From Sphingobacterium thalpophilum (GTDB lineage Bacteria > Bacteroidota > Bacteroidia > Sphingobacteriales > Sphingobacteriaceae): a stretch of 64,000 nt of DNA. The position numbers and the translations under genes were made by a program. Each line of letters starts with the position of its first letter. The first letter of the stretch is position 1. The DNA lies in NCBI RefSeq assembly GCF_901482695.1, contig NZ_LR590484.1, forward strand, positions 310,001-374,000. Reading direction: 5' to 3'. The notes beneath the pieces were generated by a model. That model worked only from the letters and a program-made list of their open reading frames with translations, had not been told where the DNA came from and did no database searches. Below are positions 1-64,000 of this stretch, in pieces.

Positions 1-371
1 TCGATCGCTTGCCTGGCATGCCAATGATCCGGCGTAGCAATAAGAACCAAGTCCAGTCGGTGGTCGGCAAGCATATCTCTATAATCTTGGTATAACTGTG
101 GATGCTGGCCAGATACTTGTCTTTTACTGATGAGCTGCCCTGCCTCCTCCAGATGTTTTTCGTCTACATCACAAACCGCAACGACATCCACATCACGAAC
201 TTGTATCAGTCTAAACAAATCGCTCTTTCCATACCAGCCAGCTCCAATAAGTCCAACTTTCATCCGCTTCGAAGGGGTAAGTGATAGACCTTTCGCTTGC
301 AAAGCCGATAACGTAAATAATGCACCGGTGCCTTGAATAAACTTTCTACGGTTTAGATGGTTTTCAATCAT
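1..371 (-). CDS. Gfo/Idh/MocA family oxidoreductase, N-terminal part (runs off the window)
   Basis: The minus strand reads from an ATG at 371 to the window edge without a stop, so only about 123 N-terminal residues are present. They begin MIENHLNRRKFIQGTG, a Tat-like RR-KF leader, followed by the Rossmann motif VGLIGAGWYG and the later segment VLIATPDHWHA, both typical of Gfo/Idh/MocA NAD(P)-dependent sugar or inositol dehydrogenases. The leader suggests export by Tat, as in many Bacteroidota members of this family. The substrate cannot be told from this fragment. The family call is firm; the rest of the gene lies outside the window. Confidence 0.85.
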   Translation of the reverse strand, partial: MIENHLNRRKFIQGTGALFTLSALQAKGLSLTPSKRMKVGLIGAGWYGKSDLFRLIQVRDVDVVAVCDVDEKHLEEAGQLISKRQVSGQHPQLYQDYRDMLADHRLDLVLIATPDHWHARQAI

Positions 372-696
372 GATAATCGGTTTTATCGTCAAGTATAAAG
401 ACAACAATTAACGTCCAATAATGTTTAAATGCTGTGCAGCCGATCATCTGCGCTCACCATCTAATCAACATCAGCTTGTATAACTGCAGCATTCTCCATA
501 AAAAAGCCCTAGAGCGGGGAACTCTAGGGTCTTAGCCATATATTAACCTATTTTATGAAAAGTATTTGCAGTATTAACGCAGTACTTTGTAAAATATTTT
601 GTCTGTCTTTGAAATTTTTTAAAAAAATTAAAAATGCTGCTCAGGACTGCTTCCAAAGTTTAGATCAGACTTCAAGAACCATCCATGTGTTTCACT
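372..696. other. Intergenic stretch with one terminator
   Basis: No convincing gene was seen. The stretch separates two minus-strand genes and holds the hairpin at 507-529. The rest is AT-rich with no recognisable site. Confidence 0.6.
501..529 (-). terminator. Rho-independent terminator (minus strand)
   Basis: An 8-bp perfect stem (CCCTAGAG / CTCTAGGG) with a 7-nt loop is followed, on the minus strand, by a T-tract (complement of 501-506). It would end transcripts of the DsbD-alpha-like gene whose stop is at 697. The loop core TTCCCCGC recurs in the hairpin at 1576-1612. Confidence 0.7.
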
Positions 697-1146
697 TTAT
701 TTGATGGTCACTGCAAACGCATAGTCATCAGGTGGGAGGCATTGAGAGGCATCACAGGCCTGCCATTCAACGGTTCCTCTCACAGTGGCTGTACCTTTTT
801 TCAAAGCCACCTTTTGCTGAAATATGACTTCGTTGGTAAAGTAACCCACGTCCATTTTGAAAACTTCTTCATGTTTTACTTTAGGTTTTGGTTCTGCCAT
901 TTTACCGACCAACGCATAATCAGCGCCTTTTGTAAAAGTGAAAGAAGTCGGAATGGGCCCGCCCTCCTTAACGTGCTGGGAATAGATATGCCAACCATTC
1001 TGGATACTGGCTTTAACATATACGACAGCCTCTTTGCTGTTTAATTTCTTGCTAGCCACGGTCCATTTTACGGGCCTGTGAATTTGAGCGAATGCTCCGG
1101 TCACTGCAAATATGACTGTGACCATTAACAATAAGAACTTTTTCAT
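697..1146 (-). CDS. DsbD alpha-domain-like periplasmic protein
   Basis: The 149-residue protein has a clear Sec signal peptide (residues 1-20, ending AFA|Q) and one immunoglobulin-like domain resembling the N-terminal domain of the disulfide reductase DsbD (DsbDα, Pfam 'DsbC' type). The two cysteines of the family are present as C131 and C136 in ACDASQCLPP, close to the DsbD pattern C-x5-C-x-PP. It lacks the membrane and thioredoxin parts of DsbD, as is common for Bacteroidota stand-alone versions. It probably passes electrons in the periplasm, but its partner is not encoded here. The minus-strand terminator at 501-529 follows it. Confidence 0.8.
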   Translation of the reverse strand: MKKFLLLMVTVIFAVTGAFAQIHRPVKWTVASKKLNSKEAVVYVKASIQNGWHIYSQHVKEGGPIPTSFTFTKGADYALVGKMAEPKPKVKHEEVFKMDVGYFTNEVIFQQKVALKKGTATVRGTVEWQACDASQCLPPDDYAFAVTIK

Positions 1147-1409
1147 TTTTTTATTATTGATTCGGTTTATTTCCTACTTTTTTTTCGCTCATTACTCTTC
1201 TTTTGCCTGTCTTTCTATAACTTTGGTTCGCTTCATCGCGAAACAGATGTAATAAGCTGTTATACGTTATAAATTTATATATACAATAATCGACATACGC
1301 CATATAAATTACAACAACACCCTTACATTACAAGAAATTTTATTGACAATCACACACTATTCAAAATAAAATCAGGTGTTATCTCAGAATTAGCACATTC
1401 CTTATATAT

Positions 1410-1612
1410 TTTTTTTGTTGTGATCATTTTACCCAGCCAATAGAGATAAATAGAGTTGAAGGTATAGAAGTGCAAACAACAAACATGTTACAGTTTAATA
1501 CGAGATATAAAGTTCTTTTGGCATAAAAATAGCAGTACATCAAGCTCATAATTTAGGTTAATAATTGGTTAGATTAAACGTTTGAAGTTCCCCGCTTCAA
1601 GCGTTTTTTTTA
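1410..1612 (+). ncRNA. Candidate small RNA ending in a strong terminator
   Basis: Inferred only from an orphan intrinsic terminator at 1576-1612 with no plus-strand reading frame in the 400 bp before it. The start given is approximate: it is placed after the T-rich run near 1410, and no clear TAnnTTTG box was found. No match to a known RNA family was recognised. Confidence 0.3.
1576..1612 (+). terminator. Rho-independent terminator (plus strand), orphan
   Basis: A roughly 12-bp stem (AAACGTTTGAAG with CTTCAAGCGTTT, one G-T pair) around a TTCCCCG loop, followed by a run of eight T. No coding gene on the plus strand precedes it. Confidence 0.75.
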
Positions 1613-1792
1613 TCAGCAGCAGATAGTTTCAAGCATCCAGTCTATGGTAAACATTTTTCAGCGAAAACCGTTAATTTAAGGACAATCAAGTGAACGACAC
1701 ATGTAAGGAGACGGAAGTTACAGACAAGGTATAAAATGGAGAACTGCAAAGAATACTGACAGACTGCTGTCATTCACTCCATTAACTTTGTA

Positions 1793-1800
1793 GTAGTAAT
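1793..1800 (+). promoter_or_regulatory. Bacteroidota -7 box for the DinB gene
   Basis: TAACTTTG matches the TAnnTTTG consensus and lies 62 bp before the ATG at 1863. Confidence 0.45.
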
Positions 1801-1862
1801 TAGGACAGGGTATATGGACAGTTAACATCTATTTACTAAAAATCAATTAAACAAGTTATAAG

Positions 1863-2360
1863 ATGAACACATTGGAACAATTAAAATCTGAACTTCAGAG
1901 TGAGTACGAGATTACTAAAAATTTCATTAACCTTTTTCCAGAAGGCAACAATGACTATGCCCCACATGTCAAGAGCATGAAAATGATGCCCTTAGCCACA
2001 CATCTAGTTGAAGTTTTTGAATGGCCTAACACCATTTTAAAAACTGCGGAACTTGATTTTGCGGCCGACGAGTATAAACCAACAGTTTTATCAAATAAAG
2101 CAGAGCTCGTCGCAAAACTAGAGCAGGATTTTGAGGCGGGAAAGAGAGCCTTAGACCATGCGCATGAGGAAGACTTATATCCCACTTGGACGATTAAAAA
2201 TGCAGGCCAAACTCTCGCAAGCTGGACGAAATATGGAGCCATCCGACATGCATTAAATCAGATTACACATCACCGTGCACAATTAGGTGTATACTACAGA
2301 TTGAATGACATCCCTTTGCCTTCAAGTTATGGTCCCTCCGCAGACTCACAAAGCTTTTAA
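1863..2360 (+). CDS. DinB family protein
   Basis: The 165-residue soluble protein has a DinB/YfiT-like four-helix bundle. Metal ligands of the family are visible: an early His in MPLATHLVEVFEWP (about residue 47) and the C-terminal NQITHHRAQLGVYYR motif near residues 136-150. Bacteroidota carry many such proteins, often as thiol-dependent transferases or detoxification enzymes of unknown substrate. It is transcribed alone, with a -7 box at 1793-1800 and a terminator at 2403-2427. The family call is firm; the reaction is unknown. Confidence 0.85.
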   Translation: MNTLEQLKSELQSEYEITKNFINLFPEGNNDYAPHVKSMKMMPLATHLVEVFEWPNTILKTAELDFAADEYKPTVLSNKAELVAKLEQDFEAGKRALDHAHEEDLYPTWTIKNAGQTLASWTKYGAIRHALNQITHHRAQLGVYYRLNDIPLPSSYGPSADSQSF

Positions 2361-2402
2361 AGAATTTATGTCTAACGTTTAAAACTCATACCGGAAAAGC
2401 TA

Positions 2403-2427
2403 AGGCTCGGGTTAGTACCCTGAGCCT
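2403..2427. terminator. Terminator hairpin between convergent genes
   Basis: AGGCTCGGG pairs with CCCTGAGCCT around TTAGTA (one bulged T). It lies between the ends of the DinB gene (plus) and the 2-hydroxyacid dehydrogenase gene (minus) and can serve both. Confidence 0.6.
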
Positions 2428-2471
2428 CCAATTTTCGTTTGATTACACCTGATTTCCGATGGCACTGGTCA

Positions 2472-3398
2472 TCAGTACCCCTTTTTCCGCGACACCTCAT
2501 TGAGCAAGGGTTGATTATGCATCATCCTTTTATAATTCTCAACCACTTGGCCTACCGACGATTTTATATTCGTACGGCTCGCCACATGCGGAGTAAGAAA
2601 TAGGTTTTTAGCTTGCCAGAAAGGATGTTCTTCAGGCAATGGTTCGTGCTGAAATACATCGAGATAAGCTGCTTTTATATTCCCACTGTCCATGGCTTCC
2701 AATAAATCTCTATCGACCACATGCCCTCCACGCCCGACGTTAAGCAGAACAGTACCGGGCCCACAGGCTTGAAAAAAGTAGCCATTTAATATTCCGCTCG
2801 TATCGGCTGTAAGAGGCAGGATATTGATAATAAAATCGGCGTCTCGAACGGATTCATACAATGAACCTTGTCCAGAAAAGCACGCTATTCCTTCCAGATC
2901 CTTCGGCGAACTTGACCAGCCTCGCACATTAAATCCGAAACGGACTAAACCGGTTGCTACATAGCTGCCTATTTTACCCAGACCTAAAACCGTCACTGTA
3001 ACATCTTCAATAGTCTGATATTCCTGCGGACGCCATCGTTTCAAACATTTATCTGAAAAGTAATCTGGAAAGTTTTTCATAGAACTCAGGATACAGGTTA
3101 AGACATGTTCCAACATATCTTTTTGTAGCATGGGGTCCACTATTTTACATATGGTAACCTGCTCGGGTAACAAATCTAAATACAGATGATCCACCCCCGC
3201 TCCCGCTGACTGTATTACCTTTAAGTTGGGAAATTGATTATGATACCCCTGATCAGGCTTCCACGCCAGAATAAAATCCACTGTTTTGAAATCTTCTATA
3301 TGGGGATAAATCTCAACTTTTGTTCCCGGTAGCAAGTTTAGGATCTCCGTTTTCCAATCGTTTGAACGTATACCACTAATGACTAATGCAATACTCAT
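2472..3398 (-). CDS. D-2-hydroxyacid dehydrogenase (glyoxylate/hydroxypyruvate reductase A-like)
   Basis: The 308-residue protein is a D-isomer-specific 2-hydroxyacid dehydrogenase. The NAD(P) fold motif VTVLGLGKIGSYVA is near residue 130, the substrate-binding LLNVGRGGHVVD segment near 220, and the catalytic His in FLTPHVASRT near 270. The order and length resemble GhrA, which reduces glyoxylate and hydroxypyruvate with NADPH in the cytoplasm. The gene stands alone, with a -7 box at 3416-3423. Substrate assignment is by family only. Confidence 0.85.
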   Translation of the reverse strand: MSIALVISGIRSNDWKTEILNLLPGTKVEIYPHIEDFKTVDFILAWKPDQGYHNQFPNLKVIQSAGAGVDHLYLDLLPEQVTICKIVDPMLQKDMLEHVLTCILSSMKNFPDYFSDKCLKRWRPQEYQTIEDVTVTVLGLGKIGSYVATGLVRFGFNVRGWSSSPKDLEGIACFSGQGSLYESVRDADFIINILPLTADTSGILNGYFFQACGPGTVLLNVGRGGHVVDRDLLEAMDSGNIKAAYLDVFQHEPLPEEHPFWQAKNLFLTPHVASRTNIKSSVGQVVENYKRMMHNQPLLNEVSRKKGY

Positions 3399-3415
3399 AT
3401 TTCAATCTTATAACC

Positions 3416-3423
3416 CAAAAGTA
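3416..3423 (-). promoter_or_regulatory. Bacteroidota -7 box for the 2-hydroxyacid dehydrogenase
   Basis: The minus strand reads TACTTTTG, matching TAnnTTTG, 18 bp upstream of the ATG at 3398. Confidence 0.45.
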
Positions 3424-3475
3424 CAAATTTGTGTTGGCATAGCTTTTGCCAAACGCTCCGTATAAATGACTAACT

Positions 3476-4243
3476 ATGAAAATAAATTCCATTATCGCTG
3501 CGTTAGCAACTGTGTCGTTGCTGGGCAGCTGTAGTTCGGACGATACGCCGTCTACACAAAGAACTCCTGTAACTATTAAAATTACCGATGCCCCCGCCTA
3601 TTACGATGCGATCGAGTTAAACATTGACGAGATTGAAATCCGTACAACTTCTGGTAGCGAAAGCATTGATGTCGATGGAGGACCATTTAATATCCTAAAC
3701 TACACGATGGGAAAGGATACTGTTATTGCCGGAGATGATGTCCCTTCAGGCATGATCCAGGAAATTAGGCTAAAACTCGAGGACGAAGGTAATCAGATAT
3801 GGGTAGATGGTGTTGCGCACCCGCTCAATACGCCCAGTGGACAATCTTCCGGCGTGAAGATTAAAATTCAGGACGAATTGATCCCTAACGTCGCCTACAC
3901 ACTCTTACTTGATTTTGACGCATCAAAATCCATTGTAAGGACTGGCAATGGACGATATCTACTGAAGCCCGTCATTCGTGCAATTCCGGTGGCTACCTCG
4001 GGTGCTATCAGCGGTACTGTGAGTCCTGCAGCTTCATTAGCCCATGTTTTTGCGATCAATGGCACGGACACTGTGGGGACGTTGGCCAATGACGCAGGCA
4101 AATTCTATTTTCCCGGCATGCCCGAAGGGACATATAAGGTTAAGGTGGAACCTTCAGTAGAAAGCTATAACACCACCATTAAAGAGGACGTGCAGGTCGT
4201 TAAAGGAAGTGTAACAGACGTCGGTATCATCAACGTCCAGTAG
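3476..4243 (+). CDS. DUF4382 lipoprotein with carboxypeptidase-regulatory-like domain
   Basis: The 255-residue protein starts with a lipoprotein signal (lipobox LLGSC, Cys19) followed by SSDD. Residues about 32-165 form a DUF4382 domain (ITDAPAYYDAIELNIDEIEI, then VPSGMIQEIRLKL). Residues about 180-255 form a beta-sandwich of the carboxypeptidase-regulatory type (SGTVSPAASLAHVFAI ... FYFPGMPEGTYKVKVEP). It is probably anchored to the outer membrane or periplasmic face; no enzymatic role is known for the family. It is followed by the terminator at 4257-4279. Confidence 0.85.
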   Translation: MKINSIIAALATVSLLGSCSSDDTPSTQRTPVTIKITDAPAYYDAIELNIDEIEIRTTSGSESIDVDGGPFNILNYTMGKDTVIAGDDVPSGMIQEIRLKLEDEGNQIWVDGVAHPLNTPSGQSSGVKIKIQDELIPNVAYTLLLDFDASKSIVRTGNGRYLLKPVIRAIPVATSGAISGTVSPAASLAHVFAINGTDTVGTLANDAGKFYFPGMPEGTYKVKVEPSVESYNTTIKEDVQVVKGSVTDVGIINVQ

Positions 4244-4256
4244 ATAACTTTAAACG

Positions 4257-4279
4257 AAGGGGCTACCAAGCCCCTTTTT
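4257..4279 (+). terminator. Rho-independent terminator after the DUF4382 gene
   Basis: AAGGGGCT / AGCCCCTT stem with an ACCA loop, running into TTTTT. Confidence 0.8.
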
Positions 4280-4324
4280 GTTTGGCTTCATACCAGCTAA
4301 AAGCGTCTGAAACACATCTCAAAT

Positions 4325-4726
4325 TCACAGACTGTCTATTAGGTACCAGCCCAATAATAGTCCGATAGTGAGCATGCATGAGGCGATCAGCGCAATCCCA
4401 TACGAACCATAAGTAAACGTCTCCTCCTCTATCTGTTTGGCTACCTTCCGATATTTAAGGTAGGCCAATACCACAGTAGCAGCCCCGATCAATACAACCG
4501 AGACGCCTACGACTCCTGAATACTCATGTTCTATATCAATCTTCGATCCGGTGTTCAGCATCAATGTAATCTGCCGAATAAATAAGGAGAATTTGACAAC
4601 AACAAACCCGAACCCCATAATACCGAGACTTGTCGTAATCCATGCCAAAAATGTACGTTCATTGGCCAGGTGGTCATTTATTTTTTTTGAAATATCTTTC
4701 TCTATCATCGAATCAGTATTAAACAA
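4325..4726 (-). CDS. DUF202 / YidH-like inner-membrane protein
   Basis: The 133-residue protein has the DUF202 signature NDHLANERTFLAWITTSLGIMG in its first half. It has three predicted membrane helices (about residues 27-47, 69-90 and 108-130). This family of small inner-membrane proteins (E. coli YidH/YidG) has no defined function. The start could also be the second Met (MIEKDI). The gene stands alone. Confidence 0.85.
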   Translation of the reverse strand: MFNTDSMIEKDISKKINDHLANERTFLAWITTSLGIMGFGFVVVKFSLFIRQITLMLNTGSKIDIEHEYSGVVGVSVVLIGAATVVLAYLKYRKVAKQIEEETFTYGSYGIALIASCMLTIGLLLGWYLIDSL

Positions 4727-4947
4727 TCTCTTAACGTAATATCAATAAACCATGTTCCCAGCAATATTGTTTAAAATTGGTGGTGTTTTCGTTCATCTCT
4801 GTAAAAAATATCCTCTTTTGTTTCGCTAAAAGTAGATCAATGTTGTTTATCTTTAGTTGGGCTAACCAAAATTATGAGAACAGTAGCCTCGAAGGGACAG
4901 CCAATACGACGGTTAACCAATAGTCTAGACTAGATGAACAGTATAAT

Positions 4948-5505
4948 ATGAATTTTTTAAACTTCTTGAAAGGCACAAACGGTTTAAGGCAAATAGATGT
5001 CAGTGAAGATGAAGATTTCATTGACCTACAGCTGGTCATCGTCAGATACTGGAAAGATGAGGATCATAACCACACAATTCAGGCAAAGGGTCTGTGGGGA
5101 AAACAGACTGTGGGGGTAGAAATCGGCATCCGTCACGACATGAAATTAGGGATAGTGAATACTGAAGTGGACCGTAAAAGATTCTACAAAGAAGGAATAT
5201 GGTTTCGTTCCATAGGAGAATTAAGTGACAATTTCACCAAGGCACTAAGTACAATGTTTAAAGCAGAATCAACAGATTCCAGGATGTGCAGTTCTGTGGC
5301 ATCCCTGGCCTTTGTACTTAGTGGTCACCCCGAATATTTTGAAGAGGATTACATCAAAACGAAAGTCTTCTTTGACCAAGCCAATGAAAAGCAACAATAT
5401 GCTGAATGGTATATTAATATAGATCTCAAGAACAAAATACTTGAACTAAGAGAAAAAGACCCCCAATACAGAAAAAATATTATTAATATACTGACGAATG
5501 CGTAG
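4948..5505 (+). CDS. Hypothetical protein (185 aa)
   Basis: A soluble 185-residue protein with no signal peptide or membrane helix and no family I recognise. It is charged and has an N-terminal half rich in beta-strand patterns (DFIDLQLVIVRYWKDEDHNH) and a helical C-terminal half (KQQYAEWYINIDLKNKILEL). The frame is open throughout. The next gene, an AraC regulator, starts 64 bp later on the same strand, but nothing shows that they work together. Confidence 0.6.
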   Translation: MNFLNFLKGTNGLRQIDVSEDEDFIDLQLVIVRYWKDEDHNHTIQAKGLWGKQTVGVEIGIRHDMKLGIVNTEVDRKRFYKEGIWFRSIGELSDNFTKALSTMFKAESTDSRMCSSVASLAFVLSGHPEYFEEDYIKTKVFFDQANEKQQYAEWYINIDLKNKILELREKDPQYRKNIINILTNA

Positions 5506-5569
5506 ATTTGAACGGATTCATTTGCTTTAAGCAGGGATTAAAAAATAGATCATTCAATGTCTAAAAAAA

Positions 5570-6424
5570 ATGCCGAAAAAAAACGCTCCCATCCCATTAC
5601 ATCTATTTCCAGAAGAGTTTAAACCGGGAATCGTAATAAAGAAAACGGCTGTCAAAAATTTACCTGTGAATCGCTTGGACGAAGCACATCGAGATGATTA
5701 TTATCTATTTCTAATCCTGGAAAAAGGAACAGGTCTATTTGAGATCGATTTTCAGCAATTTCACCTCGGTTCGTCCTCCGTTATGATCATCCAACCTTAT
5801 CAGGTTCATCGCGGTATAGCTATGGATTATAACGCGTTCTCGGTGCTCATGATAAGTACAGAGAACATAAATCCTGACTATGTCAACCTATTGAAGGACA
5901 TCGGACCAATTCAGCCTCTTGCCCTTGCCCAGGATACCTTCAAAGTATTGACTGACATTGTCGATCTGTGTCTGCTGCTGAGCGATAGACAACGTGAAAA
6001 ATTATACACTTCCTTGTTGACAGATAGCTGCAACACCTTAGTGGCATTTATTATTTCACAGTATTTAATGAAATCAAGGAAAGCCGAACCTCAGAACAGG
6101 ACTGAAATCGTGTGGAAAGAATTTAAGGTTCTATTGGAAAGCGATTTCATTCAAACAAAACAGCCGATGCACTATGCGGAAAAACTCAAAATATCCCCCG
6201 CATATCTTAACGAATGCGTTAAAAGATCGACGGGGAAACCAGTTTCTTATCATATCCAGCAACGCGTAATTCTTGAAGCCAAACGCTTACTCTATCATTC
6301 CAACCAATCCATTAAGGAAATTGCCACCACCCTCGGATATGAGGACTACCACTATTTTTGCCGTGTCTTTGCTAAGGCTGTTGGCGTGACAGCATCGGCA
6401 TTTAGAAAACGAAACCTCGAATAG
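5570..6424 (+). CDS. AraC family transcriptional regulator
   Basis: The 284-residue protein has an N-terminal cupin-like ligand domain (about residues 30-110, YYLFLILEKGTGLFEID ... VMIIQPYQVHRG) and a C-terminal double helix-turn-helix of the AraC type (about residues 180-282, MHYAEKLKISPAYLNECVKR and SIKEIATTLGYEDYHYFCRVF). It lies 75 bp upstream of the siderophore-interacting protein gene on the same strand, which makes that gene and the small ORF after it the likely targets. The inducer is unknown; an iron or siderophore link is inferred from context. Confidence 0.88.
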   Translation: MPKKNAPIPLHLFPEEFKPGIVIKKTAVKNLPVNRLDEAHRDDYYLFLILEKGTGLFEIDFQQFHLGSSSVMIIQPYQVHRGIAMDYNAFSVLMISTENINPDYVNLLKDIGPIQPLALAQDTFKVLTDIVDLCLLLSDRQREKLYTSLLTDSCNTLVAFIISQYLMKSRKAEPQNRTEIVWKEFKVLLESDFIQTKQPMHYAEKLKISPAYLNECVKRSTGKPVSYHIQQRVILEAKRLLYHSNQSIKEIATTLGYEDYHYFCRVFAKAVGVTASAFRKRNLE

Positions 6425-6499
6425 TCCAACACTTACCGCTGTTTATCCCTTTTTGCAATCGAGAGATTGGCATTTCTTTGTATCATAAATTTTAACGTT

Positions 6500-7222
6500 A
6501 TGCCAACAGCTCCCAAATGGATAAACGACGTATTAGAAAAAATAGCACCATCTTTAATGCGTGAAGTCGCCGTTATAGACAGTCTTTATCTGAATGCGCA
6601 CATCAAAAAAATAATACTGAAGGGTGATTTTCCTGATTTAAAGTTCGAGCCCAACTTTACCATTGCTTTCCGTGTGAATGCAACTGATTCACGACACTAT
6701 ACCGTGTCCTATGGTGATGCCAACACCGGTATCATAGAGGTAATCGTGCATCTTCATGGAAATGCTGTAGGGGCCAACTTTGTGGATCAGCTGCCGGTAG
6801 GCACGAAAAACATGAAAATCGCTGTTTTGGGATGCCCTAAATTTTATAACCCCAATACGCAACGTCATATCGTTGTTGGCGATGAGACATCATTGGGTCT
6901 CATGGTAAGTTTATTGGCTGCCTTCGAAAAAAACAACAATCTTTTCCAATTTCTAATCGAACTGGACGATGAAAATTTGGAAATACCAGCGTTGCTGGGC
7001 CTAAAAAATTACACTGTTTTCTCCAAACATGGTGTTTTTAGGAACGAAGACAGGATTCGGCAGCTCCCAGTTTTTAAGGATCATAAATGGGAAGAATCAA
7101 ATATACTACTAAGCGGAAATGTCAGGTCCTTGCAAAATTTTAGAAAGGTGCTTAAAACCAGTAAACACCGTGGAAAAATTTACGCGAAGGGATTCTGGAT
7201 GGAAGGAAAAAAAGGTTTATAA
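6500..7222 (+). CDS. Siderophore-interacting flavoreductase (SIP/ViuB-like)
   Basis: A 240-residue protein from the ATG at 6500; an upstream in-frame start at 6467 would add 11 unlikely residues. It resembles the FAD-dependent ferric-siderophore reductases of the SIP/ViuB family. A flavin domain with RHYTVSYGD and VIVHLHG in place of the usual R-x-Y-T and HG motifs comes first. Then comes the NAD(P)H domain with the hallmark VVGDETSLG (usually GDETALPA) and a C-terminal YAKGFWMEGKKG, matching the family's final YWR-G. Its role would be cytoplasmic reduction of ferric siderophores to release iron. It lies between an AraC regulator and a 130-aa unknown ORF. Confidence 0.72.
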   Translation: MPTAPKWINDVLEKIAPSLMREVAVIDSLYLNAHIKKIILKGDFPDLKFEPNFTIAFRVNATDSRHYTVSYGDANTGIIEVIVHLHGNAVGANFVDQLPVGTKNMKIAVLGCPKFYNPNTQRHIVVGDETSLGLMVSLLAAFEKNNNLFQFLIELDDENLEIPALLGLKNYTVFSKHGVFRNEDRIRQLPVFKDHKWEESNILLSGNVRSLQNFRKVLKTSKHRGKIYAKGFWMEGKKGL

Positions 7223-7239
7223 AAAAAAAGTAATCGATA

Positions 7240-7632
7240 ATGAAATATTTTATGGCCGACCCCGCGGGCCAACCAACGAATGAGCTGTTTTTTGAGCTAG
7301 CAAACTTCTTATGGGACAATGGAAACGACGTCTTTATCGCAAGCAATATCATCTGTAACTGTAAAGAGATAGACGCGAAGCAATTTGACTATACGGTCTC
7401 ATTAGTACTTCAGCATAATAGCATAGAGACTCTCTTTGCTACTCATCATTCTATCATATGTACCTACTTTAATCAGGTACCTCAAAACATCCCTGCATTG
7501 ATTGTTGCAAACGATGGAATTTACACCGATTCCATACCTTATCCTTACAAAATCTTTGCTATGGAAGGATTGAACCAATCGACCTTGGCACAATTCTTCG
7601 ACTGGTGCCGGAAATTTAACTTTTTCATTTAG
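7240..7632 (+). CDS. Hypothetical protein downstream of the SIP gene
   Basis: A 130-residue soluble protein that starts 17 bp after the SIP gene, so it is probably co-transcribed with it. The text alternates hydrophobic beta-like segments (NDVFIASNIICNC, IPALIVANDGIYT) with helices, and two cysteines lie close together near residue 41. I recognise no family. A role beside the ferric reductase is only a guess from position. Confidence 0.6.
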   Translation: MKYFMADPAGQPTNELFFELANFLWDNGNDVFIASNIICNCKEIDAKQFDYTVSLVLQHNSIETLFATHHSIICTYFNQVPQNIPALIVANDGIYTDSIPYPYKIFAMEGLNQSTLAQFFDWCRKFNFFI

Positions 7633-7788
7633 TAATAATGCACGGAACAGATTAGATATAAGCGCCTGATCTTGACATATGAACAAAAAAGCGTATTTTT
7701 TACCCGAAACAAAACCCGTATTTTACCCATGATGCTCGTATTTATTTTTTGTTAATTTAGCCGAACCTTTTTTCAAAAACACGGTAAG

Positions 7789-8157
7789 ATGGCAAATAAA
7801 ACAATACTTATGCTCGACGATGATAGGCATGTTCTTGAAATATGTTCGATTATTCTCGAAACAAACGGTTACCATGTTGAAGTATCAGAAACCTCTCACG
7901 ATATCATAGAAAAAGTGGAAGCAGTGCAACCAGATCTTATATTGATGGACAATTGGATTCCAAAGATTGGTGGAATAGAGGCTACACGACTTCTCAAGTC
8001 ACACCCAACCTTCCGCGATATCCCTGTTATCTACCTTTCTGCAAATACCGATATTGAGCAACTCGCCCTGCAGGCTGGTGCGGACAGCTATTTGGCAAAA
8101 CCATTTAATCTGGAAGACTTAGAGAACATGGTCGCCGATCTGCTTTGTTGTTCATAA
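7789..8157 (+). CDS. Single-domain response regulator (CheY-like)
   Basis: The 122-residue receiver domain has no output domain. The acidic pocket DDD (residues 10-12), phospho-acceptor D54 (LILMDNW), the Ser/Thr in YLSANTD and K105 (YLAKPF) are all present. It lies 870 bp upstream of the LOV histidine kinase on the same strand, with an oppositely oriented DUF2383 gene between. Together with the second receiver directly after the kinase it suggests a phosphorelay or two competing acceptors. The transcription unit appears separate. Confidence 0.9.
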   Translation: MANKTILMLDDDRHVLEICSIILETNGYHVEVSETSHDIIEKVEAVQPDLILMDNWIPKIGGIEATRLLKSHPTFRDIPVIYLSANTDIEQLALQAGADSYLAKPFNLEDLENMVADLLCCS

Positions 8158-8248
8158 TAAGAACGCTAAACTTACGCGTAAATAGTAAAGGGGAATGCTT
8201 CCCCCTTACTCAACTGAATCACTTATAAAAATATGGAAATACGTATCG

Positions 8249-8719
8249 TCAATTATCAAGCTCGTTTTCACGCATCACCTTGATTGTATTATAGGCATCT
8301 AACTGTTTGTTTAATTGCATTCTTATTAAATTCGTCACATTTACCGATATTTGGTCACTATCCTCAGCCAGGGTTCTTTGATAGCTTTCCTTGAAAGCAT
8401 CTTCTCCTTTTTCACAGCTTTCGAGTAAACTTTTCCTGTCGTTGCCCGATATGCTAACTTTAATGCTCATCCATAAACGAAAGAGCTTTCCGCTTATCAT
8501 AGTATCTTCAGAAGGCTCTTTACCAGCAAGCCTATCATATGGCGACAGCTCCGCTACAAACTGTTCAGATTGCGCAATATGGCGTCTGAAAATTTCATCT
8601 AAATCGCGGATCTCCAATTTTTTTGCCAACGTTAGCGCATCCTTATAACCTTCAATCCGATCATTGTTGATTTTAATCAGGTCATTGATGATGGCTGGAT
8701 TGTTTATTTGTATGTCCAT
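8249..8719 (-). CDS. DUF2383 / PA2169-family four-helix-bundle protein
   Basis: A 156-residue protein from the ATG at 8719 (MDIQINN); the open frame extends 10 codons further, but the family starts here. It is a ferritin-like four-helix bundle of the DUF2383 type: NDLIKINNDRIEGYKDALTLA at the start and KGEDAFKESYQRTLAED in the middle. Such proteins are often linked to general stress responses in Bacteroidota; the biochemical role is not known. It stands between the two signalling units on the opposite strand. Confidence 0.82.
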   Translation of the reverse strand: MDIQINNPAIINDLIKINNDRIEGYKDALTLAKKLEIRDLDEIFRRHIAQSEQFVAELSPYDRLAGKEPSEDTMISGKLFRLWMSIKVSISGNDRKSLLESCEKGEDAFKESYQRTLAEDSDQISVNVTNLIRMQLNKQLDAYNTIKVMRENELDN

Positions 8720-9026
8720 AACCCTGCGATGTTCTTTTCTGAAGGACAAAGAGAATGCTCTATTAGTTCGAGCATTAATTAAATCAAGTATTTAAAACAC
8801 CATCTCGGTATTATTACGAGCATTTACCAAACTCAGACCGTTGAGGCGATGAGGATGGTACAGCACAATCATTCGGTAATTAACCTAAGGCAAAGGGCAA
8901 AAGTAAAACGAGTTGTAGGGAGCTAAACAAGTAAGGTGATTTACTATAAACTAAATTGTACGATAAGCGGTTCTTATGCTAACCGTCATTAAACAGCAAA
9001 CGGTGTTCATCAAAGAGTCATTGGAT
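8720..9026. other. Divergent intergenic region (DUF2383 / LOV kinase)
   Basis: About 300 bp that should hold promoters for both genes. No clear TAnnTTTG box or repeat was recognised. Confidence 0.4.
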
Positions 9027-10547
9027 ATGTCAAATAAAGAAAATATAAATGAAACTGTTGAAGAGGATGTGCTGCCTTTGATTTATAGCGCAGTTGACGC
9101 CAGTTCCGCCGGTATTATCATTACAGACAATCGGCTTCCCGACAACCCGATAATCTATAGCAATAAAGCTTTCGAGCGCCTTACAGGATATGGTTACGAC
9201 GACATCGTAGGGCACAACTGTCGCTTTTTACAGTCTGCAGACCGAGAGCAGCCTGCCCGTGCGATAATAGCTGAAGCCATAAGAAATGGGGAAAATCTGA
9301 CTATAGAAATTAAAAATTACCGCAAAGATGGCCAACTTTTCTGGAACGAGCTTTCTATAGCGCCAATCAAAAATGATCAGGGGGAAGTGACGCATTTTAT
9401 AGGTGTTCAAAATGACATTACCCGTCGGAAACAGGCCGAGGAAAAACTTGAACTTGAGCGGCAGCAAACGGAAGAAAAAATTAAACAGCGTACGGAAAGC
9501 CTTAGACAAAACGAAGAATATTTAGAAAGCGTTATTCAGACCATCCGTGAGAGTCTTGTCGTTCTTGACCCGAATTTACGTGTATTGACGGTCAATGCGT
9601 CCTTTCTAAGAACATTTAAAGTGAGTGCTACCGAAACTATTGGAAAACTGCTTTTTGACCTCGGAAATAGACAGTGGGATATTGACGATCTGCGCCAGTT
9701 GCTCGAAACAATTCTGCCGACCAACAATCCGGTACTGGATTTCGAAGTAGAACACGACTTTCCTCATATCGGCAGAAAAACCATGCTTTTAAATGCGCAT
9801 CGTGTTGAGCTCGAAGGGCAGTATAAAGACCGGATCCTGTTGGCGATTGATGACATTACAGAGCGCCGCTCAATCGAGAAAAGAAAGGACGATTTTCTAT
9901 CCATAGCAAGCCATGAATTGAAAACACCACTAACGGCTCTCAAAGGTTATATACAGATGGTTAAAAAATTCCTACCTCAGGATAATGGAAAGCTTGCAGA
10001 AATAATCCAAAAATCCGATATTCAGATCGAACGGCTCAATAAGCTTATGATAGAGCTATTGGAGGTGTCTAAAATACAATCTGGAAAGCTCGACGTACAC
10101 CATAAAAAGTTTGATTTTTCAAAAATGGTTCAAGAAGCCATCGAACAGCTACAGTTTAACACGGACCAGCATCAGATTTTTCTAACAGCTGCCCATAATA
10201 TCATATATAATGGCGACGAAACCAAACTGAATCAGGTCGTTGCAAACTTAATTTCAAATGCGATTAAATATTCACCGCAGGCGGACCGCGTTGATGTACA
10301 TTTAACCGAGGTGAACGGCCATATTAAATTTTCGGTCACAGATTACGGTTTAGGTATCGCCAGCGAGGACCAAAAAAAGATCTTCGAACGATTTTATCGT
10401 GTCAGCGACATCAAGCAAAAAATAGCAGGAATGGGCATCGGCCTATATATTTGCCAAGAAATTATAAAACAGCATCACGGAGAACTATGGGTCGACAGTA
10501 AAGTAGGTCAGGGGTCGACATTTAGTTTTATTCTCCCAAACACTTAA
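9027..10547 (+). CDS. LOV-domain (blue-light) sensor histidine kinase
   Basis: A 506-residue cytoplasmic kinase from the ATG at 9027; an in-frame ATG at 8976 is possible. Residues about 20-140 are a LOV domain with the photoactive motif HNCRFLQ. C65 is the flavin adduct cysteine, R66 and Q69 flank it, and the FMN-contacting N97, N107 and Q128 are also present. A short coiled linker leads to a second PAS (about 165-280), then HisKA with H296 (ASHELKTPL) and a HATPase_c with the N box (NLISNAIKYSP), DYGLGI and GMGIGLYI. No membrane segment is seen. It should autophosphorylate under control of blue light and pass phosphate to the receiver encoded 7 bp downstream. Confidence 0.92.
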   Translation: MSNKENINETVEEDVLPLIYSAVDASSAGIIITDNRLPDNPIIYSNKAFERLTGYGYDDIVGHNCRFLQSADREQPARAIIAEAIRNGENLTIEIKNYRKDGQLFWNELSIAPIKNDQGEVTHFIGVQNDITRRKQAEEKLELERQQTEEKIKQRTESLRQNEEYLESVIQTIRESLVVLDPNLRVLTVNASFLRTFKVSATETIGKLLFDLGNRQWDIDDLRQLLETILPTNNPVLDFEVEHDFPHIGRKTMLLNAHRVELEGQYKDRILLAIDDITERRSIEKRKDDFLSIASHELKTPLTALKGYIQMVKKFLPQDNGKLAEIIQKSDIQIERLNKLMIELLEVSKIQSGKLDVHHKKFDFSKMVQEAIEQLQFNTDQHQIFLTAAHNIIYNGDETKLNQVVANLISNAIKYSPQADRVDVHLTEVNGHIKFSVTDYGLGIASEDQKKIFERFYRVSDIKQKIAGMGIGLYICQEIIKQHHGELWVDSKVGQGSTFSFILPNT

Positions 10548-10554
10548 AAATTAT

Positions 10555-10923
10555 ATGAATCAAAAGAAAATATTCATCTGCGATGATGATAAAGGTATTA
10601 CGGATATGCTCGAATTAGTGTTAGAATATTATGGTTTTGCCCCAATTGTGGAAACCGATAGCGTCAATGCCTTTGAGAAAATACGTGAATCGAAACCCGA
10701 CCTGATCATAGTCGACCTATGGATGCCCATTATTTCGGGAGATCAGTTGATCAGAAAAATCCGAAACAGTGACGAATTAAAAAATATTTTTATACTCTGT
10801 ATATCGGCTAGCCGTGATGGTGAGGAAGTTGCTTCCGGAGCAGGAGCTGACCTATTCCTTCCCAAACCTTTTGATATGGATGAACTAATCACTATCATTA
10901 AACAGGCTATACCAGAACAATAA
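10555..10923 (+). CDS. Single-domain response regulator paired with the LOV kinase
   Basis: A 122-residue receiver with no output domain: acidic residues DDD at 10-12, phospho-acceptor D54 (IIVDLWMP), SAS switch residues and the conserved lysine in LFLPKPFD. It begins 7 bp after the stop of the LOV kinase, so the two are almost certainly co-transcribed and partners. Like the receiver at 7789-8157 it must act through protein contacts or pass phosphate on. Confidence 0.9.
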   Translation: MNQKKIFICDDDKGITDMLELVLEYYGFAPIVETDSVNAFEKIRESKPDLIIVDLWMPIISGDQLIRKIRNSDELKNIFILCISASRDGEEVASGAGADLFLPKPFDMDELITIIKQAIPEQ

Positions 10924-10976
10924 GGTTTATCTGTGATGTGCTACCAACAGAATAGAAAAGTATTATTAATCAAAAA

Positions 10977-11348
10977 TCACATCTCCTCACTTTTATTATA
11001 CAGGGTGCTTCTATACGTAATGCCCCACTTTGCGATCTCTTCAATAATCGGCCCCAGTGTTTTTCCACATTCAGTCAGCTCATACTCGACAGTGAGCGGC
11101 TTTGTATGTAATACAGTCCTTCTAATCAGATGATTCATTTCCAAGTCCTGCAGCTCCTTTGACAACATCTTGGCGCCGATCCCCTCCACTTCGCGCAACA
11201 ATTCCATAAACCGCAGCTTGTCGACCAACATCAGTGTGCCGATAATATGGAACTTCCATTTGCCTGCTAAGATTTCCATCGCATCCTTTATCGCCAGCAC
11301 CCTTGTTTTACACACATCAGAGGTACTTAGGCTCGCCTCTTTTTTCAT
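10977..11348 (-). CDS. HxlR family transcriptional regulator
   Basis: The 123-residue winged-helix protein has the HxlR signature. It reads CKTRVLAIKDAMEILAGKWK at the start (Cys13 is the usual redox or electrophile-sensing position), FMELLREVEGIGAKMLSKEL as recognition segment and TVEYELTECGKTLGPI as wing. It diverges from the YceI lipoprotein gene. The region between carries two overlapping perfect palindromes (11394-11435), which are likely its operators. Confidence 0.9.
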   Translation of the reverse strand: MKKEASLSTSDVCKTRVLAIKDAMEILAGKWKFHIIGTLMLVDKLRFMELLREVEGIGAKMLSKELQDLEMNHLIRRTVLHTKPLTVEYELTECGKTLGPIIEEIAKWGITYRSTLYNKSEEM

Positions 11349-11393
11349 ACGCTTTGATCTATTTTCTACAAAAATACTGAATTGAAGAGTTTT

Positions 11394-11435
11394 AAACTAC
11401 TTTCCAAAAGGAAAGTAGTTTCCTTAAGGAAACTA
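11394..11435. promoter_or_regulatory. Tandem overlapping palindromes, probable HxlR operator
   Basis: Palindrome 1 (11394-11421) is a perfect inverted repeat of AAACTACTTTCC with an AAAA centre. Palindrome 2 (11416-11435) is the perfect 20-mer TAGTTTCCTTAAGGAAACTA. They share the half-site GTAGTTT. They lie 27-68 bp upstream of a -7 box for YceI and 46 bp upstream of the HxlR start, so one site set can control both directions. Confidence 0.75.
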
Positions 11436-11461
11436 ATACCTAAAATAAACTATCTATAAGT

Positions 11462-11469
11462 TACCTTTG
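11462..11469 (+). promoter_or_regulatory. Bacteroidota -7 box for YceI
   Basis: TACCTTTG matches TAnnTTTG. The palindromic operator ends 26 bp upstream, over or next to the expected -33 region. Confidence 0.5.
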
Positions 11470-11566
11470 TGTCGACACATTACAAAGAGATGAAATTGGC
11501 ATGATTGATGCCCGTCGATACGCAGACAACAAAACGATAAAAACACATAAAAATAAAACGACAAAG

Positions 11567-12250
11567 ATGAAAAAACAATTAATCTCAGGTTTAGCTGTTA
11601 TCCTTCTTTTGGCCTCCTGCCAGAACACAAACGGCGATAAAGCAACTACAACAACGGCGCAGGAAGTAACCGAGCAAAAAGGACAGACCTATACCGTAGA
11701 AGCGGACAAAAGTAGTTTGAAATGGACAGGTTATCATAAAGGGGGCTTAAATCCTCGCTATGGAATCTTAAAAAGCGAAGGAACCCTTTCTGCAGAAAAC
11801 AATCAGATTACTGGCGGTACCTTCACAATCGACGTCAACTCCATCCTTACCGATACGGCTTCAGTAGATCCTACAACAGCCGGCGGTAAAAAATCGACCG
11901 ATCTGGATGCTCACTTAAAGAGCGCAGACTTCTTCGATACCGCTAAATACCCTACAGCAAAATTTGAAATTACCAAAGTCGCCCCATTTGACGCTACAAA
12001 AGAAAAAAGCGTTGTGGCTGATGCAACAAATACGGTTAGTGGTAATCTAACGATCAAAGACAAAACAGTAAACGTTACCTTCCCTGCCAAAATCACTTTC
12101 AATGGTGACGAAGTAAATTTCTATTCGAAATTTACTATTCAGAGACAAGACTGGGGACTTACTTATGGTACCGAAGGTAATCCGCAAGACTGGATGATCG
12201 CCCAGAATGTGGATATCGAACTTAATGTTGTTGCAAAATCAAGCAAATAA
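11567..12250 (+). CDS. YceI family lipoprotein
   Basis: A 227-residue protein from the ATG at 11567, chosen because it starts the lipoprotein signal (MKKQLISGLAVILLLASC, Cys18); the open frame runs 22 codons further upstream. After a Thr/Gln-rich linker, residues about 42-225 form the YceI lipocalin-like beta-barrel (SSLKWTGYHKGGLNPRYGIL, then SADFFDTAKYPTAKFEITKV). The barrel binds isoprenoid-like lipids such as polyprenols or quinones. It is divergent from an HxlR regulator and likely controlled by the palindromes at 11394-11435, perhaps in answer to quinone or electrophile stress. Confidence 0.9.
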   Translation: MKKQLISGLAVILLLASCQNTNGDKATTTTAQEVTEQKGQTYTVEADKSSLKWTGYHKGGLNPRYGILKSEGTLSAENNQITGGTFTIDVNSILTDTASVDPTTAGGKKSTDLDAHLKSADFFDTAKYPTAKFEITKVAPFDATKEKSVVADATNTVSGNLTIKDKTVNVTFPAKITFNGDEVNFYSKFTIQRQDWGLTYGTEGNPQDWMIAQNVDIELNVVAKSSK

Positions 12251-12288
12251 AGCACCCGTAACCAGGTAATAATTATTCGATTAATACG

Positions 12289-12323
12289 AATAAGTAGGCT
12301 TCAAGGAGCCTACTTATTTTTTT
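12289..12323. terminator. Bidirectional terminator, YceI / TPR regulator
   Basis: A 12-bp perfect stem AATAAGTAGGCT / AGCCTACTTATT with a 6-nt loop, followed by a T-run on the plus strand. It sits at the ends of two convergent genes. Confidence 0.8.
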
Positions 12324-14055
12324 ATCCCTTCTTCGCCTCGACTTCCATTTTTTTCTTTAGCCGCTGTTTCGCTTTTTTAATAGCCTCGGCTGAAACACAC
12401 AAGAGCTCACTCATACTTGAGTTGTTCAAACCCAGCTTTTGAAGCGCAAGTATGCGTAAGTCATTATCTGTTATTCGTGGATAGGTCTCCTTCATTTGTG
12501 TTAAATATCTCGGGTAGACCTTATCAAATACATGTTTAAATTTAAGCCACCGTTCGTCAGTCATAATATGCGACTGAAGCATATTGCTCAAGGTATCTGA
12601 TATTTGAGCAATATATTCCGGATCACGTTGTGACGCGATTTCAATTTCCTGTCTTAGCTGCTGGATGAGGGTATCATTCTTTTTGATAGTTTCGGTAAAC
12701 TCTTCCAAGGAATTTCTCAAAATGCTAAGCTCCTGATCGACCAACTGTTTTTCGTAAGTTAGAGTTAGCCTATCCTTCTCCACAATAGCATGCTGCATCT
12801 TTATTTTCGTCTTTGATCTGTTAATAAGTAGCAGAACAATTACGAACATCAGTAACAGAAAAACGGCAAGAAATTGATAAATACGTTTTGTCTGTAACCT
12901 TTTTTCTTCCGTATCCCGAATCGCCCGGTCATAACGTTCTGTCTCCCGCTGCCAAATAGCTTTCTGGATCGCCTTATCATTTATTCGTGTTTCCAAGGAG
13001 TCTTTCAATAAGAGATATAAACGCAGTTGCTTAAGTTCTTCAGTCTGCTGCCCCAGTCCACGGGCAATATCTGAGCGTAATTTGGCCACGTCCATTCTGT
13101 ACTGCAGGTAGTAGGGTTTTTCTTCCAACAACTGTGCCCCGGCAGCAACATACTTCTGGGCCAATTGCCACTCGCTGAGTACAACATACCACCTTGCCAA
13201 ATTTAAATTTGCGCGCATGGCATCCTTACTTTCATTATAACGGGTGGAAAGATCGATATTCTGTTCCATTAATGCAATGGCCTTTAGCCTGTCACCGGCT
13301 TTCCAAGCCTGCTCACCCAGATTTCCTGAAATTATTCCAATCCATACTGAATCTTTGGCCAGTCTTGCTTCCTGCATCGCTTTCTTAAAGTAGCTTCGCG
13401 CCTGATCGTTGATTGAGTCCTTCGCAAGATAAACAGCTATAGCGTTAATCAAATCGATACGCGGCCTTGATGCAGCTTTCGAAAAAGGGAGCGCGTCCTT
13501 TAAATACTGCACTGCACTCCGCTGATCCCCGATATAGCTATAAAAATTTGCTATAAACTGATAATGTTTTACCACCAAAGGTAGGTTATGGATATTGATC
13601 TTAGCTTTTAAATCATTAGCCCGCAAAAAAAAAGGGAACGCTTCCTTTACTTTTCTATAGACATAATTATAATAACCCTGCCGAACATACCCCAGCATTT
13701 GCAACTCTGTCTGCTCAGACCCATGCAGCAATTGTTCCGCCAAACGATAACAAGCATCCGAAGCAGGATTAACATCGTCAAACGCAATTGAATATCCGTC
13801 AGCCATACGCATATAATAGGCCCATTTCAACCGCACATCAGCTTCGCTGATTGCCAGTGCTAAAATGGGCTCCCATGCCTTTCTTAATCGCGCGGTATCT
13901 GTTCCAAAATTTACGGGTAACTGCAGCACAGCTTCTAATCGCCGAACGGGCGCTTCGATCTGTTTAATCTGAGAAACAGACTGCCCTACGGCAATACAGC
14001 TGCTGACCACAGAAAGAATCAGGAACACGAGGCTATGTATTACATAAATTTTCAT
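12322..14055 (-). CDS. TPR protein with membrane helix and LuxR-like HTH
   Basis: A 577-residue protein from the ATG at 14055, which begins a signal peptide (MKIYVIHSLVFLILSVVSSC); the open frame extends 12 codons further. It has periplasmic tetratricopeptide-like helical repeats (about residues 30-370), one membrane helix near 400 (RIYQFLAVFLLLMFVIVLLL), a cytoplasmic coiled coil (about 420-480) and a C-terminal LuxR-like helix-turn-helix (ITDNDLRILALQKLGLNNSS ... AEAIKKAKQRLKKKM). This one-component membrane-bound regulator design is typical of Bacteroidota. The signal and targets are unknown. It carries a -7 box at 14070-14077. Confidence 0.85.
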   Translation of the reverse strand: MKIYVIHSLVFLILSVVSSCIAVGQSVSQIKQIEAPVRRLEAVLQLPVNFGTDTARLRKAWEPILALAISEADVRLKWAYYMRMADGYSIAFDDVNPASDACYRLAEQLLHGSEQTELQMLGYVRQGYYNYVYRKVKEAFPFFLRANDLKAKINIHNLPLVVKHYQFIANFYSYIGDQRSAVQYLKDALPFSKAASRPRIDLINAIAVYLAKDSINDQARSYFKKAMQEARLAKDSVWIGIISGNLGEQAWKAGDRLKAIALMEQNIDLSTRYNESKDAMRANLNLARWYVVLSEWQLAQKYVAAGAQLLEEKPYYLQYRMDVAKLRSDIARGLGQQTEELKQLRLYLLLKDSLETRINDKAIQKAIWQRETERYDRAIRDTEEKRLQTKRIYQFLAVFLLLMFVIVLLLINRSKTKIKMQHAIVEKDRLTLTYEKQLVDQELSILRNSLEEFTETIKKNDTLIQQLRQEIEIASQRDPEYIAQISDTLSNMLQSHIMTDERWLKFKHVFDKVYPRYLTQMKETYPRITDNDLRILALQKLGLNNSSMSELLCVSAEAIKKAKQRLKKKMEVEAKKG

Positions 14056-14402
14056 CGTTAAGGTTGCTTCAAATATAAAGGACAAAAACAAACACGAAAC
14101 AAATCCCTACACGAGCAGAGTACTATAATCGTAAATATTTTTGTAAAGGCTAATATGACTCACTGAGCATGTATCCATACCCAGTCCTCGCCCATAAATA
14201 TAAGCATTATCCTTTTAAGAAAAACAGATATATCATTAAAATTGTATTGTATCCTTTACATCCTTGACATTATGCAGTCTATTCCCCCTCCCTTGGAAAA
14301 CGCAGTTAAACCGTACTTGTGGTCGGCGCGAGAAGCAAGTTTCTCATCGATTAGGAGGAAAATAAGCGATTTGTTACCTTAGTAAATACAACAGCCTTAA
14401 AG
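14056..14402. other. Divergent intergenic region
   Basis: Apart from the -7 box at 14070-14077 nothing is recognised; no ORF or hairpin stands out. Confidence 0.4.
14070..14077 (-). promoter_or_regulatory. Bacteroidota -7 box for the TPR/HTH regulator
   Basis: The minus strand reads TATATTTG, a perfect TAnnTTTG match, 15 bp before the ATG at 14055. This supports that start over the longer frame. Confidence 0.5.
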
Positions 14403-14972
14403 ATGTATTTGACAATTAGACCAGCAGAACAAAATGATGCGGCATCCGTGCCCAGCATCATGTTACAAGCAATGGAAGATATCGTCTTCCGGTATATACG
14501 ACAGCACAACAAAGAAGAAGCGATTCGATTTCTGACACAACTTTTTGTCGAGTCAAAGAACTTATATAGTTACGAAAATACGTTCGTAGCCGTGGATGAT
14601 GCAGGGACAGTCTTGGGGACATTGACAGGATACAACGGCGACCATTTTACCCAATTGCGTCAGCCTGTTCTGGACTTAATACAACGCCTATATGAAAACG
14701 ATCTTGTTCCTGAAGCTGAAACCACAGGACATGAATATTATATTGATTCAATTGCCGTTTCACCATTGGCCAGAGGCAAAGGAATAGGGACTGAATTATT
14801 GACGCATGCCGTCAACTATGCTCAGCGTTCCGGATATCAACAAGTGGGCCTATTAGTGGATCTGAAAAACCCCAGTGCACAGAAGCTTTATGAACGGCTG
14901 GGCTTTAAACCAGGCCATAAGACCTACCTTATGGGTGCTGCATATTACCATATGCACATTTCACTCCTTTAG
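14403..14972 (+). CDS. GNAT family N-acetyltransferase
   Basis: The 189-residue protein has a GNAT fold. The acetyl-CoA pyrophosphate-binding loop appears as VSPLARGKGIGTELLTHAV (about residues 118-136), preceded by the beta-strand YYIDSIAV and followed by NPSAQKLYERLGFKP, the standard motif B. The substrate is unknown. The gene is alone, with a 315-bp non-coding region after it. Confidence 0.9.
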   Translation: MYLTIRPAEQNDAASVPSIMLQAMEDIVFRYIRQHNKEEAIRFLTQLFVESKNLYSYENTFVAVDDAGTVLGTLTGYNGDHFTQLRQPVLDLIQRLYENDLVPEAETTGHEYYIDSIAVSPLARGKGIGTELLTHAVNYAQRSGYQQVGLLVDLKNPSAQKLYERLGFKPGHKTYLMGAAYYHMHISLL

Positions 14973-15287
14973 ATATTGTCCTACGATAACATAGGCCATA
15001 CGCTCCAAATTCCGATGGGGACAAAAGTTACAATTAAATTAAAAGTGTTGTTATATACAGCTATGCTTTTTGTATTTTTGCTCCGGAAAATTTTCGATCT
15101 AAACCAGAGCAAAAATACAATAAGGGAACTTTAGCTTATCCAAATAATGGAGTTAGATCGCAATACCCGAAAGATTGCAAAAAAAGGGAAATACAATAAA
15201 GGCATCTTTTAATTTATAAATAGTACAAGAATCCGAATAGATTGCTCACACAAGCAATTTATTCTGCTTGTAAATTTGCAAAATAAA
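14973..15287. other. Intergenic region with a long inverted repeat
   Basis: About 315 bp before the HPP gene without a coding frame. It holds the 13-bp inverted repeat at 15071-15119 and two similar copies of ATACAATAAAGG/ATACAATAAGG further down. No promoter was identified. Confidence 0.5.
15071..15119. repeat. 13-bp perfect inverted repeat with 23-bp loop
   Basis: TGTATTTTTGCTC and GAGCAAAAATACA are exact complements. No T-run follows the stem, so it looks more like an operator or RNA structure than a standard terminator. Confidence 0.6.
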
Positions 15288-15914
15288 ATGAAAAATCAAT
15301 TTCATAGACAGCTAAGGATTTATAGATATGTGATTTACCGCGAAACATTAGTTGATCCGTGGGAACATTTTTGGTCATTCGTTGGTGCTTTTGTTGGCAT
15401 ATTTATCATTGCTTTGATTCAGTCGCTCCACCTGCCCGCTCTGGAGAATATCTTTTTGATTGGATCCTTTGGAGCCTCTTCTGTTCTGGTATATGGAGCT
15501 ATACAAAGCCCGCTTGCTCAGCCCCGAAACTTGATCGGCGGGCATGTGGTTTCGGCACTTGCCGGTGTAACCGTAGCCCAAATTCTTCCAGATATTATAT
15601 GGCTCACCGCCCCTTTTGCGGTGGCTCTGTCGATTGTCTGCATGCAGCATACCCGGACATTACACCCTCCCGGTGGCGCTACAGCTTTAATCGCCGTAAG
15701 TAGCGGAACCAAGATCTCATCCATGGGCTACTGGTACGTACTGAGCCCCGTACTTTCAGGTTGCCTCATTTTATTTGTCGTGGCACTTTTGTTTAATAAT
15801 ATTACCAAAAACCGCCACTATCCTGTTAAAATGTCGCGTTTACGCAGATCAAGAAGAGAACATCTGAAAAAGAGATTTGAACGCATCAAGCAAACGGCGA
15901 GTCCATCCTCCTAA
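15288..15914 (+). CDS. HPP family membrane protein
   Basis: A 208-residue protein from the ATG at 15288; the frame opens at a TTG 12 bp earlier. It has four or five membrane helices and the family-defining motif in RTLHPPGGATALIAV (about residue 127). The cytoplasmic C-terminus is strongly basic (SRLRRSRREHLKKRFERIKQ). Plant and cyanobacterial HPP proteins have been linked to nitrite transport; in this setting the function is unknown. Confidence 0.88.
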   Translation: MKNQFHRQLRIYRYVIYRETLVDPWEHFWSFVGAFVGIFIIALIQSLHLPALENIFLIGSFGASSVLVYGAIQSPLAQPRNLIGGHVVSALAGVTVAQILPDIIWLTAPFAVALSIVCMQHTRTLHPPGGATALIAVSSGTKISSMGYWYVLSPVLSGCLILFVVALLFNNITKNRHYPVKMSRLRRSRREHLKKRFERIKQTASPSS

Positions 15915-15991
15915 CCTTTTAAAAACTGATATACCATCAAATGACAATAACGGCCAATGAGAAAGCGAAACTATTTTTCCCATCGGTAATA

Positions 15992-16396
15992 TTACGAAGC
16001 AGGCAACTTGCTCATATCCATATAAAATATTTCCCAGGTATGGCCGTCATAATCTTCTATTTTTCTTACCTGCATAAACCCATGGTCAAGCATCGGCATA
16101 GGTTCGATACCACCGGCTTTCAGTCCCTTTTCGACAATCTCATTTACGCGGGATACACTCTCTACCGATAGCGCGAATAATCCGGAAATATGATCTCTTG
16201 TGTCCGCCAGAGGTTTGTTTGTAAAGGTCCTGAATTTGTCATGCGAAAGCAGCATCACAAAGATATGCTCGCTCCAAACCATACATTTCCCATCGTTATC
16301 CGAAAATTGTGGATTATTTTCAAATCCCAACTGCGTATAAAAGTCCATTGATCTGTTGACATCGGCTACAGCGAGATTAATAAATACCTGTTTCAT
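15992..16396 (-). CDS. VOC family (glyoxalase-like) protein
   Basis: The 134-residue protein has two beta-alpha-beta-beta-beta units of the vicinal oxygen chelate fold: VFINLAVADVNRSMDFYTQL at the start, then a second half ending DHGFMQVRKIEDYDGHTWEI. The His and Glu positions resemble metal-binding VOC members, often annotated as glyoxalase or bleomycin-resistance-like proteins. No specific substrate can be named. The gene is transcribed alone. Confidence 0.87.
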   Translation of the reverse strand: MKQVFINLAVADVNRSMDFYTQLGFENNPQFSDNDGKCMVWSEHIFVMLLSHDKFRTFTNKPLADTRDHISGLFALSVESVSRVNEIVEKGLKAGGIEPMPMLDHGFMQVRKIEDYDGHTWEIFYMDMSKLPAS

Positions 16397-16499
16397 CTTT
16401 TAAAAATTTTAATTGTTACTGATACATCAAATTTGCGAATTACAGGCAAGAAAAAGCTTAGCATATGCCAAGAAGTGAAGAAAATAACTCGAATACGCA

Positions 16500-17021
16500 T
16501 CACTTGGAAAGTTCCGCCAGTTCTTCCGGGGAAAAGATATGCTCTCCCTTAAGATAGCTATTGGCATCCTTCAAATACGTATAAATAATTTTTCGAGCTT
16601 CTGGGTCGGGCAATTTCCGTAAATTTTTCACCAAAAATTGCTTATCGCGAAGCCTGTCTTTGTGATAATTGAGGAATGAAGGTGCGTGCGTCTGAACACT
16701 CCAACGAATGAAGCGCAGATCGACATTGTCTGGGTATTTTATAATAACGGACTCCAATAACTTTTTCCCTTTTTTAAATTGCCCCAACTTTGAAAAAGGG
16801 TTTCCCATGTGTTTCGCCCAAAGAATTTCATAAGCAGCTAGATAACCTTTTTCCGTCGCCGTACTTGCGGACGATTCCAGCGTTTTCAGGTTGGCTTCAC
16901 ATAGTTTTTTATTCTTTACGGCTTTTGCATAATCAGCTCGCATTTTATCTATATTAACTTGACCTATAACGCAAAGCGTACTGAATATAAAGTATGTACA
17001 AACAAGAAATCGTATAACCAT
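16500..17021 (-). CDS. Hypothetical exported protein, TPR-like
   Basis: A 173-residue protein from the ATG at 17021 (MVIRFLVCTYFIFSTLCV, signal peptide); another in-frame ATG lies at 17042. The mature part is helical with a tetratricopeptide-like unit (LGQFKKGKKLLESVIIKYPDN). I recognise no named family, though similar small exported proteins are frequent in Sphingobacteriaceae. The location is probably periplasmic. Confidence 0.65.
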   Translation of the reverse strand: MVIRFLVCTYFIFSTLCVIGQVNIDKMRADYAKAVKNKKLCEANLKTLESSASTATEKGYLAAYEILWAKHMGNPFSKLGQFKKGKKLLESVIIKYPDNVDLRFIRWSVQTHAPSFLNYHKDRLRDKQFLVKNLRKLPDPEARKIIYTYLKDANSYLKGEHIFSPEELAELSK

Positions 17022-17173
17022 GCTAAATATTTTTAAAGTCATCTATCATCCGACACCAATGCCAAAAATCGAAAGCTAAACAGCGTGGGACTTTTTGTCC
17101 AAGTTATGTAAGCTTCTTAATACGCCGATCTTTACTTTTGTTGATATAACAATGCGCACTGCTCTACAGTTTC

Positions 17174-17824
17174 TTATTTTTCATCTTTATTTCTATACCT
17201 CCCTTTCCACCGGGTCAATGAGATCAACAGCAGGCCGACAGCTAAAAAAACAAAAGTAATCACGAGGCTGTTGAGCAAAACATGTTGGATACCCAACTCT
17301 GTCACGTCTACGAAAGGATAAGGATAAAAGTCGGACAACACACCATGACTCAATGTATATAATAAATAAACCAGTGGAAATAACAGCCAATAGCAAACCA
17401 ATTTCCAATTCAAGCTACGTTTTTCAGCAAAACTCCACCAATAGAAAAAGAACAAACAGGGAATCACAACATGCAGCAACTCATCCACCAATTTCAGCAG
17501 TCCTTGTGGCTGCACCAAAAAACGCAGCACAGCATTATAAATAAGACCTACAATCACTATGTATAACGTGATGGCAGTTACCACCGCAGGGCTATCAAGA
17601 AAACGCTCCTGACGATGCTTTGGTGAGAAAACAACATAGCTACAATGTAAAGCAACCAATGCATTGCTAAGTACAGTAAAGTAACTAAAAAACCGCACGA
17701 CATATGCCGCGCCGCTTACGTTCGCCCCCCGCAAGCCCATTACAAACTGCATGATTAGTGCGAACCACGCCAACGCTCCGATAGTCGCAGCAAAAATTAA
17801 CTTTGATCGATTTCGATACAGCAT
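17174..17824 (-). CDS. Pr6Pr family membrane protein
   Basis: The 216-residue protein has six predicted membrane helices. Its first third (GALAWFALIMQFVMGLRG, then FFSYFTVLSNALVAL) matches the Pr6Pr family of six-helix proteins related to FAR-17a/AIG1. The last segment is basic (TRWKGRYRNKDEK) and cytoplasmic. The function is unknown. It is separated from the LytTR/LytS pair on the other strand by 258 bp. Confidence 0.85.
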   Translation of the reverse strand: MLYRNRSKLIFAATIGALAWFALIMQFVMGLRGANVSGAAYVVRFFSYFTVLSNALVALHCSYVVFSPKHRQERFLDSPAVVTAITLYIVIVGLIYNAVLRFLVQPQGLLKLVDELLHVVIPCLFFFYWWSFAEKRSLNWKLVCYWLLFPLVYLLYTLSHGVLSDFYPYPFVDVTELGIQHVLLNSLVITFVFLAVGLLLISLTRWKGRYRNKDEK

Positions 17825-18082
17825 AATTAATCAGCTACGCACATTCTAATATAAATATTTTCCACATACAATCCATTGGTCAGAGGACAGTTTTTGGTTT
17901 TTCCACGACTGTAAACCACGATTCTGCCTAGGTCATCGACTTTATTTTTACGGCTTAAAGCCGTCTATAGTTATGCGAATGGTGAATTTAACAATCATCC
18001 CGCAATCGAAATAATGCAAATTGCAAATCAATAGCATTTCTTTACTCACAATTATTATTTTTACCGAACAGAAAAATTAAAG

Positions 18083-18826
18083 ATGATAACAGTAGCCATC
18101 ATAGAAGACGAACCTGCGATTCGCAAAGAAATAGCTTATCTTTTAGAACAGGAAAAAGATATTGAGGTCGTTGGCTGGGCTGACAGCGTGACAACAGCGA
18201 TAAAGCTAATGGAAGAAAAGCAACCAAATATAGCCTTAATGGATATACAGCTTCGCGATGGCACTGCTTTCGATCTGTTAAGGAAGCTGACCTCCATCCC
18301 GCAGAATGTCATATTTATCACGGCGTACAATCATTACGCAATCAAAGCGATTAAATATGGGGCATTAGACTATCTGTTGAAGCCCATTGACCAGGATGAA
18401 CTTAAAGAAGCATTACAACGTTATCGCCGCCGAAGTGAGAATAATCCGCAATGGATGCGCCAACTTTCGATGGCAAACAGCGCAATGCACGGCGTCGAAT
18501 TACCAGATAATATTGCGCTAACATCGATTCATCAAGTGCGGATTGTGGCCGTGCATGATATTCTTTATTGTAAGGGAGATGGCCCGTATACCTTCTTTTT
18601 CCTCAATGATGGAACAAAAGAGCTGATATCAAGGCCGCTCAAATATTATGAGGAACTATTGCCTTCTCCTTATTTTTTACGTACGCATCAGTCCTATCTC
18701 GTAAACCGGAAATACATCACCGGTGTAAACCGTTCGGAGTATATCGTCCTGAAAAATAAAGAAGAGATACCTATCTCTTCGCGTAGGAAAAACGTCATTT
18801 TAAACCAGCTTTTCCCCGAAAAATGA
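18083..18826 (+). CDS. LytTR family response regulator
   Basis: The 247-residue protein has a receiver (acidic E8/D9, phospho-acceptor D54 in ALMDIQLRDG, Lys in YLLKPID) and a C-terminal LytTR DNA-binding domain (about residues 145-245; VHDILYCKGDGPYTFFFL ... FLRTHQSYLVNRKYI). Its stop overlaps the start of the kinase gene by 4 bp, so the two are translationally coupled. It should activate a small number of promoters when phosphorylated by that kinase; the targets are unknown. Confidence 0.93.
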   Translation: MITVAIIEDEPAIRKEIAYLLEQEKDIEVVGWADSVTTAIKLMEEKQPNIALMDIQLRDGTAFDLLRKLTSIPQNVIFITAYNHYAIKAIKYGALDYLLKPIDQDELKEALQRYRRRSENNPQWMRQLSMANSAMHGVELPDNIALTSIHQVRIVAVHDILYCKGDGPYTFFFLNDGTKELISRPLKYYEELLPSPYFLRTHQSYLVNRKYITGVNRSEYIVLKNKEEIPISSRRKNVILNQLFPEK

Positions 18827-20742
18827 AATATTTTCTACAGTCTGCAATCGTCCTGCTGACGGGATTTTATATAATTGCATGCAGCAATAGATCTGCCTTC
18901 TTAACCTCCGCCCCGGATAGCATTTCAACAGCGGTTGAACAGCTGGAGGAGATAAAATTGACTGCTCACAATGGCGATTCACTCAAAAAAGCCTGGTTGC
19001 TCCTTAATCATAGTCCCCTTGTAAAAAAGGACACTGTGCTGTCGGCTACAGTGAAATATAACCTCGCTCGACTATATGCAATGCTTCAGCAGGACTCTGC
19101 CAATATATTTATCGAACAGGCGCTGGAAATTATTGAACCAACCTCGGGCAACCTCAAATATAAAGCACTTATTTATAATGGTGTAGGCAATATCCGCAGT
19201 ATGGAAGCAAAGGAAAGAGAAGCGGGCTTTTATTACAACAAAGCAGCCGCAATAGTGTTGTCGGACACAACAACTGGTCTGTCATCCGAAGCAAAATCTG
19301 CCATGCTGCTGTCTGCTGCACAAAATAACCTCAGCACCTTCCAATACAATCTTGCTGAAAAGATGAATCTGGCTGCAATCCCCCTATCGGAGTCACTTCC
19401 TGCAGGACATATTATTCATCAGCGGGTATATGTGCAGATGATACAGACATTAAATGCGTTGCACCGACCTGCGCAAGATATGGCCCCCTACTTACATAAG
19501 CTCGAACAACTCCATCAGAAATATCCTGACAAATATAATATCAGCTTTCTGTATGATTCAAAAATCCAGTATTTTGAAACTACAGAACAACAAGATTCAC
19601 TACTGCATTATCAACTACTGAAAATAGCAATAGACGAACAACAGAGCAAGATAGTGCAATCAACTGTCCTGCTTAACAACCTTTTTGTAAACTACTGCAA
19701 CGTTTCGGCTATATACGTGCTTTTCAAAAAGCCCGCAGCCGCAGCGCAATTCCTGATGAAAGCAAAAAAGCTAAGGTCCCATTTTCCGAAACTTATCTTT
19801 CCCAATAACGAGATTCTATTTCAAAAAAGTTCTGCCGAACTATTTCGTCTGCAAGGTAAAAAAGATGAAGCTCTGAGCGTACTTAACACCGTCGTTCAGC
19901 TACAGAAAGACATTTATCAATCGGAAAACACGCAGGCTATCGCTGAAATGAACGCGCTCTACCAGCTTCAGGCCAAAGATCAGTCCATTCGTCTGCTGAA
20001 CGAAAATATTAAGATCAATAAACTCCAGCTTCAACAAAACCAGCTATGGTTGGCTGTTTCCTCACTGACTCTTATTTTATTGGCCGTCACATTGTCGTTC
20101 CTATACTATAGATCCCGCCAGCGGCGCATAAGACAGGCGAAAGAAAAAGTACTGTTACAGCAACAATTATTACGTACACAGATGGAGCCGCATTTCATTT
20201 TCAATACCCTGGCAGCGGTACAGAGCTTTGTCCGACTAGACAAAAAGGAAAGTGCGATTAAGTATCTAAATCGCTTCAGCCGCCTCCTTCGGAGCAATCT
20301 TGAATTAAGCCGCGAAAATCTGGTTCCGTTAAATGAGGAAATCGATGCACTTGAAAATTATCTGTCATTACAACGGATGCGGTTTGAGGAGACCTTCACC
20401 TATACGATTGTACAGCCCGAAGATCAGGACCTCAGCGCCATTATGCTACCTCCGATGCTCATTCAGCCCTATGTGGAAAATGCTATTCTCCACGGTGTGG
20501 ATTTAGATGCAGGTAACGGGCAGCTTGAGATCCTTTTCCAGGTACTGGATGATGTATTATATGTTGAAATCACAGATAGCGGCAAGTCCACATGTGAACC
20601 TTCAGATAGGACCCACCGCTCGCTTTCCGGAACAATCAGCCACGAACGCATACAGCTGTTAGGCCAGAAAGCGTCCATAAAAATCACCAAAAGAGATGAG
20701 GGTGGCACACTTGTCGCTCTGACAATTCCCATTACGTCCTAA
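18823..20742 (+). CDS. LytS-type sensor histidine kinase with TPR sensor
   Basis: The 639-residue protein has a lipoprotein-like N-terminus (IACSNRSAF), periplasmic TPR-like helices (about 40-395) and one membrane helix near 415 (LWLAVSSLTLILLAVTLSFL). The His_kinase domain carries phospho-acceptor H457 in MEPHFIFNTLAAVQSF. The ATP-binding domain has MLIQPYVENAILHG, but the later glycine boxes are weak (ITDSGKS and EGGTLVALTIP). It is the partner of the LytTR regulator just upstream. The TPR sensor is typical of Bacteroidota kinases of unknown stimulus. Confidence 0.9.
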   Translation: MKYFLQSAIVLLTGFYIIACSNRSAFLTSAPDSISTAVEQLEEIKLTAHNGDSLKKAWLLLNHSPLVKKDTVLSATVKYNLARLYAMLQQDSANIFIEQALEIIEPTSGNLKYKALIYNGVGNIRSMEAKEREAGFYYNKAAAIVLSDTTTGLSSEAKSAMLLSAAQNNLSTFQYNLAEKMNLAAIPLSESLPAGHIIHQRVYVQMIQTLNALHRPAQDMAPYLHKLEQLHQKYPDKYNISFLYDSKIQYFETTEQQDSLLHYQLLKIAIDEQQSKIVQSTVLLNNLFVNYCNVSAIYVLFKKPAAAAQFLMKAKKLRSHFPKLIFPNNEILFQKSSAELFRLQGKKDEALSVLNTVVQLQKDIYQSENTQAIAEMNALYQLQAKDQSIRLLNENIKINKLQLQQNQLWLAVSSLTLILLAVTLSFLYYRSRQRRIRQAKEKVLLQQQLLRTQMEPHFIFNTLAAVQSFVRLDKKESAIKYLNRFSRLLRSNLELSRENLVPLNEEIDALENYLSLQRMRFEETFTYTIVQPEDQDLSAIMLPPMLIQPYVENAILHGVDLDAGNGQLEILFQVLDDVLYVEITDSGKSTCEPSDRTHRSLSGTISHERIQLLGQKASIKITKRDEGGTLVALTIPITS

Positions 20743-20879
20743 GTACTCAGGAGCCGTGCAGCATTGATCTCATGGTAATTGACTATACGCCGTGAGATGA
20801 CCGTAAACAGCTGTCTAACAATGAAATAAACGATTTTTATGGGATCAGAGCCAAATATACTGTACCGGCTTCTCTATGA

Positions 20880-23345
20880 TTATTTCTTCGTTAATCTATC
20901 CAGGAGCATTTTCATATAGAATCCACCGACCACACTACGTGCTTTGAAATTCTCTCGTACACCTGTATTCGCATCATAAAAATCATTCAGCGGAACGCGT
21001 GATGTTGTTTGAAGCGCATGCTTATATACAGGCTGCACCAAAGCTTCAAATTCCGCCCGTGTAGGTGCAAATGTCGCCGTCCACAGAATCCAGTCATTTT
21101 TTGTATAGGCTTTCCGGCTATCTAAGGGAATACCAAATTTATTTTGCTTAGTGAGATAGTATTTGATCTCTTTATTATATACTTCTTGCGGGAACAGGTT
21201 AAGACCTAAAACTTTGTCCCATATCAAATTATATTTTTGGCTCCAAGTATTTTTGTCATCGAAAGTCAACGCATAATGATCGCCAGCGTCGGCCATCTCC
21301 ATCCACTTTGGCACCATCTGCTCGGCAATAGCGCGGTATTTTTTTGCAGTTTCCAGTTCGCCGATAGCATCCGCCATTTGCGCGTAGCATGCAATGCCGA
21401 CGATAGCCTTGACCGATAAATTCGCATTGCGCGCAAGGTGACCGGCAAAGTCATCGGTGCACAATTGTGTTTTGGGATCAAAGCCCTCTTTTACGAGGTA
21501 ATCGACCCAGTCAGTAAGTGTTTTCCAGTGTTTTCGTGCATAACTGCCATCGCGTTGAACCTTTGTAATCGCCGCGGTCAAAATAATCATATTCCCAGAT
21601 TCCTCAACAGGCATCGGCTCACCATAGGTCTGTCCATTGGCCTTTGGATACGTTCCCAGATCATGTGCCGCCCAAGGATGAGGGTATTTACCGCTTTCAC
21701 TAAAGTAGAAAATACCATTCAACATCCCTTTTAGCAGTTCAGGGTTATAGATAAGATAAAGCGGTGCCGAAGGATAGGTCACGTCAACAGTATTGATAAA
21801 ACCTCCACTATTATTCTCTTTAGAAAGCCAAAGCAATTCGTTTTCGGGGCTCTTTACCAAAGTATGCGCTGCTATACTCTGACGATAAGCCAATGTCGTC
21901 AGATGTGCATAGCCTTCACCTCCAGATTTTACCGCGCCAGCATATACGGCCCTGTCAAAAGCGATACATTTATCCATAACCCTTTGGTAATCTGTAGCCG
22001 CCGCCGCAAGCTGGTTTTCGAACGTCTCCGTCCCCGAATTATTCCACCAGGGCCTTAAATTGTTGTTGAAATATTGAATAGCAAAGACCTCATCGTACCC
22101 CAGCTCAACAAAGCGCTCTACCTCTTTTTTTCCCACTGTCCCGAAGGGTATTATCGTATTTAATGCCAATGATGTTCCTTTCAGCTTTGCTACAGCAGCT
22201 CCATCTTTCCTAAAAAGATCAATTGCCTCAGCGCCAGAACTTACAAACTGACGTACAGCATCCTTTTTAGGCGACGCCACGTAAAAATACCCCCAGTCTA
22301 TTCGCATGTCATCGGCTCCCTTCTGCAATACAGGCTGTTCGGTTGTCCCAGCCTTTAGAATTGACATGTCTGCGGTTTCATATTTTTCGGCGAGCACCTC
22401 CTGCGACGGTTTATACACGGCAATATTGGTTGAGGCACTGAGAAAAACTTTGACAGCGTGTTGCTTTCCATCGTTTGATTTTACTTGATAACTGATATAG
22501 GATACTGGCCTCGACAGGAGCTTTAGATCATCCAGCAAGAGTGGGGAAGTAAAACTTAACTTCAGGTCGATCTTGCCCGCCTGAAAATTATAAATAGTCC
22601 GTGTTGCCGTAATCTCCACATCTTTCTGTACTGCCAGCTCTACTTTAGGACCGCTCTCCTTCAGCCTGTCCACCAGGCCGAAATCCAGATAACGCCCGCC
22701 TGCAGTATTGCGTAAATAGATCGCTAGCTGATTTTCTCCAGCGTTCAGATCGTTTTTATCAATAGGTAAATACTCAAAAGAGTTTGTCCAACCCGTCTTC
22801 TGATAGATTTTTTTCCCGTTCAGAAACACCTCGACGTTGTCATCGTGGTTTAGTTTCAGGAAAAGTTCGTTGATACGTTGTGGATCGTCTACCTGAAATG
22901 TGCGCCGCGCCCAAATGGCATCCGATTTCCAAAGCGTCTTTACCTGCTTTTCATCATCTCCGATTGGTGCAGTTCCAGATTTCCATCCATCTGCCTGATA
23001 GGAAGCCGAAAGCCAATTGCCGTCGGGCTTTACTTCAGTATATTGCACAGTATAGGGTTGTTCTTCTGCGGTCGGCAGGATACTCTTATAATTCGGTTCT
23101 TCCTGCCCCAAAAAGCGATAGAGATGCCCGTCAACACTGATCAGTCCTAATAAGGAATGATCGGCGTCGGTCCAATGCCTGGTAGTCGATGCATTGAGCT
23201 GGTCGGTCATTGACCAGATGCTAAAATTTGGATTGTGTGTAATTAATGGATAGGCAGGGGCTTTTCTCTCCTGCGCACGTACAGTAAAAAAACTTACTAA
23301 ACAAGCTAGTATAAAGCACATGTTCAGTTTTCCGAGTTTGTTCAT
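20880..23345 (-). CDS. Glutaminase-family protein (DUF4964/DUF5127/DUF4965/DUF1793)
   Basis: An 821-residue secreted protein from the ATG at 23345, which opens a signal peptide (MNKLGKLNMCFILACLVSFF). The order is an N-terminal DUF4964 part (PAYPLITHNPNFSIWSM) with a sugar-binding-like sandwich around residues 115-215, then a DUF5127 beta region. An (alpha/alpha)6-like DUF4965/DUF1793 region (about 450-820) follows with NSGGFINTVDVTYPSAP and HDLGTYPKANGQTYGEPMPV. These resemble fungal secreted glutaminase A, but most bacterial members are probably glycoside-active. It is alone in its operon. Confidence 0.88.
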   Translation of the reverse strand: MNKLGKLNMCFILACLVSFFTVRAQERKAPAYPLITHNPNFSIWSMTDQLNASTTRHWTDADHSLLGLISVDGHLYRFLGQEEPNYKSILPTAEEQPYTVQYTEVKPDGNWLSASYQADGWKSGTAPIGDDEKQVKTLWKSDAIWARRTFQVDDPQRINELFLKLNHDDNVEVFLNGKKIYQKTGWTNSFEYLPIDKNDLNAGENQLAIYLRNTAGGRYLDFGLVDRLKESGPKVELAVQKDVEITATRTIYNFQAGKIDLKLSFTSPLLLDDLKLLSRPVSYISYQVKSNDGKQHAVKVFLSASTNIAVYKPSQEVLAEKYETADMSILKAGTTEQPVLQKGADDMRIDWGYFYVASPKKDAVRQFVSSGAEAIDLFRKDGAAVAKLKGTSLALNTIIPFGTVGKKEVERFVELGYDEVFAIQYFNNNLRPWWNNSGTETFENQLAAAATDYQRVMDKCIAFDRAVYAGAVKSGGEGYAHLTTLAYRQSIAAHTLVKSPENELLWLSKENNSGGFINTVDVTYPSAPLYLIYNPELLKGMLNGIFYFSESGKYPHPWAAHDLGTYPKANGQTYGEPMPVEESGNMIILTAAITKVQRDGSYARKHWKTLTDWVDYLVKEGFDPKTQLCTDDFAGHLARNANLSVKAIVGIACYAQMADAIGELETAKKYRAIAEQMVPKWMEMADAGDHYALTFDDKNTWSQKYNLIWDKVLGLNLFPQEVYNKEIKYYLTKQNKFGIPLDSRKAYTKNDWILWTATFAPTRAEFEALVQPVYKHALQTTSRVPLNDFYDANTGVRENFKARSVVGGFYMKMLLDRLTKK

Positions 23346-23605
23346 CTTATAAGGTTTGTAAAAGGGTTTTAATTCCATTTATGAGTATCTGACCACACTG
23401 TCATCTCCCATGCCTAGCCTATCGAAACATCTATGTAGGAGGAGAGCCGTAATGTAATCACAAATTACGTTGTAAATAACTATATCTGGATTGCCGCATT
23501 GTATCATTTTACAGCCAATTTATATCATATTATTTTTCCGCCTGGTCTACCCTCGCAGCTCAGTCCCATTAACTTACATGACCTCACCATTTTGTGAGAC
23601 CATTT

Positions 23606-25048
23606 CTAGACAGATAAGCTTTTATTATGTGCATCCAACAATACCTTTGCTAGCACTCCAAGCTGTTCAAGCTGAAACCGCAGATGTTCTGTCCATGGAA
23701 GCCCCATACATAGCCGCATACAATTTTGATATTGATTTTGCAAGGTAAACATCCTCCCCGGAGCAATACTTATTTTCTTCCTCAGTGCGTAATAATACAG
23801 TTTTGCAGTATCTATACCTTTTGGAAATTCGATCCAGAGCGCAAGTCCGCCTTGAGGTCTGCTTATCCGGGTTCCCTCCGGAAAATATGTCGCAATCACA
23901 TCCGCAAAACGTTGATAATTCTCCAAGAGCGTTCTGCGAAGACTATTCAGGTGATGATCGTATCTGCCAGTCATTAAAAAATTGCCCACAGCTTCATGGA
24001 TTAACGACGTTGAGGCCAGAGCATGAACTAGCTTTAGCCGGAGAATCTGATCCTTATATTTTCCTGCTGATACCCAGCCGACACGATACCCGGGAGCCAA
24101 TGTTTTGGATACCGAGCCACACCACAGCACATGACCATCCTTGTCAAATGTCTTACAGCATTTTGGACGCTCCCGGCCAAAATAAATGTCCCCATAAGTG
24201 TCGTCTTCGATAAGCGGTACAGCATACCTAGCAAGCAATTTAACTAATGCTTTCTTGTTTTCTTCGGGCATACAATACCCCAGCGGTGTATTGAAATTGG
24301 GGACAAGCAGACAGACATCAATATGCGGTAGCAGACCTTCAAGCGCAAGAAGGTCAATACCCAGGACGGGATCGGTAGTCAGCTCAATCACCCGAAGCCT
24401 CAAACTAACGACTAGTTGCAGGATACCCGGGTAACAGGGGCTCTCCAGGGCAATCGTATCGCCGGGTTTCGTCAAAGCCATCAGACACAGCGATAGTGCG
24501 TGCATACAGCCATTTGTTGTAATCACCTCGTCTGCAGTCAATGTGCCACCCCACGTACGTGAACGAGCAGCAATCATCCTCCGCAGTTTCAAGTTGCCTT
24601 GTAAAGGCTCATAAGCAGCCCCGCCGCCATCCAATATTCTCGTTGCTAAAGCAATCTCTTTTTTGAGTTTGGCTACAGGCAATAATTCCGCAGCCGGAAC
24701 TCCAATAGAGAATAAAGTCAGGTCTTTATCCCCCATTGTAGCATACACATGATCAATCAGTTCATAGGGTTCAACGCCCTCTTCTGTGAGCAAGGCCTTG
24801 TTGACTTCAGGCAGCTCCAACTTTCGCACTTGCAATGCGCTTACAAAATAGCCGGACTGCGGTTTTACATAAATGAGGGATTGAGCCTCCAATGCCAAGA
24901 AAACTCGCTTGGCTGTATTCAGACTAATGCCATGTTGCCTGCTCAACATACGCACAGACGGTAAACGCTCGTGGGGTTTTAAAACACCATTTCTGATTTT
25001 ATCCGCTATATTTTGAGCTAATGCACTGTATATAAAAACCTTCTCCAT
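23606..25048 (-). CDS. MocR/GntR-type PLP-dependent regulator
   Basis: A 480-residue protein from the ATG at 25048; the open frame runs 31 codons further, but the family starts at MEKVFIYSALA. An N-terminal GntR winged helix (KPHERLPSVRMLSRQHGISL) is followed by an aminotransferase fold. That fold has LIEDDTYGDIYF (PLP ring Asp) and WCGSVSKTLAPGYRVGW, whose lysine forms the Schiff base. MocR proteins sense PLP-bound amines or amino acids. It is divergent from an EamA exporter gene, and the 92-bp gap carries two identical 12-bp direct repeats that fit MocR operators. Confidence 0.9.
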   Translation of the reverse strand: MEKVFIYSALAQNIADKIRNGVLKPHERLPSVRMLSRQHGISLNTAKRVFLALEAQSLIYVKPQSGYFVSALQVRKLELPEVNKALLTEEGVEPYELIDHVYATMGDKDLTLFSIGVPAAELLPVAKLKKEIALATRILDGGGAAYEPLQGNLKLRRMIAARSRTWGGTLTADEVITTNGCMHALSLCLMALTKPGDTIALESPCYPGILQLVVSLRLRVIELTTDPVLGIDLLALEGLLPHIDVCLLVPNFNTPLGYCMPEENKKALVKLLARYAVPLIEDDTYGDIYFGRERPKCCKTFDKDGHVLWCGSVSKTLAPGYRVGWVSAGKYKDQILRLKLVHALASTSLIHEAVGNFLMTGRYDHHLNSLRRTLLENYQRFADVIATYFPEGTRISRPQGGLALWIEFPKGIDTAKLYYYALRKKISIAPGRMFTLQNQYQNCMRLCMGLPWTEHLRFQLEQLGVLAKVLLDAHNKSLSV

Positions 25049-25058
25049 CTTATAAAGA

Positions 25059-25100
25059 TAACTGTATCCATTCAATAAGCAAAAACTGTAACTGTATCCA
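25059..25100. promoter_or_regulatory. Direct repeats in the MocR/EamA divergent region
   Basis: TAACTGTATCCA occurs at 25059-25070 and 25089-25100, exactly 30 bp (about three helical turns) apart; ACTGTA is repeated once more at 25085-25090. MocR-type regulators such as PdxR and GabR bind direct repeats, so this is a probable operator. Confidence 0.7.
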
Positions 25101-25140
25101 ACCATAAATATTACGAAGATTTGTACATAAAGATCAAGCA

Positions 25141-26013
25141 ATGAGCAACAATAGCAACTTAAGACTATCCAATGGCTGGCTGAATGGATTAATCGGCGTC
25201 ATGATATTTAGCGGTTCATTACCTGCCACACGAATAGCCGTTCTGCATCTAGATCCGCTTTTCGTTACTGTAGCCCGCGCCTCCATCGCTGGAGTGTTGG
25301 CGCTGATTGTGTTATTGATCACAAAGGAAAAATTTCCCGACAAAACACAGCTGCTGTCTCTCGGCATCGTTTCACTTGGAGTAGTCATCGGCTTTCCATT
25401 GTTGAGTGCATTGGCATTATTGTATGTGACCTCGGCACATTCCATTGTGTTTGTGGGTATCCTTCCGCTTTCCACAGCAATTTTTGGCATTTTTCGTGGA
25501 GGAGAGCGGCCTCGCCCTATATTCTGGGTCTTTTCGATACTGGGGAGCTCTTTGGTTGTGAGTTACGCACTGATGCAAGGTGTATCTTCTTCAATCGGAG
25601 ATCTCCTGATGTTGCTGGCCACTATACTTTGCGGACTAGGCTATGCGGAAGGTGGTAAGCTTTCGAAAACGCTAGGTGGCTGGCAGGTTATTTCCTGGGC
25701 ACTGATCTTATCTTTACCCATTGCTATTCCCCTGAGTTTTCTCTATTATCCTACCTCTGTAGCCCAAGTTAGCATTGGGGCCTGGACAGGCCTGGCTTAT
25801 GTTTCGTTCTTCAGTATGTTTATTGGATTTGTCTTTTGGTATAAAGGCTTAGCACAGGGCGGAATCGCATCTGTTGGGCAGCTGCAGCTTCTGCAGCCAT
25901 TTTTTGGCCTGTCCCTGGCAGCCGGCATATTGCATGAAGAAGTCGGTATAGGTATGCTATTTGTAACCCTCGGTGTGATCGGTTGTGTTGGCGGGGCAAA
26001 AAAATTTGCTTAA
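25141..26013 (+). CDS. EamA/DMT family transporter
   Basis: The 290-residue protein has ten predicted membrane helices in two EamA repeats (for example GLIGVMIFSGSLPATRIAVL and SFFSMFIGFVFWYKGLAQGG). DMT transporters of this kind export amino acids or other metabolites. It is divergent from a MocR regulator and shares its operator region, so the exported compound may be the one sensed by that regulator. Confidence 0.9.
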   Translation: MSNNSNLRLSNGWLNGLIGVMIFSGSLPATRIAVLHLDPLFVTVARASIAGVLALIVLLITKEKFPDKTQLLSLGIVSLGVVIGFPLLSALALLYVTSAHSIVFVGILPLSTAIFGIFRGGERPRPIFWVFSILGSSLVVSYALMQGVSSSIGDLLMLLATILCGLGYAEGGKLSKTLGGWQVISWALILSLPIAIPLSFLYYPTSVAQVSIGAWTGLAYVSFFSMFIGFVFWYKGLAQGGIASVGQLQLLQPFFGLSLAAGILHEEVGIGMLFVTLGVIGCVGGAKKFA

Positions 26014-26232
26014 CGCAATTGGACAGCATGCCCTAGCAACCAACTTGCCAAAGCTATACTTCAATATATGGCAGACAGAACTTAGCCAGCGCTTTTTGCA
26101 ACAAATACACTGGACTGTTAACTTTATTAAAGCTGGACCAGCGATCACCTTTTTTTTAATCTTAGATTTGGATCTACGTGGTTGATAAGATGAAGTGGTA
26201 TAAATAGACCATAAGAAAACAGTATACAGTCA

Positions 26233-26772
26233 ATGAACAAGAATACACATAAAATAACGATCATAAAGGCATCGTTCAAGGATGTCGCCCGATTACAGGC
26301 TATAGGTAAAAAGACCTTTGTTGAAACCTTTTCGGAAGTTAATACCGTGGATAATATGGAAAGATACCTAAACGAAGGATTTTCCAAAGAAAAATTATTG
26401 TCGGAGATGAACACGGACGGTTCAGTATTCTATTTTGCGCAACATCAAAATCAGATTGTTGGGTATCTTAAAATCAATACTGGCCATGCGCAAACAGAAT
26501 TGCAACATGAACATACACTCGAGATTGAACGAATCTATGTGCTGCAGAAATTCCAGGGCTTGAAGATAGGCCAGCTTTTACTTGAAAAAGCAATAGAAAT
26601 TGCGCACCAAATGAAAGCCCAGTCAATATGGCTCGGCGTCTGGGAAGAAAATCACCGGGCCATTCGCTTCTATGAAAAGAACGGCTTTGTAGCCTTCGAT
26701 AAGCATATTTTTAGACTAGGAGATGATGAACAAACAGATATTATGATGAAAAAAAATGTGGGTACCAACTAA
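26233..26772 (+). CDS. GNAT family N-acetyltransferase
   Basis: The 179-residue protein has a GNAT fold: FKDVARLQAIGKKTFVETFS at the start, IERIYVLQKFQGLKIGQLLL as the acetyl-CoA loop (a variant of Q-x-x-G-x-G) and NHRAIRFYEKNGFVAFDKHI at the end. It resembles the spermidine-acetyltransferase-like members common in Bacteroidota; the substrate is not known. The small lipoprotein gene follows 127 bp later. Confidence 0.88.
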   Translation: MNKNTHKITIIKASFKDVARLQAIGKKTFVETFSEVNTVDNMERYLNEGFSKEKLLSEMNTDGSVFYFAQHQNQIVGYLKINTGHAQTELQHEHTLEIERIYVLQKFQGLKIGQLLLEKAIEIAHQMKAQSIWLGVWEENHRAIRFYEKNGFVAFDKHIFRLGDDEQTDIMMKKNVGTN

Positions 26773-26899
26773 TTTTATTTTCGGGCGCCAGCGTACCTCC
26801 GGCCACGGTTATAAAATGAGGGCAGATTTTAATGGAGAATCACGGATACGGCCGTCGAATAGACAAAAAATCGTAAATTTAGTCCCAAAAGGCGCATTG

Positions 26900-27226
26900 A
26901 TGAAAAATATACGACAGTGCTTACCAAAACTGGGAACTGCAGGCATAGCCATGCTGCTTCTTTTGTCCTGCTCCGTCAAAAGAAACGACAAGAATCTGAT
27001 CTGGTACGAAAACCAAGTGATCGAACAGATTGTACCAGAGCAGGATTCAACTTACCGTATTCAGATCGGCATAATGGCCGCCTCCTTCTGGTTCGATCAA
27101 AAAGATAAACGGACCACAACCGGGCAAATGGACCTCTTGCAAAAAAGCTACCATCAAAAGACCAGACTCCATTTAGGGGTGGAAAAAGAAACACATAAAA
27201 TTATTATGGTAACACGGGCTGAGTAG
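26900..27226 (+). CDS. Small hypothetical lipoprotein
   Basis: A 108-residue protein from the ATG at 26900, chosen because a lipoprotein signal follows (GTAGIAMLLLLSC, Cys about 24). The mature part has YRIQIGIMAASFWFDQKDKR and no recognised domain. It was probably transferred to the envelope by the Lol pathway. The upstream open frame from 26756 lacks a plausible start. Confidence 0.55.
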   Translation: MKNIRQCLPKLGTAGIAMLLLLSCSVKRNDKNLIWYENQVIEQIVPEQDSTYRIQIGIMAASFWFDQKDKRTTTGQMDLLQKSYHQKTRLHLGVEKETHKIIMVTRAE

Positions 27227-27326
27227 AATACAACCCAGTCTCCTACCGCTTGCCACAACCAATTGTTCCTATTGTTCAATACTAAAACCACCTTGTCCCC
27301 GTGTGCAGGCACCGGCGTTATAATGC

Positions 27327-27938
27327 TCATAATAGTTGATTTTCAAGTTCAATCGCTGCTTCCAGATACTGCTTATAATCCCTTTCGTAAAGCGTCACAC
27401 GTTCTTGCGTCGCTCCTTTCTCCATGTCATGAAAATGAAAACTGCCTATATGCTCCAATCCAGCAAATTGATTCATTTTGTGAAAGCCAAATAAGATCCC
27501 TTCATCCACCGGACGTTGATCAAAAAACTCACCTTCTAGCGTAAAAGCTGTATCTGGAGCATTCCAACTTGTTGTCACAAAGTATTTTTTACCGTGCATT
27601 AGACCACCCCGACCGTAATTTATAGCTGGATTTCTACGCGAACGCCCGTCATTTTTATAGATGCCATTGTTATGTCCCGCCGTAAACACCTCGTCGATAT
27701 AAAGCTTCAAACGATTAGGCACCTGAAACCACCAAACGGGAAAGTGATAAACAATGATGTCTGCCCATTTAAAATTTTCCACTTCAAGCATCGGATCAAA
27801 TGTATCATTGACGTTAGTCACCCGTGTTTCAAAACCATAGTTCAACAAAGTTTGTACCGTCCAATTTGTGATGGTAGCATTGAAAGTACCACCTGAGTGG
27901 GCGAATTCCTGTCCGCCATTGATAATAAATATGTTCAT
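27327..27938 (-). CDS. MdaB-like NAD(P)H quinone oxidoreductase
   Basis: A 203-residue flavodoxin-fold protein from the ATG at 27938 (MNIFIINGGQEFAHSGG). Features include the FMN-binding phosphate loop, WADIIVYHFPVWWFQVPNRL and YGRGGLMHGKKYFVTTSWNA, which match MdaB-type two-electron quinone reductases. It is divergent from a LysR regulator 96 bp away, the usual arrangement for a stress-induced reductase and its regulator. Confidence 0.9.
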   Translation of the reverse strand: MNIFIINGGQEFAHSGGTFNATITNWTVQTLLNYGFETRVTNVNDTFDPMLEVENFKWADIIVYHFPVWWFQVPNRLKLYIDEVFTAGHNNGIYKNDGRSRRNPAINYGRGGLMHGKKYFVTTSWNAPDTAFTLEGEFFDQRPVDEGILFGFHKMNQFAGLEHIGSFHFHDMEKGATQERVTLYERDYKQYLEAAIELENQLL

Positions 27939-28007
27939 TCTATTATTTTTATTATTTATACCACAAATTTCTATCATATTTTTAGATCATACAAATAATT
28001 TAAATTG

Positions 28008-28015
28008 TATATTTG
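28008..28015 (+). promoter_or_regulatory. Bacteroidota -7 box for the LysR gene
   Basis: TATATTTG, a perfect TAnnTTTG match, 20 bp before the ATG at 28035. Confidence 0.5.
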
Positions 28016-28034
28016 TATAATTAAAATTATAGTC

Positions 28035-28931
28035 ATGAAGTGGAATTTAGAATGGTTGCGGACGTTCAAATCAATTTATGAAACTGGCACACTGTCAGCT
28101 GCTGCACAGGAGCTGTTTATATCGCAGCCAGGCGTAAGCCTTCACCTGAATTCGTTGGAAGCCTTTACAGGACATAAACTCTTTGATCGCTCTGCGAGAA
28201 AAATGGTACCAACGGAGAAGGGTAAAATATTATATAATTATGTAATTGAGCCGCTGAAAAAGCTGGAAACGGGCGAGCAGCATTTCCACAAACGTGCTTT
28301 GGATGAGCGTATCACGGTCAGTGTTGGCATGTGTTTCGAAACTTTTCAATATACGCTTGAAGAGCATATCGCGCAGCTACCATTTAACCTAATTATCAAG
28401 TTTGGCGAATATCCCCAAATGCAGCAGGATTTGGATAATGGTTTGTTAGACCTGATCATAACACCGCAAAAAGGCAACCAGCAAAACTTACAGTACCGCC
28501 CATTTTCCAAGGAACGGATTGTGCTGATCGCGGGCAATGAAACCGATACCGCTGAATTAGAAGGTTTGCTAGGAAGTGGCGCTATCAAAAGCGCGGCGCA
28601 GCTTTTGAAAAAACAACTTTGGTATAGTACGGCAGCGGACATGGACCACTTAAAGAATTTTTGGTCAACTCATTTTGGTGAACATCCGGACTTCAGTCCC
28701 AATTACATTGTTCCGAATATCAGCTCCATTATACGCTGTTTGAGCAATAATAAGGGATTTTCCATTGTACCCGATTTTTTATGTGCTGAGGCCATCGCGA
28801 CGGGGAAAATTAAACTGGTCTGGGAGGGCATCTCGCCTGTGGAAAACATTCTATATTTTGGTACGAGGAAGAAAACCATGTATCAAGAGGAAATTAAACA
28901 ACTGGAAGTGCTCCTTCAGGAAAAATGGTAA
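28035..28931 (+). CDS. LysR family transcriptional regulator
   Basis: A 298-residue protein from the ATG at 28035 (MKWNLEWLRTFKSIYETG). The N-terminal winged helix (TLSAAAQELFISQPGVSLHL) is followed by a periplasmic-binding-like effector domain (about 90-290). It is divergent from the MdaB-like reductase gene, its likely target. LysR regulators usually answer to a small ligand; quinones would fit the neighbour but this is inference. Confidence 0.92.
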   Translation: MKWNLEWLRTFKSIYETGTLSAAAQELFISQPGVSLHLNSLEAFTGHKLFDRSARKMVPTEKGKILYNYVIEPLKKLETGEQHFHKRALDERITVSVGMCFETFQYTLEEHIAQLPFNLIIKFGEYPQMQQDLDNGLLDLIITPQKGNQQNLQYRPFSKERIVLIAGNETDTAELEGLLGSGAIKSAAQLLKKQLWYSTAADMDHLKNFWSTHFGEHPDFSPNYIVPNISSIIRCLSNNKGFSIVPDFLCAEAIATGKIKLVWEGISPVENILYFGTRKKTMYQEEIKQLEVLLQEKW

Positions 28932-29180
28932 CCTTCAATTGCTGCGCGTAAAAGCGTTGCTCAAGCATCACGGTCAATGGTTATCACCAGACAATAACGA
29001 AACATCAGATAGTTACGCAAGTTATATGTTGATTCGTTGGACGTAAAATCGGCAAATTTATCTGTGACAGGCATACATGGGAATGAAGTATACCTTCAAT
29101 ATAAAACTATAAAAATATAGAGTGACAAAAGCTTAGTTTATATTTAAAAAGTTATATTTATAACAGACTAAATCAGTCCC

Positions 29181-29966
29181 ATGAAAGAAAAATTTATTGA
29201 TAGAAAAGATCAGCAGGCGAATAAAATATTTGAGAGACGGACACTGGTCCGTGATTATCGCACCATTCTGCCCCTGTTGAAGCCCGGGTTGACTGTATTG
29301 GATGTTGGCTGCGGCACAGGAACACTTTCCAATGAGGTTGCTTCTCGTATTGCCCCTGGTCCTGTGATCGGTTTGGATAACACGGAGGCTTTTATCGCTG
29401 ATGGCAGTCGGCAATATGGTGGGACAAACAATCTTACGCTGATTTGCGATGATATATTCAACTACCAGCCACCCCATCAATTTGATCTGATAATGACCGC
29501 ACGTACTATGCAGTGGTTAAGGGATATTCCAAAGGCGCTACGGCAGTTTAAATCATGGTTAAAGCCCCATGGCCAGCTTTCTATCCTTGACTACAATCAT
29601 ACGGAGATCGAATGGGATCCAGAACCGCCGGCAAGCATGCTCGAATTTTATCAGACTTTTCTTCGATGGCGTGAAGATGCCGGTATGAATAACCGTGTCG
29701 CCGATGAAATTGCACCGCTGTTGTACCAACAAGGTTTTACAGCAGTGGAAATAATCAACGCTGATCAGACTTACACCCGCGGGGAGGAGCATTTCGAAAC
29801 CAATCTGGGTATCTGGATCAAAGTCGCACAATCGAAACAAATGGTAACAGAAGGATATATTTCAGATGAGCTCCGTTTAAAAGCAATCGATGAATATGCT
29901 GCCTGGATTCAAACCGATGCTATATCTATGACGCTAAAAATGAATGATGTACAATCAAAATTATAA
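29181..29966 (+). CDS. Class I SAM-dependent methyltransferase
   Basis: The 261-residue protein has the Rossmann methyltransferase motif TVLDVGCGTGTLSNEVA (about residues 37-53), VIGLDNTE as motif II and the later FDLIMTARTMQWL and GQLSILDYNH. This is the common Methyltransf_11/25 type with unknown substrate. The DUF4180 gene starts 25 bp after its stop on the same strand and may be co-transcribed. Confidence 0.9.
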   Translation: MKEKFIDRKDQQANKIFERRTLVRDYRTILPLLKPGLTVLDVGCGTGTLSNEVASRIAPGPVIGLDNTEAFIADGSRQYGGTNNLTLICDDIFNYQPPHQFDLIMTARTMQWLRDIPKALRQFKSWLKPHGQLSILDYNHTEIEWDPEPPASMLEFYQTFLRWREDAGMNNRVADEIAPLLYQQGFTAVEIINADQTYTRGEEHFETNLGIWIKVAQSKQMVTEGYISDELRLKAIDEYAAWIQTDAISMTLKMNDVQSKL

Positions 29967-29991
29967 ATCAATTTCAAAATCCCACCCAGCT

Positions 29992-30354
29992 ATGAAAATC
30001 GATATTCTAAAACTCAACGACGAACATATCGCTGAAGTAAGCGGTGACGGTATACTTTTAAAAGATCTTGAAGACGGTCTACAGATTATGGCGGATTGCG
30101 GTGGAGTTCAGGCTTACAAAGCAATACTCTATCAGGAAAATATCTCTCCAGATTTCTTTGAGCTCAAAACCCGGCTGGCAGGCGATATTCTTCAAAAATA
30201 CACGCTATATGATTTTGATATTGCGATTGTCGGCGACTTTGAACGCTACAATAGCAAAAGCTTGAATGACTTTATTTTTGAAAGCAACAAACGTAAAAAG
30301 ATCAACTTTGTTGCTACACGGGACGAAGCGATCAGGAAGCTGACACGTTCATAA
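29992..30354 (+). CDS. DUF4180 domain protein
   Basis: A 120-residue protein from the ATG at 29992 (MKIDILKLNDEHIAEVSGDG); the open frame extends 16 codons into the methyltransferase gene's end. It matches the DUF4180 pattern, an STAS-like alpha/beta fold with KYTLYDFDIAIVGDFERYNS. The function is unknown. It is next to methyltransferase and GNAT genes on the same strand. Confidence 0.85.
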   Translation: MKIDILKLNDEHIAEVSGDGILLKDLEDGLQIMADCGGVQAYKAILYQENISPDFFELKTRLAGDILQKYTLYDFDIAIVGDFERYNSKSLNDFIFESNKRKKINFVATRDEAIRKLTRS

Positions 30355-30401
30355 GAACTGTAGCTTAAAACTTGGCGTTAGGAACATATTTTACTACTTA
30401 T

Positions 30402-30888
30402 ATGGAATTAGCATTTGAAAAATACACCCCCCCCAGACTTCCACATGTTTAGAGAGTTAGTGAAGGACGATGAAATCATGCGATATATTTCAGGTAAGGG
30501 CCTGACCTCGAAGCAGGCAGAAGATAAATTTAATGCCATTCTTGAAATCAATGCAACCCCACACTTAGGCTATTTTAAGGTCATCAGCCTAGATAGGCAA
30601 CTTTTTTTGGGAGACTGCAAATTAGTGTCTTACAAAAAAGACCCTAGCGTCTTCGAAATTGGCTATCTGCTTAAGAAAAGATTCTGGGGACAAGGTATTG
30701 GCACCAAAATCTGCGAATCTATGCTTGCTATGGCTAGCCGCATTAATGCTCAAAAAGATATTGTAGGTATCATAGATCCGGATAACGCAGCCTCTAGAGC
30801 ATTGTTGGTTAAATTTGGATTTGAATCATTTTTCCTCGGTGTAGAAGATGACGTTCCGACAGAAAAGCTGATCTTAAAACGAACATAG
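30402..30888 (+). pseudogene. GNAT acetyltransferase with a C8 tract that shifts the frame near its start
   Basis: From the ATG at 30402 the frame reads MELAFEKYTPP and then stops after a run of eight C (30427-30434). With seven C the same start would continue into the GNAT protein (DFHMFRELVKDDEIMRYISG, then YLLKKRFWGQGIGTKICESM and DPDNAASRALLVKFGFESFF). As sequenced, the acetyltransferase frame can only be opened from a TTG at 30415 (157 residues). So the gene is either off by one base in a homopolymer (read error or true frameshift), phase-variable, or started at TTG. The GNAT assignment itself is firm. Confidence 0.7.
30427..30434 (+). repeat. C8 homopolymer tract in the GNAT start region
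   Basis: Eight consecutive C at codons 9-11 of the ATG frame; loss of one C joins the ATG at 30402 to the GNAT frame. Confidence 0.8.
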
Positions 30889-30926
30889 CCGCAAAATACT
30901 TAACTTTCCTCTCGAAAAGAAAAAGG

Positions 30927-32090
30927 TCAGTGTTCTCCTTCCTGGTTTGCGTACACAGCATTAAGCCATCCAAATAAGGTTTGATTGTTTCCCATTGCCT
31001 CAAATGGCTTTTCGATTTTGAGGACGCCCAGCAGCGAATCAAATGCATCTGCAATCAATAGATCATCGCGATTGCTAAATAAGGTGACAACAAGCCTCTT
31101 TTGTTGGTCTATATACACGATGTTATGAAAACCAGTAGATTCCCCCGAATGAAAGAAAATCTTATTAGTCCCCGCAGGAGCTACAAACCAGCCCATACCG
31201 TAGGCGATGCCATCCCTTACCACCATGCTTCCGTGACAGAGCAAATCTTTCCAATGAAGATCCTGAAAACGTTTTTGAAGCAAATAATTAGCCCACTGGT
31301 GATAGGCCGAACTGGAAAAATAAACTCCCCCATCTCCTTGGGTTGCACTCGTTACACTTTGGTCTGCAAAACCAAAGCTTTTCCCCGTTTGGTGATAGCC
31401 AAAGGCGCGCTCAGGAATGTCAACATCTTCGCTATACACTGTGCCGCCGTATATACCTATACGATCAAAGAGCTGATCTTTAACGAACTGAGCAAAAGAC
31501 ATTTTTGATACCTGCTCTACAATTAAAGCCAACAGACAATATCCCGTATTACTATACCGAAACTGGCTACCGGCGGGGAAATAACCATGATTTGCTTGCT
31601 TAACATATTCCAGCACATCCGCGTCCGACACCTGGACGGTACGCGCCTCTGGTATCAATTCTTCATAATCTATTATACCTGAACTATGCTGCAGCAGTTG
31701 TCCGACAGTGATATGTTGCAGAGCCACCGGAAGGTCCCTAAAAAAGAGGGGCAAAGGGTCTGTTGGCTTAAGTCTTCCTTGTTCGAATAGATTATATATA
31801 GCCTGTGCTGTTACCTGTTTACTGACAGATGCCATACGAAAATGGGTATTTTGCGTAATTTTTTGTTTAGTTTTCATATCCGCCACCCCTGTTTCGTAAT
31901 GATACTTCATCAGACCAGCTTGACTAATTTGGACAGCAATCCCCGGAGCGCTGCTGTCAGAATAGAATTTCTGCAATGTTTTGTCCAGGGCAGACTGATC
32001 TATTTCCTGTCCCAGCACGGACTTTGTTACAATCATAAACAACAAACTCAGTTTTAAGTATATCCCGATACACCCTTTATTCATATCCAT
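30927..32090 (-). CDS. Serine hydrolase, class C beta-lactamase-like
   Basis: The 387-residue exported protein has a signal peptide (residues 3-27, ending VLGQ) and a class C beta-lactamase / D-Ala-D-Ala peptidase fold. The catalytic SxxK is FRMASVSKQVTA (Ser near residue 93), and the second motif is YSNTGY (residues about 183-188). The third, usually KTG or HxG, appears as FHSGESTGFH. These proteins in Bacteroidota are mostly peptidases or esterases of unknown substrate. It is alone on the strand. Confidence 0.88.
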   Translation of the reverse strand: MDMNKGCIGIYLKLSLLFMIVTKSVLGQEIDQSALDKTLQKFYSDSSAPGIAVQISQAGLMKYHYETGVADMKTKQKITQNTHFRMASVSKQVTAQAIYNLFEQGRLKPTDPLPLFFRDLPVALQHITVGQLLQHSSGIIDYEELIPEARTVQVSDADVLEYVKQANHGYFPAGSQFRYSNTGYCLLALIVEQVSKMSFAQFVKDQLFDRIGIYGGTVYSEDVDIPERAFGYHQTGKSFGFADQSVTSATQGDGGVYFSSSAYHQWANYLLQKRFQDLHWKDLLCHGSMVVRDGIAYGMGWFVAPAGTNKIFFHSGESTGFHNIVYIDQQKRLVVTLFSNRDDLLIADAFDSLLGVLKIEKPFEAMGNNQTLFGWLNAVYANQEGEH

Positions 32091-32207
32091 CTTTGTATTT
32101 ATAAGATAATAGTAGAATGCTGGTAATTTAATTAATTTTCTTCCAATATTTCAAGACAACTTTGGACCATAGTTGCCAGCTTCGCCAAAGTTTTCATTAA
32201 TTCTTTT

Positions 32208-32215
32208 TACTTTTG
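32208..32215 (+). promoter_or_regulatory. Bacteroidota -7 box for the membrane protein gene
   Basis: TACTTTTG matches TAnnTTTG 39 bp before the ATG at 32254 and lies inside the longer open frame, which supports the shorter start. Confidence 0.45.
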
Positions 32216-32253
32216 TCCTCCCCTGTATGGGGCTTCAGAAAAATCACAAAACT

Positions 32254-33003
32254 ATGTTATTCATTTACAGTATTTACGACTTTGTACTAGCCGAAAAAAA
32301 GATTACAACAACCTTAAAACAGGAAAACGAGAGCCGAAACTTTACCTTGCAGATCATTACTCCGGCCCGAAAATTTATCGGAATGCCATTTGGCGGTGGG
32401 ATGGTCAAAATCTCAAGATTGTACGATGAGCATGGCAAACTGATCCATGCCCGCAGGTATTCTGATGAACTAAAGGCCGAAATCAAATCCTTTAAAAAAG
32501 AGCATGCGATCCCTTACTTTCAGCTTTGGAAGGGCTTCCTTCTTGTATTTGCCGGCATTTTAATTTGGGCTGCCATTTACGGAGTAAAGAATAAAATGGC
32601 CAATCAGCAGCGTAAGCAGGAAACCGTAAGACTATTTGAACAGCTGCAGCATCTAAGCGCGGGCCAACTGTATGCGGCAACATTTTTCACAAACAGCAAT
32701 GCTGAAGGTATCGATGGCGTTCCTGCTGGGTGGATAAAGATCAATAAAATAGCCGGGGACACATTATTTGTCCAACGATCCAAAAAATTAGATACAGAAC
32801 ATGCACTATTTGACATGGCACATATGGCATCCATCAAACCGCAAGCTGTCAGTGACTGGAACGAAAAAATAGAGAAAATAGATTTAAAGCTACTGCGGGA
32901 TCAGTTGCAGGAAACCAATAAGAAAAGCGTAGATCTAATCTATATCGGCCCAGACCACGATAAATATAGCGGCGTCATCTGTACGGTTAAAGGCAGTGAA
33001 TAA
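32254..33003 (+). CDS. Hypothetical protein with one membrane helix
   Basis: A 249-residue protein from the ATG at 32254. The start at 32173 would place the promoter box inside the gene. The first 90 residues are soluble beta-like text (TLQIITPARKFIGMPFGGGM), then a membrane helix near 92-112 (YFQLWKGFLLVFAGILIWAA), then a soluble C-terminal domain that may lie outside. I recognise no family. It ends at the convergent terminator at 33011-33042. Confidence 0.65.
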   Translation: MLFIYSIYDFVLAEKKITTTLKQENESRNFTLQIITPARKFIGMPFGGGMVKISRLYDEHGKLIHARRYSDELKAEIKSFKKEHAIPYFQLWKGFLLVFAGILIWAAIYGVKNKMANQQRKQETVRLFEQLQHLSAGQLYAATFFTNSNAEGIDGVPAGWIKINKIAGDTLFVQRSKKLDTEHALFDMAHMASIKPQAVSDWNEKIEKIDLKLLRDQLQETNKKSVDLIYIGPDHDKYSGVICTVKGSE

Positions 33004-33010
33004 AATCTCA

Positions 33011-33042
33011 TCTGTTGCCTGCAGTGCGATGCAGGCAACAGA
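33011..33042. terminator. Terminator hairpin between convergent genes
   Basis: A perfect 13-bp stem TCTGTTGCCTGCA / TGCAGGCAACAGA with a 6-nt loop, 7 bp after one stop and 8 bp from the other gene's stop. Confidence 0.75.
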
Positions 33043-33050
33043 TTACACCA

Positions 33051-33668
33051 TTAGTGCACTTTGTTTAACTCCCGATTTAAGCTTCGTACAGAAATACCCA
33101 AATATGCAGCCATATCCTCTTTGGAGATCGTGATTCGCAACTGGGATTGCATCTGCAATAAACGGCTTAAACTGTGTGCCAAGGTATATAACTGCTGGTA
33201 GGATGCGCGGCTAGAAGTTTGAACAATACGTTGTGCCATCACTTCGAGCAATTTATTGCTCAGCACAATGTCCTGATTCAGCAAGGATCGGAAATAGGGC
33301 AGGGAAAACGCATAAACAGTTACTTCGGTCATCGCTTGAACACTGCATAAACATGAAATGTTCCGTATACACTCAATCTCTCCTACAATCTCTCCTGTCG
33401 AAAGAAACTCCACGATATAGGCCTTGTCATTAGCCTCCGTAAAATAACATTTGGCAATCCCCCTACTGATGACCATAACTTTCGTGGACGGCTCATCTTG
33501 ATGGAATAAATGCTGCCCTTTGCGGTAATGCCGAACGACGATAACGTCCTTCCGCTCCTGCTGGTCGTAAAGTTGCTTAGCGCGATCTAAAAATGACTGA
33601 TTTGTTCTTAACATAGCCCGTGGGACAAATGTCCTTTTTCCGCGAACCTCCTTTTCTGAAATTCGCAT
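33051..33668 (-). CDS. Crp/Fnr family transcriptional regulator
   Basis: The 205-residue protein has a cyclic-nucleotide-binding-like jelly roll (about 30-150; KGQHLFHQDEPSTKVMVISR, FLSTGEIVGEIECI) and a C-terminal winged helix (ISKEDMAAYLGISVRSLNRE). It has no cysteine cluster for an iron-sulfur centre. Ligand and targets are unknown. It is divergent from the frameshifted HAD gene, with a TACTTTTG box at 33679-33686. Confidence 0.9.
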   Translation of the reverse strand: MRISEKEVRGKRTFVPRAMLRTNQSFLDRAKQLYDQQERKDVIVVRHYRKGQHLFHQDEPSTKVMVISRGIAKCYFTEANDKAYIVEFLSTGEIVGEIECIRNISCLCSVQAMTEVTVYAFSLPYFRSLLNQDIVLSNKLLEVMAQRIVQTSSRASYQQLYTLAHSLSRLLQMQSQLRITISKEDMAAYLGISVRSLNRELNKVH

Positions 33669-33678
33669 GATAAAAATA

Positions 33679-33686
33679 CAAAAGTA
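33679..33686 (-). promoter_or_regulatory. Possible -7 box for the Crp/Fnr gene
   Basis: The minus strand reads TACTTTTG only 10 bp before the ATG at 33668, which would give a nearly leaderless mRNA. Confidence 0.35.
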
Positions 33687-33689
33687 AAA

Positions 33690-34381
33690 ATGAAAAATAC
33701 GATTACAACTATCGCATTCGATGCAGACGATACCTTATGGGCTAACGAATCCTATTTTCAGGAAGCAGAAAGACAATTTTGCAGGCTTTTAGAAAACTAC
33801 CTACCACAGCATACGGTCTCACAGGAACTTTTCGCTACCGAAATGAAAAACCTGTGCCTGTATGGTTATGGCATCAGGGTTTTATATTATGTATGATAGA
33901 GACTGCCAGTCGAATTTCAGAGCATACGATTTCCATTCCAATTGTTAATCAAATTATTGCCATCGGACATGACTTATTGCAGAAACCCATTGAGCTACTT
34001 CCGGGTGTCACTGAAACGCTTGAACAGTTAAAGGATCATTATAGACTGGTTGTTGCTACTAAAGGCGACCTACTGGATCAAGAACGGAAGTTAAAAAAAT
34101 CGGGATTGGAAGATTATTTTCATCATATCGAAATCATGAGTGATAAAAACGAAAAAGACTATTATAAATTACTCAAACATCTGGACTGTCCGCCCGATCA
34201 GTTTATGATGCTCGGCAATTCCCTTCGATCAGACATCCTTCCAGTACTCCAAATCGGTGGTTTTGGCGTTCACATCCCTTACCACATTACCTGGGCTCAT
34301 GAACAGCATGAACTGAATATAAAAAACGAACGCTTTATTGCCCTTCGACGTGTCGATGAAGTTTTGCCTTATCTGAAGTAA
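33690..34381 (+). pseudogene. HAD family hydrolase, frameshifted
   Basis: The first 68 residues (from the ATG at 33690) carry HAD motif I (TIAFDADDTLWANESYF) and run to LYGYGIRV, then stop at 33896. The rest continues in the +1-shifted frame from about 33877 (GFILCMIETASRISE, LLPGVTETLEQLKDHYRLVV, MSDKNEKDYY, MMLGNSLRSDILPVLQIGGF) to 34381. One extra G in the GGG at 33877-33879 would restore a single 230-residue HAD protein similar to phosphoglycolate phosphatase-like members. So it is either a recent frameshift or a base-calling error. Confidence 0.85.
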
Positions 34382-34392
34382 GGAGCTATTGG

Positions 34393-34436
34393 TAGCATAA
34401 GCTAGTGTCCTATACGCAAAACGCCGGCTTATGCTA
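34393..34436. terminator. Hairpin between convergent HAD and DinB genes
   Basis: TAGCATAAGC pairs with GCTTATGCTA over a 24-nt loop, located between the ends of the two genes. A terminator role is likely but no T-run is present. Confidence 0.5.
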
Positions 34437-34444
34437 TCAGGATT

Positions 34445-34969
34445 CTAGTAGGTTATATTTTCGTTCATTTCGTATTTCATTCCCGGATAGTTGAGAATCC
34501 GCCGCATCAGCGCCATCTGGCCACAAAGATAGTCCTGCCGCCCTATGCACATGCCAATAAAGTTGAGCTTATTCTCTTCAACAAAAGGGATGTTCATATC
34601 GATTTTGAAAATTGCGGCCAGTTCCGCATCATCCACCTCGAGTAAGCGGCGATAAACTTTGGGTGAAATGGCATAAAAGCTATCCTTCAATTCTTTTAAA
34701 CTGGGGTACTGAAACTGTTCGTCCAAGGTTTTACCCATAAAAAATAAGTCGTGATAGGGATCTTCTTCCTGAAGCCCCAGGACATATGCAATCCCATAAC
34801 GTACATTGACAAAATTACCGGCCATCCACACGATGTGGTTGGTCTGTCCGTTAATACGTTGGCGTGCATGCTCTTCCGAAATACCGTCCAGCACATTGAT
34901 AAAACTTTGACTGTGCATCCGGTATGCAGGAATAATGACTTCTAGCTTTGTTGATGTTGGTTTATCCAT
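34445..34969 (-). CDS. DinB family protein (second copy)
   Basis: The 174-residue helical protein has a DinB-like bundle: AYRMHSQSFINVLDGISEEH at the start, NHIVWMAGNFVNVRYGIAYV as the first metal-binding helix, and a final GRQDYLCGQMALMRRILNYP in place of the usual H-x-x-H-R-x-Q. The last motif lacks the usual histidines, so metal binding may be altered. No substrate is known. It is transcribed alone. Confidence 0.75.
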   Translation of the reverse strand: MDKPTSTKLEVIIPAYRMHSQSFINVLDGISEEHARQRINGQTNHIVWMAGNFVNVRYGIAYVLGLQEEDPYHDLFFMGKTLDEQFQYPSLKELKDSFYAISPKVYRRLLEVDDAELAAIFKIDMNIPFVEENKLNFIGMCIGRQDYLCGQMALMRRILNYPGMKYEMNENITY

Positions 34970-35166
34970 GGTTCATAGCATTAAAGACGCGATGCGTCTG
35001 ATTCTTTTCAAAATTAGCTGATTTAACGCATGCTGTACTTGTCGTATGGCAAGAAAAGACGCACTTTATTATAAGTAAATAAAACAATACATGGGCTTTT
35101 CTCCTTATAAATATAAATAAGTGTTTCACATAATTTATTTTTAACGTATTGCCAATTTAGATAATT

Positions 35167-36459
35167 ATGAAAAAAGCCATCTTATTCATTCTGCCGCTCC
35201 TGATACAAATAAGCCGGGCACAAGAATTTCCATCCGCTGCAGATTCCGACCCTGTTAAACTCGGCTGGATGCAGGGATTTCCACCGTCGCAGGATCGCAT
35301 CATTTCGGCTTTGGACGGCACATTTTTTAAGTTTCCGGCGTTACGCTATAGTGTATGCCATATGCGCCAGTTCTTCCCCACCAAAGTCGTTGCTTCTGCC
35401 AGGGCTGACCGCTATACCTTTTCGAAGACGGAGGACCCGGCCATAGATAACATCATTTTCCAACCCCTTGGAGAAGCAGAAACAATCAATTGGGCAGCCT
35501 CACTGCAAAAAAATTATACGGATGGTATTATTATCTTACATCGGGGGCGTATTATTTATGAAAAATATTTCGGTGCATTGACCCAGCGTGGCGTACATGC
35601 CGCGATGTCCGTCAGTAAAACTTTGACAGGCACACTAGCAGCCCAGCTCGTTGCGGAGGGTCTTTTGGATGAAAACAAGTATTGTCGGGATTACCTGCCC
35701 GAACTCGAACATTCAGCTTTTGCTGATGCGACTATACGTCAGGTACTGGATATGACCACAGGCTTAGACTTCAGCGAGGACTATGCTGACCCCAAAGCTG
35801 AAATATGGGCCTTCTCTAAAGCAGGCGATCCATTCCAGCTCCAAAGATCTCCTCACGAGCCCGCAAACTATTTCGATTATTTGAAAACAGTTAGAAAAAA
35901 AGGCCAGCATGGTGAGGCATTTGGATATAAAACAGTCAATACTGATGTGATGGGCTGGATGATATCCCGCATATTAAATAAACCCCTGTCTGAAATCCTA
36001 TCCGAAAAAGTTTGGCAACCTATGGGGGCCAATGTGGATGGATATTATCAAATCGATGCGGCAGGTATATGTTTCGCAGGTGGCGGTTTTAATGCGAATT
36101 TGCGTGATATGGCCATGTTTGGCGAGATGGTACGCAATGGAGGTTATTTTAACGGAAAACAGATTCTCGCAAAGAAAGTAGTCGAATCTATCCGTTCGGG
36201 CGGAAGTCAGGCCGCTTTTGAAAAGGCAGGCTATACCAATCTGAAGCATTGGAGTTATAAAAACATGTGGTGGGTGAGCCACAACAAGGATGGTGCGTTC
36301 TGCGCGCGCGGCGTCCATGGACAGACGATCTACATCGATCCGAAAGCGGAAATGGTCATCGTTCGATTCGCTTCCCATCCCATAGCGTCCAATTCGGCTA
36401 ATGATAAGTATTCTCTGCCCGCTTATCAGGCCGTAGCCGATTATCTATTGAAAAAGTGA
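35167..36459 (+). CDS. Serine hydrolase, beta-lactamase-related
   Basis: The 430-residue protein has a signal peptide (residues 1-18, ending ISRAQ) and a beta-lactamase-like fold of the 6-aminohexanoate-dimer hydrolase type. Its SxxK motif is HAAMSVSKTLTGTLAA (Ser near residue 153). A Tyr near residue 258 lies in the segment AFGYKTVNTDVMGWMISRI, and the third motif region is GVHGQTIYIDP. The substrate is unknown. It stands alone. Confidence 0.87.
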   Translation: MKKAILFILPLLIQISRAQEFPSAADSDPVKLGWMQGFPPSQDRIISALDGTFFKFPALRYSVCHMRQFFPTKVVASARADRYTFSKTEDPAIDNIIFQPLGEAETINWAASLQKNYTDGIIILHRGRIIYEKYFGALTQRGVHAAMSVSKTLTGTLAAQLVAEGLLDENKYCRDYLPELEHSAFADATIRQVLDMTTGLDFSEDYADPKAEIWAFSKAGDPFQLQRSPHEPANYFDYLKTVRKKGQHGEAFGYKTVNTDVMGWMISRILNKPLSEILSEKVWQPMGANVDGYYQIDAAGICFAGGGFNANLRDMAMFGEMVRNGGYFNGKQILAKKVVESIRSGGSQAAFEKAGYTNLKHWSYKNMWWVSHNKDGAFCARGVHGQTIYIDPKAEMVIVRFASHPIASNSANDKYSLPAYQAVADYLLKK

Positions 36460-36576
36460 AATGTTCTCCTACGTTCGGAGGTAAATTTACAGCGGCTTTT
36501 TGCCCACTCATCACGTGGGTCTGTCGCGACAACGTCAGTATATTATAAACAGTTTCTTTACACAGGCGGTTAAATG

Positions 36577-36609
36577 ATAGAAGATTCCCAATTATAAGGA
36601 ATCTTCTAT
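36577..36609. terminator. Hairpin at the end of the DUF3050 gene
   Basis: ATAGAAGATTCC / GGAATCTTCTAT, a perfect 12-bp stem with a 9-nt loop, overlapping the last codons of the DUF3050 gene. Confidence 0.55.
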
Positions 36610-37356
36610 GGCGTTCCAGAGCTCAATCCGTTTTTGGAGCGCCGCTTTACTTACCAGTTTCATTTCGTGCCAGATCTGATCATTGTCTTTACCGAGGTCA
36701 GTGATCATCTGCATCGCCAGCGGGCCATGTTCATCTCCGTCCAGATCAATGTGGCGTTGAAAATAGTAGATAAAGTGATCCAGATCTGATTCAGGGAAGT
36801 TGCCTTTTAGTTTTTGCAAAATCGAGGTGAACATCCCCGGAATAAGATCTTCCCTGCCAAAAGTAAAGGCAGCGGCAATTTTGTGAACCTGTCCTTCTTC
36901 GATCACTTCAAAGGTAAAATTAAGAAAGTCTTTAATGCGCTTGTCCAAAGTTGTCTGCGCGATAGCCTCAAAAATATTTTTGGACTGCTTTGCATTGACG
37001 ATGAACTTATTGATCAGGTGCAGATCAGCGCCCATTTTACTCATGGCATCCAGATACATCTCAAAATGACTTAAACGGCGGCCATCGATATATTCGTCAG
37101 ATTCTTCAGTCAATACAATTTCATTAATCAAATAACGCGTCGACGGATGCTCGCTTGCAAACCAGGGTAACGTTGTACATGTCAATTTTATCTGCAAGGC
37201 TTTTAGCAAAGACATAAAATCCCATACCGCATAGACGTGCCCCTCTGTAAAAGCACAAAGCCTCTTGACCGTTGTGATCTTTGTATATAAAGGGTGCTGC
37301 AATAATACTTCGCGTTCAGCCGCGATGTATTGGTTAATTTCCGCAATTCTATTCAT
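36592..37356 (-). CDS. DUF3050 protein (haem-oxygenase-like fold)
   Basis: A 254-residue protein from the ATG at 37356 (MNRIAEINQYIAAEREVLLQ). It matches DUF3050: HPLYTKITTVKRLCAFTEGH and YAVWDFMSLLKALQ near the start, HFEMYLDAMSKMGAD in the middle and YFQRHIDLDGDEHGPLAM near the end. The histidines and acids give the pattern of di-iron oxygenases of the haem-oxygenase-like superfamily; the reaction is unknown. The -7 box at 37361-37368 lies just upstream. Confidence 0.88.
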   Translation of the reverse strand: MNRIAEINQYIAAEREVLLQHPLYTKITTVKRLCAFTEGHVYAVWDFMSLLKALQIKLTCTTLPWFASEHPSTRYLINEIVLTEESDEYIDGRRLSHFEMYLDAMSKMGADLHLINKFIVNAKQSKNIFEAIAQTTLDKRIKDFLNFTFEVIEEGQVHKIAAAFTFGREDLIPGMFTSILQKLKGNFPESDLDHFIYYFQRHIDLDGDEHGPLAMQMITDLGKDNDQIWHEMKLVSKAALQKRIELWNAIEDSL

Positions 37357-37694
37357 GCCGCAAAAGTATCGTCTTATCATTGCTTTTTAAAGTATTTTCG
37401 GTGAGATTACAGTAACATGATAAAGCTGACTTAAAACCTATTGTCAACCAAACGGTCAATGAAATGAGAATATAAAGCATAAATTTAAAAAAATACTGTA
37501 TTAATTTTTTTAAACCAAAAAAATCTACTAATTTTATAGAGTATTCAGAATTGCATTATGCAATACCAACCGAGTGCAGACACCGCGGTGGTAAATTAAT
37601 ACGGGTTTTCGACCAAAATAAACGTTTGATGACGCTTATTTCCCCACAAATCTGGATACAGTTTATGGTTTAATCTTTTAAATTTTTAGATTGT
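37357..37694. other. Divergent intergenic region with a GC palindrome
   Basis: About 340 AT-rich bases; the perfect palindrome CACCGCGGTG at 37581-37590 stands out. No further feature is recognised. Confidence 0.4.
37361..37368 (-). promoter_or_regulatory. Possible -7 box for DUF3050
   Basis: The minus strand reads TACTTTTG, 4 bp before the ATG at 37356. If real, the transcript would be leaderless or start downstream. Confidence 0.3.
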
Positions 37695-37958
37695 ATGGCT
37701 ACAACAGCAAACCTTTATCAGCATTTACTTGAAAAGTTCAGTTATTATTCCCTGGACGAACTCATACAGCTCAACAATGATGTGGTTGTGGGGCAAGGTT
37801 GGGGTTCATCTAAAGCTGCCTTTCGGACTGCTTTACTCAGTACATTTTCCAAACGGGGTTTGGACCTTTCTAATATTGTCACCAAAGAAGACGGTTTTAC
37901 GTCAATCAAACATGTTCCTGTACGTCTGGAACAAAATGTGCTGATTCCTTTACAATGA
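37695..37958 (+). CDS. Small hypothetical protein (87 aa)
   Basis: An 87-residue protein (MATTANLYQHLLEKFSYYSL). The second part, VVVGQGWGSSKAAFRTALLS and VPVRLEQNVLIPL, suggests a compact alpha/beta fold. I recognise no family. It lies between a DUF3050 gene and the CRISPR-linked region, ending at the terminator at 38042-38058. Confidence 0.55.
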   Translation: MATTANLYQHLLEKFSYYSLDELIQLNNDVVVGQGWGSSKAAFRTALLSTFSKRGLDLSNIVTKEDGFTSIKHVPVRLEQNVLIPLQ

Positions 37959-38041
37959 GAATACCAGCATATGAAAAAGCTATTTCAAAAGATGTGAAAA
38001 CAGCTATAATATCTTTATAGCACTTTTGACCAACAAAAAAA

Positions 38042-38063
38042 GGTAGGCCTAGCCTACCCTTTT
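38042..38063. terminator. Bidirectional terminator
   Basis: GGTAGGC / GCCTACC stem with a CTA loop flanked by A-run and T-run, between the plus-strand 87-aa gene and the minus-strand 102-aa gene; it can stop transcription from both sides. Confidence 0.75.
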
Positions 38064-38359
38064 GTCAACGAGTGATGATACTTTAAGGTATGATTGAGCG
38101 AATGAGCAGTCTGTCGGGCATCGTCCTTATAGGACGATAGATCCTGACAATCACGGATATTTGCCACATCCACTTTCTTTCTTACTTTGCTGATGACCTG
38201 ATTTAACTCGGCTTTCCAGTTACCGGGATCACCAAAATCGTCCATCCAATTTTTGTTGATAAACTTTTTGTAGTTCAAAAGCAAAATATACAATTCCTCA
38301 CCACTTCCGGCGCAATTGATTGACGTACGCCAGTTCTCTAATTTTTCTTTAAAACTCAT
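38054..38359 (-). CDS. Hypothetical protein downstream of the Cas12f-like gene
   Basis: A 101-residue protein from the ATG at 38359 (MSFKEKLENWRTSINCAGSG); a TTG 9 bp upstream also opens the frame. It is helical and charged, with no recognised family. It follows the Cas12f-like gene by about 100 bp on the same strand, so it could be the last gene of the sigma/Cas12f operon, but the gap is large enough that it may be separate. Confidence 0.55.
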   Translation of the reverse strand: MSFKEKLENWRTSINCAGSGEELYILLLNYKKFINKNWMDDFGDPGNWKAELNQVISKVRKKVDVANIRDCQDLSSYKDDARQTAHSLNHTLKYHHSLTKG

Positions 38360-38458
38360 AACCAGCAATATACAAAAAATATATTACAATACCAAATAAT
38401 CGAGCTGTACTGGGACATTTCAAGCCTATAATCTATGTCTGGAACACCTAAACCAAGC

Positions 38459-39559
38459 TTATTCGACGATAATGTGAATACCGACCATTTTGGCTTTATA
38501 TTTAATTTTTTCAATTAACCCATAGTAGCTCCAGTTGCGCAACAAGAATTGATCTTCTTTTGCCATTTCTTCCTTACTGGATTGATTAACCAGTAAGAGG
38601 GTACCCGCTTGAGCTTTGACACATAGCTCAATTAATTTTCGACTATACAAATGAAGTTTTGTATCTACATAGTTTTTCTCCTTTTTGTTATAGTGTTCTA
38701 AACTTTTCATCTTCCGTTTCCTACCTCTCCCGCCCTTATTAAAGGCAGCCGCTTTTTGCAGTCGGTGTCTTGCGGCCTGAATGGCCATACGACGATAGGT
38801 AAACTCTTCCTTATTTCCAATCTGAAAAGAATCTTTACCGATGACCACGGAGATAGGATGTTCGATAGATAGTGAAGCCTCAGCGATAATATTATCTTTT
38901 AGTTCCTGAATTTTCTTGGGAAGCTCGAGCGCCAGAAGCAAAAAAATTTTGCCTTTGACGATCTTGATCGCGCTGCTACAGACCTTGATCTGTCCGACCA
39001 GTGCACGCTGGAGCAACACTTTTTTGTCTGACCGATCCTTACCCAGGTAGGTGCGAAACGGTATTTTGAATAATGTGAATCTAAAATCTCGATTATTCTC
39101 ATCTTTAGTAAAATTAAGCTGTTTGCCGGGAAAGGGAATCGGCATATCCTTTTTATAATTACGAAGTGACTTTTCTCCCTTCCAGTACGCGAGCCGATCG
39201 GCCTGAAAATACTTGATCAAGGCCGTGTTTACCTGCGATAAGATTTCTGTTGGGATCCGCCCTTTAAAATAGCTGGACAATACCTTATAGGTACTGTTCA
39301 TGCGGGAGGTCGTCAATATGCCTTCCGGATCTTTTGCCTGATCGGTTAGTTTTATTTTGGCATCATCATGCAGATAGATCAGATCTTTTAGATTCTCCTG
39401 AATATATTGATGCGTGATGACCATATTGGCACCACGGAAGACGATATCCTGCCATTCGAAGAGCTGCTTAAAATATGCTGATCTTTTTTCTTTATCATCG
39501 CAATCCACAAATACCTGTATCTTGCGGGTCAATACCATGGTTTCGCTAGCCATATTCAT
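38459..39559 (-). CDS. cas12f: Nuclease-dead Cas12f/TnpB-like protein (dCas12f)
   Basis: The 366-residue protein has an alpha-helical N-terminal half (about 30-130), a basic WED/beta-like part (about 135-215, FRFTLFKIPFRTYLG and KGKIFLLLALELP) and a RuvC-like C-terminal part. RuvC-I is SVVIGKDSFQIG (236-248; D243 may be the retained acid). The helical bridge with GGRGRKRKMKSLEHYNKKEK (276-295) is typical of Cas12f/TnpB. The RuvC-II strand reads TLLLVNQSS (320-328), where the catalytic Glu is expected but absent. The protein ends at GIHIIVE, before the zinc finger and RuvC-III Asp. It should bind guide RNA and DNA but not cut. It starts 9 bp after the sigma-factor gene. Confidence 0.88.
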   Translation of the reverse strand: MNMASETMVLTRKIQVFVDCDDKEKRSAYFKQLFEWQDIVFRGANMVITHQYIQENLKDLIYLHDDAKIKLTDQAKDPEGILTTSRMNSTYKVLSSYFKGRIPTEILSQVNTALIKYFQADRLAYWKGEKSLRNYKKDMPIPFPGKQLNFTKDENNRDFRFTLFKIPFRTYLGKDRSDKKVLLQRALVGQIKVCSSAIKIVKGKIFLLLALELPKKIQELKDNIIAEASLSIEHPISVVIGKDSFQIGNKEEFTYRRMAIQAARHRLQKAAAFNKGGRGRKRKMKSLEHYNKKEKNYVDTKLHLYSRKLIELCVKAQAGTLLLVNQSSKEEMAKEDQFLLRNWSYYGLIEKIKYKAKMVGIHIIVE

Positions 39560-39568
39560 ATCATTTGT

Positions 39569-40381
39569 TTATGCTATTTTCTTTGCTGATTTAATCTTGG
39601 CGTGTGCATTGATAAATAAGGTCCGTACCTGCCCTCCATCCAGCTTAAGCGCTTCGGAAATTTTGTCAAAGGAATATTGCAGTTCATAGCGCATACGGAA
39701 GACCTCCGCTTCTTCTTCAGTCATTTCGCAGTTCAACTTAAATTCCACAGGCTTGGCGATAAGGTTCATTTTTTCCTCGCTATTCACAATGGAACGCAGG
39801 AAATCAATTGTTTTCTCTACCCTTAAACTCACTTCATAGTCTGAAATTCCTCCTATGTAATACGCTATGCGTTCGTAGTTAAAACTATATTTGAGACAAA
39901 GGCGGATAAAAAGCTGCTGATCCGTGTGGAGGTTGGGCAGGATGGCATGCAGTTGTTCTAATTTTTTTTTCTTTTCCAGCTCCAACTGTTCGATATAGAC
40001 AAGGTCTTCCTCCTGCTCTTCCTCCGGTTCATAACTCAGCATAAATTCCTGATAATCCTCGATGCCGTCCAGGCGGAGCAGGCTACGATGAAACCTATTG
40101 CGTGATTTTTGGTAAAACGCATGGATTGCGGATTTCACCTGCGATTTTAAGAAGTCGAGCACCTCGGCTTCGGAGTGTATGTTTTCTCGAAACAGCCAGA
40201 GCCGCAGGAATGCCTCCTGCGCTATGCTTTCTCCCGCGCAGTCATCATCCGTGGCACGCTGCGCGCGGAAAAAGAAGTAGTCGTAGAACTTTTGATAAAA
40301 GAACTTCAGCCCTTTTTCGTTACCCTGACGAAGGCTATTAATTGCGTTTTTAATGTCTTTGTTTAGTCGAATTACGTTCAT
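39569..40381 (-). CDS. ECF sigma factor linked to dCas12f
   Basis: The 270-residue protein is longer than usual ECF sigmas (about 170-200). Residues about 10-95 form sigma-2 (AINSLRQGNEKGLKFFYQKF, then AGESIAQEAFLRLWLFRENI). An acidic linker spans 107-127. Residues about 137-190 form one sigma-4-like helix-turn-helix (LPNLHTDQQLFIRLCLKYSF ... RIAYYIGGIS) and residues about 219-268 a second (MTEEEAEVFRMRYELQYSFD ... KISEALKLDGGQVRTLF). It is the first gene of the operon with dCas12f, 9 bp upstream of it. By analogy it would bring RNA polymerase to sites chosen by the guide RNA. No anti-sigma gene is beside it. Confidence 0.87.
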   Translation of the reverse strand: MNVIRLNKDIKNAINSLRQGNEKGLKFFYQKFYDYFFFRAQRATDDDCAGESIAQEAFLRLWLFRENIHSEAEVLDFLKSQVKSAIHAFYQKSRNRFHRSLLRLDGIEDYQEFMLSYEPEEEQEEDLVYIEQLELEKKKKLEQLHAILPNLHTDQQLFIRLCLKYSFNYERIAYYIGGISDYEVSLRVEKTIDFLRSIVNSEEKMNLIAKPVEFKLNCEMTEEEAEVFRMRYELQYSFDKISEALKLDGGQVRTLFINAHAKIKSAKKIA

Positions 40382-40609
40382 AATCAGTTATAAGGTTAGC
40401 AATACATCACTCACTTATGACCGCTCCAGCGCGTTTGTTGGATTTTTTTGCACCAGAGCCTGGCTAAGTATACTGGTTATGTTCTTATAAAACGTATTGG
40501 TATTGAATGGAAGACCAGCTACTGCCCTTGGACCTAATGGTTATCAGCAGTGGCCTACTTGGACACCAAACTGAACAATTATAGTTCTCCCGAAATCGCT
40601 TTTAAGTTA
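40382..40609. promoter_or_regulatory. Leader between array 1 and the sigma-factor gene
   Basis: 228 bp from the last array repeat to the sigma-factor start; on the minus strand this follows the final spacer. A TACGTTTT box (complement near 40482-40489) resembles TAnnTTTG. No coding frame is supported. Confidence 0.35.
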
Positions 40610-40902
40610 GTTGCATATCCCCAAATTTTGTGATTATCTACAGCCGTTGGTACCGAGTTTGTTTTTTGTTCAGTTGTGTATACCCTATATTTTGTGATTA
40701 CAAACAGGTGTCCAGGTAAATCGCTAGGAGTTCGACCAGTTGTGTATACCCTACATTTTGTGATTACCAACAGGTGTTGTTTAAAGAATTAAATGCTAAT
40801 TTGTTGTGTATACCCACATTTTGTGATTACTAACAGGTGATCTAATTTTTTTCTAAAACAAAGATACGTTTTGTCTACCCGACAATACTGATTACCAAAA
40901 GG
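40610..40902 (-). CRISPR. CRISPR-like array 1 (five degenerate repeats)
   Basis: Repeats at 40610-40644, 40673-40708, 40739-40774, 40803-40837 and 40868-40902 (34-36 bp) are separated by 28-30 bp spacers. On the minus strand each repeat ends GGGTATACACAAC, and this -CAAC end directly before the spacer resembles Cas12f crRNAs. The repeat core is TTTTGTGATTA (plus strand) and the ends vary: the first repeat and the one at 40868 are the most degenerate. The unit runs co-directional with the sigma/dCas12f operon and follows the tracr-like element at 40922-41044. Confidence 0.88.
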
Positions 40903-40921
40903 ATACAACCTATCAATACCC

Positions 40922-41044
40922 GATCATCAACAACGACGATAGGTCGAAGGTACAACGCCACACAAGCATCTCAATTTCTTTATTTTATAAAGGGTATTTA
41001 GTGAGTCGTCTTTACGCTCACCCTACGGCATCACAAGATGCCTC
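40922..41044 (-). ncRNA. tracrRNA-like element, copy 1
   Basis: A 123-bp element that is about 96% identical to 41425-41548 (four substitutions and one extra base). On the minus strand it starts with the hairpin GGCATC-TTGT-GATGCC (41027-41042), then a GTGAG/CTCAC stem (41001-41021) and the segment ATACCCTTTAT (40987-40997). That segment pairs at 10 of 11 positions with the repeat core ATATAGGGTAT. A CGAC/GTCG hairpin follows, and it ends TTGATGATC, similar to the 5' end of one repeat type. This is the expected form of a tracrRNA for a Cas12f guide. Its promoter is not clear. Confidence 0.72.
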
Positions 41045-41105
41045 AGTATATCATTTTTGAAAATTCTCTCACTTCTTTTCAAAACGCTGGATCGATAGAA
41101 AACAT

Positions 41106-41404
41106 ACCTATTTTACCACTAGTTTTATGATTACCGAAGAGCTGCGCCTTAAGACAGCTTAAGGTGGTACCGTTATGTATACCCTATATTTTGTGATCAT
41201 CTACAGCCAAAGGACTCTTCATTTGTGTAGCAGACAGGTTGTGTATACCCTACATTTTGTGATTACCAACAGGCCTACAGAGCAATCGCGGCGATGGACT
41301 TTCGTTGTGTATACCCTATATTTTGTGATCATCTACAGCATAAAGGAATTTAGAAAAGCTATAGACTCGTTGTGTATACCCTTCATCTTGGGACCATCAA
41401 CAGG
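41106..41404 (-). CRISPR. CRISPR-like array 2 (five repeats)
   Basis: Repeats at 41172-41207, 41238-41273, 41304-41339 and 41369-41404 (36 bp each), with a degraded repeat at 41106-41141 (19 of 36 matches), are separated by 29-30 bp spacers. Two repeat forms alternate: those ending (plus strand) ATTACCAACAGG and those ending ATCATCTACAGC. The spacer at 41142-41171 contains an internal hairpin, CCTTAAG-CTGT-CTTAAGG. It is preceded on the minus strand by the tracr-like copy 2. Confidence 0.88.
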
Positions 41405-41424
41405 GTCACACCTCCTAAAAAACT

Positions 41425-41548
41425 GATCATCAACAACGACGATAGGTCGAAGGTAAAACGCCACACAAGCATCTGAATTTCTTTATTTTATAAAGGGTAT
41501 TTAGTGAGTCGCCTTTTACGCTCACCCTACGGCATCACAAGATACCTC
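41425..41548 (-). ncRNA. tracrRNA-like element, copy 2
   Basis: A 124-bp copy of the element at 40922-41044. The 5' hairpin (41531-41546) is weakened to one G-U pair by a G-to-A change (plus strand). The anti-repeat segment (41490-41500) is unchanged. The start near 41548 is estimated. It lies about 65 bp downstream, on the minus strand, of a palindrome like those next to the XRE gene. Confidence 0.72.
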
Positions 41549-41611
41549 CATATAGTATTCAATACCAATAAGTCAAAGAACGTTTATATCAGCCAAAAAA
41601 ATCACTTCTTT

Positions 41612-41621
41612 TTTGCGCAAA
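41612..41621. promoter_or_regulatory. Palindrome site near guide module 2
   Basis: TTTGCGCAAA, the core of the palindrome that also lies upstream of the XRE gene. It sits 64 bp before the 5' end of tracr-like copy 2 on the minus strand. Confidence 0.5.
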
Positions 41622-41921
41622 TAAATCCTAGCTCCGCCAAGGAGTCAGTTACTCATTCCAACGAATTATTTATTTAAAATCCTGTGCTTTGAATGGTAAA
41701 TACAAGGCTAAATAGTTGTCACTAACACAGGATGCGAGATACAGGTCTATAAAATTTATCCAATTTTATTCTGGTGACCTGACAATATTTTTAATACGTA
41801 ATTTTCTCATTTAATAAATTTTGCTTCCGATACAACGCCAAAGATGCAAGTAAATCAATGTCGCTACAGCGGCTCATATTTAGTTATCGGCTATCTTTGA
41901 AACAAAGATAAAAAACTAAAA

Positions 41922-41937
41922 TTATTTGCGCAAATAA
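41922..41937. promoter_or_regulatory. Perfect 16-bp palindrome upstream of the XRE gene
   Basis: TTATTTGCGCAAATAA, with a half site repeated at 41965-41975 just before the XRE start; a probable autoregulatory operator. Confidence 0.6.
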
Positions 41938-41989
41938 AAACACAAATATTTTTATTCATTATATACGCAAATAAATTCTCCTTTTGTAT

Positions 41990-42463
41990 ATGGCAGAGAT
42001 CAATGAACAAATACTTAAGGAAATAGGTGAGCAGTTGCGTAAACAACGCGAGAAATTATATTATTCGCTGAAAGATATCGCTAATATGACAGGATTAACG
42101 ACCAATACTATAGCTGCTATTGAGCGTGGTAAGGGGGCTTCGCTCAACAATTTTATTCTCATCTGCCGAGCATTGCAAGTACAACCGCAGGCCGTATTCA
42201 ACAATCCCATACCGCTAACCCCACCCTTTAGTATACCGCCTGAATCCAAACGACGAATTGCGCTGACCAAAGAACTGGACGAACTGGTTTACCATTCCGA
42301 TTTTTTTGAAACGCCAAGGCGTGTTTCGGATGTGATCCAGCACATGGAAGCAGATAAGGATCAAAGTAATCGCTTCTCTGTTTACCTCGGCAGTTATTGC
42401 CAAGAAGGAACGCTTGAATATGAAAAACTTGGTAATTACAAGGTATATCGAAAGAAAAAATAG
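41990..42463 (+). CDS. XRE family regulator
   Basis: A 157-residue protein from the ATG at 41990 (MAEINEQILKEIGEQLRKQR); the frame opens at a TTG 6 bp earlier. The helix-turn-helix is YYSLKDIANMTGLTTNTIAA (about residues 24-43), followed by IERGKGASLNNFILICRALQ. The C-terminal part (about 75-157) is of unknown kind and contains no toxin or peptidase motif. It points away from the guide modules, with palindromic sites between. It may control its own gene and the adjacent guide RNAs, but that is inference. Confidence 0.85.
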   Translation: MAEINEQILKEIGEQLRKQREKLYYSLKDIANMTGLTTNTIAAIERGKGASLNNFILICRALQVQPQAVFNNPIPLTPPFSIPPESKRRIALTKELDELVYHSDFFETPRRVSDVIQHMEADKDQSNRFSVYLGSYCQEGTLEYEKLGNYKVYRKKK

Positions 42464-42499
42464 CTTTTGAAATGCTGCCCGCGGCAATCATCGGTGGGA

Positions 42500-42547
42500 A
42501 CACACAACAAAGGACAACACTTCGAGATGTTGTCTTTTGTTGTGTGT
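42500..42547 (+). terminator. Long hairpin after the XRE gene
   Basis: ACACACAACAAA...GGACAACA pairs with TGTTGTC..TTTGTTGTGTGT, with a CTTCGAGA loop, in the gap between the XRE gene and the end of the hydroxyproline operon. Confidence 0.65.
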
Positions 42548-42620
42548 ATTCTTGTGAATAATAAAGCCCATCACACTGCGGCTAATGCGCAGAAATAGGG
42601 TGGCAACACAAATAGCGATG

Positions 42621-45600
42621 CTATTTTAAGGTGACGTCCAGATACACCGAATGCCGTCCATAGGTATCATAAAAGGGCTTAAAGTGAACGCCGTCGATCG
42701 TAAAGTTCAGCTCCTTAGGGTTTCCTTGAATAGTTTTGCCAAGATCTTCCGCATCTAGAGTGACTTTCCGCCAGTCTTTCCTTGCGGCCGGTTCCTGAGC
42801 CGCCAACAATATGGGTCCATAAAACAAGCTTGCAATATTTTGCTGATCCATTACAGGGTCCAGACGAAACTGAAAAGGCATGTGTACGACGATTTCATCA
42901 CCATCTTTCCAAGTGCGGCTCAATTTGAGGTACGTACCTGGCTGAGCCTTCACATTTTCGGCTTTGCCATTGATCTTGACATCAAACCCCTTGGTCGCCC
43001 AGCCCGGTACGCGAACAAAGATGTCAAAATGTCCGTTCCCGTTTATTTTAAGTTTGCTGTGGTCGTCTTTTGGAAAGCTCGTCATCTGCTCAATGGTGAC
43101 ATTACGCGACGTCCAGTTTAAGGTTGATGGGATGAACAAATTGACATAAAGTGCCTTATCATCTTTGCTCCTGTAATAGATGGCAGTCTGAAGTTTCGTA
43201 CTGCTTTCTATGGCCGTACCATTACAGCAGGTAAACCCCGTCATATCCGGATTGCCAAACTGTTTGACTGAGCCGGGCCGTAGGGGTACGTGATAGGTAT
43301 TCGCAGGCGTATTCTCGGCTACCGACGCCAGAATATGGTTATACAGTCCGCGCTCATAGTAATCCATATACGCTGCTCGCTGGTCAAAAAGAAACAGATT
43401 ACCAGTCAATTTCAACATATTATAAGTGGCACAGGTCTCGTTTTGTCCCCCCGCCGCAAAACCGTTTTCATACAGGGTAGCAGGTTCGGCAGTAAACACT
43501 TCAGCATTGGCCGGATTGCGGGCTCCCGCCACGCCGCCGATACTATACATATAATCATTGACTGCTTTGTACCAGAAATTGTCCGCCACCTTATAATATT
43601 CGGGCATGTTGGATACATCGTACATCACGATACTGCCCACAATCTGGGGTATATGCTGATTGGCATGCAATCCACGGAATGTATCCACATTCTTCGCCAG
43701 CCCGTGTGTACGCTGTGCATCGCCAAAAAACACATCGATGTTATCAAACATCTGTGCGGTCTTCAGGTATCTGTCCTGCTTCGTGATACGATATAGATGT
43801 GCCATAGTTTCGTTCATACCGCCAAACTCACCTGCAATATAGGTACTCCACATGTTGATCAGCGTATCCTTGGGCAGCCGGCTCAAGCGGACATGCACCC
43901 AGTCTGCCATACCTTCGGCAATCTCCAGTGCTTTTTTGTTGCCACTCACTTCGTATACATCCACTAGGCCTGCCAAAATCTTGTGTAAGGTATAGTATGG
44001 TGCCCAGATCTGATTTGCCTGTCCACCATATTTAGCCCCTCTTTCGAGCATGATAAACTGGTCAGGAGGATAAGCACTGATGAAACCTTTCCCCCAATTC
44101 CAATAATCTGTCCGAATCCCCTGCTCGCTCAGGTCCGAATCATACTCCTGCTTACCGGGCCCCGGTGGTACTTTGGCTGGATCTGAAACGGCAGCAGCCC
44201 CGGGTGTTTTAGGTTTGCCGGACAACTGGGAAAGCTCGTACAGTGTATTGACCATGTAGGTCATTTTATCCGCAAACTTCTGCTGGAGCTCCTTATCATA
44301 GGCCGTGCCGGCATAAGCCTGGGCGATAGCAGTGAGGTAATGTCCTGTAGCATGCCCGCGGAGCTTGGTATCCTGGCTATCCCACACACCTAAGGGTTTA
44401 GCTCCCGCAGGCTGGGCTATACCAAACGCATTGCGGAACATGTAAAGAAAAGAGTTCGGATCGGTTGTTGACAAGGTCCGGATAAACTTATCTCTATTTT
44501 CTATAAATTTCGTCTTTTGATTTTGTTCATCCGCTTCCAAAGAGACCTGACTTAAGTCAAAGGGTTCAAGCTTAGCACTTGGTGCTGTCGATTTCTTCGC
44601 TCCTCTTACGGTAACAATCGCCTTGGCTTGGAGATCTGTGCCGGGTATACGACCCATCACCGTGTAGCGTCCAGCATCCAATACCGTGCTATTATCGTTT
44701 GGCGAAGGCCATAACACACGTACTTTTGGCCCCTTCATTCCATCTTTGTAGGTGCCGTTTACGAAACTTGGCAGCCTCGGCAGCTCACCGATACCAGTCT
44801 CGACCTCCACATCCGAAACTGAAAGTAAATAGGCATTGTAAAGCTGTGATTGTGTCAACGGAAAGCTCGGAAGGTCTCCTTCCGTATCCCGTACGTTTAC
44901 CGCCGTCCGGTTACCCCGCTGGGCACTTTGAAAAATGCCTGCGACCTGATTCTCAGTAAGGGGGACCCTATATATACGAAAGTCGCGTATCATGGCATCC
45001 AAATTGGGGTCTCCGGATAGAAGGGACTTTCCAATATATAGCTGCTTTGTCCCGCCAGAAGACGTGCCAAATACATCTATTAGCTCTTTAGGTATATCGT
45101 TGCTTTTTCCTACGGGCTTGCCGTCGAGATAAGTGGTCAACGATTGTGAAGGGATATCGACTACAATGGTCAGGTATATCCACTTGTTCAGGTCGATCGC
45201 AGCAGAGACGGCAGCTTTTGTATTTGCCCGGCCAGCCGTGATCAGCGCATGATAACCCTTTTGTTCAGTTACTCCCATCGGAGCAACCGAAAAATGACTG
45301 TCGGCGTCCTTCCCAAAATCAAAAAAACGCTGATTGATTTTATTTGATCGTAAGAAAATCCACCCAGATATACTTACAGATTCCATGTCGGTCAGCGCAT
45401 CTCCGGGAATGATCACATAATCATTGTGCTCTCCAGAAAGCGACAGGACCTTTCCGAACCGGCGGTCGTTGACGAATTTCGGTAGAGAACCATGCCTGGC
45501 GTGCAGATTATTTCTCGACCAATCTTTTAAGTCTCCTTTAAACAGATACCGTGCAACCATTTCTGTTTCGCCGATGCCGTCCAAAATCTGATCCCCGCTC

Positions 45601-45680
45601 TGGGCATGGCCAAAAGATAATGCTCCGCACAGGTAACATATCGGGACAATAGTACGTATAAGCAATTTGTATATCTTCAT
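42621..45680 (-). CDS. GH127/GH146-type beta-L-arabinofuranosidase with LamG domain
   Basis: A 1019-residue exported protein from the ATG at 45680 (signal peptide MKIYKLLIRTIVPICYLCGA; the open frame runs 32 codons longer). Residues about 30-260 are a LamG-like concanavalin domain (VARYLFKGDLKDWSRNNLHA, LYIGKSLLSGDPNLDAMIRD). Residues about 370-1010 are the arabinofuranosidase (alpha/alpha)6 domain, with zinc and catalytic cysteines in NETCATYNMLK and FTCCNGTAIESS. Family members remove beta-L-arabinofuranose, HypBA1 from hydroxyproline-linked chains. It is the last gene of the hydroxyproline operon, which supports that substrate. Confidence 0.88.
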   Translation of the reverse strand: MKIYKLLIRTIVPICYLCGALSFGHAQSGDQILDGIGETEMVARYLFKGDLKDWSRNNLHARHGSLPKFVNDRRFGKVLSLSGEHNDYVIIPGDALTDMESVSISGWIFLRSNKINQRFFDFGKDADSHFSVAPMGVTEQKGYHALITAGRANTKAAVSAAIDLNKWIYLTIVVDIPSQSLTTYLDGKPVGKSNDIPKELIDVFGTSSGGTKQLYIGKSLLSGDPNLDAMIRDFRIYRVPLTENQVAGIFQSAQRGNRTAVNVRDTEGDLPSFPLTQSQLYNAYLLSVSDVEVETGIGELPRLPSFVNGTYKDGMKGPKVRVLWPSPNDNSTVLDAGRYTVMGRIPGTDLQAKAIVTVRGAKKSTAPSAKLEPFDLSQVSLEADEQNQKTKFIENRDKFIRTLSTTDPNSFLYMFRNAFGIAQPAGAKPLGVWDSQDTKLRGHATGHYLTAIAQAYAGTAYDKELQQKFADKMTYMVNTLYELSQLSGKPKTPGAAAVSDPAKVPPGPGKQEYDSDLSEQGIRTDYWNWGKGFISAYPPDQFIMLERGAKYGGQANQIWAPYYTLHKILAGLVDVYEVSGNKKALEIAEGMADWVHVRLSRLPKDTLINMWSTYIAGEFGGMNETMAHLYRITKQDRYLKTAQMFDNIDVFFGDAQRTHGLAKNVDTFRGLHANQHIPQIVGSIVMYDVSNMPEYYKVADNFWYKAVNDYMYSIGGVAGARNPANAEVFTAEPATLYENGFAAGGQNETCATYNMLKLTGNLFLFDQRAAYMDYYERGLYNHILASVAENTPANTYHVPLRPGSVKQFGNPDMTGFTCCNGTAIESSTKLQTAIYYRSKDDKALYVNLFIPSTLNWTSRNVTIEQMTSFPKDDHSKLKINGNGHFDIFVRVPGWATKGFDVKINGKAENVKAQPGTYLKLSRTWKDGDEIVVHMPFQFRLDPVMDQQNIASLFYGPILLAAQEPAARKDWRKVTLDAEDLGKTIQGNPKELNFTIDGVHFKPFYDTYGRHSVYLDVTLK

Positions 45681-45744
45681 ATCGTTATAAAAATTTGTAC
45701 ACATATATAAAACTTGAAAAGTGTAATCGGCCCCCCTCACTGTC

Positions 45745-47991
45745 CTAATAAAGGTTCCATGCCGGCGGGTTGACACCTAGTAGATGCTTGACAAAAAAAT
45801 CTCTTCGTTTTTTCTCTCCAAAATCACCGCCAGAAGAATGCCCCATGCCGGGTACCATGATAAACTCATGATCTTTACCGTGCTTGATCAATTGATTGAC
45901 CAATTGATAAGTTGAAGCTGGATCCACGTTGTCATCAAGTTCGCCCACTATCAACATCAGCTTACCCTCCAGGCGGTATGCGTTTTCGGTATTTGAACAC
46001 GCAGCATATTCCGGTCCTATCGGCCAGCCCATCCATTGTTCATTCCACCAGATTTTATCCATCCGGTTGTCATGACATCCGCAGGAGGATACCGCAACTT
46101 TGTAAAAATCAGGATGAAAGAGCAGTGCTGCCGTCGATGACTGTCCCCCGGCCGATGTGCCATAAATGCCTACCTGTTGTATATCCATATAGGGATATCT
46201 GGAAGCTGCAGCCTTTATCCAGGCAATACGGTCCGGAAAGCCGGCATCCTTTAAATTTTTCCAGGCCACATCATGAAAAGCCTTGGATCTGTTGGAAGTT
46301 CCCATTCCATCGATCTGCACGACAACAAAGCCCAATTCAGCCAGCTCGTACATTCCCGAAGGGTTTGCAGAAAAACTTTTGGGAACAAATGAACTGTGAG
46401 GCCCGGCATAAATGTATTCGATCACAGGATACTTTTTATTTGGATCAAAGTTTCGGGGCCGGACAATAATACCCCAGATATCGGTTTTACCATCCCTCCC
46501 CACGGCCGAAAAGACTTCAGGGGCTTTCCAGCCTGTGCTTTCCAGTTCACTAATATCGGTCCTTTCCAATTCCATGAGAATCCGGCCGTCAGCAGCATCA
46601 CGCAGAACTGACGTAGGCGCTTGGTTTACCGTCGAATACACATCGACAAACAGGCTGTAATCCCCGTTGAAGGTGGCTTGATGGTTTGCCAGCTCGGGCG
46701 TTAGCTCTTTAAGACCATTCCCGTCCAGACCGATGGAGTAATAACGAATCAGATAGGGATCTTCACCTTCTTTCATGCCGCTCGCTTCAAAAATTATTTT
46801 TCTTTTTGCTTCATCCACATGCACCACTTTGCGTACTACCCATTGTCCTTTGGTGATCTGTTTTTTCAATTTGCCGGTTGTTCCGTCAAAAAGATAAAGA
46901 TGGTTCCATCCATCGCGTTCGGAGGCCCAGATGATCTCTTTTGTCTCCTGTAAATCATGTCTGTATTTCTTGCTGCTATAATCAATAAAGGTGGGGCTGG
47001 TCTCCGAAATCACCACGCTGGTCTTGCCATCCACTGCACTGAGCGCCATAATATCATAACGCTGGTGTCCACGCTGATTATACTCGAAGGTGATACTATT
47101 GTTGTCTGGACGCCATGCCAATTCGGATAAAGTAAACTGGTTGGCGACCCTCATCGGATCCACAGGAAATATTTTACCATCTTCCACCCAGATGATCGCT
47201 GGATAATATTGCGGCAAAGCGTCACCTGGCTTAACATAGTCCCGTGTCTGCAATTTTGGCTGCAGCTGATCGACAGGAGACGATTCCAGCAGAGTTAACT
47301 GTCTTACCTCTGCTTTGCGCACTTTTGAAACGGCAATTTTCTTGGAGTCTGCAGACCATTGGATACGAGCCATGTAATACTCGCCCGGACTGCCGTCAAA
47401 AGTAAGCTGCTTCTCTGTCTTTGCGTCCCCTTTTCTACTTACGTAAACATTGCTGTTCTTGATGTAAGCAGTATATACCTTATCGGGAGAATCCACCGCC
47501 TCCCCTTTGCTGTCATCACGGCGCATGCCCCAGTAAGATCCACCTCTACGATCAAAATCATTTTCTTTGGCCTTCCCCGTCCGAGTCAGTTTTTGTGCAG
47601 ATGCATTCCACGTCCAGCTTATGCCCTGCTCCACAAATTCGATTTCATTTGCGTTCAGCACCTTTGTCCCCCTGCCCCAATATCCGCTTAGTCTGACTGC
47701 GGAGCCGAGTTCGGCAGTCAGTTGTTTCTCAATCTCGCCAACGTCGGTAGCCTGCTTTTTCTGCGAAACCACGTCGACGATATGCAACATGGACCGTCCA
47801 CCTTTAGCCGTGGTACGGTAGCTAAAACTCTGCCCTTTCTCAGACCAAAGAATCTGCTGGGGTATGCCATAAATCTTGGCAAACGTCTCCCGTATTTCTT
47901 TAGCCCGTTTATAATCCTCCAAAGTCCCCTGAGCCATGATAGCCAATTGGCAGAGCATAAACGATAACACTGCAATTAATTTCAGTTTCAT
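45745..47991 (-). CDS. Prolyl oligopeptidase / dipeptidyl peptidase IV-like (S9) peptidase
   Basis: The 748-residue exported protein has a signal peptide (residues 1-20), a DPP IV-like beta-propeller (about 90-480) and an alpha/beta hydrolase domain with Ser613 ([12 protein letters not shown]), Asp686 ([10 protein letters not shown]) and His718 ([11 protein letters not shown]). S9 peptidases cut after proline, or hydroxyproline in some cases, in short peptides. Within the hydroxyproline operon it fits release of Hyp from peptides. The arabinofuranosidase start lies 64 bp downstream. Confidence 0.9.
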
Positions 47992-48027
47992 AGTTATTTC
48001 TTAGTCGTTACTGTATGTTTGTTTACT

Positions 48028-49464
48028 TCAATGTTCATTGGAATGGGTTAAATGACTGCTGCGCCTCACTACATAATATAATGGAATTCCCAGCAGGGTA
48101 ATAATAATCCCCGGCCAGGTAAATTGAGGCTTATAGATCACAAGCAGGACAATAAAAGACAGGCCCATTAGAATGTATAGCGCGGGAATCAGCGGATAAC
48201 CGAAAGCTTTATAGGGTCTTGGAATGTCCGGTCGCTTTCGGCGAAGCAGAAAAATACCTATTATGCACAGCATATAAAAGATAACGACGACACAAGTGAT
48301 CATATCCAGCAGATCGCCGTACTTTCCTGTCAGGCACCAAATCGTAGCAACGCCCCCCTGTAGCCACAGTGCATACGCTGGCACTGCCTTATGGTTTAAT
48401 CGCCCCGTTTTTTTAAAAAACAGACCATCGTTGGCCATGGAATAGTAGACACGGGCACCTGCCAAAATCAGCCCATTGTTGCATCCGAACGTACTGATCA
48501 TGATCATCACTGCCAGAATACCGATACCTAAAGGACCAAATATCTGCTGTGCCACGACCATGGCTACCCGATCTTTTGGAGCGCTTGCCATGTGTTCCAT
48601 GGTCAATACTCCTGTGTACATCAGGTTGGTTAAAATATAGATGGTTGTCACGATCACAGTCCCCAGCGCCAGACTTAACCCGATGTTGCGCTGCGGATTT
48701 TTTATTTCGCCAGCCACTGCAGACGAAGAATGCCAAGAGTCGCTGCTGAACAGCGCCCCAACTAATGCGGCAGACATCGCTGCAAAGGTCCCAAAAAGGG
48801 AGTAACCGGCTGTTGAGCCGTCGGCATTCAACCGATGCAAATCCCAGCGGGTCGCTGCCGACCAGTTCTGATTCCATACATCGGAATCAAAAGCAGCAAA
48901 CCCGAATAGCACCAGCAGAATTAAGCTTAGTATTTTTATCAGGGTAAGGATGGTCTGTAAAGTTTTACCATTTTGCACACCTCTTGTGTTGATCAATGTG
49001 AGCAATAAGATAACGCCTATGGCCAATACCTGAGCCGAGGAGACATGATAGCTGCCTACCTCCAGCAGATACACATCTTCATCCAGCACTGGAAATAGGT
49101 AGGCAGTGAACTTTGAAAACGCTACCCCCACAGCTGCAATCGTCGCGGTCTGGATAACCGCGAAAAATGTCCATCCAAACGTGAAACTCACCACAGGTCC
49201 GTAAGCTTCCTTCAGATAGACATATTGCCCGCCAGCCTTGGGAAACATCGCACTCAGTTCGCCATAACTCAGCGCAGCAGCCAAAGTCATAAAACCACAG
49301 ATCAGCCAGACGACCATCAGCCAGCCTGCTGAGCCTGTATTGCGGGCGATATCTGATGATACAATGAAAATCCCCGATCCGATCATGCTTCCAGCCACGA
49401 GCATCGTTGCATCCAACAGACCCAGCGATTTTTTAAATTCCTGATTCTCTTTTTTTGTGCTCAT
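48028..49464 (-). CDS. APC family amino-acid permease
   Basis: A 478-residue protein with 12 predicted membrane helices from one of two adjacent ATGs (49464 or 49467); a TTG at 49476 also opens the frame. The signature begins LLDATMLVAGSMIGSGIFIV (helix 1), typical of APC amino-acid transporters. It lies between the DUF885 and S9 genes in the hydroxyproline operon, so it may bring in hydroxyproline or a related amino acid. Direct evidence for the substrate is lacking. Confidence 0.9.
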   Translation of the reverse strand: MSTKKENQEFKKSLGLLDATMLVAGSMIGSGIFIVSSDIARNTGSAGWLMVVWLICGFMTLAAALSYGELSAMFPKAGGQYVYLKEAYGPVVSFTFGWTFFAVIQTATIAAVGVAFSKFTAYLFPVLDEDVYLLEVGSYHVSSAQVLAIGVILLLTLINTRGVQNGKTLQTILTLIKILSLILLVLFGFAAFDSDVWNQNWSAATRWDLHRLNADGSTAGYSLFGTFAAMSAALVGALFSSDSWHSSSAVAGEIKNPQRNIGLSLALGTVIVTTIYILTNLMYTGVLTMEHMASAPKDRVAMVVAQQIFGPLGIGILAVMIMISTFGCNNGLILAGARVYYSMANDGLFFKKTGRLNHKAVPAYALWLQGGVATIWCLTGKYGDLLDMITCVVVIFYMLCIIGIFLLRRKRPDIPRPYKAFGYPLIPALYILMGLSFIVLLVIYKPQFTWPGIIITLLGIPLYYVVRRSSHLTHSNEH

Positions 49465-49479
49465 CATTCTGATCAATGG

Positions 49480-51252
49480 TTAATCAAACGTGTAAAACTT
49501 CCATACGGCCTGATGCTGAGGATTGAGATCTTGCTCAGTCAGTATCGCCCGCAACATTTCCATCGGCATGTAATTTTCTTTGATTACGCGCTCGTGAAAT
49601 TGTTTGTAGGACATCTTGCCTCCGCCTACCAATTCGTCGCTGAGCCGCAGCAGCTGTAGCCCTCCTATCATATAAGCCAGCTGATATAAGGGATCATAAG
49701 ATCCTTCAAAAGATCGTTTGACCTCACCGTGCGCATTTGCAGGTTCGTGCCCCACCTGGTTCACGAGATAATCAATACATTGCTGGGGCGTCCATTCACC
49801 GAGATGAAATTTGATACTGAATGTAATACGTGCACAACGGTGCATCCGCCAAAACAGGACACCAATACGCTCCTCAGGCGTTTGGGCAAATCCAAGTCTG
49901 TACAACAGCAATTCCCAATACAAGGTCCACCCCTCTGTCCAAAACGGTGTATTGAAGTTCTGCTCCCGGTAGGGTTTATATCTTTTATTCATAAAATACT
50001 GCAGATGATGGCCGGGATTAAGTTCATGCTGCACCGTCCCCAAGGAGAAATAAGGATTATTTCCCCGCATGCTCATCATCTTTTGATCGTAGCTCATCGT
50101 ATTGGTCGGATATGAAATGCTGATCTCACGGCCTCCTGTAAAAAATGGGTTCACCAGTTGCCGCTCCGGAGTCATCATGATCATTCCCCAGGTCTCATCC
50201 GCCAGATCCGGAATATCCATCAGCTGATGTTTCTTGATAAATTGTTGAGCTCTGTCGTACAGCGCATTGATCAGATCAGGCTGCTTACCCACCGGCACAT
50301 AAGCGTTTTTGACTTTTTCCTGCGCTGCTTTCCAGTCATCGCCATACCCCATTTCCCGGGATGCCTTTAATAGCTCCGCCACACACCATTTCCACTCTTT
50401 ATCTGCAATCTTCAACAAATCTTCCGCATCATAGGCAATCATTTCATCTTTCAGCTTTTTATTGAGCGCGATCTTCCCGATCGGTCTCCCGCCGATATTG
50501 CTGCCGTCGTCATACACCTTCCAGTTACTTTTGGCGTTGAGGGCCTCTTGGTAGCTAGCCAAGGCTTCATGAAGTCCTTCATAAGATTTGGGAACCCACC
50601 AGGTAAACATTGGATCATAGCCATTATAGAAATCAAATGAGCTCTGCAAACGGGTTTGCAGGGACTCGATCATACCGGTCAGATAACGTACATCATCCGC
50701 ATCAATCGCCGGCTTCTGTGACAGCTTTTGTCTCTCCTGCTGTACGGATCCACGGACCTGCTCAAACATTGCGGCGATCGCTCTCCCCTCAACAGAAGTA
50801 CCGCGCCTGCGCTTTTGTTCGAACCCGAAAATGCTGTCCGCAAACGGGAGGTAAGATTTGAGTTTCTTGTAGCGCTCCATCTCCTCTTTTAGTTCTTCCT
50901 GATGACGAAGAATCTTCCGGTTTAAGAGGATATAGTCCACCTGCCCATTGGTATTTAACCGTTTATAATCAAATGCTTTTAATCTGGCCAGATAAGCATT
51001 GTCGAGACGGATTAATCGTTCCATCTGCTCGGGAGAGGGACTCACAGACTGAGATCGCCAGCCCTTTGGCATCGGACCATAAAAGTAGTTCACTGCCTCC
51101 AGGTCATTCTGATACTCTATGATAAGGGGTTCCACCGGAGTGGTGTGCTGATACAAATCCATATGTTGCGCATTCACTGTAGCCGGAAATACCATACAAA
51201 GTATGATCATACCTATACATGGCTTTCGTTTAAGGTCGGGTTTTATCATCAT
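49480..51252 (-). CDS. DUF885 peptidase-like protein
   Basis: The 590-residue exported protein has a signal peptide (residues 1-28, ending VNAQ). It contains the DUF885 core with HELNPGHHLQYF and FWTEGWTLYWELLL, a possible metallopeptidase His-Glu-(x)n-His pattern. DUF885 members include putative dipeptidases and aminopeptidases. It lies in the hydroxyproline operon, 18 bp after the D-amino-acid oxidase gene, so a role in hydrolysing proline- or Hyp-rich peptides is plausible. Confidence 0.87.
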   Translation of the reverse strand: MMIKPDLKRKPCIGMIILCMVFPATVNAQHMDLYQHTTPVEPLIIEYQNDLEAVNYFYGPMPKGWRSQSVSPSPEQMERLIRLDNAYLARLKAFDYKRLNTNGQVDYILLNRKILRHQEELKEEMERYKKLKSYLPFADSIFGFEQKRRRGTSVEGRAIAAMFEQVRGSVQQERQKLSQKPAIDADDVRYLTGMIESLQTRLQSSFDFYNGYDPMFTWWVPKSYEGLHEALASYQEALNAKSNWKVYDDGSNIGGRPIGKIALNKKLKDEMIAYDAEDLLKIADKEWKWCVAELLKASREMGYGDDWKAAQEKVKNAYVPVGKQPDLINALYDRAQQFIKKHQLMDIPDLADETWGMIMMTPERQLVNPFFTGGREISISYPTNTMSYDQKMMSMRGNNPYFSLGTVQHELNPGHHLQYFMNKRYKPYREQNFNTPFWTEGWTLYWELLLYRLGFAQTPEERIGVLFWRMHRCARITFSIKFHLGEWTPQQCIDYLVNQVGHEPANAHGEVKRSFEGSYDPLYQLAYMIGGLQLLRLSDELVGGGKMSYKQFHERVIKENYMPMEMLRAILTEQDLNPQHQAVWKFYTFD

Positions 51253-51270
51253 TTAAGTTTATGTCAAGCG

Positions 51271-52530
51271 TTATTGAAATCTATCAGGGCTAAAAGCAGA
51301 TACATCTGTTTCGGTGGTCCGCCCCGAAAGTATGGCTGCCACTGCGTTACCGAAAGCAGGGCCCAAACTCAGGCCCATCATACCACCGCCGCCGGCAATA
51401 CTGACATTGCTGTATCTGGATGCACGCCCCAAATAAGGCAATCCATCGGGGGAGCAGGGCCTATAGCCATACCAGATATCTTGCGGGTAATTCACCTTCA
51501 GATCGGGAAAGTACTTTGGAATAGCTTCGACAATCCCCTTCACCCGATTTGGGTAGATCTTATTATTGGCTGGCCCAAGCTCCATGGTTCCACTAAAACG
51601 GATCTGGTTATTCATCGGCGTCACTGCCACCCGGGCCTCTAGCAATAATGCGGCATGTATCAGGGAAGTACCTTCCTCGGGACTATGCATAAATGAATAT
51701 CCCTTACCGGGCATTAGTGGCAATTTTAAATTCAGCTTCGAAGCCAAGGCCGGTAAGGCGGCTCCCCCAGCAAGAACAATTTCATCGGCTTCAAAATTGC
51801 CTTTGTCAGTGACGACGCTAAGCACCTTTTTGCTGGCAGTTCGGAATCCATTGACTTCCGTTTCGTAGTGGAATTTCACACCCTGTGCATGGAGATATTG
51901 GGTCAGTTCCTTCATGAGTTTCGGTGGATACATGATTCCGTCGCATTTGTAGAGGATACCACCACGTGTCTCTATTCTGAGATGCGGTTCTAACGCCTGA
52001 ATGCCGGCCGCATCATATATTTCGACCGCCAGCCCAAGCTTTTTCGCTTTCTCTGCCAGTTCAGCTTCTTCGTGTTCGACATGCTCTGATTTATAAAGCA
52101 TCATAATTCCGTTTTGACGAAGTTCAAAATCAAACTGCTCATCCGCTTTCCACTGATCGTACAACCTGCTGCTAGCCAGATTTAAATCCCGGATAGCTTC
52201 GGCATTCCGGCTGACATGCTGTTCATTGGCATGCTTCAGGAATTTCAGTCCCCAATCGATCAGTGACAGATTGAGTGTAGGGCGCACATAGAATGGACTC
52301 TTGCTGTCCAACATCCACTTGATCCCCTGCGCGACAATACCCGGTGCCGCAAGCGGAGTAAAATGACTCGGCACGATCATTCCGGCATTGCCATAAGAAC
52401 AATTGTCCAGACCGCTTCCTTTATCCAGAACAATAACTTCCCAGCCGTCTTTTACCAAATAATAGGCCGTGGACAGCCCCGCAATACCTGCTCCGATAAT
52501 CGCTACCTTTCCTTTATGATGTGTTGACAC
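51271..52530 (-). CDS. FAD-dependent D-hydroxyproline oxidase/dehydrogenase
   Basis: A 419-residue protein of the DAO (D-amino-acid oxidase/glycine oxidase) family. The Rossmann motif is VAIIGAGIAGLSTAYYL (residues 9-25). The later DEIVLAGGAALPALASKL and DIWYGYRPCSPDGLPYLGRA (about 358-377) are typical of D-amino-acid dehydrogenases. It follows the epimerase gene by 23 bp. Its role would be oxidation of cis-4-hydroxy-D-proline to 1-pyrroline-4-hydroxy-2-carboxylate, as in known Hyp catabolic clusters. Confidence 0.9.
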   Translation of the reverse strand: MSTHHKGKVAIIGAGIAGLSTAYYLVKDGWEVIVLDKGSGLDNCSYGNAGMIVPSHFTPLAAPGIVAQGIKWMLDSKSPFYVRPTLNLSLIDWGLKFLKHANEQHVSRNAEAIRDLNLASSRLYDQWKADEQFDFELRQNGIMMLYKSEHVEHEEAELAEKAKKLGLAVEIYDAAGIQALEPHLRIETRGGILYKCDGIMYPPKLMKELTQYLHAQGVKFHYETEVNGFRTASKKVLSVVTDKGNFEADEIVLAGGAALPALASKLNLKLPLMPGKGYSFMHSPEEGTSLIHAALLLEARVAVTPMNNQIRFSGTMELGPANNKIYPNRVKGIVEAIPKYFPDLKVNYPQDIWYGYRPCSPDGLPYLGRASRYSNVSIAGGGGMMGLSLGPAFGNAVAAILSGRTTETDVSAFSPDRFQ

Positions 52531-52553
52531 TTTCTTACTGTTTAATGTGTAAA

Positions 52554-53552
52554 TTACAGAACCTGAAACCCTTCTTTATAAGGATCCTCATCATCGATAA
52601 TGATATGATTGTAGCCTGTTATTCTTGCCCAGCCTTCTACAGAAGGAATAATGGCAGCTTGCCCGTTCATATCGGTTTCCTCTTCTATACGGCCGACAAA
52701 CTGCGATCCGATATAACTTTCATGGACAAATTCTTCTCCCCGCTTCAGTTTGCCTTTGGCATACCACTGGGCCATTCGGGCTGAAGTACCTGTCCCGCAA
52801 GGTGATCTGTCCAGCGCATTCTCGCCGACTAATACGGCATTTCGACCCGCAGAATTCGCCTTGACCGGTTTACCGGTCCATTGGATATGGCTCAGCCCAT
52901 AGATATTTTCATCTTCGGGATGCACAAACTCATACTTTTCATTCAGCAGGCGCCGGATTATTTTACCGTAATGGATCAGCTGGCTAGCTGAAAAATCGCT
53001 GATATCTTTAAAATTGTTTTGGGGATCGATAATCGCGTAAAAGTTTCCTCCATAGGCAACGTCGGCCACGATCTCACCGAGATCTGGGCATGTCACGGCA
53101 AGTCCTTCTTTGTATAGGAAAGATTTGACATTTGTCAGCTTTACAGTCTTTACTTTTGCACCCTCCTGCACATAATCGATCAGGATTAGCCCTGCAGGAG
53201 TTTCCAGACGGAGCTTGCCCGGTGTTTTGGGCTGAATAAGCCCCTCTTCTATGGCGATGGTCACAGTACCTATCGTACCGTGACCGCACATGGGAAGGCA
53301 GCCGCTGGTTTCGATATAAAGTACGCCCGTATCGTTTCGCGGATCAACCGGTGGATATAGGATACTGCCGCTCATCATATCATGCCCTCGCGGTTCAAAC
53401 ATGAGGCCCTTACGGATCCAGTCGTACTCCTCCATAAAGTGGAGCCGACGTGCCATCATCGAATCGCCGTTGAGGAGAGGAGCGCCGCCAGCGACCAATC
53501 TTACCGGACAACCGCAGGTGTGCGAATCGATACAAAAAAATGTCTTCTTCAT
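52554..53552 (-). CDS. 4-Hydroxyproline 2-epimerase (proline racemase family)
   Basis: A 332-residue protein of the proline racemase family. Both catalytic cysteines are present: C89 (PMCGHGTIG) and C252 (DRSPCGTGTSA). This identifies an epimerase rather than a trans-3-hydroxyproline dehydratase, in which one Cys is replaced. It converts trans-4-hydroxy-L-proline into cis-4-hydroxy-D-proline, the first step of the pathway. Flanking genes for the next three steps support the assignment. Confidence 0.93.
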   Translation of the reverse strand: MKKTFFCIDSHTCGCPVRLVAGGAPLLNGDSMMARRLHFMEEYDWIRKGLMFEPRGHDMMSGSILYPPVDPRNDTGVLYIETSGCLPMCGHGTIGTVTIAIEEGLIQPKTPGKLRLETPAGLILIDYVQEGAKVKTVKLTNVKSFLYKEGLAVTCPDLGEIVADVAYGGNFYAIIDPQNNFKDISDFSASQLIHYGKIIRRLLNEKYEFVHPEDENIYGLSHIQWTGKPVKANSAGRNAVLVGENALDRSPCGTGTSARMAQWYAKGKLKRGEEFVHESYIGSQFVGRIEEETDMNGQAAIIPSVEGWARITGYNHIIIDDEDPYKEGFQVL

Positions 53553-53574
53553 ATAGAGTTAACTTGTTATTCTA

Positions 53575-55068
53575 TTATTTGTGGCTCACTTTCTCAGCAC
53601 TGGCCACTCCGTCAACTATCCGGTGGATAGCTAAGGGATTGCCATTTTTCAGCTCTGCGGGCAAAAACTCGTCGGGCCAGTTCTGAAAAGCCAATGGCCG
53701 TACAAAGCGCTTCACCGCATCCGGACCTACTGAGGTAAACCGCGGATCGGTAGAAGCAGGGAAAGGTCCTCCATGCTGCATGGCATACACCACTTCTACC
53801 CCCGTAGGCATTCCATTGAACAGCAGACGGCCAGCTTTATCTTTGACTACATCGATGACCGTCTGATGCTCCCGTACATCCTCGCTGGTGGCTGCAACGG
53901 TGATGGTAAGCTGCCCTTTCAGCTGTTTGGCCACATCCAGGACCTGTGTGTAATTATCAGCTTCTATCAGCAGTCCGAACGGGCCAAAAACCTCCTCACT
54001 CAGCACATCATTTTTCAGAAAGCTGTCCGCTGAGGTTGCCATTATCCGCGGCCGGCCTTGTCCTTCTTGTGCAGCAGTCTGCGATTCCGCAATGAAAGCA
54101 ACCGACGGCTGATTACTCAATAGGTTTTTATTTTTTTCAAAATGGCTATAGATTCCCTTATTTAACATCATTGCCGGAGCTATTCCACTGATTTCTTCTG
54201 CCAGCGCACGCTTAAAGCGTTCGAAAGCAGCTCCCTTTACCGCCACAAAGATCCCCGGGTTGGTGCAGAATTGTCCTACGCCCAAGGTTAGCGAAGCCGC
54301 ATATTCTTTGGCCAGGGCCTCTGCACGTTGATCAAGGATCTGTGAAAAGGCAAAAACCGGATTAACACTTCCCATTTCTGCAAATACCGGAATAGGCTGC
54401 TCCCGTTGATTGGCAATATCAAAAAGTGCCTTCCCTCCCCAGTACGAGCCCGTGAAACCTACGGCTTTCACCATCGGATGCGCCGTGAGGTAAGCGCCTA
54501 TCTTTATATCTGTTCCTTCCACATGATCACCCAGAACATGGCTAAAAGTACCATGAGGCCACCCAAATTGGGATACCACATCCGTAATCGCATCTGCCAT
54601 GATTGTGGAGGTCCGGCTATGGCCGGCATGCCCCTTCACAATGACAGGACAGCCCGCTCCTATGGCGCTCGCCGTATCGCCGCCAGCCGTAGAAAAAGCA
54701 AACGGAAAGTTACTGGCCCCAAATACCAATACGGGTCCGATACCCACATTATATTTTCTGATGTCACCCTTTCCCTTTTCGGTGTCGGGCAGATCGATAC
54801 GAGCTTCGGCATAGAGCCCTGAGGCCACAGCTCTCGCGTAACTGCGCCACTGATGCACCGTCCGCGCCTTTTCACCCGTGAGTCTTGGCAGAGGTAATGC
54901 CGTCTCCTGATGGGCAGTTTCCAGCAATTCGGCGCCCAGTGCCTCGATCTTATCGGCTACAGCAAACATAAATTCCGCACGTTGAGCGATGGTAGTAGAC
55001 TTTAAAAATTGAAAGGCTTCGGCAGCTAACTGAGCATATCCATCTAAGGTTATCTTTGGTTGATCCAT
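53575..55068 (-). CDS. 2-Ketoglutarate semialdehyde dehydrogenase (ALDH)
   Basis: A 497-residue protein of the aldehyde dehydrogenase superfamily. The catalytic residues are E231 (FAEMGSVNP) and C268 (GVGQFCTNPGIF), with the conserved GFTGSYWGGKALFD segment. The form of the active site matches type III 2,5-dioxovalerate dehydrogenases, usually NADP-linked. It oxidises 2-ketoglutarate semialdehyde to 2-oxoglutarate, the last step of hydroxyproline breakdown. It is second in the operon. Confidence 0.9.
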   Translation of the reverse strand: MDQPKITLDGYAQLAAEAFQFLKSTTIAQRAEFMFAVADKIEALGAELLETAHQETALPLPRLTGEKARTVHQWRSYARAVASGLYAEARIDLPDTEKGKGDIRKYNVGIGPVLVFGASNFPFAFSTAGGDTASAIGAGCPVIVKGHAGHSRTSTIMADAITDVVSQFGWPHGTFSHVLGDHVEGTDIKIGAYLTAHPMVKAVGFTGSYWGGKALFDIANQREQPIPVFAEMGSVNPVFAFSQILDQRAEALAKEYAASLTLGVGQFCTNPGIFVAVKGAAFERFKRALAEEISGIAPAMMLNKGIYSHFEKNKNLLSNQPSVAFIAESQTAAQEGQGRPRIMATSADSFLKNDVLSEEVFGPFGLLIEADNYTQVLDVAKQLKGQLTITVAATSEDVREHQTVIDVVKDKAGRLLFNGMPTGVEVVYAMQHGGPFPASTDPRFTSVGPDAVKRFVRPLAFQNWPDEFLPAELKNGNPLAIHRIVDGVASAEKVSHK

Positions 55069-55159
55069 TTTATAAGTAGTTTATCATTGTTATATGAATT
55101 GTAGGCGAATGGTATACACCGGTCGCCTACTTTTATTAAATATTATAACGAGATACCAT

Positions 55160-56062
55160 TTAATTCAATGTTGGGCGACTGGCGATACCATCGGCAATAA
55201 CCTTATTGATACGATCAGCTTCTTCACCCACCAGAGGCAAACGTGGAGCGCGCAGATGCGGTGTACCAATTCCCTCAGCTGTGGCGGCCAGCTTGATATA
55301 TTGAATCAGCTTCGGATGAATATCAAGTTCCAGCAAAGGCATAAACCAGCGATAGATTTCTAGCGCTTTCTCAAATTCACCATTCAATGCCAGCTTATAC
55401 ATAGCGACGGTCTCCCGTGGAAATGCATCAACCAGGCCAAATACCCAGCCATCCGCTCCTAAGGCCAAGGACTCCAGGGAGATGGTGTCCACACCGCCCA
55501 GAATTTTAAAACGGTCACCAAATCTGTTCTTCATTCTGGTGATGTTGGTCAGATCCCGGGTGGATTCCTTGACCGCCTGAATCGTCGGACAATCCTGTAA
55601 TTCGCCAAACATATCCAGAGAAACCAATACCGGATAATCGATAGGGTTGTTGTAAATCAGGATAGGCAGATCTGTTGCTTGCGCCACCGCCTTAAAGTAG
55701 GTGACTACTTCGCGATCATCAGCTTTATACCGCATAGGAGGCAGGAGCATCAGCCCATCCGCCCCTAATTCCTTCGCTTTCCGTGCAAAGTTGACCGCGT
55801 TTTTAGTTGTATTCTCTGCAATATTCAGCACAACCGGAACACGACCGGCCACAAGCTGACGGGCAAAAGTCAGCAATTCAAATTTCTCTTCCGTATCCAG
55901 CACTGCAGCATCGCCCAATGATCCTGCTATAATGATTCCATGCACGCCAGCGGCGATCTGAGCCTCGGTGTTCTTTGTAAACATGTCATAATCAATTTCC
56001 CCATTTTCTTTAAACGGTGTCAATACTGCAGGATAAACCCCCGTCCATTTTAATTCAGCCAT
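55160..56062 (-). CDS. DapA-family 1-pyrroline-4-hydroxy-2-carboxylate deaminase
   Basis: A 300-residue TIM-barrel lyase of the dihydrodipicolinate synthase family. The Schiff-base lysine is K165 (AVKESTRDL), with Y137 (LIYNNP) as the proton donor and GSLGD (47-51) in the position of GTTGE. In hydroxyproline clusters this subgroup deaminates 1-pyrroline-4-hydroxy-2-carboxylate to 2-ketoglutarate semialdehyde. It is the first gene of the operon, and the direct-repeat site at 56114-56140 lies upstream. Confidence 0.88.
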   Translation of the reverse strand: MAELKWTGVYPAVLTPFKENGEIDYDMFTKNTEAQIAAGVHGIIIAGSLGDAAVLDTEEKFELLTFARQLVAGRVPVVLNIAENTTKNAVNFARKAKELGADGLMLLPPMRYKADDREVVTYFKAVAQATDLPILIYNNPIDYPVLVSLDMFGELQDCPTIQAVKESTRDLTNITRMKNRFGDRFKILGGVDTISLESLALGADGWVFGLVDAFPRETVAMYKLALNGEFEKALEIYRWFMPLLELDIHPKLIQYIKLAATAEGIGTPHLRAPRLPLVGEEADRINKVIADGIASRPTLN

Positions 56063-56113
56063 AGTCTTTTTTCTTATTTACTTAAATTATGTTCAATTAC
56101 TTCATCAAAGAAA

Positions 56114-56140
56114 ATAACTAACCGGGAACATAACTAACCG
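56114..56140. promoter_or_regulatory. Direct repeat upstream of the hydroxyproline operon
   Basis: ATAACTAACCG occurs at 56114-56124 and 56130-56140, a 16-bp period, 52 bp from the first start codon. It is a candidate binding site for a dimeric regulator not encoded in the window. Confidence 0.4.
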
Positions 56141-56174
56141 AGTTTTGATCATTCCTTATTGAATATTGACATCT

Positions 56175-56188
56175 CGGCATTTATGCCG
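56175..56188. promoter_or_regulatory. Palindrome CGGCAT-TT-ATGCCG
   Basis: A perfect 6-bp inverted repeat with a 2-nt centre, 113 bp upstream of the operon start; a possible operator. Confidence 0.35.
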
Positions 56189-56511
56189 AACATTTATGAA
56201 CGAGTAACCCTATTAGAAAACAACATTTCAATTGTTTGTCACATCAGCGATAAGCTTGTTGCTTTGAACAAGGTCCTCAGGATGGCCGGAAACTGTATCT
56301 GCGGGTTGACTTTATCCTAAGTTTACAATAAGTGTTCTTTATACATTAAATTTATGTTTTCGAATACTGCCAACCAAATTTTCTTCAAAATATGCTAAAA
56401 AAGGAATAGTGTATGTTAAATTCCAAGCATAAAAAAAGCTTGCAATAACACATATTTGTACTTATTGAAGGTGCTCAACCCACCAAATCTTGGACTGATA
56501 AATCTAACGGA

Positions 56512-59241
56512 ATGAATATCAAAAAAAATTACTTTCTGCTTTCTACCTTTTTATATCTATGTGTTAGCCCGGGACTATTTGCCCAACAGAACGAACATCC
56601 GGTATGGCAGGCGGTTCAAAAGCAGACTGCTACATTAGGAATCGATAAAGGATATAGGAGTTTTCAACTACAGAAGCTCAAAATCAAAATACTCAATTCT
56701 TCGCAGACACTATCCTCGCTACAAAAAACAGATGAAGACGATAATTTCGACTACACTCCTGCCGGAATGTTGAACAGGCGCGACCGCAACAATTTTTTCC
56801 ATTTTGGTGATATCAACCTCCGCATCCGAAAAAAAGGTGAAGCATCGTGGTCAACTTATTCCTCGGCCAGAGAACGTATGGCAGTGACCAGACTCGACGC
56901 TTCCCTGCCCACCTTGGCCGCTGCCGACATGGGCCCCACATTGGGAGGCATCCCTCTACGGGTGACCCGCAGCTGGAAGAATGTTGACGGCGACCTGATA
57001 CTGAGTTTTGAGATCAGTAATCCCACAGCACAAACCATAGAGATCGGATCACTCGGCATCCCCTTGCCCTTCAATAATAATATGGATGCAAAAAACCTCG
57101 ACCAGGCCCATGCCGAAAATGTATTTTTCGATCCCTATATAGGTAAAGATGCAGGGTATCTGCAGGTAAATCACCTCCACGGGCTAGGGTCAAGTCTACT
57201 CGTGCTTCCCTACGAAAATGCCGCTTTTGAAGCCTATAACCCGTTGAATAGCGATCCGACGCCAAGAAGCATTACATTTGAGGGATTCCATGAATGGATG
57301 ATCCACACAAAAGCACATACAGAAACAGAATGGAAGGGTGTGGAGCAGTGGAATACAGCGACCTCCACTGTATTAGCGCCTAAAGCCTCGAAAACCTTTT
57401 CGTTGCGTTTTGTACTGGCACCCAGCATCAGGGATATTGAGGGCGAACTACTCCGCAACAAGCGCCCCGTGGCGGTGGGTACACCGGGATATGTGGTTCC
57501 ATTGGATAACCCTGCCAACCTGTTTATAAAGCACAATCAGGCAATAAAAGAGCTGAGCGTTTACCCTGATGCGGCACTCAGCATAAGCAAGCGAAAGCCA
57601 ACAGCGTCAGGATGGCAGCATTACGAAGTAAAAGGCAATCGCTGGGGACGCGCACGGGTGACCGTAATTTATCAGGATGGTACTCAACAGACGATACATT
57701 ATAAAGTCATCCAACCCGAAAAAAAGGTGGTCAACAGTCTAGGACATTTCCTGACCACCAGACAATGGTACGAAAATGACAACGATCTTTTCGGTCGTTC
57801 GCCCGCGGTGATTTCTTACGATTATGAGGAACAGCGGCAGATCACGCAGGAGCAGCGTGCATGGTACGCTGGGCTAAGCGACGAAGCTGGTGCGGCCAGC
57901 TGGCTGGCGGCCATCATGAAACAGATTGTACAGCCCAATCGCGATGAAATTGAGAAATTGAAGCACTTTGTCCACGAGACTATGTATGGCCGTATACAGC
58001 ATACCTCAGGCGATAAAAAATATGGAGTAGTTAAAAGCCTTTTCTACTACGCACCCGACTCCATGCCTCCGGGCACTTACGATGATCGGATCAACTGGAA
58101 GACCTGGTCAGCCTGGTCGAAAAAAGAAGCCGACGATATCGGCCGTTCCTACAACTATCCCCACGTGGCTGCCGCGCATTGGGTTATGTACCGATTAGCA
58201 CGCAACTACAATAATCTGGTGCAGGAACACACTTGGGATACGTATCTTGACCGAGCCTTTCATACAGCCATAGCAATGGTGGAGAAAGCGCCTCATTACG
58301 CGCAGTTTGGCCAGATGGAGGGTAGTATATTCTTGATTATTCTGCAAGATCTACGCCGCGAAGGTCTGACAGACCGTGCAGATCAACTGGAGGCAGCCAT
58401 GCGGAAGCGAGCCGTGCACTGGAAAGCCCTCAACTATCCTTTCGGCAGTGAGATGCCCTGGGATTCTACCGGTCAGGAAGAGGTGTACTTGTGGTCGCGG
58501 TTCTTTGGGTTTGACGACAAAGCACGTGTCACCCTCCAAGCCATTTTAGCTTACATGCCTACAGTGCCTCACTGGGGCTACAATGGTAGCGCCCGTCGCT
58601 ATTGGGACTTCGTTTATGGAGGAAAGCTATCCCGTATCGAGCGGCAGTTGCATCACTACGGCTCGGCGCTCAATGCCATTCCGGTGCTGACGGCCTTCCG
58701 TGATCAGCCCGATGATTTTTACCTCTTGCGGGTGGGCCATGCAGGCATGATGGGTGCTCTGGCCAACGTGACAGAAGATGGCTTCGGTCCCGCTGCATTC
58801 CACTCTTATCCGTCCACATTAGCCAATGACGGCATCAGTGGTGACTACGGTACTGGATTTTACGGTTATGCGGTCAACTCGGGGACTTATATTGTTGAAC
58901 ATCCAGAATTTGGCTGGCTGGCATTCAGCGGCAACCTCCGATCCGATAAGAAAACCGTGCAGGTGGAGGTGACCACTGCTTCCCGGGGCCGCATTTTCCT
59001 GGCAAAAGAAAAACTTTGGCTTACGACGGACGCCGGCGAGATAGAGCACCTGTCCTATCAGCTTAAAGACAGAAGCGTCACACTTCACTTTGATACAAAA
59101 GATCAAGAGCTGAACACCCATGTATTACTAAATATCAATCCAGAGAGCGGATATGAGATCAAGGACATGAGCAGAGATCAATACGGCCGCTACCGGATAC
59201 CGCGATCAACAATACAGGTGACCTTGACCAGGGCGAAATAA
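56512..59241 (+). CDS. DUF5695 domain protein
   Basis: The 909-residue exported protein has a signal peptide (residues 1-24, ending LFAQ), a beta-rich N-terminal half (about 30-400) and an (alpha/alpha)6-like helical half (about 450-850). The latter includes YNYPHVAAAHWVMYRLARNY and HWGYNGSARRYWDFVYGGKL. DUF5695 proteins are known from Bacteroidota and resemble glycoside-active enzymes, but the activity is unproven. Divergent transcription from the hydroxyproline operon suggests shared regulation and a role on the same glycoprotein substrate. Confidence 0.85.
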   Translation: MNIKKNYFLLSTFLYLCVSPGLFAQQNEHPVWQAVQKQTATLGIDKGYRSFQLQKLKIKILNSSQTLSSLQKTDEDDNFDYTPAGMLNRRDRNNFFHFGDINLRIRKKGEASWSTYSSARERMAVTRLDASLPTLAAADMGPTLGGIPLRVTRSWKNVDGDLILSFEISNPTAQTIEIGSLGIPLPFNNNMDAKNLDQAHAENVFFDPYIGKDAGYLQVNHLHGLGSSLLVLPYENAAFEAYNPLNSDPTPRSITFEGFHEWMIHTKAHTETEWKGVEQWNTATSTVLAPKASKTFSLRFVLAPSIRDIEGELLRNKRPVAVGTPGYVVPLDNPANLFIKHNQAIKELSVYPDAALSISKRKPTASGWQHYEVKGNRWGRARVTVIYQDGTQQTIHYKVIQPEKKVVNSLGHFLTTRQWYENDNDLFGRSPAVISYDYEEQRQITQEQRAWYAGLSDEAGAASWLAAIMKQIVQPNRDEIEKLKHFVHETMYGRIQHTSGDKKYGVVKSLFYYAPDSMPPGTYDDRINWKTWSAWSKKEADDIGRSYNYPHVAAAHWVMYRLARNYNNLVQEHTWDTYLDRAFHTAIAMVEKAPHYAQFGQMEGSIFLIILQDLRREGLTDRADQLEAAMRKRAVHWKALNYPFGSEMPWDSTGQEEVYLWSRFFGFDDKARVTLQAILAYMPTVPHWGYNGSARRYWDFVYGGKLSRIERQLHHYGSALNAIPVLTAFRDQPDDFYLLRVGHAGMMGALANVTEDGFGPAAFHSYPSTLANDGISGDYGTGFYGYAVNSGTYIVEHPEFGWLAFSGNLRSDKKTVQVEVTTASRGRIFLAKEKLWLTTDAGEIEHLSYQLKDRSVTLHFDTKDQELNTHVLLNINPESGYEIKDMSRDQYGRYRIPRSTIQVTLTRAK

Positions 59242-59828
59242 TTTCTTTCCGCTACGGATTGTGCACCTGATTATTGCCCCGTTCACTAGCTGCACACACT
59301 GGATAGGTAAGCGACAGCATGGATCTGAGCAACTTTCTCAGAGGAGGACTCGTATGCTCATCCATGCCATCAACAGTACGATCGCCGTCCCGATCAAGGT
59401 TAACACAGTCGGCTGTTTATACGATCCGACAATGTCCGGTTTATATGCTGCAATTAACATTACCGTGAGAGACACCGGCAAAAAGCAAAGCACTTCCAGC
59501 CCTAACCACGCTTTAAAATTTTATAAGTTTAAAATCGTAAGGGAATTACGTGTACCCGATGTGGACACATTTACGATAAATTCAGCCAAGCTAACCGAAC
59601 GATCTAAAGCCGTTTTCAAAAAATATTACATTTCAATAAAACCAAATAAAGTAAGAAGTAAACCGCACCGAAATACATTTCAGCTTTTGCTATACACAAT
59701 CTTACTCCTTAATCAAACGAATGCGTTACTGCTGTAAATTCTCGTCGACCAACATCACCTTATTGATCTAAGAAAGTTATCCTTTTAAGTTCAGACCTAC
59801 CAAAAGCACTTGCTATAAATGGATACAT
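59242..59828. other. Intergenic stretch between convergent DUF5695 and barrel genes
   Basis: About 590 bp. The only long frame (59261-59737, plus) has no recognisable family, no believable start and coding text unlike its neighbours, so no gene is called. No clear terminator was seen. Confidence 0.5.
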
Positions 59829-60761
59829 TCAAAATCTAAACACTAGATCCATCCCTAAAATTTGCTTTGCATTTTTTACACTCCTTAACATCGTTCTCTT
59901 TATTTCTCCACTCTGCATAAACAATAAGTCCTGTCCATGATAAATTTTAAAATTCTGATATGAATAAATGCCTCCAAGTGACAATCTATTATTTAATCTA
60001 TGTCTATACTCAAGAGAAATATCCCATCCTATTCCGTGTCCTGAATGTTCGTAACTTTTAGGATGGGAAAATTCCTTTCTTAGATTCCAATTACCAAATG
60101 CGTTATATATAATATACTTCGCTCCAAAATTTGTCTGTATATCAGCTTTTTTTGACAGCTTATAAATTAACAAGTATTTTGAACCGAGCGAAGGTATTTT
60201 ATAAAGATAATACGACTCTAGCCCTTCAATAAAATTTTCATCAGAAAGCGTTAAAGTTCTTTTATTTAGTAAAAAAAACTCTCTTTTATCAAACTCGCCA
60301 GTTAATCCCGCAAAAATCGCCAATTTAGAACCAGTAAATAGTCTGTACCCGAAGTTTAGCGCCAAACTGATTCCATCACCTCTAAAATTATCAAATTCCT
60401 GATGAGAAATAACTCCCTGTCGGTTATCCTCTCCATAATCAATATCAACAACATTTCCACTTAGAGTTTTATTAAAGATAACTTTTGAGAACAAAAATAA
60501 TTTCTTGTAAGAGAGCCTATTTCTAAAACCAAAATTAAAAGCATATGTATTTTCCCAAGTCAGTTCGGATAAAACATTGGGGTTTTCTCCATTTTCATTT
60601 CCGGAGATAGCATAAGAAAATTTTTCAAGCGATAGTCCTATCATAGGTAAGATATCCCAACTCATTCTATTTTCGATAGTGTCCTGAGATATCATTTTAT
60701 TAGCATAAGAACTGAAATTTAATAAAGAAATAAAAAAGCAAAAAACTGCCTTTTTCATCAT
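59829..60761 (-). CDS. Outer-membrane beta-barrel protein, coupled to the astacin gene
   Basis: The 310-residue protein has a signal peptide (residues 1-20, ending SSYAN). It shows many alternating hydrophobic strands (LALNFGYRLFTGSKLAIFAG, DISLEYRHRLNNRLSLGGIY) and a terminal aromatic (MDLVFRF), as in outer-membrane barrels. No named family is recognised. Its ATG overlaps the stop of the upstream metalloprotease gene by 4 bp, so the two are translationally coupled and probably act together at the cell surface. Confidence 0.75.
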   Translation of the reverse strand: MMKKAVFCFFISLLNFSSYANKMISQDTIENRMSWDILPMIGLSLEKFSYAISGNENGENPNVLSELTWENTYAFNFGFRNRLSYKKLFLFSKVIFNKTLSGNVVDIDYGEDNRQGVISHQEFDNFRGDGISLALNFGYRLFTGSKLAIFAGLTGEFDKREFFLLNKRTLTLSDENFIEGLESYYLYKIPSLGSKYLLIYKLSKKADIQTNFGAKYIIYNAFGNWNLRKEFSHPKSYEHSGHGIGWDISLEYRHRLNNRLSLGGIYSYQNFKIYHGQDLLFMQSGEIKRTMLRSVKNAKQILGMDLVFRF

Positions 60762-61930
60762 AATTGATAGCCGGCTGCCGTTCTCACCTGAATATATTGA
60801 TTCAATACAAAATCTAAATCTCCATATTCGTAATATTTACTATCAATGAATCCCTCCATTTTAAAAGAACCTACCCCAGCAGGAACGATTAATGTTTGTT
60901 CATATTCGCTTGTTTGCAAAGGATTAGCTTTATTCGACTTGCGCTCTTCAAAATATTTATAATATATTTTAATTGGATACGTTGTTGTTAAAGGGATAGT
61001 TTTAGCTGCATCTTGATAAAAGTCAATATACACATCATATATCTTGTCATAACCATCACTAGTAAACACATAGCTCGTGACGACTTCTCTTAAATTAATA
61101 TAAGGTGCATTCCCATAAATATAATTGATTCCAGCAATATCACCCAAAGAAAAATTACTTCTATTCACTGGCCAGTAATAATTGGGATCAGATTTGCTTT
61201 TCAAAACACTACTTCTTGGGTACATCATTATAGAATTAAAATCGAAGGCACCGACATCAAACCCTAAATAATCAGTATCATATTTTTGATAATTTATATT
61301 ATTTGCAACACTCGGATCAACGCTTAAAAACTGGTCGCGATCAGACCTTGTATGCTCATGAAATAAACCGATAGCATGACCTATCTCGTGCATTACAGTT
61401 CCATAGCTCGCAGATTTACTAATATGTATTAATTGTCCTCCCCCGATTCTGCCTAAATTGGATTTACTCACCGAATCATGGTTAACAAATTTGACATAAT
61501 CAGTATGCCAAGCTTGCTTAGGAACTAATCGAACAGGAGTTTCGGTAGTGTAGTGATTTATTGCCTCACTAATTCTTTGTGCATTATAAAAATTGTTTTC
61601 GATTAAATATGGAACTTCACCATTTGTCCATTTACTAACGAGGTTAGTCATAACCGCACTGCGAGGCAAAGTTGAGCCATTCAAACCTTTTAAAGTTAAA
61701 AACTGCTTCTTACTAAGCACAATGTCATCTGCTATATAATAATCGCCTCCTTTTTCTAATACCTTAATTTCACTCCCCCCTGGTAAATTAAATTTATGCA
61801 CTGTAGAATCATTAAGCGACGCTTCTTCATTTAACAATGTGTTTACCTCCCCATCTTTACTACAACTAAACAGCGCTACCATAAGCAACATAAAGGACGA
61901 AAGATTTTTAACAACTCTTTTCATATTCAT
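60758..61930 (-). CDS. Astacin-like (M12A) zinc metallopeptidase lipoprotein
   Basis: The 390-residue protein has a lipoprotein signal (MLLMVALFSC, Cys23). The astacin zinc motif is HEIGHAIGLFHEHTRSDRDQ (three His and the catalytic Glu), and the Met-turn region contains FDFNSIMMYPRSS. The C-terminal part (about 260-390) is a beta-sandwich-like domain. It should be an extracellular or periplasmic endopeptidase. The outer-membrane barrel gene overlaps its 3' end, and a second astacin gene lies divergently 884 bp away. Confidence 0.9.
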   Translation of the reverse strand: MNMKRVVKNLSSFMLLMVALFSCSKDGEVNTLLNEEASLNDSTVHKFNLPGGSEIKVLEKGGDYYIADDIVLSKKQFLTLKGLNGSTLPRSAVMTNLVSKWTNGEVPYLIENNFYNAQRISEAINHYTTETPVRLVPKQAWHTDYVKFVNHDSVSKSNLGRIGGGQLIHISKSASYGTVMHEIGHAIGLFHEHTRSDRDQFLSVDPSVANNINYQKYDTDYLGFDVGAFDFNSIMMYPRSSVLKSKSDPNYYWPVNRSNFSLGDIAGINYIYGNAPYINLREVVTSYVFTSDGYDKIYDVYIDFYQDAAKTIPLTTTYPIKIYYKYFEERKSNKANPLQTSEYEQTLIVPAGVGSFKMEGFIDSKYYEYGDLDFVLNQYIQVRTAAGYQL

Positions 61931-62549
61931 TTTTTTATATTAGATTAATAAAACACTTTTTATGAGCTATATTTTGATATTCAAGTGAATATTAAAAATT
62001 CAAAATAAAGCTAGTCAAATATACAAATCGTAACAAAAACTTACCATTAAAAAAAATAAAAATTTATCAAAAAAAACTTTACAAATTAAAAAAAACAAAA
62101 TCTTATTGCTTATAAATCGATAAATTACAACATAACAACACAAACTATCCTAAAATAAAGATATCTTACACATATTTTCAAACAACACAACCAGTGATCA
62201 TAACTTTATTGGCCATTTGAAAAGTAGGACAAAACCACAACACAAGGAATCGTTCGCCTAAAAAGGCAGCTACTGCAAATAACAATTCAGTTCCAGAAGG
62301 GGGACGGCAGAAAAACTTAACGTGTGAACTAATGACTTTCCGTCAACTACATGCGACAAACCTTTTAGAACGACGAATTTCTTCAATGTAGAACCTAGAA
62401 AAAGCCTATAAACCATTCAGAAACAGCAATGTTCATCAACTCCGATTACCAACCAACTATGCCTGTTATGGAAAGAACTTTCAAATGCTACACGCAACTT
62501 AATGATATACTAGCGTATCGACCGAGTTCGACCAACTTCACCCGTTCAT

Positions 62550-62606
62550 CGGCTGGCATCGAAAAATTAACTGGGTGTACTCGATAAATTTCTCGATACC
62601 AGCCCG
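62550..62606. repeat. Imperfect inverted repeat
   Basis: The left arm (62550-62568, CGGCTGGCATCGAAAAATT) pairs with the right arm (62587-62606) with two mismatches and one indel, across an 18-nt loop. Its role is unknown; it could be a remnant of a mobile element end or an operator. Confidence 0.5.
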
Positions 62607-62772
62607 AGAGATCGTAAAAATTATAACGAAATTCGTCAGAAGAACGATAGATAAGTCTTATTGTCCTCACTGTTTTAGCCCTAAGATACCGGCGAACTTT
62701 AACTGCTATTTCTCAAAAGAAATATTAACAAAAAAGCAACAATATATAAATATCCCGGTAATTCAATTTTTC

Positions 62773-62780
62773 TATATTTG
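62773..62780 (+). promoter_or_regulatory. Bacteroidota -7 box for the second astacin gene
   Basis: TATATTTG, a perfect TAnnTTTG match, 33 bp upstream of the ATG at 62814. Confidence 0.55.
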
Positions 62781-62813
62781 TTATACGAATTGAGTTTTAA
62801 ACTATTTAAAATT

Positions 62814-64000
62814 ATGAGAGCCAAACAAAAACACCTATTAATTATTGCATCGTTGTGCCACTTAATTACTTCTTGTTCCAAGGACATTGGACAGATTATC
62901 GGCAATTCGGAGAAAAATAATCACGCCAATATAGAAAATCAGGGATTACTGATTGTGGGCGGTGATTCTATTTACTATAAGCAAACGAATGGGCGATATT
63001 ATTTAGGTGAAGATTTCTACCTATCGCAACAGCAATTCAACAAACTGCTTGCTAGTAAGGACTCGACAAGAAATGCTCGCGGGCTTACAATTGGAGACAT
63101 GGGGTTACGATGGCCAAATTCAACAATTCCTTATACAATTAGCGCTACCTTCGTAGAACCGACTAGAATACAGACAGCGATTAATCTTATAAATACTCAA
63201 ACACACATCAAACTTGTGCCCAGAAACGGCCAAGGAGATTATGTTGAATTTGTTTCAATAGCAGGTTCAACAAGTTATTCTGCTTTAGGCAAAGCTGGAA
63301 ATAAACAGAGAATTGAAATATCTGATGGTGCCAATTATGGGACGATAATTCACGAAATTTTTCACGCAGCAGGAATAATGCACGAACATCAACGCTCCGA
63401 TATAAATCAATATTTAGAAATCAATTTTTCAAATATTAAGCCTGACTGGCAGGATCAATATAAAACAAGATCAGGCACCATTATTGGAGGATTTAATCGT
63501 TATTCGATTATGAACTACGGTTCATTCGCTAATTCAACAGTTGCTTATGATAGTAGTATTCCCGTTATGCGATACAAAACTCCAAATGGCGGGCTCTCAA
63601 CCTATTCAGCAAATCGTGATTCTATTACAAGCACAGATAAGCTTTCTTTACATTATTTATATGGCCCACGAGACTTTAGATATTTTAGAAGAACAAATAC
63701 TACAACGATAAATGAGGCCTATGTCGATAATGCCACTGATATCTACGATACCACCGCTGAACATACAATTACTTTTCACAACATAAATCCTCCAACGGCT
63801 TCCACAGCAATAACCCCGCTAAAAAACTTTATGAAGGTAAGGGTACAATATCTTATCCAGAAATATGGAAGCGGCCCATTAAATTTAGTAACCGAAAGGA
63901 CACAAGAAGACATACTTTGTTATCCTGGCCAATCTTCATTTTCTCTAACGACGAGGGCGCGGCAAAATACATACCTAGGATATTACCAACCAGACACATA
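62814..64000 (+). CDS. Second astacin-like (M12A) metallopeptidase lipoprotein (cut by window end)
   Basis: The frame is open from the ATG at 62814 to the window edge (395 residues and counting). It has a lipoprotein signal (ASLCHLITSC, Cys21) and the zinc motif HEIFHAAGIMHEHQRSDINQ, with the Met-turn segment YSIMNYGSF. The end of the gene is missing. It is divergent from the astacin at 60758-61930 and shares the overall layout, so the two are probably paralogues. Both would cut proteins outside the cell. Confidence 0.9.
   Translation, partial: MRAKQKHLLIIASLCHLITSCSKDIGQIIGNSEKNNHANIENQGLLIVGGDSIYYKQTNGRYYLGEDFYLSQQQFNKLLASKDSTRNARGLTIGDMGLRWPNSTIPYTISATFVEPTRIQTAINLINTQTHIKLVPRNGQGDYVEFVSIAGSTSYSALGKAGNKQRIEISDGANYGTIIHEIFHAAGIMHEHQRSDINQYLEINFSNIKPDWQDQYKTRSGTIIGGFNRYSIMNYGSFANSTVAYDSSIPVMRYKTPNGGLSTYSANRDSITSTDKLSLHYLYGPRDFRYFRRTNTTTINEAYVDNATDIYDTTAEHTITFHNINPPTASTAITPLKNFMKVRVQYLIQKYGSGPLNLVTERTQEDILCYPGQSSFSLTTRARQNTYLGYYQPDT

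Follow-up and report, generated by a model that had tools for sequence, protein, structure and literature searches.

The locus described here lies in a stretch of 64,000 nucleotides of Sphingobacterium thalpophilum (contig NZ_LR590484.1, positions 310,001 to 374,000; hereafter the window) and is predicted to provide an RNA-addressed sigma factor that switches on dispersed SusC/SusD-type uptake operons, a reading to which we give a probability of roughly 0.8. Apart from the XRE gene, all strand-assigned parts are on the minus strand, where two tandem modules, each a tracr-like element followed by an array, precede an ECF sigma-factor gene and then a Cas12f-like gene. The features, in window positions, are:

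38459..39559, minus strand: dCas12f gene (366 aa), whose product is predicted to bind guide RNA and to lack nuclease activity
39569..40381, minus strand: ECF sigma-factor gene (270 aa), by TIGR02937 and PDB 9n9q_C
40481..40507, no strand given: inverted copy of the conserved block preceding tracr A, with the TCAATACCAATA core
40580..40903, minus strand: array B, five repeats (the first degenerate), guides B0-B4
40904..41044, minus strand: tracr-like element B, structured core 40983-41044
~41105-41142, minus strand: degenerate terminal repeat after array A, identified by eye
41143..41404, minus strand: array A, four repeats, guides A1-A4
41405..41548, minus strand: tracr-like element A, structured core 41487-41548
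41558..41581, minus strand: conserved block GTTCTTTGACTTATTGGTATTGAA, with 24-27 nt identical before the first tracr in loci L028-L034, L049 and L050
41677..41706, minus strand: possible self-target site, matching a guide of the related locus L031
41984 (TTG) or 41990 (ATG) to 42463, plus strand: divergent XRE-type regulator gene (Pfam HTH_3, 40.3 bits)

The first-pass annotation had placed a Cas12f/TnpB-like gene without its catalytic end 9 bp behind an ECF sigma-factor gene, and both ORFs and the 9-bp gap were confirmed. The Cas12f-like protein matches PDB 9n9c_A ('Nuclease-deactivated Cas12f') over residues 4-365 (phmmer, E 3.2e-120), and the sigma ORF matches PDB 9n9q_C ('RpoE'; E 1.5e-33). 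The nearest relatives of both proteins are found together in entry 9n9q. In the HMM search that the annotation had proposed, the sigma ORF passed NCBIfam TIGR02937 (sigma70-ECF; 44.4 bits, cut-off 42.9), while the Cas12f-like ORF matched NCBIfam guided_TnpB only under the family cut-off (E 4.7e-15) and contained no Pfam family. At the positions of the RuvC-I Asp and RuvC-II Glu, the two catalytic residues that could be checked, the protein has Ser229 and Val324; Ser and Val are found there in 24 of the 25 proteins aligned, with a gap in the other. The Cas12f-like protein stops short of RuvC-III, its C-terminus being absent. A sigma homologue immediately precedes dCas12f in 24 of 25 relatives. 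A system of this kind is already known, since the two proteins resemble those of a dCas12f/RpoE complex with a solved structure (PDB 9n9q).

The repeats of both arrays, which lie upstream of the sigma gene on the same strand, are 36 nt long. Those of array A are at 41369-41404, 41304-41339, 41238-41273 and 41172-41207, and those of array B at 40868-40903 (degenerate), 40803-40838, 40739-40774, 40673-40708 and 40610-40645. Together the arrays carry nine guides:

41340-41368, minus strand: guide A1
41274-41303, minus strand: guide A2
41208-41237, minus strand: guide A3
41143-41171, minus strand: guide A4
40838-40867, minus strand: guide B0
40775-40802, minus strand: guide B1
40709-40738, minus strand: guide B2
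40645-40672, minus strand: guide B3
40580-40609, minus strand: guide B4

B0 could be a promoter (TATCTTTG) instead of a guide. Each array is preceded by a tracr-like element, and 99-nt copies of elements A and B are 94% alike. The tracr core forms two hairpins backed by covariation over 49 copies, with 96.1% of cells paired and 59 double-change cells compared with 22.5 after shuffling, a value reached by 0 of 500 shuffles. The annotation had described these elements as structured and complementary to the repeat core. The covarying hairpins bear out the structure. A tracr-repeat pairing (AUACCC / GGGUAU) can be drawn for both modules, but against the duplex energies of shuffled repeats module A gives no more than a suggestive result (18 of 500 shuffles reach the real value) and module B falls short of significance (147 of 500). 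Anti-repeat covariation between clades was not discriminating (7.17 of 9 positions paired with own repeats, 7.04 with the other type).

The tandem tracr modules, multiple spacers and neighbouring XRE gene, which had been regarded as unusual, are all common in the genus. At least two tracr cores occur in 20 of 26 loci, 20 of 26 loci were found to hold 7-22 repeats each, arrays reach up to ~20 guides, and a divergent XRE homologue is present in 18 of 25 relatives. The XRE protein likely controls the module. The GTTCTTTGACTTATTGGTATTGAA block probably serves as promoter or operator for transcription of the tracr and array, and all 11 close loci have a single copy of the TCAATACCAATA core near their sigma gene. 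The site matched by the L031 guide is 24/30 in the window and 26-28/30 in eight relatives (L031 itself included, at 27/30), and its distance upstream from the conserved block is 128 bp in the window and 135 bp in L031. For L031 only, a guide directed upstream of its own tracr suggests autoregulation; no guide of the window matches the site at 41677-41706. The annotation also held that no cas1, cas2 or other cas gene is nearby. Indeed, Pfam and NCBIfam scans of seven neighbouring ORFs identified none besides the Cas12f-like ORF, and Cas1 was not found in 10 of 11 genomes searched, that of the window included, and was present in one.

Spacers were searched across 17 Sphingobacterium genomes, not just each in its own genome, and 45 of 51 matches outside arrays (E <= 0.01) fell either at the beginning of a SusC/SusD-type TonB operon or upstream of one (16/20, 15/17 and 14/14 in three genome-wide searches), all 45 on the operon's strand. 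Five others are not near a SusC operon, and one more at a contig end (L113) is of undecided context; the off-operon matches include two 30/30 self matches, in L091 (antisense to a relE-like ORF) and in L105. At a threshold of at least 24/30, 56 of the 243 spacers gave 114 real pairs, compared with 1, 0 and 0 matches for two shuffled sets and a reversed set, the control DNA being DNA chosen for containing real matches. All 83 distinct sites near uptake operons, which are not independent of one another, are co-oriented with the operon, and nine further sites lie elsewhere. This strand-specific siting was seen in two clades. Within 600 bp of the operon are 56 of the 83 sites, of which 47 are intergenic, nine are in the operon's own first ORFs and none is in an opposite-strand ORF. 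A TonB plug domain was identified in 6 of 6 SusC-like products scanned and a SusD domain in 2 of 2; most SusC, SusD and TlpA genes beyond these were named by eye, as were the bamA-, lemA-, relE-, transposase-like and IS21-type genes, with no family search. Neither the window array nor the L033 array matched phages, and the L033 array did not match plasmids (E <= 0.1).

Spacers without a genomic target had been named as evidence against the proposal. The spacers do match chromosomal sites, although credible sites in the window's own genome, co-oriented and upstream of SusC-type operons, were found for only three of the nine guides: A3 (27/27 at G000:C1:4979634), B0 (G000:C1:3359887, 25/27 in one search and 26/30 in another) and A2 (23/30 at L086:6494, and 28/30 in S. 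puteale). The own-genome operon of A2 is broken by a transposase-like gene. The best own-genome match of A4 is a 17-nt run within an unrelated ORF, that of B1 (21/22) overlaps the start of a lemA-like gene, and that of B3 (25/29) is within a bamA-like gene. No own-genome site was found for A1, B2 or B4.

A 5' YR flanking motif accompanies 38 of 50 site families (p = 5e-14); 45 of the 50 have Y at -2, 42 have R at -1 and only 17 have G at -1. Mismatches showed no TAM-proximal seed bias (43/470 at positions 1-10, 44/470 at 11-20 and 74/466 at 21-30). A promoter-like sequence, TTG-N17-23-TAnnTTTG, occurs within 600 bp of 9 of 43 operons and on the opposite strand of none of the 43, so controls other than RNA guidance may act on them as well. 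Operons with a leader ORF occur in 26 of 93 genomes, six of which have no dCas12f match and two a decayed one only; across the 93 genomes the dependence of these operons on dCas12f is only partial. The AlphaFold model of the leader-ORF protein is all-helical (pLDDT 77.7), and no PDB match was found at E <= 0.001. A single leader-ORF family was considered as the sole own-genome target and rejected: that genome has only three leader-ORF copies (E <= 0.01) and eight matches of a thioredoxin-like domain (E <= 1e-8), and some targets in the distant clade have no leader ORF.

We hypothesize that the array transcript is cut into guides, which would base-pair with the tracr element and be taken up by dCas12f. 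This complex could then open DNA beside a 5' YR motif, where the bound sigma factor would bring in RNA polymerase, and transcription would begin downstream of the protospacer and continue into the uptake operon. With arrays instead of a single guide, one sigma factor could serve many operons. Complex formation, polymerase recruitment, start site and activation are inferred from the solved relatives and from the orientation of the sites. The annotation's proposal of an RNA-guided dCas12f-sigma transcription system finds sequence-level support in the PDB relatives, the RuvC loss and the chromosomal spacer matches; its view that the system serves gene regulation rather than immunity is supported at the same level by operon co-orientation, the lack of phage matches for the two arrays tried and, again, the lost RuvC residues.

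The distal sites are consistent with a different, though unlikely, role, in which the complex mainly silences, its guides in opposite-strand genes driving antisense transcription or blocking polymerase. The silenced genes would be the promoter-proximal ones of a unit head-to-head with the uptake operon, a unit in which regulators and, farther along, defence genes are often found. Sites 0.65-5.8 kb upstream of the operon, far for a promoter, number 27 of 83; 20 of these are inside an opposite-strand ORF and antisense to it, and a PADLOC family was found on the opposite strand in 11 of 15 loci scanned (with proteins picked for their defence-like appearance). However, proximal sites are twice as many and avoid opposite-strand ORFs, the 20 antisense sites are scattered over the entire length of the ORFs (relative position 0.06-0.93), and the presence of a sigma partner agrees with activation. 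Beyond the opposite-strand genes that hold distal sites there are often anti-phage defence genes. Placement of distal guides inside defence genes was examined and rejected, as none of the 83 sites falls within any of the PADLOC-hit ORFs examined, which came from eight of the loci that had such hits. We give lower odds for this reason both to silencing and to a further, distinctly doubtful scenario of rewritable regulatory arrays. In it, the array would take up pieces of DNA from upstream of SusC operons without a Cas1 of the system's own. Each new guide would activate the surface receptor concerned by way of the RNA-guided sigma factor; distal guides would in addition set off transcription against the first genes of the head-to-head unit, which often leads into anti-phage defence genes, and receptor choice and defence would in this way be switched together by RNA.

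It is very improbable that the protein is an RNA-guided repressor similar to TldRs, with the sigma gene a mere neighbour. Nuclease-dead TnpB/Cas12f relatives that repress are known, and TldRs (TnpB-derived repressors) are likewise nuclease-dead, RNA-guided and involved in the regulation of surface-structure genes. However, TldRs have one guide and are not known to have a sigma factor, whereas arrays and a sigma gene are present here; the sigma gene adjoins in 24 of 25 loci, entry 9n9q contains the nearest relatives of both proteins, and a pure roadblock would not require 83 of 83 sites to be co-oriented. An immune array of type V CRISPR, either ordinary or a relic, with spacers from mobile DNA would account for repeat-spacer arrays with a tracr and for some spacers being 30/30 identical to chromosomal DNA, which suggests recent capture. 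This reading is hardly credible and was rejected, since catalytic residues are gone, no Cas1 was found in 10 of 11 genomes, the arrays tried have no phage or plasmid match, and the sites keep to a single strand upstream of a single type of operon.

RNA-guided sigma factors became known as regulators only very recently. Entries 9n9c, 9n9m, 9n9o and 9n9q we take to be the Flagellimonas dCas12f-sigmaE system of Hoffmann, Sternberg, Chang and colleagues. The window shares with it a nuclease-dead Cas12f of the same length (365 aa there) and an RpoE-type sigma, and differs in its two tandem tracr-array modules with nine guides, divergent XRE gene, YR motif (the published system reportedly has a minimal TAM of 5'-G) and predicted SusC/SusD-type targets. 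Cas12f (type V-F) nucleases (9nzr, 9nzo) are homologous over residues 86-363 and similarly have a tracr, CRISPR repeats with a -CAAC end and a T-rich 5' flanking motif (said to be TTTR in Un1Cas12f1); unlike them, the system here has no RuvC Asp/Glu, no C-terminus and no Cas1 found, and has a sigma partner. No paper on dCas12f-sigma systems or their natural programme was among the matches listed in a literature search, preprints lying outside its scope. The novel element, as judged from spacer matches, would be the guide targets, a natural set of SusC/SusD-type operons.

The strictly oriented sites and the flanking motif make the predicted regulon directly testable in culturable strains, and the locus would provide a natural system for multiplex gene activation. 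A question that follows is how regulatory arrays acquire guides without their own Cas1. The findings also place surface-receptor operons and anti-phage defence genes side by side.

On the minus strand of the window, two modules, each consisting of a tracr-like element and an array of 36-nt repeats, are followed by an ECF sigma factor gene and then by a gene for a predicted nuclease-dead Cas12f-like protein (dCas12f). The 9-bp gap between the two genes and the two upstream same-strand arrays are borne out as the first-pass annotation had described them.

38459-39559, minus strand: dCas12f gene (366 aa), starting 9 bp past the sigma gene
39569-40381, minus strand: ECF sigma factor gene
40481-40507 and 41558-41581, inverted orientation: conserved block flanking the whole tracr-array region on both sides
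42621-45776, minus strand: GH127 beta-L-arabinofuranosidase gene with laminin-G-like and Big_4 domains, adjoining the XRE regulator gene

Along its full length, the Cas12f-like protein aligns with PDB 9n9c_A ('Nuclease-deactivated Cas12f'; E 3.2e-120); the best chain named as a Cas12f nuclease reaches only E 5.1e-41. The sigma protein matches 9n9q_C ('RpoE', E 1.5e-33), and entry 9n9q contains relatives of both window proteins. Of the 25 relatives, all but L046 (a partial match) were aligned with the window protein. Ser stands in place of the RuvC-I aspartate and Val in place of the RuvC-II glutamate in 24/25 rows, the remaining row (L048) having a gap there. The protein also stops short of RuvC-III, in agreement with the earlier description of a gene without its catalytic end.

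The arrays hold nine repeat-spacer units (guides A1-A4 and B0-B4), and the two tracr-like elements are 94% alike across 99 nt. The repeat of B0 is degenerate and the unit contains a promoter-like word, TATCTTTG, so B0 could be a promoter instead of a guide. The conserved block may act as an operator or promoter, or mark a recombination end.

A scan of genome contigs yielded 25 dCas12f loci, all labelled Sphingobacterium except L044, which carries the label of a Neobacillus MAG and is probably mis-binned, and 54 of 93 same-genus genomes have a dCas12f match at E <= 1e-30. A sigma homologue immediately precedes dCas12f in 24/25 loci and a divergent XRE gene occurs in 18/25, some of the remaining loci being short contigs. 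With the window counted, 20/26 loci contain between two and six tracr cores, and 20/26 have 7-22 repeats; these repeat counts are approximate, given that the finder was tuned to the window's clade and includes degenerate repeats, and its zeros at L037 and L044-L047 do not mean that arrays are absent there. Over 49 cores, 96.1% of cells in the two tracr hairpins are paired, with 59 cells altered on both sides and a covariation of 0.287 vs 0.144 (0/500 shuffles reach 0.287). Several genomes carry two full-length dCas12f genes apiece, and decayed or fragmentary copies (internal stops or C-terminal pieces) are found in G014, G062, G066, G085 and G087. Five loci (L027, L028, L030, L032 and L034) have within their arrays a recurring short spacer-like unit that resembles TATATTTGTTTTGCGATACCACGG; it had no chromosomal match in one genome-wide spacer search and looks like an internal promoter.

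Concatenated spacers were searched genome-wide in the window's own genome (a single contig of 5.96 Mb) and ten close relatives, and independently in six genomes from a second, more distant clade whose dCas12f is 75-76% identical. Matches within arrays were excluded before counting, including an array piece at a contig end (G001:C4) recognised by its spacing, as were six matches of one guide immediately upstream of the arrays themselves. At E <= 0.01 there remained 20 and 17 matches in the first group and 14 in the distant clade, of which 16/20, 15/17 and 14/14 lie upstream of, or in the first ORF of, co-directional SusC/SusD-like gene runs (for L107 and L145 this assignment rests on a leader ORF or TlpA-like ORF, because the contig ends before the SusC gene). 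All 45 operon-associated matches are on the operon's strand; two are distant, at 3.3 kb (L092) and at 5.8 kb with another co-directional gene between (L021). There are five clear exceptions (L087, L088, L091, L097 and L105), and L113, cut off by a contig end, counts with neither group. The targeted runs include genes for a SusC-like TonB receptor and a SusD-like protein, and in many of them the leading gene is thioredoxin-like (TlpA-type). A TonB plug domain was found in 6/6 SusC-like products scanned and a SusD domain in 2/2, the other genes being named from length, position and likeness.

When 243 of 271 spacers (those >= 29 nt) were compared with 0.6 Mb of DNA, 56 of them produced 114 matches at 24/30 or better, against 1 and 0 for two dinucleotide-shuffled sets and 0 for the reversed set. 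This comparison sets a chance rate and not an unbiased match rate, because the DNA was selected for containing matches. Guide-site mismatches increase at positions 29-30. Spacers were pooled over several genomes and the match often comes from a relative's spacer, with spacer and site in the same genome in 17/114 pairs. The matches fall on 92 distinct sites, 9 elsewhere and 83 near a SusC operon, all 83 co-oriented, these being non-independent because orthologous regions recur. Across 50 site families, position -2 is T/C in 45, position -1 is A/G in 42 and both (YR) in 38 (p 5e-14 vs flanking composition). This motif resembles the TTTR PAM of a Cas12f nuclease more than the minimal 5'-G motif reported for the published dCas12f-sigma system.

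The strict strand rule, flanking motif and sigma partner fit transcription that would begin beyond the protospacer and proceed into the operon; in the published system the start reportedly lies about 46 bp from the TAM. Within the operon's first ORFs or <= 600 bp upstream are 56/83 sites, none in an opposite-strand ORF. The other 27 are 0.65-5.8 kb upstream; 20 of these sit within an opposite-strand ORF, antisense to it. The guides to such distal sites may silence the opposing unit, act on the operon from afar or have no effect.

Many targeted operons start with a leader ORF (L135:9789-10166 and homologues in 26/93 genomes) of ~124 aa, modelled as all-helical, for which no Pfam family or PDB fold match was found. 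Anti-phage defence genes are common near these operons: PADLOC families were detected in 4/5 loci of a first set (GajA/GajB, PDC-M62A, DrmA with PDC-S15, AbiD) and, at E <= 1e-20, in 8/10 of a second (SIR2-pAgo, Tmn, NsnB, HEC-04, a CBASS-type phospholipase, methyltransferases and a restriction enzyme), counts that give no unbiased rate because the scanned proteins were picked for a defence-like look. The defence gene is opposite to the operon's strand in 11/12 positive loci (same strand in L109), beyond the opposite-strand genes that house distal guide sites; no guide site fell within a PADLOC-matched defence gene in the loci checked. The opposite-strand gene blocks that face targeted SusC operons head-to-head (L103, L086, L022, L089, L119, L110, L116, L140, L142, L143 and L146) carry a variety of anti-phage defence genes: Gabija, SIR2-pAgo, Tmn, NsnB, restriction-modification, DrmA and AbiD. 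It is as if guide-targeted SusC operons mark a defence-gene hot spot.

In the window's own genome, three guides have credible co-oriented sites: A3 (27/27; L021), whose site lies 2.2 kb upstream of a SusC operon; B0 (26/30; L022), 0.55 kb upstream of a leader-ORF/TlpA/SusC operon; and A2 (23/30, L086:6494), 2.4 kb upstream of an operon, the same kind of place being matched 28/30 in S. puteale. This L086 operon, a copy of the leader-ORF type (L086:9255-13275; G000:C1:4407254-4411274), is broken by a gene that by eye is transposase-like, and a second leader ORF copy (98%) at 4433788 precedes an apparently intact operon, with IS21-type genes (by eye) upstream of this copy. B2 matches sites within relatives' leader ORFs, with no counterpart found in this genome, where A1, A4, B1, B3 and B4 also have no credible site; the array therefore seems only partly matched to its targets.

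Locus L031 has one guide with a 27/30 match to a site lying 135 bp upstream of the conserved block that precedes this locus's first tracr, a site also found in seven other relatives (26-28/30) and in the window (24/30). Spacer matches to the chromosome range from perfect (30/30 or 31/31) for some to near 80% for others, which implies change in the arrays or their targets. Cas1 was not found in 10 of the 11 genomes searched, some of them drafts; the sole copy (L090:11053-11955; G003:C1:2315235, S. detergens) sits in a block of genes preceding a targeted SusC operon.

Several observations count against a dCas12f-sigma regulon. Among the 26 genomes with leader-ORF operons, six have no dCas12f match and two more a decayed copy. 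A Bacteroidota-type promoter-like sequence lies upstream of 9/43 operons. Guide-site mismatches show no seed signature, and the sequences support repeat-tracr pairing only weakly.

A search of published papers, preprints aside, found none on such array-programmed dCas12f-sigma systems with SusC/SusD-type targets. The matches to 9n9c and 9n9q and the chromosomal matches of the spacers favour the dCas12f-sigma reading of the first-pass annotation. Judged from sequence, the locus is of the dCas12f-sigma kind, array-programmed and multi-guide, with a predicted regulon of SusC/SusD-type outer-membrane uptake operons.
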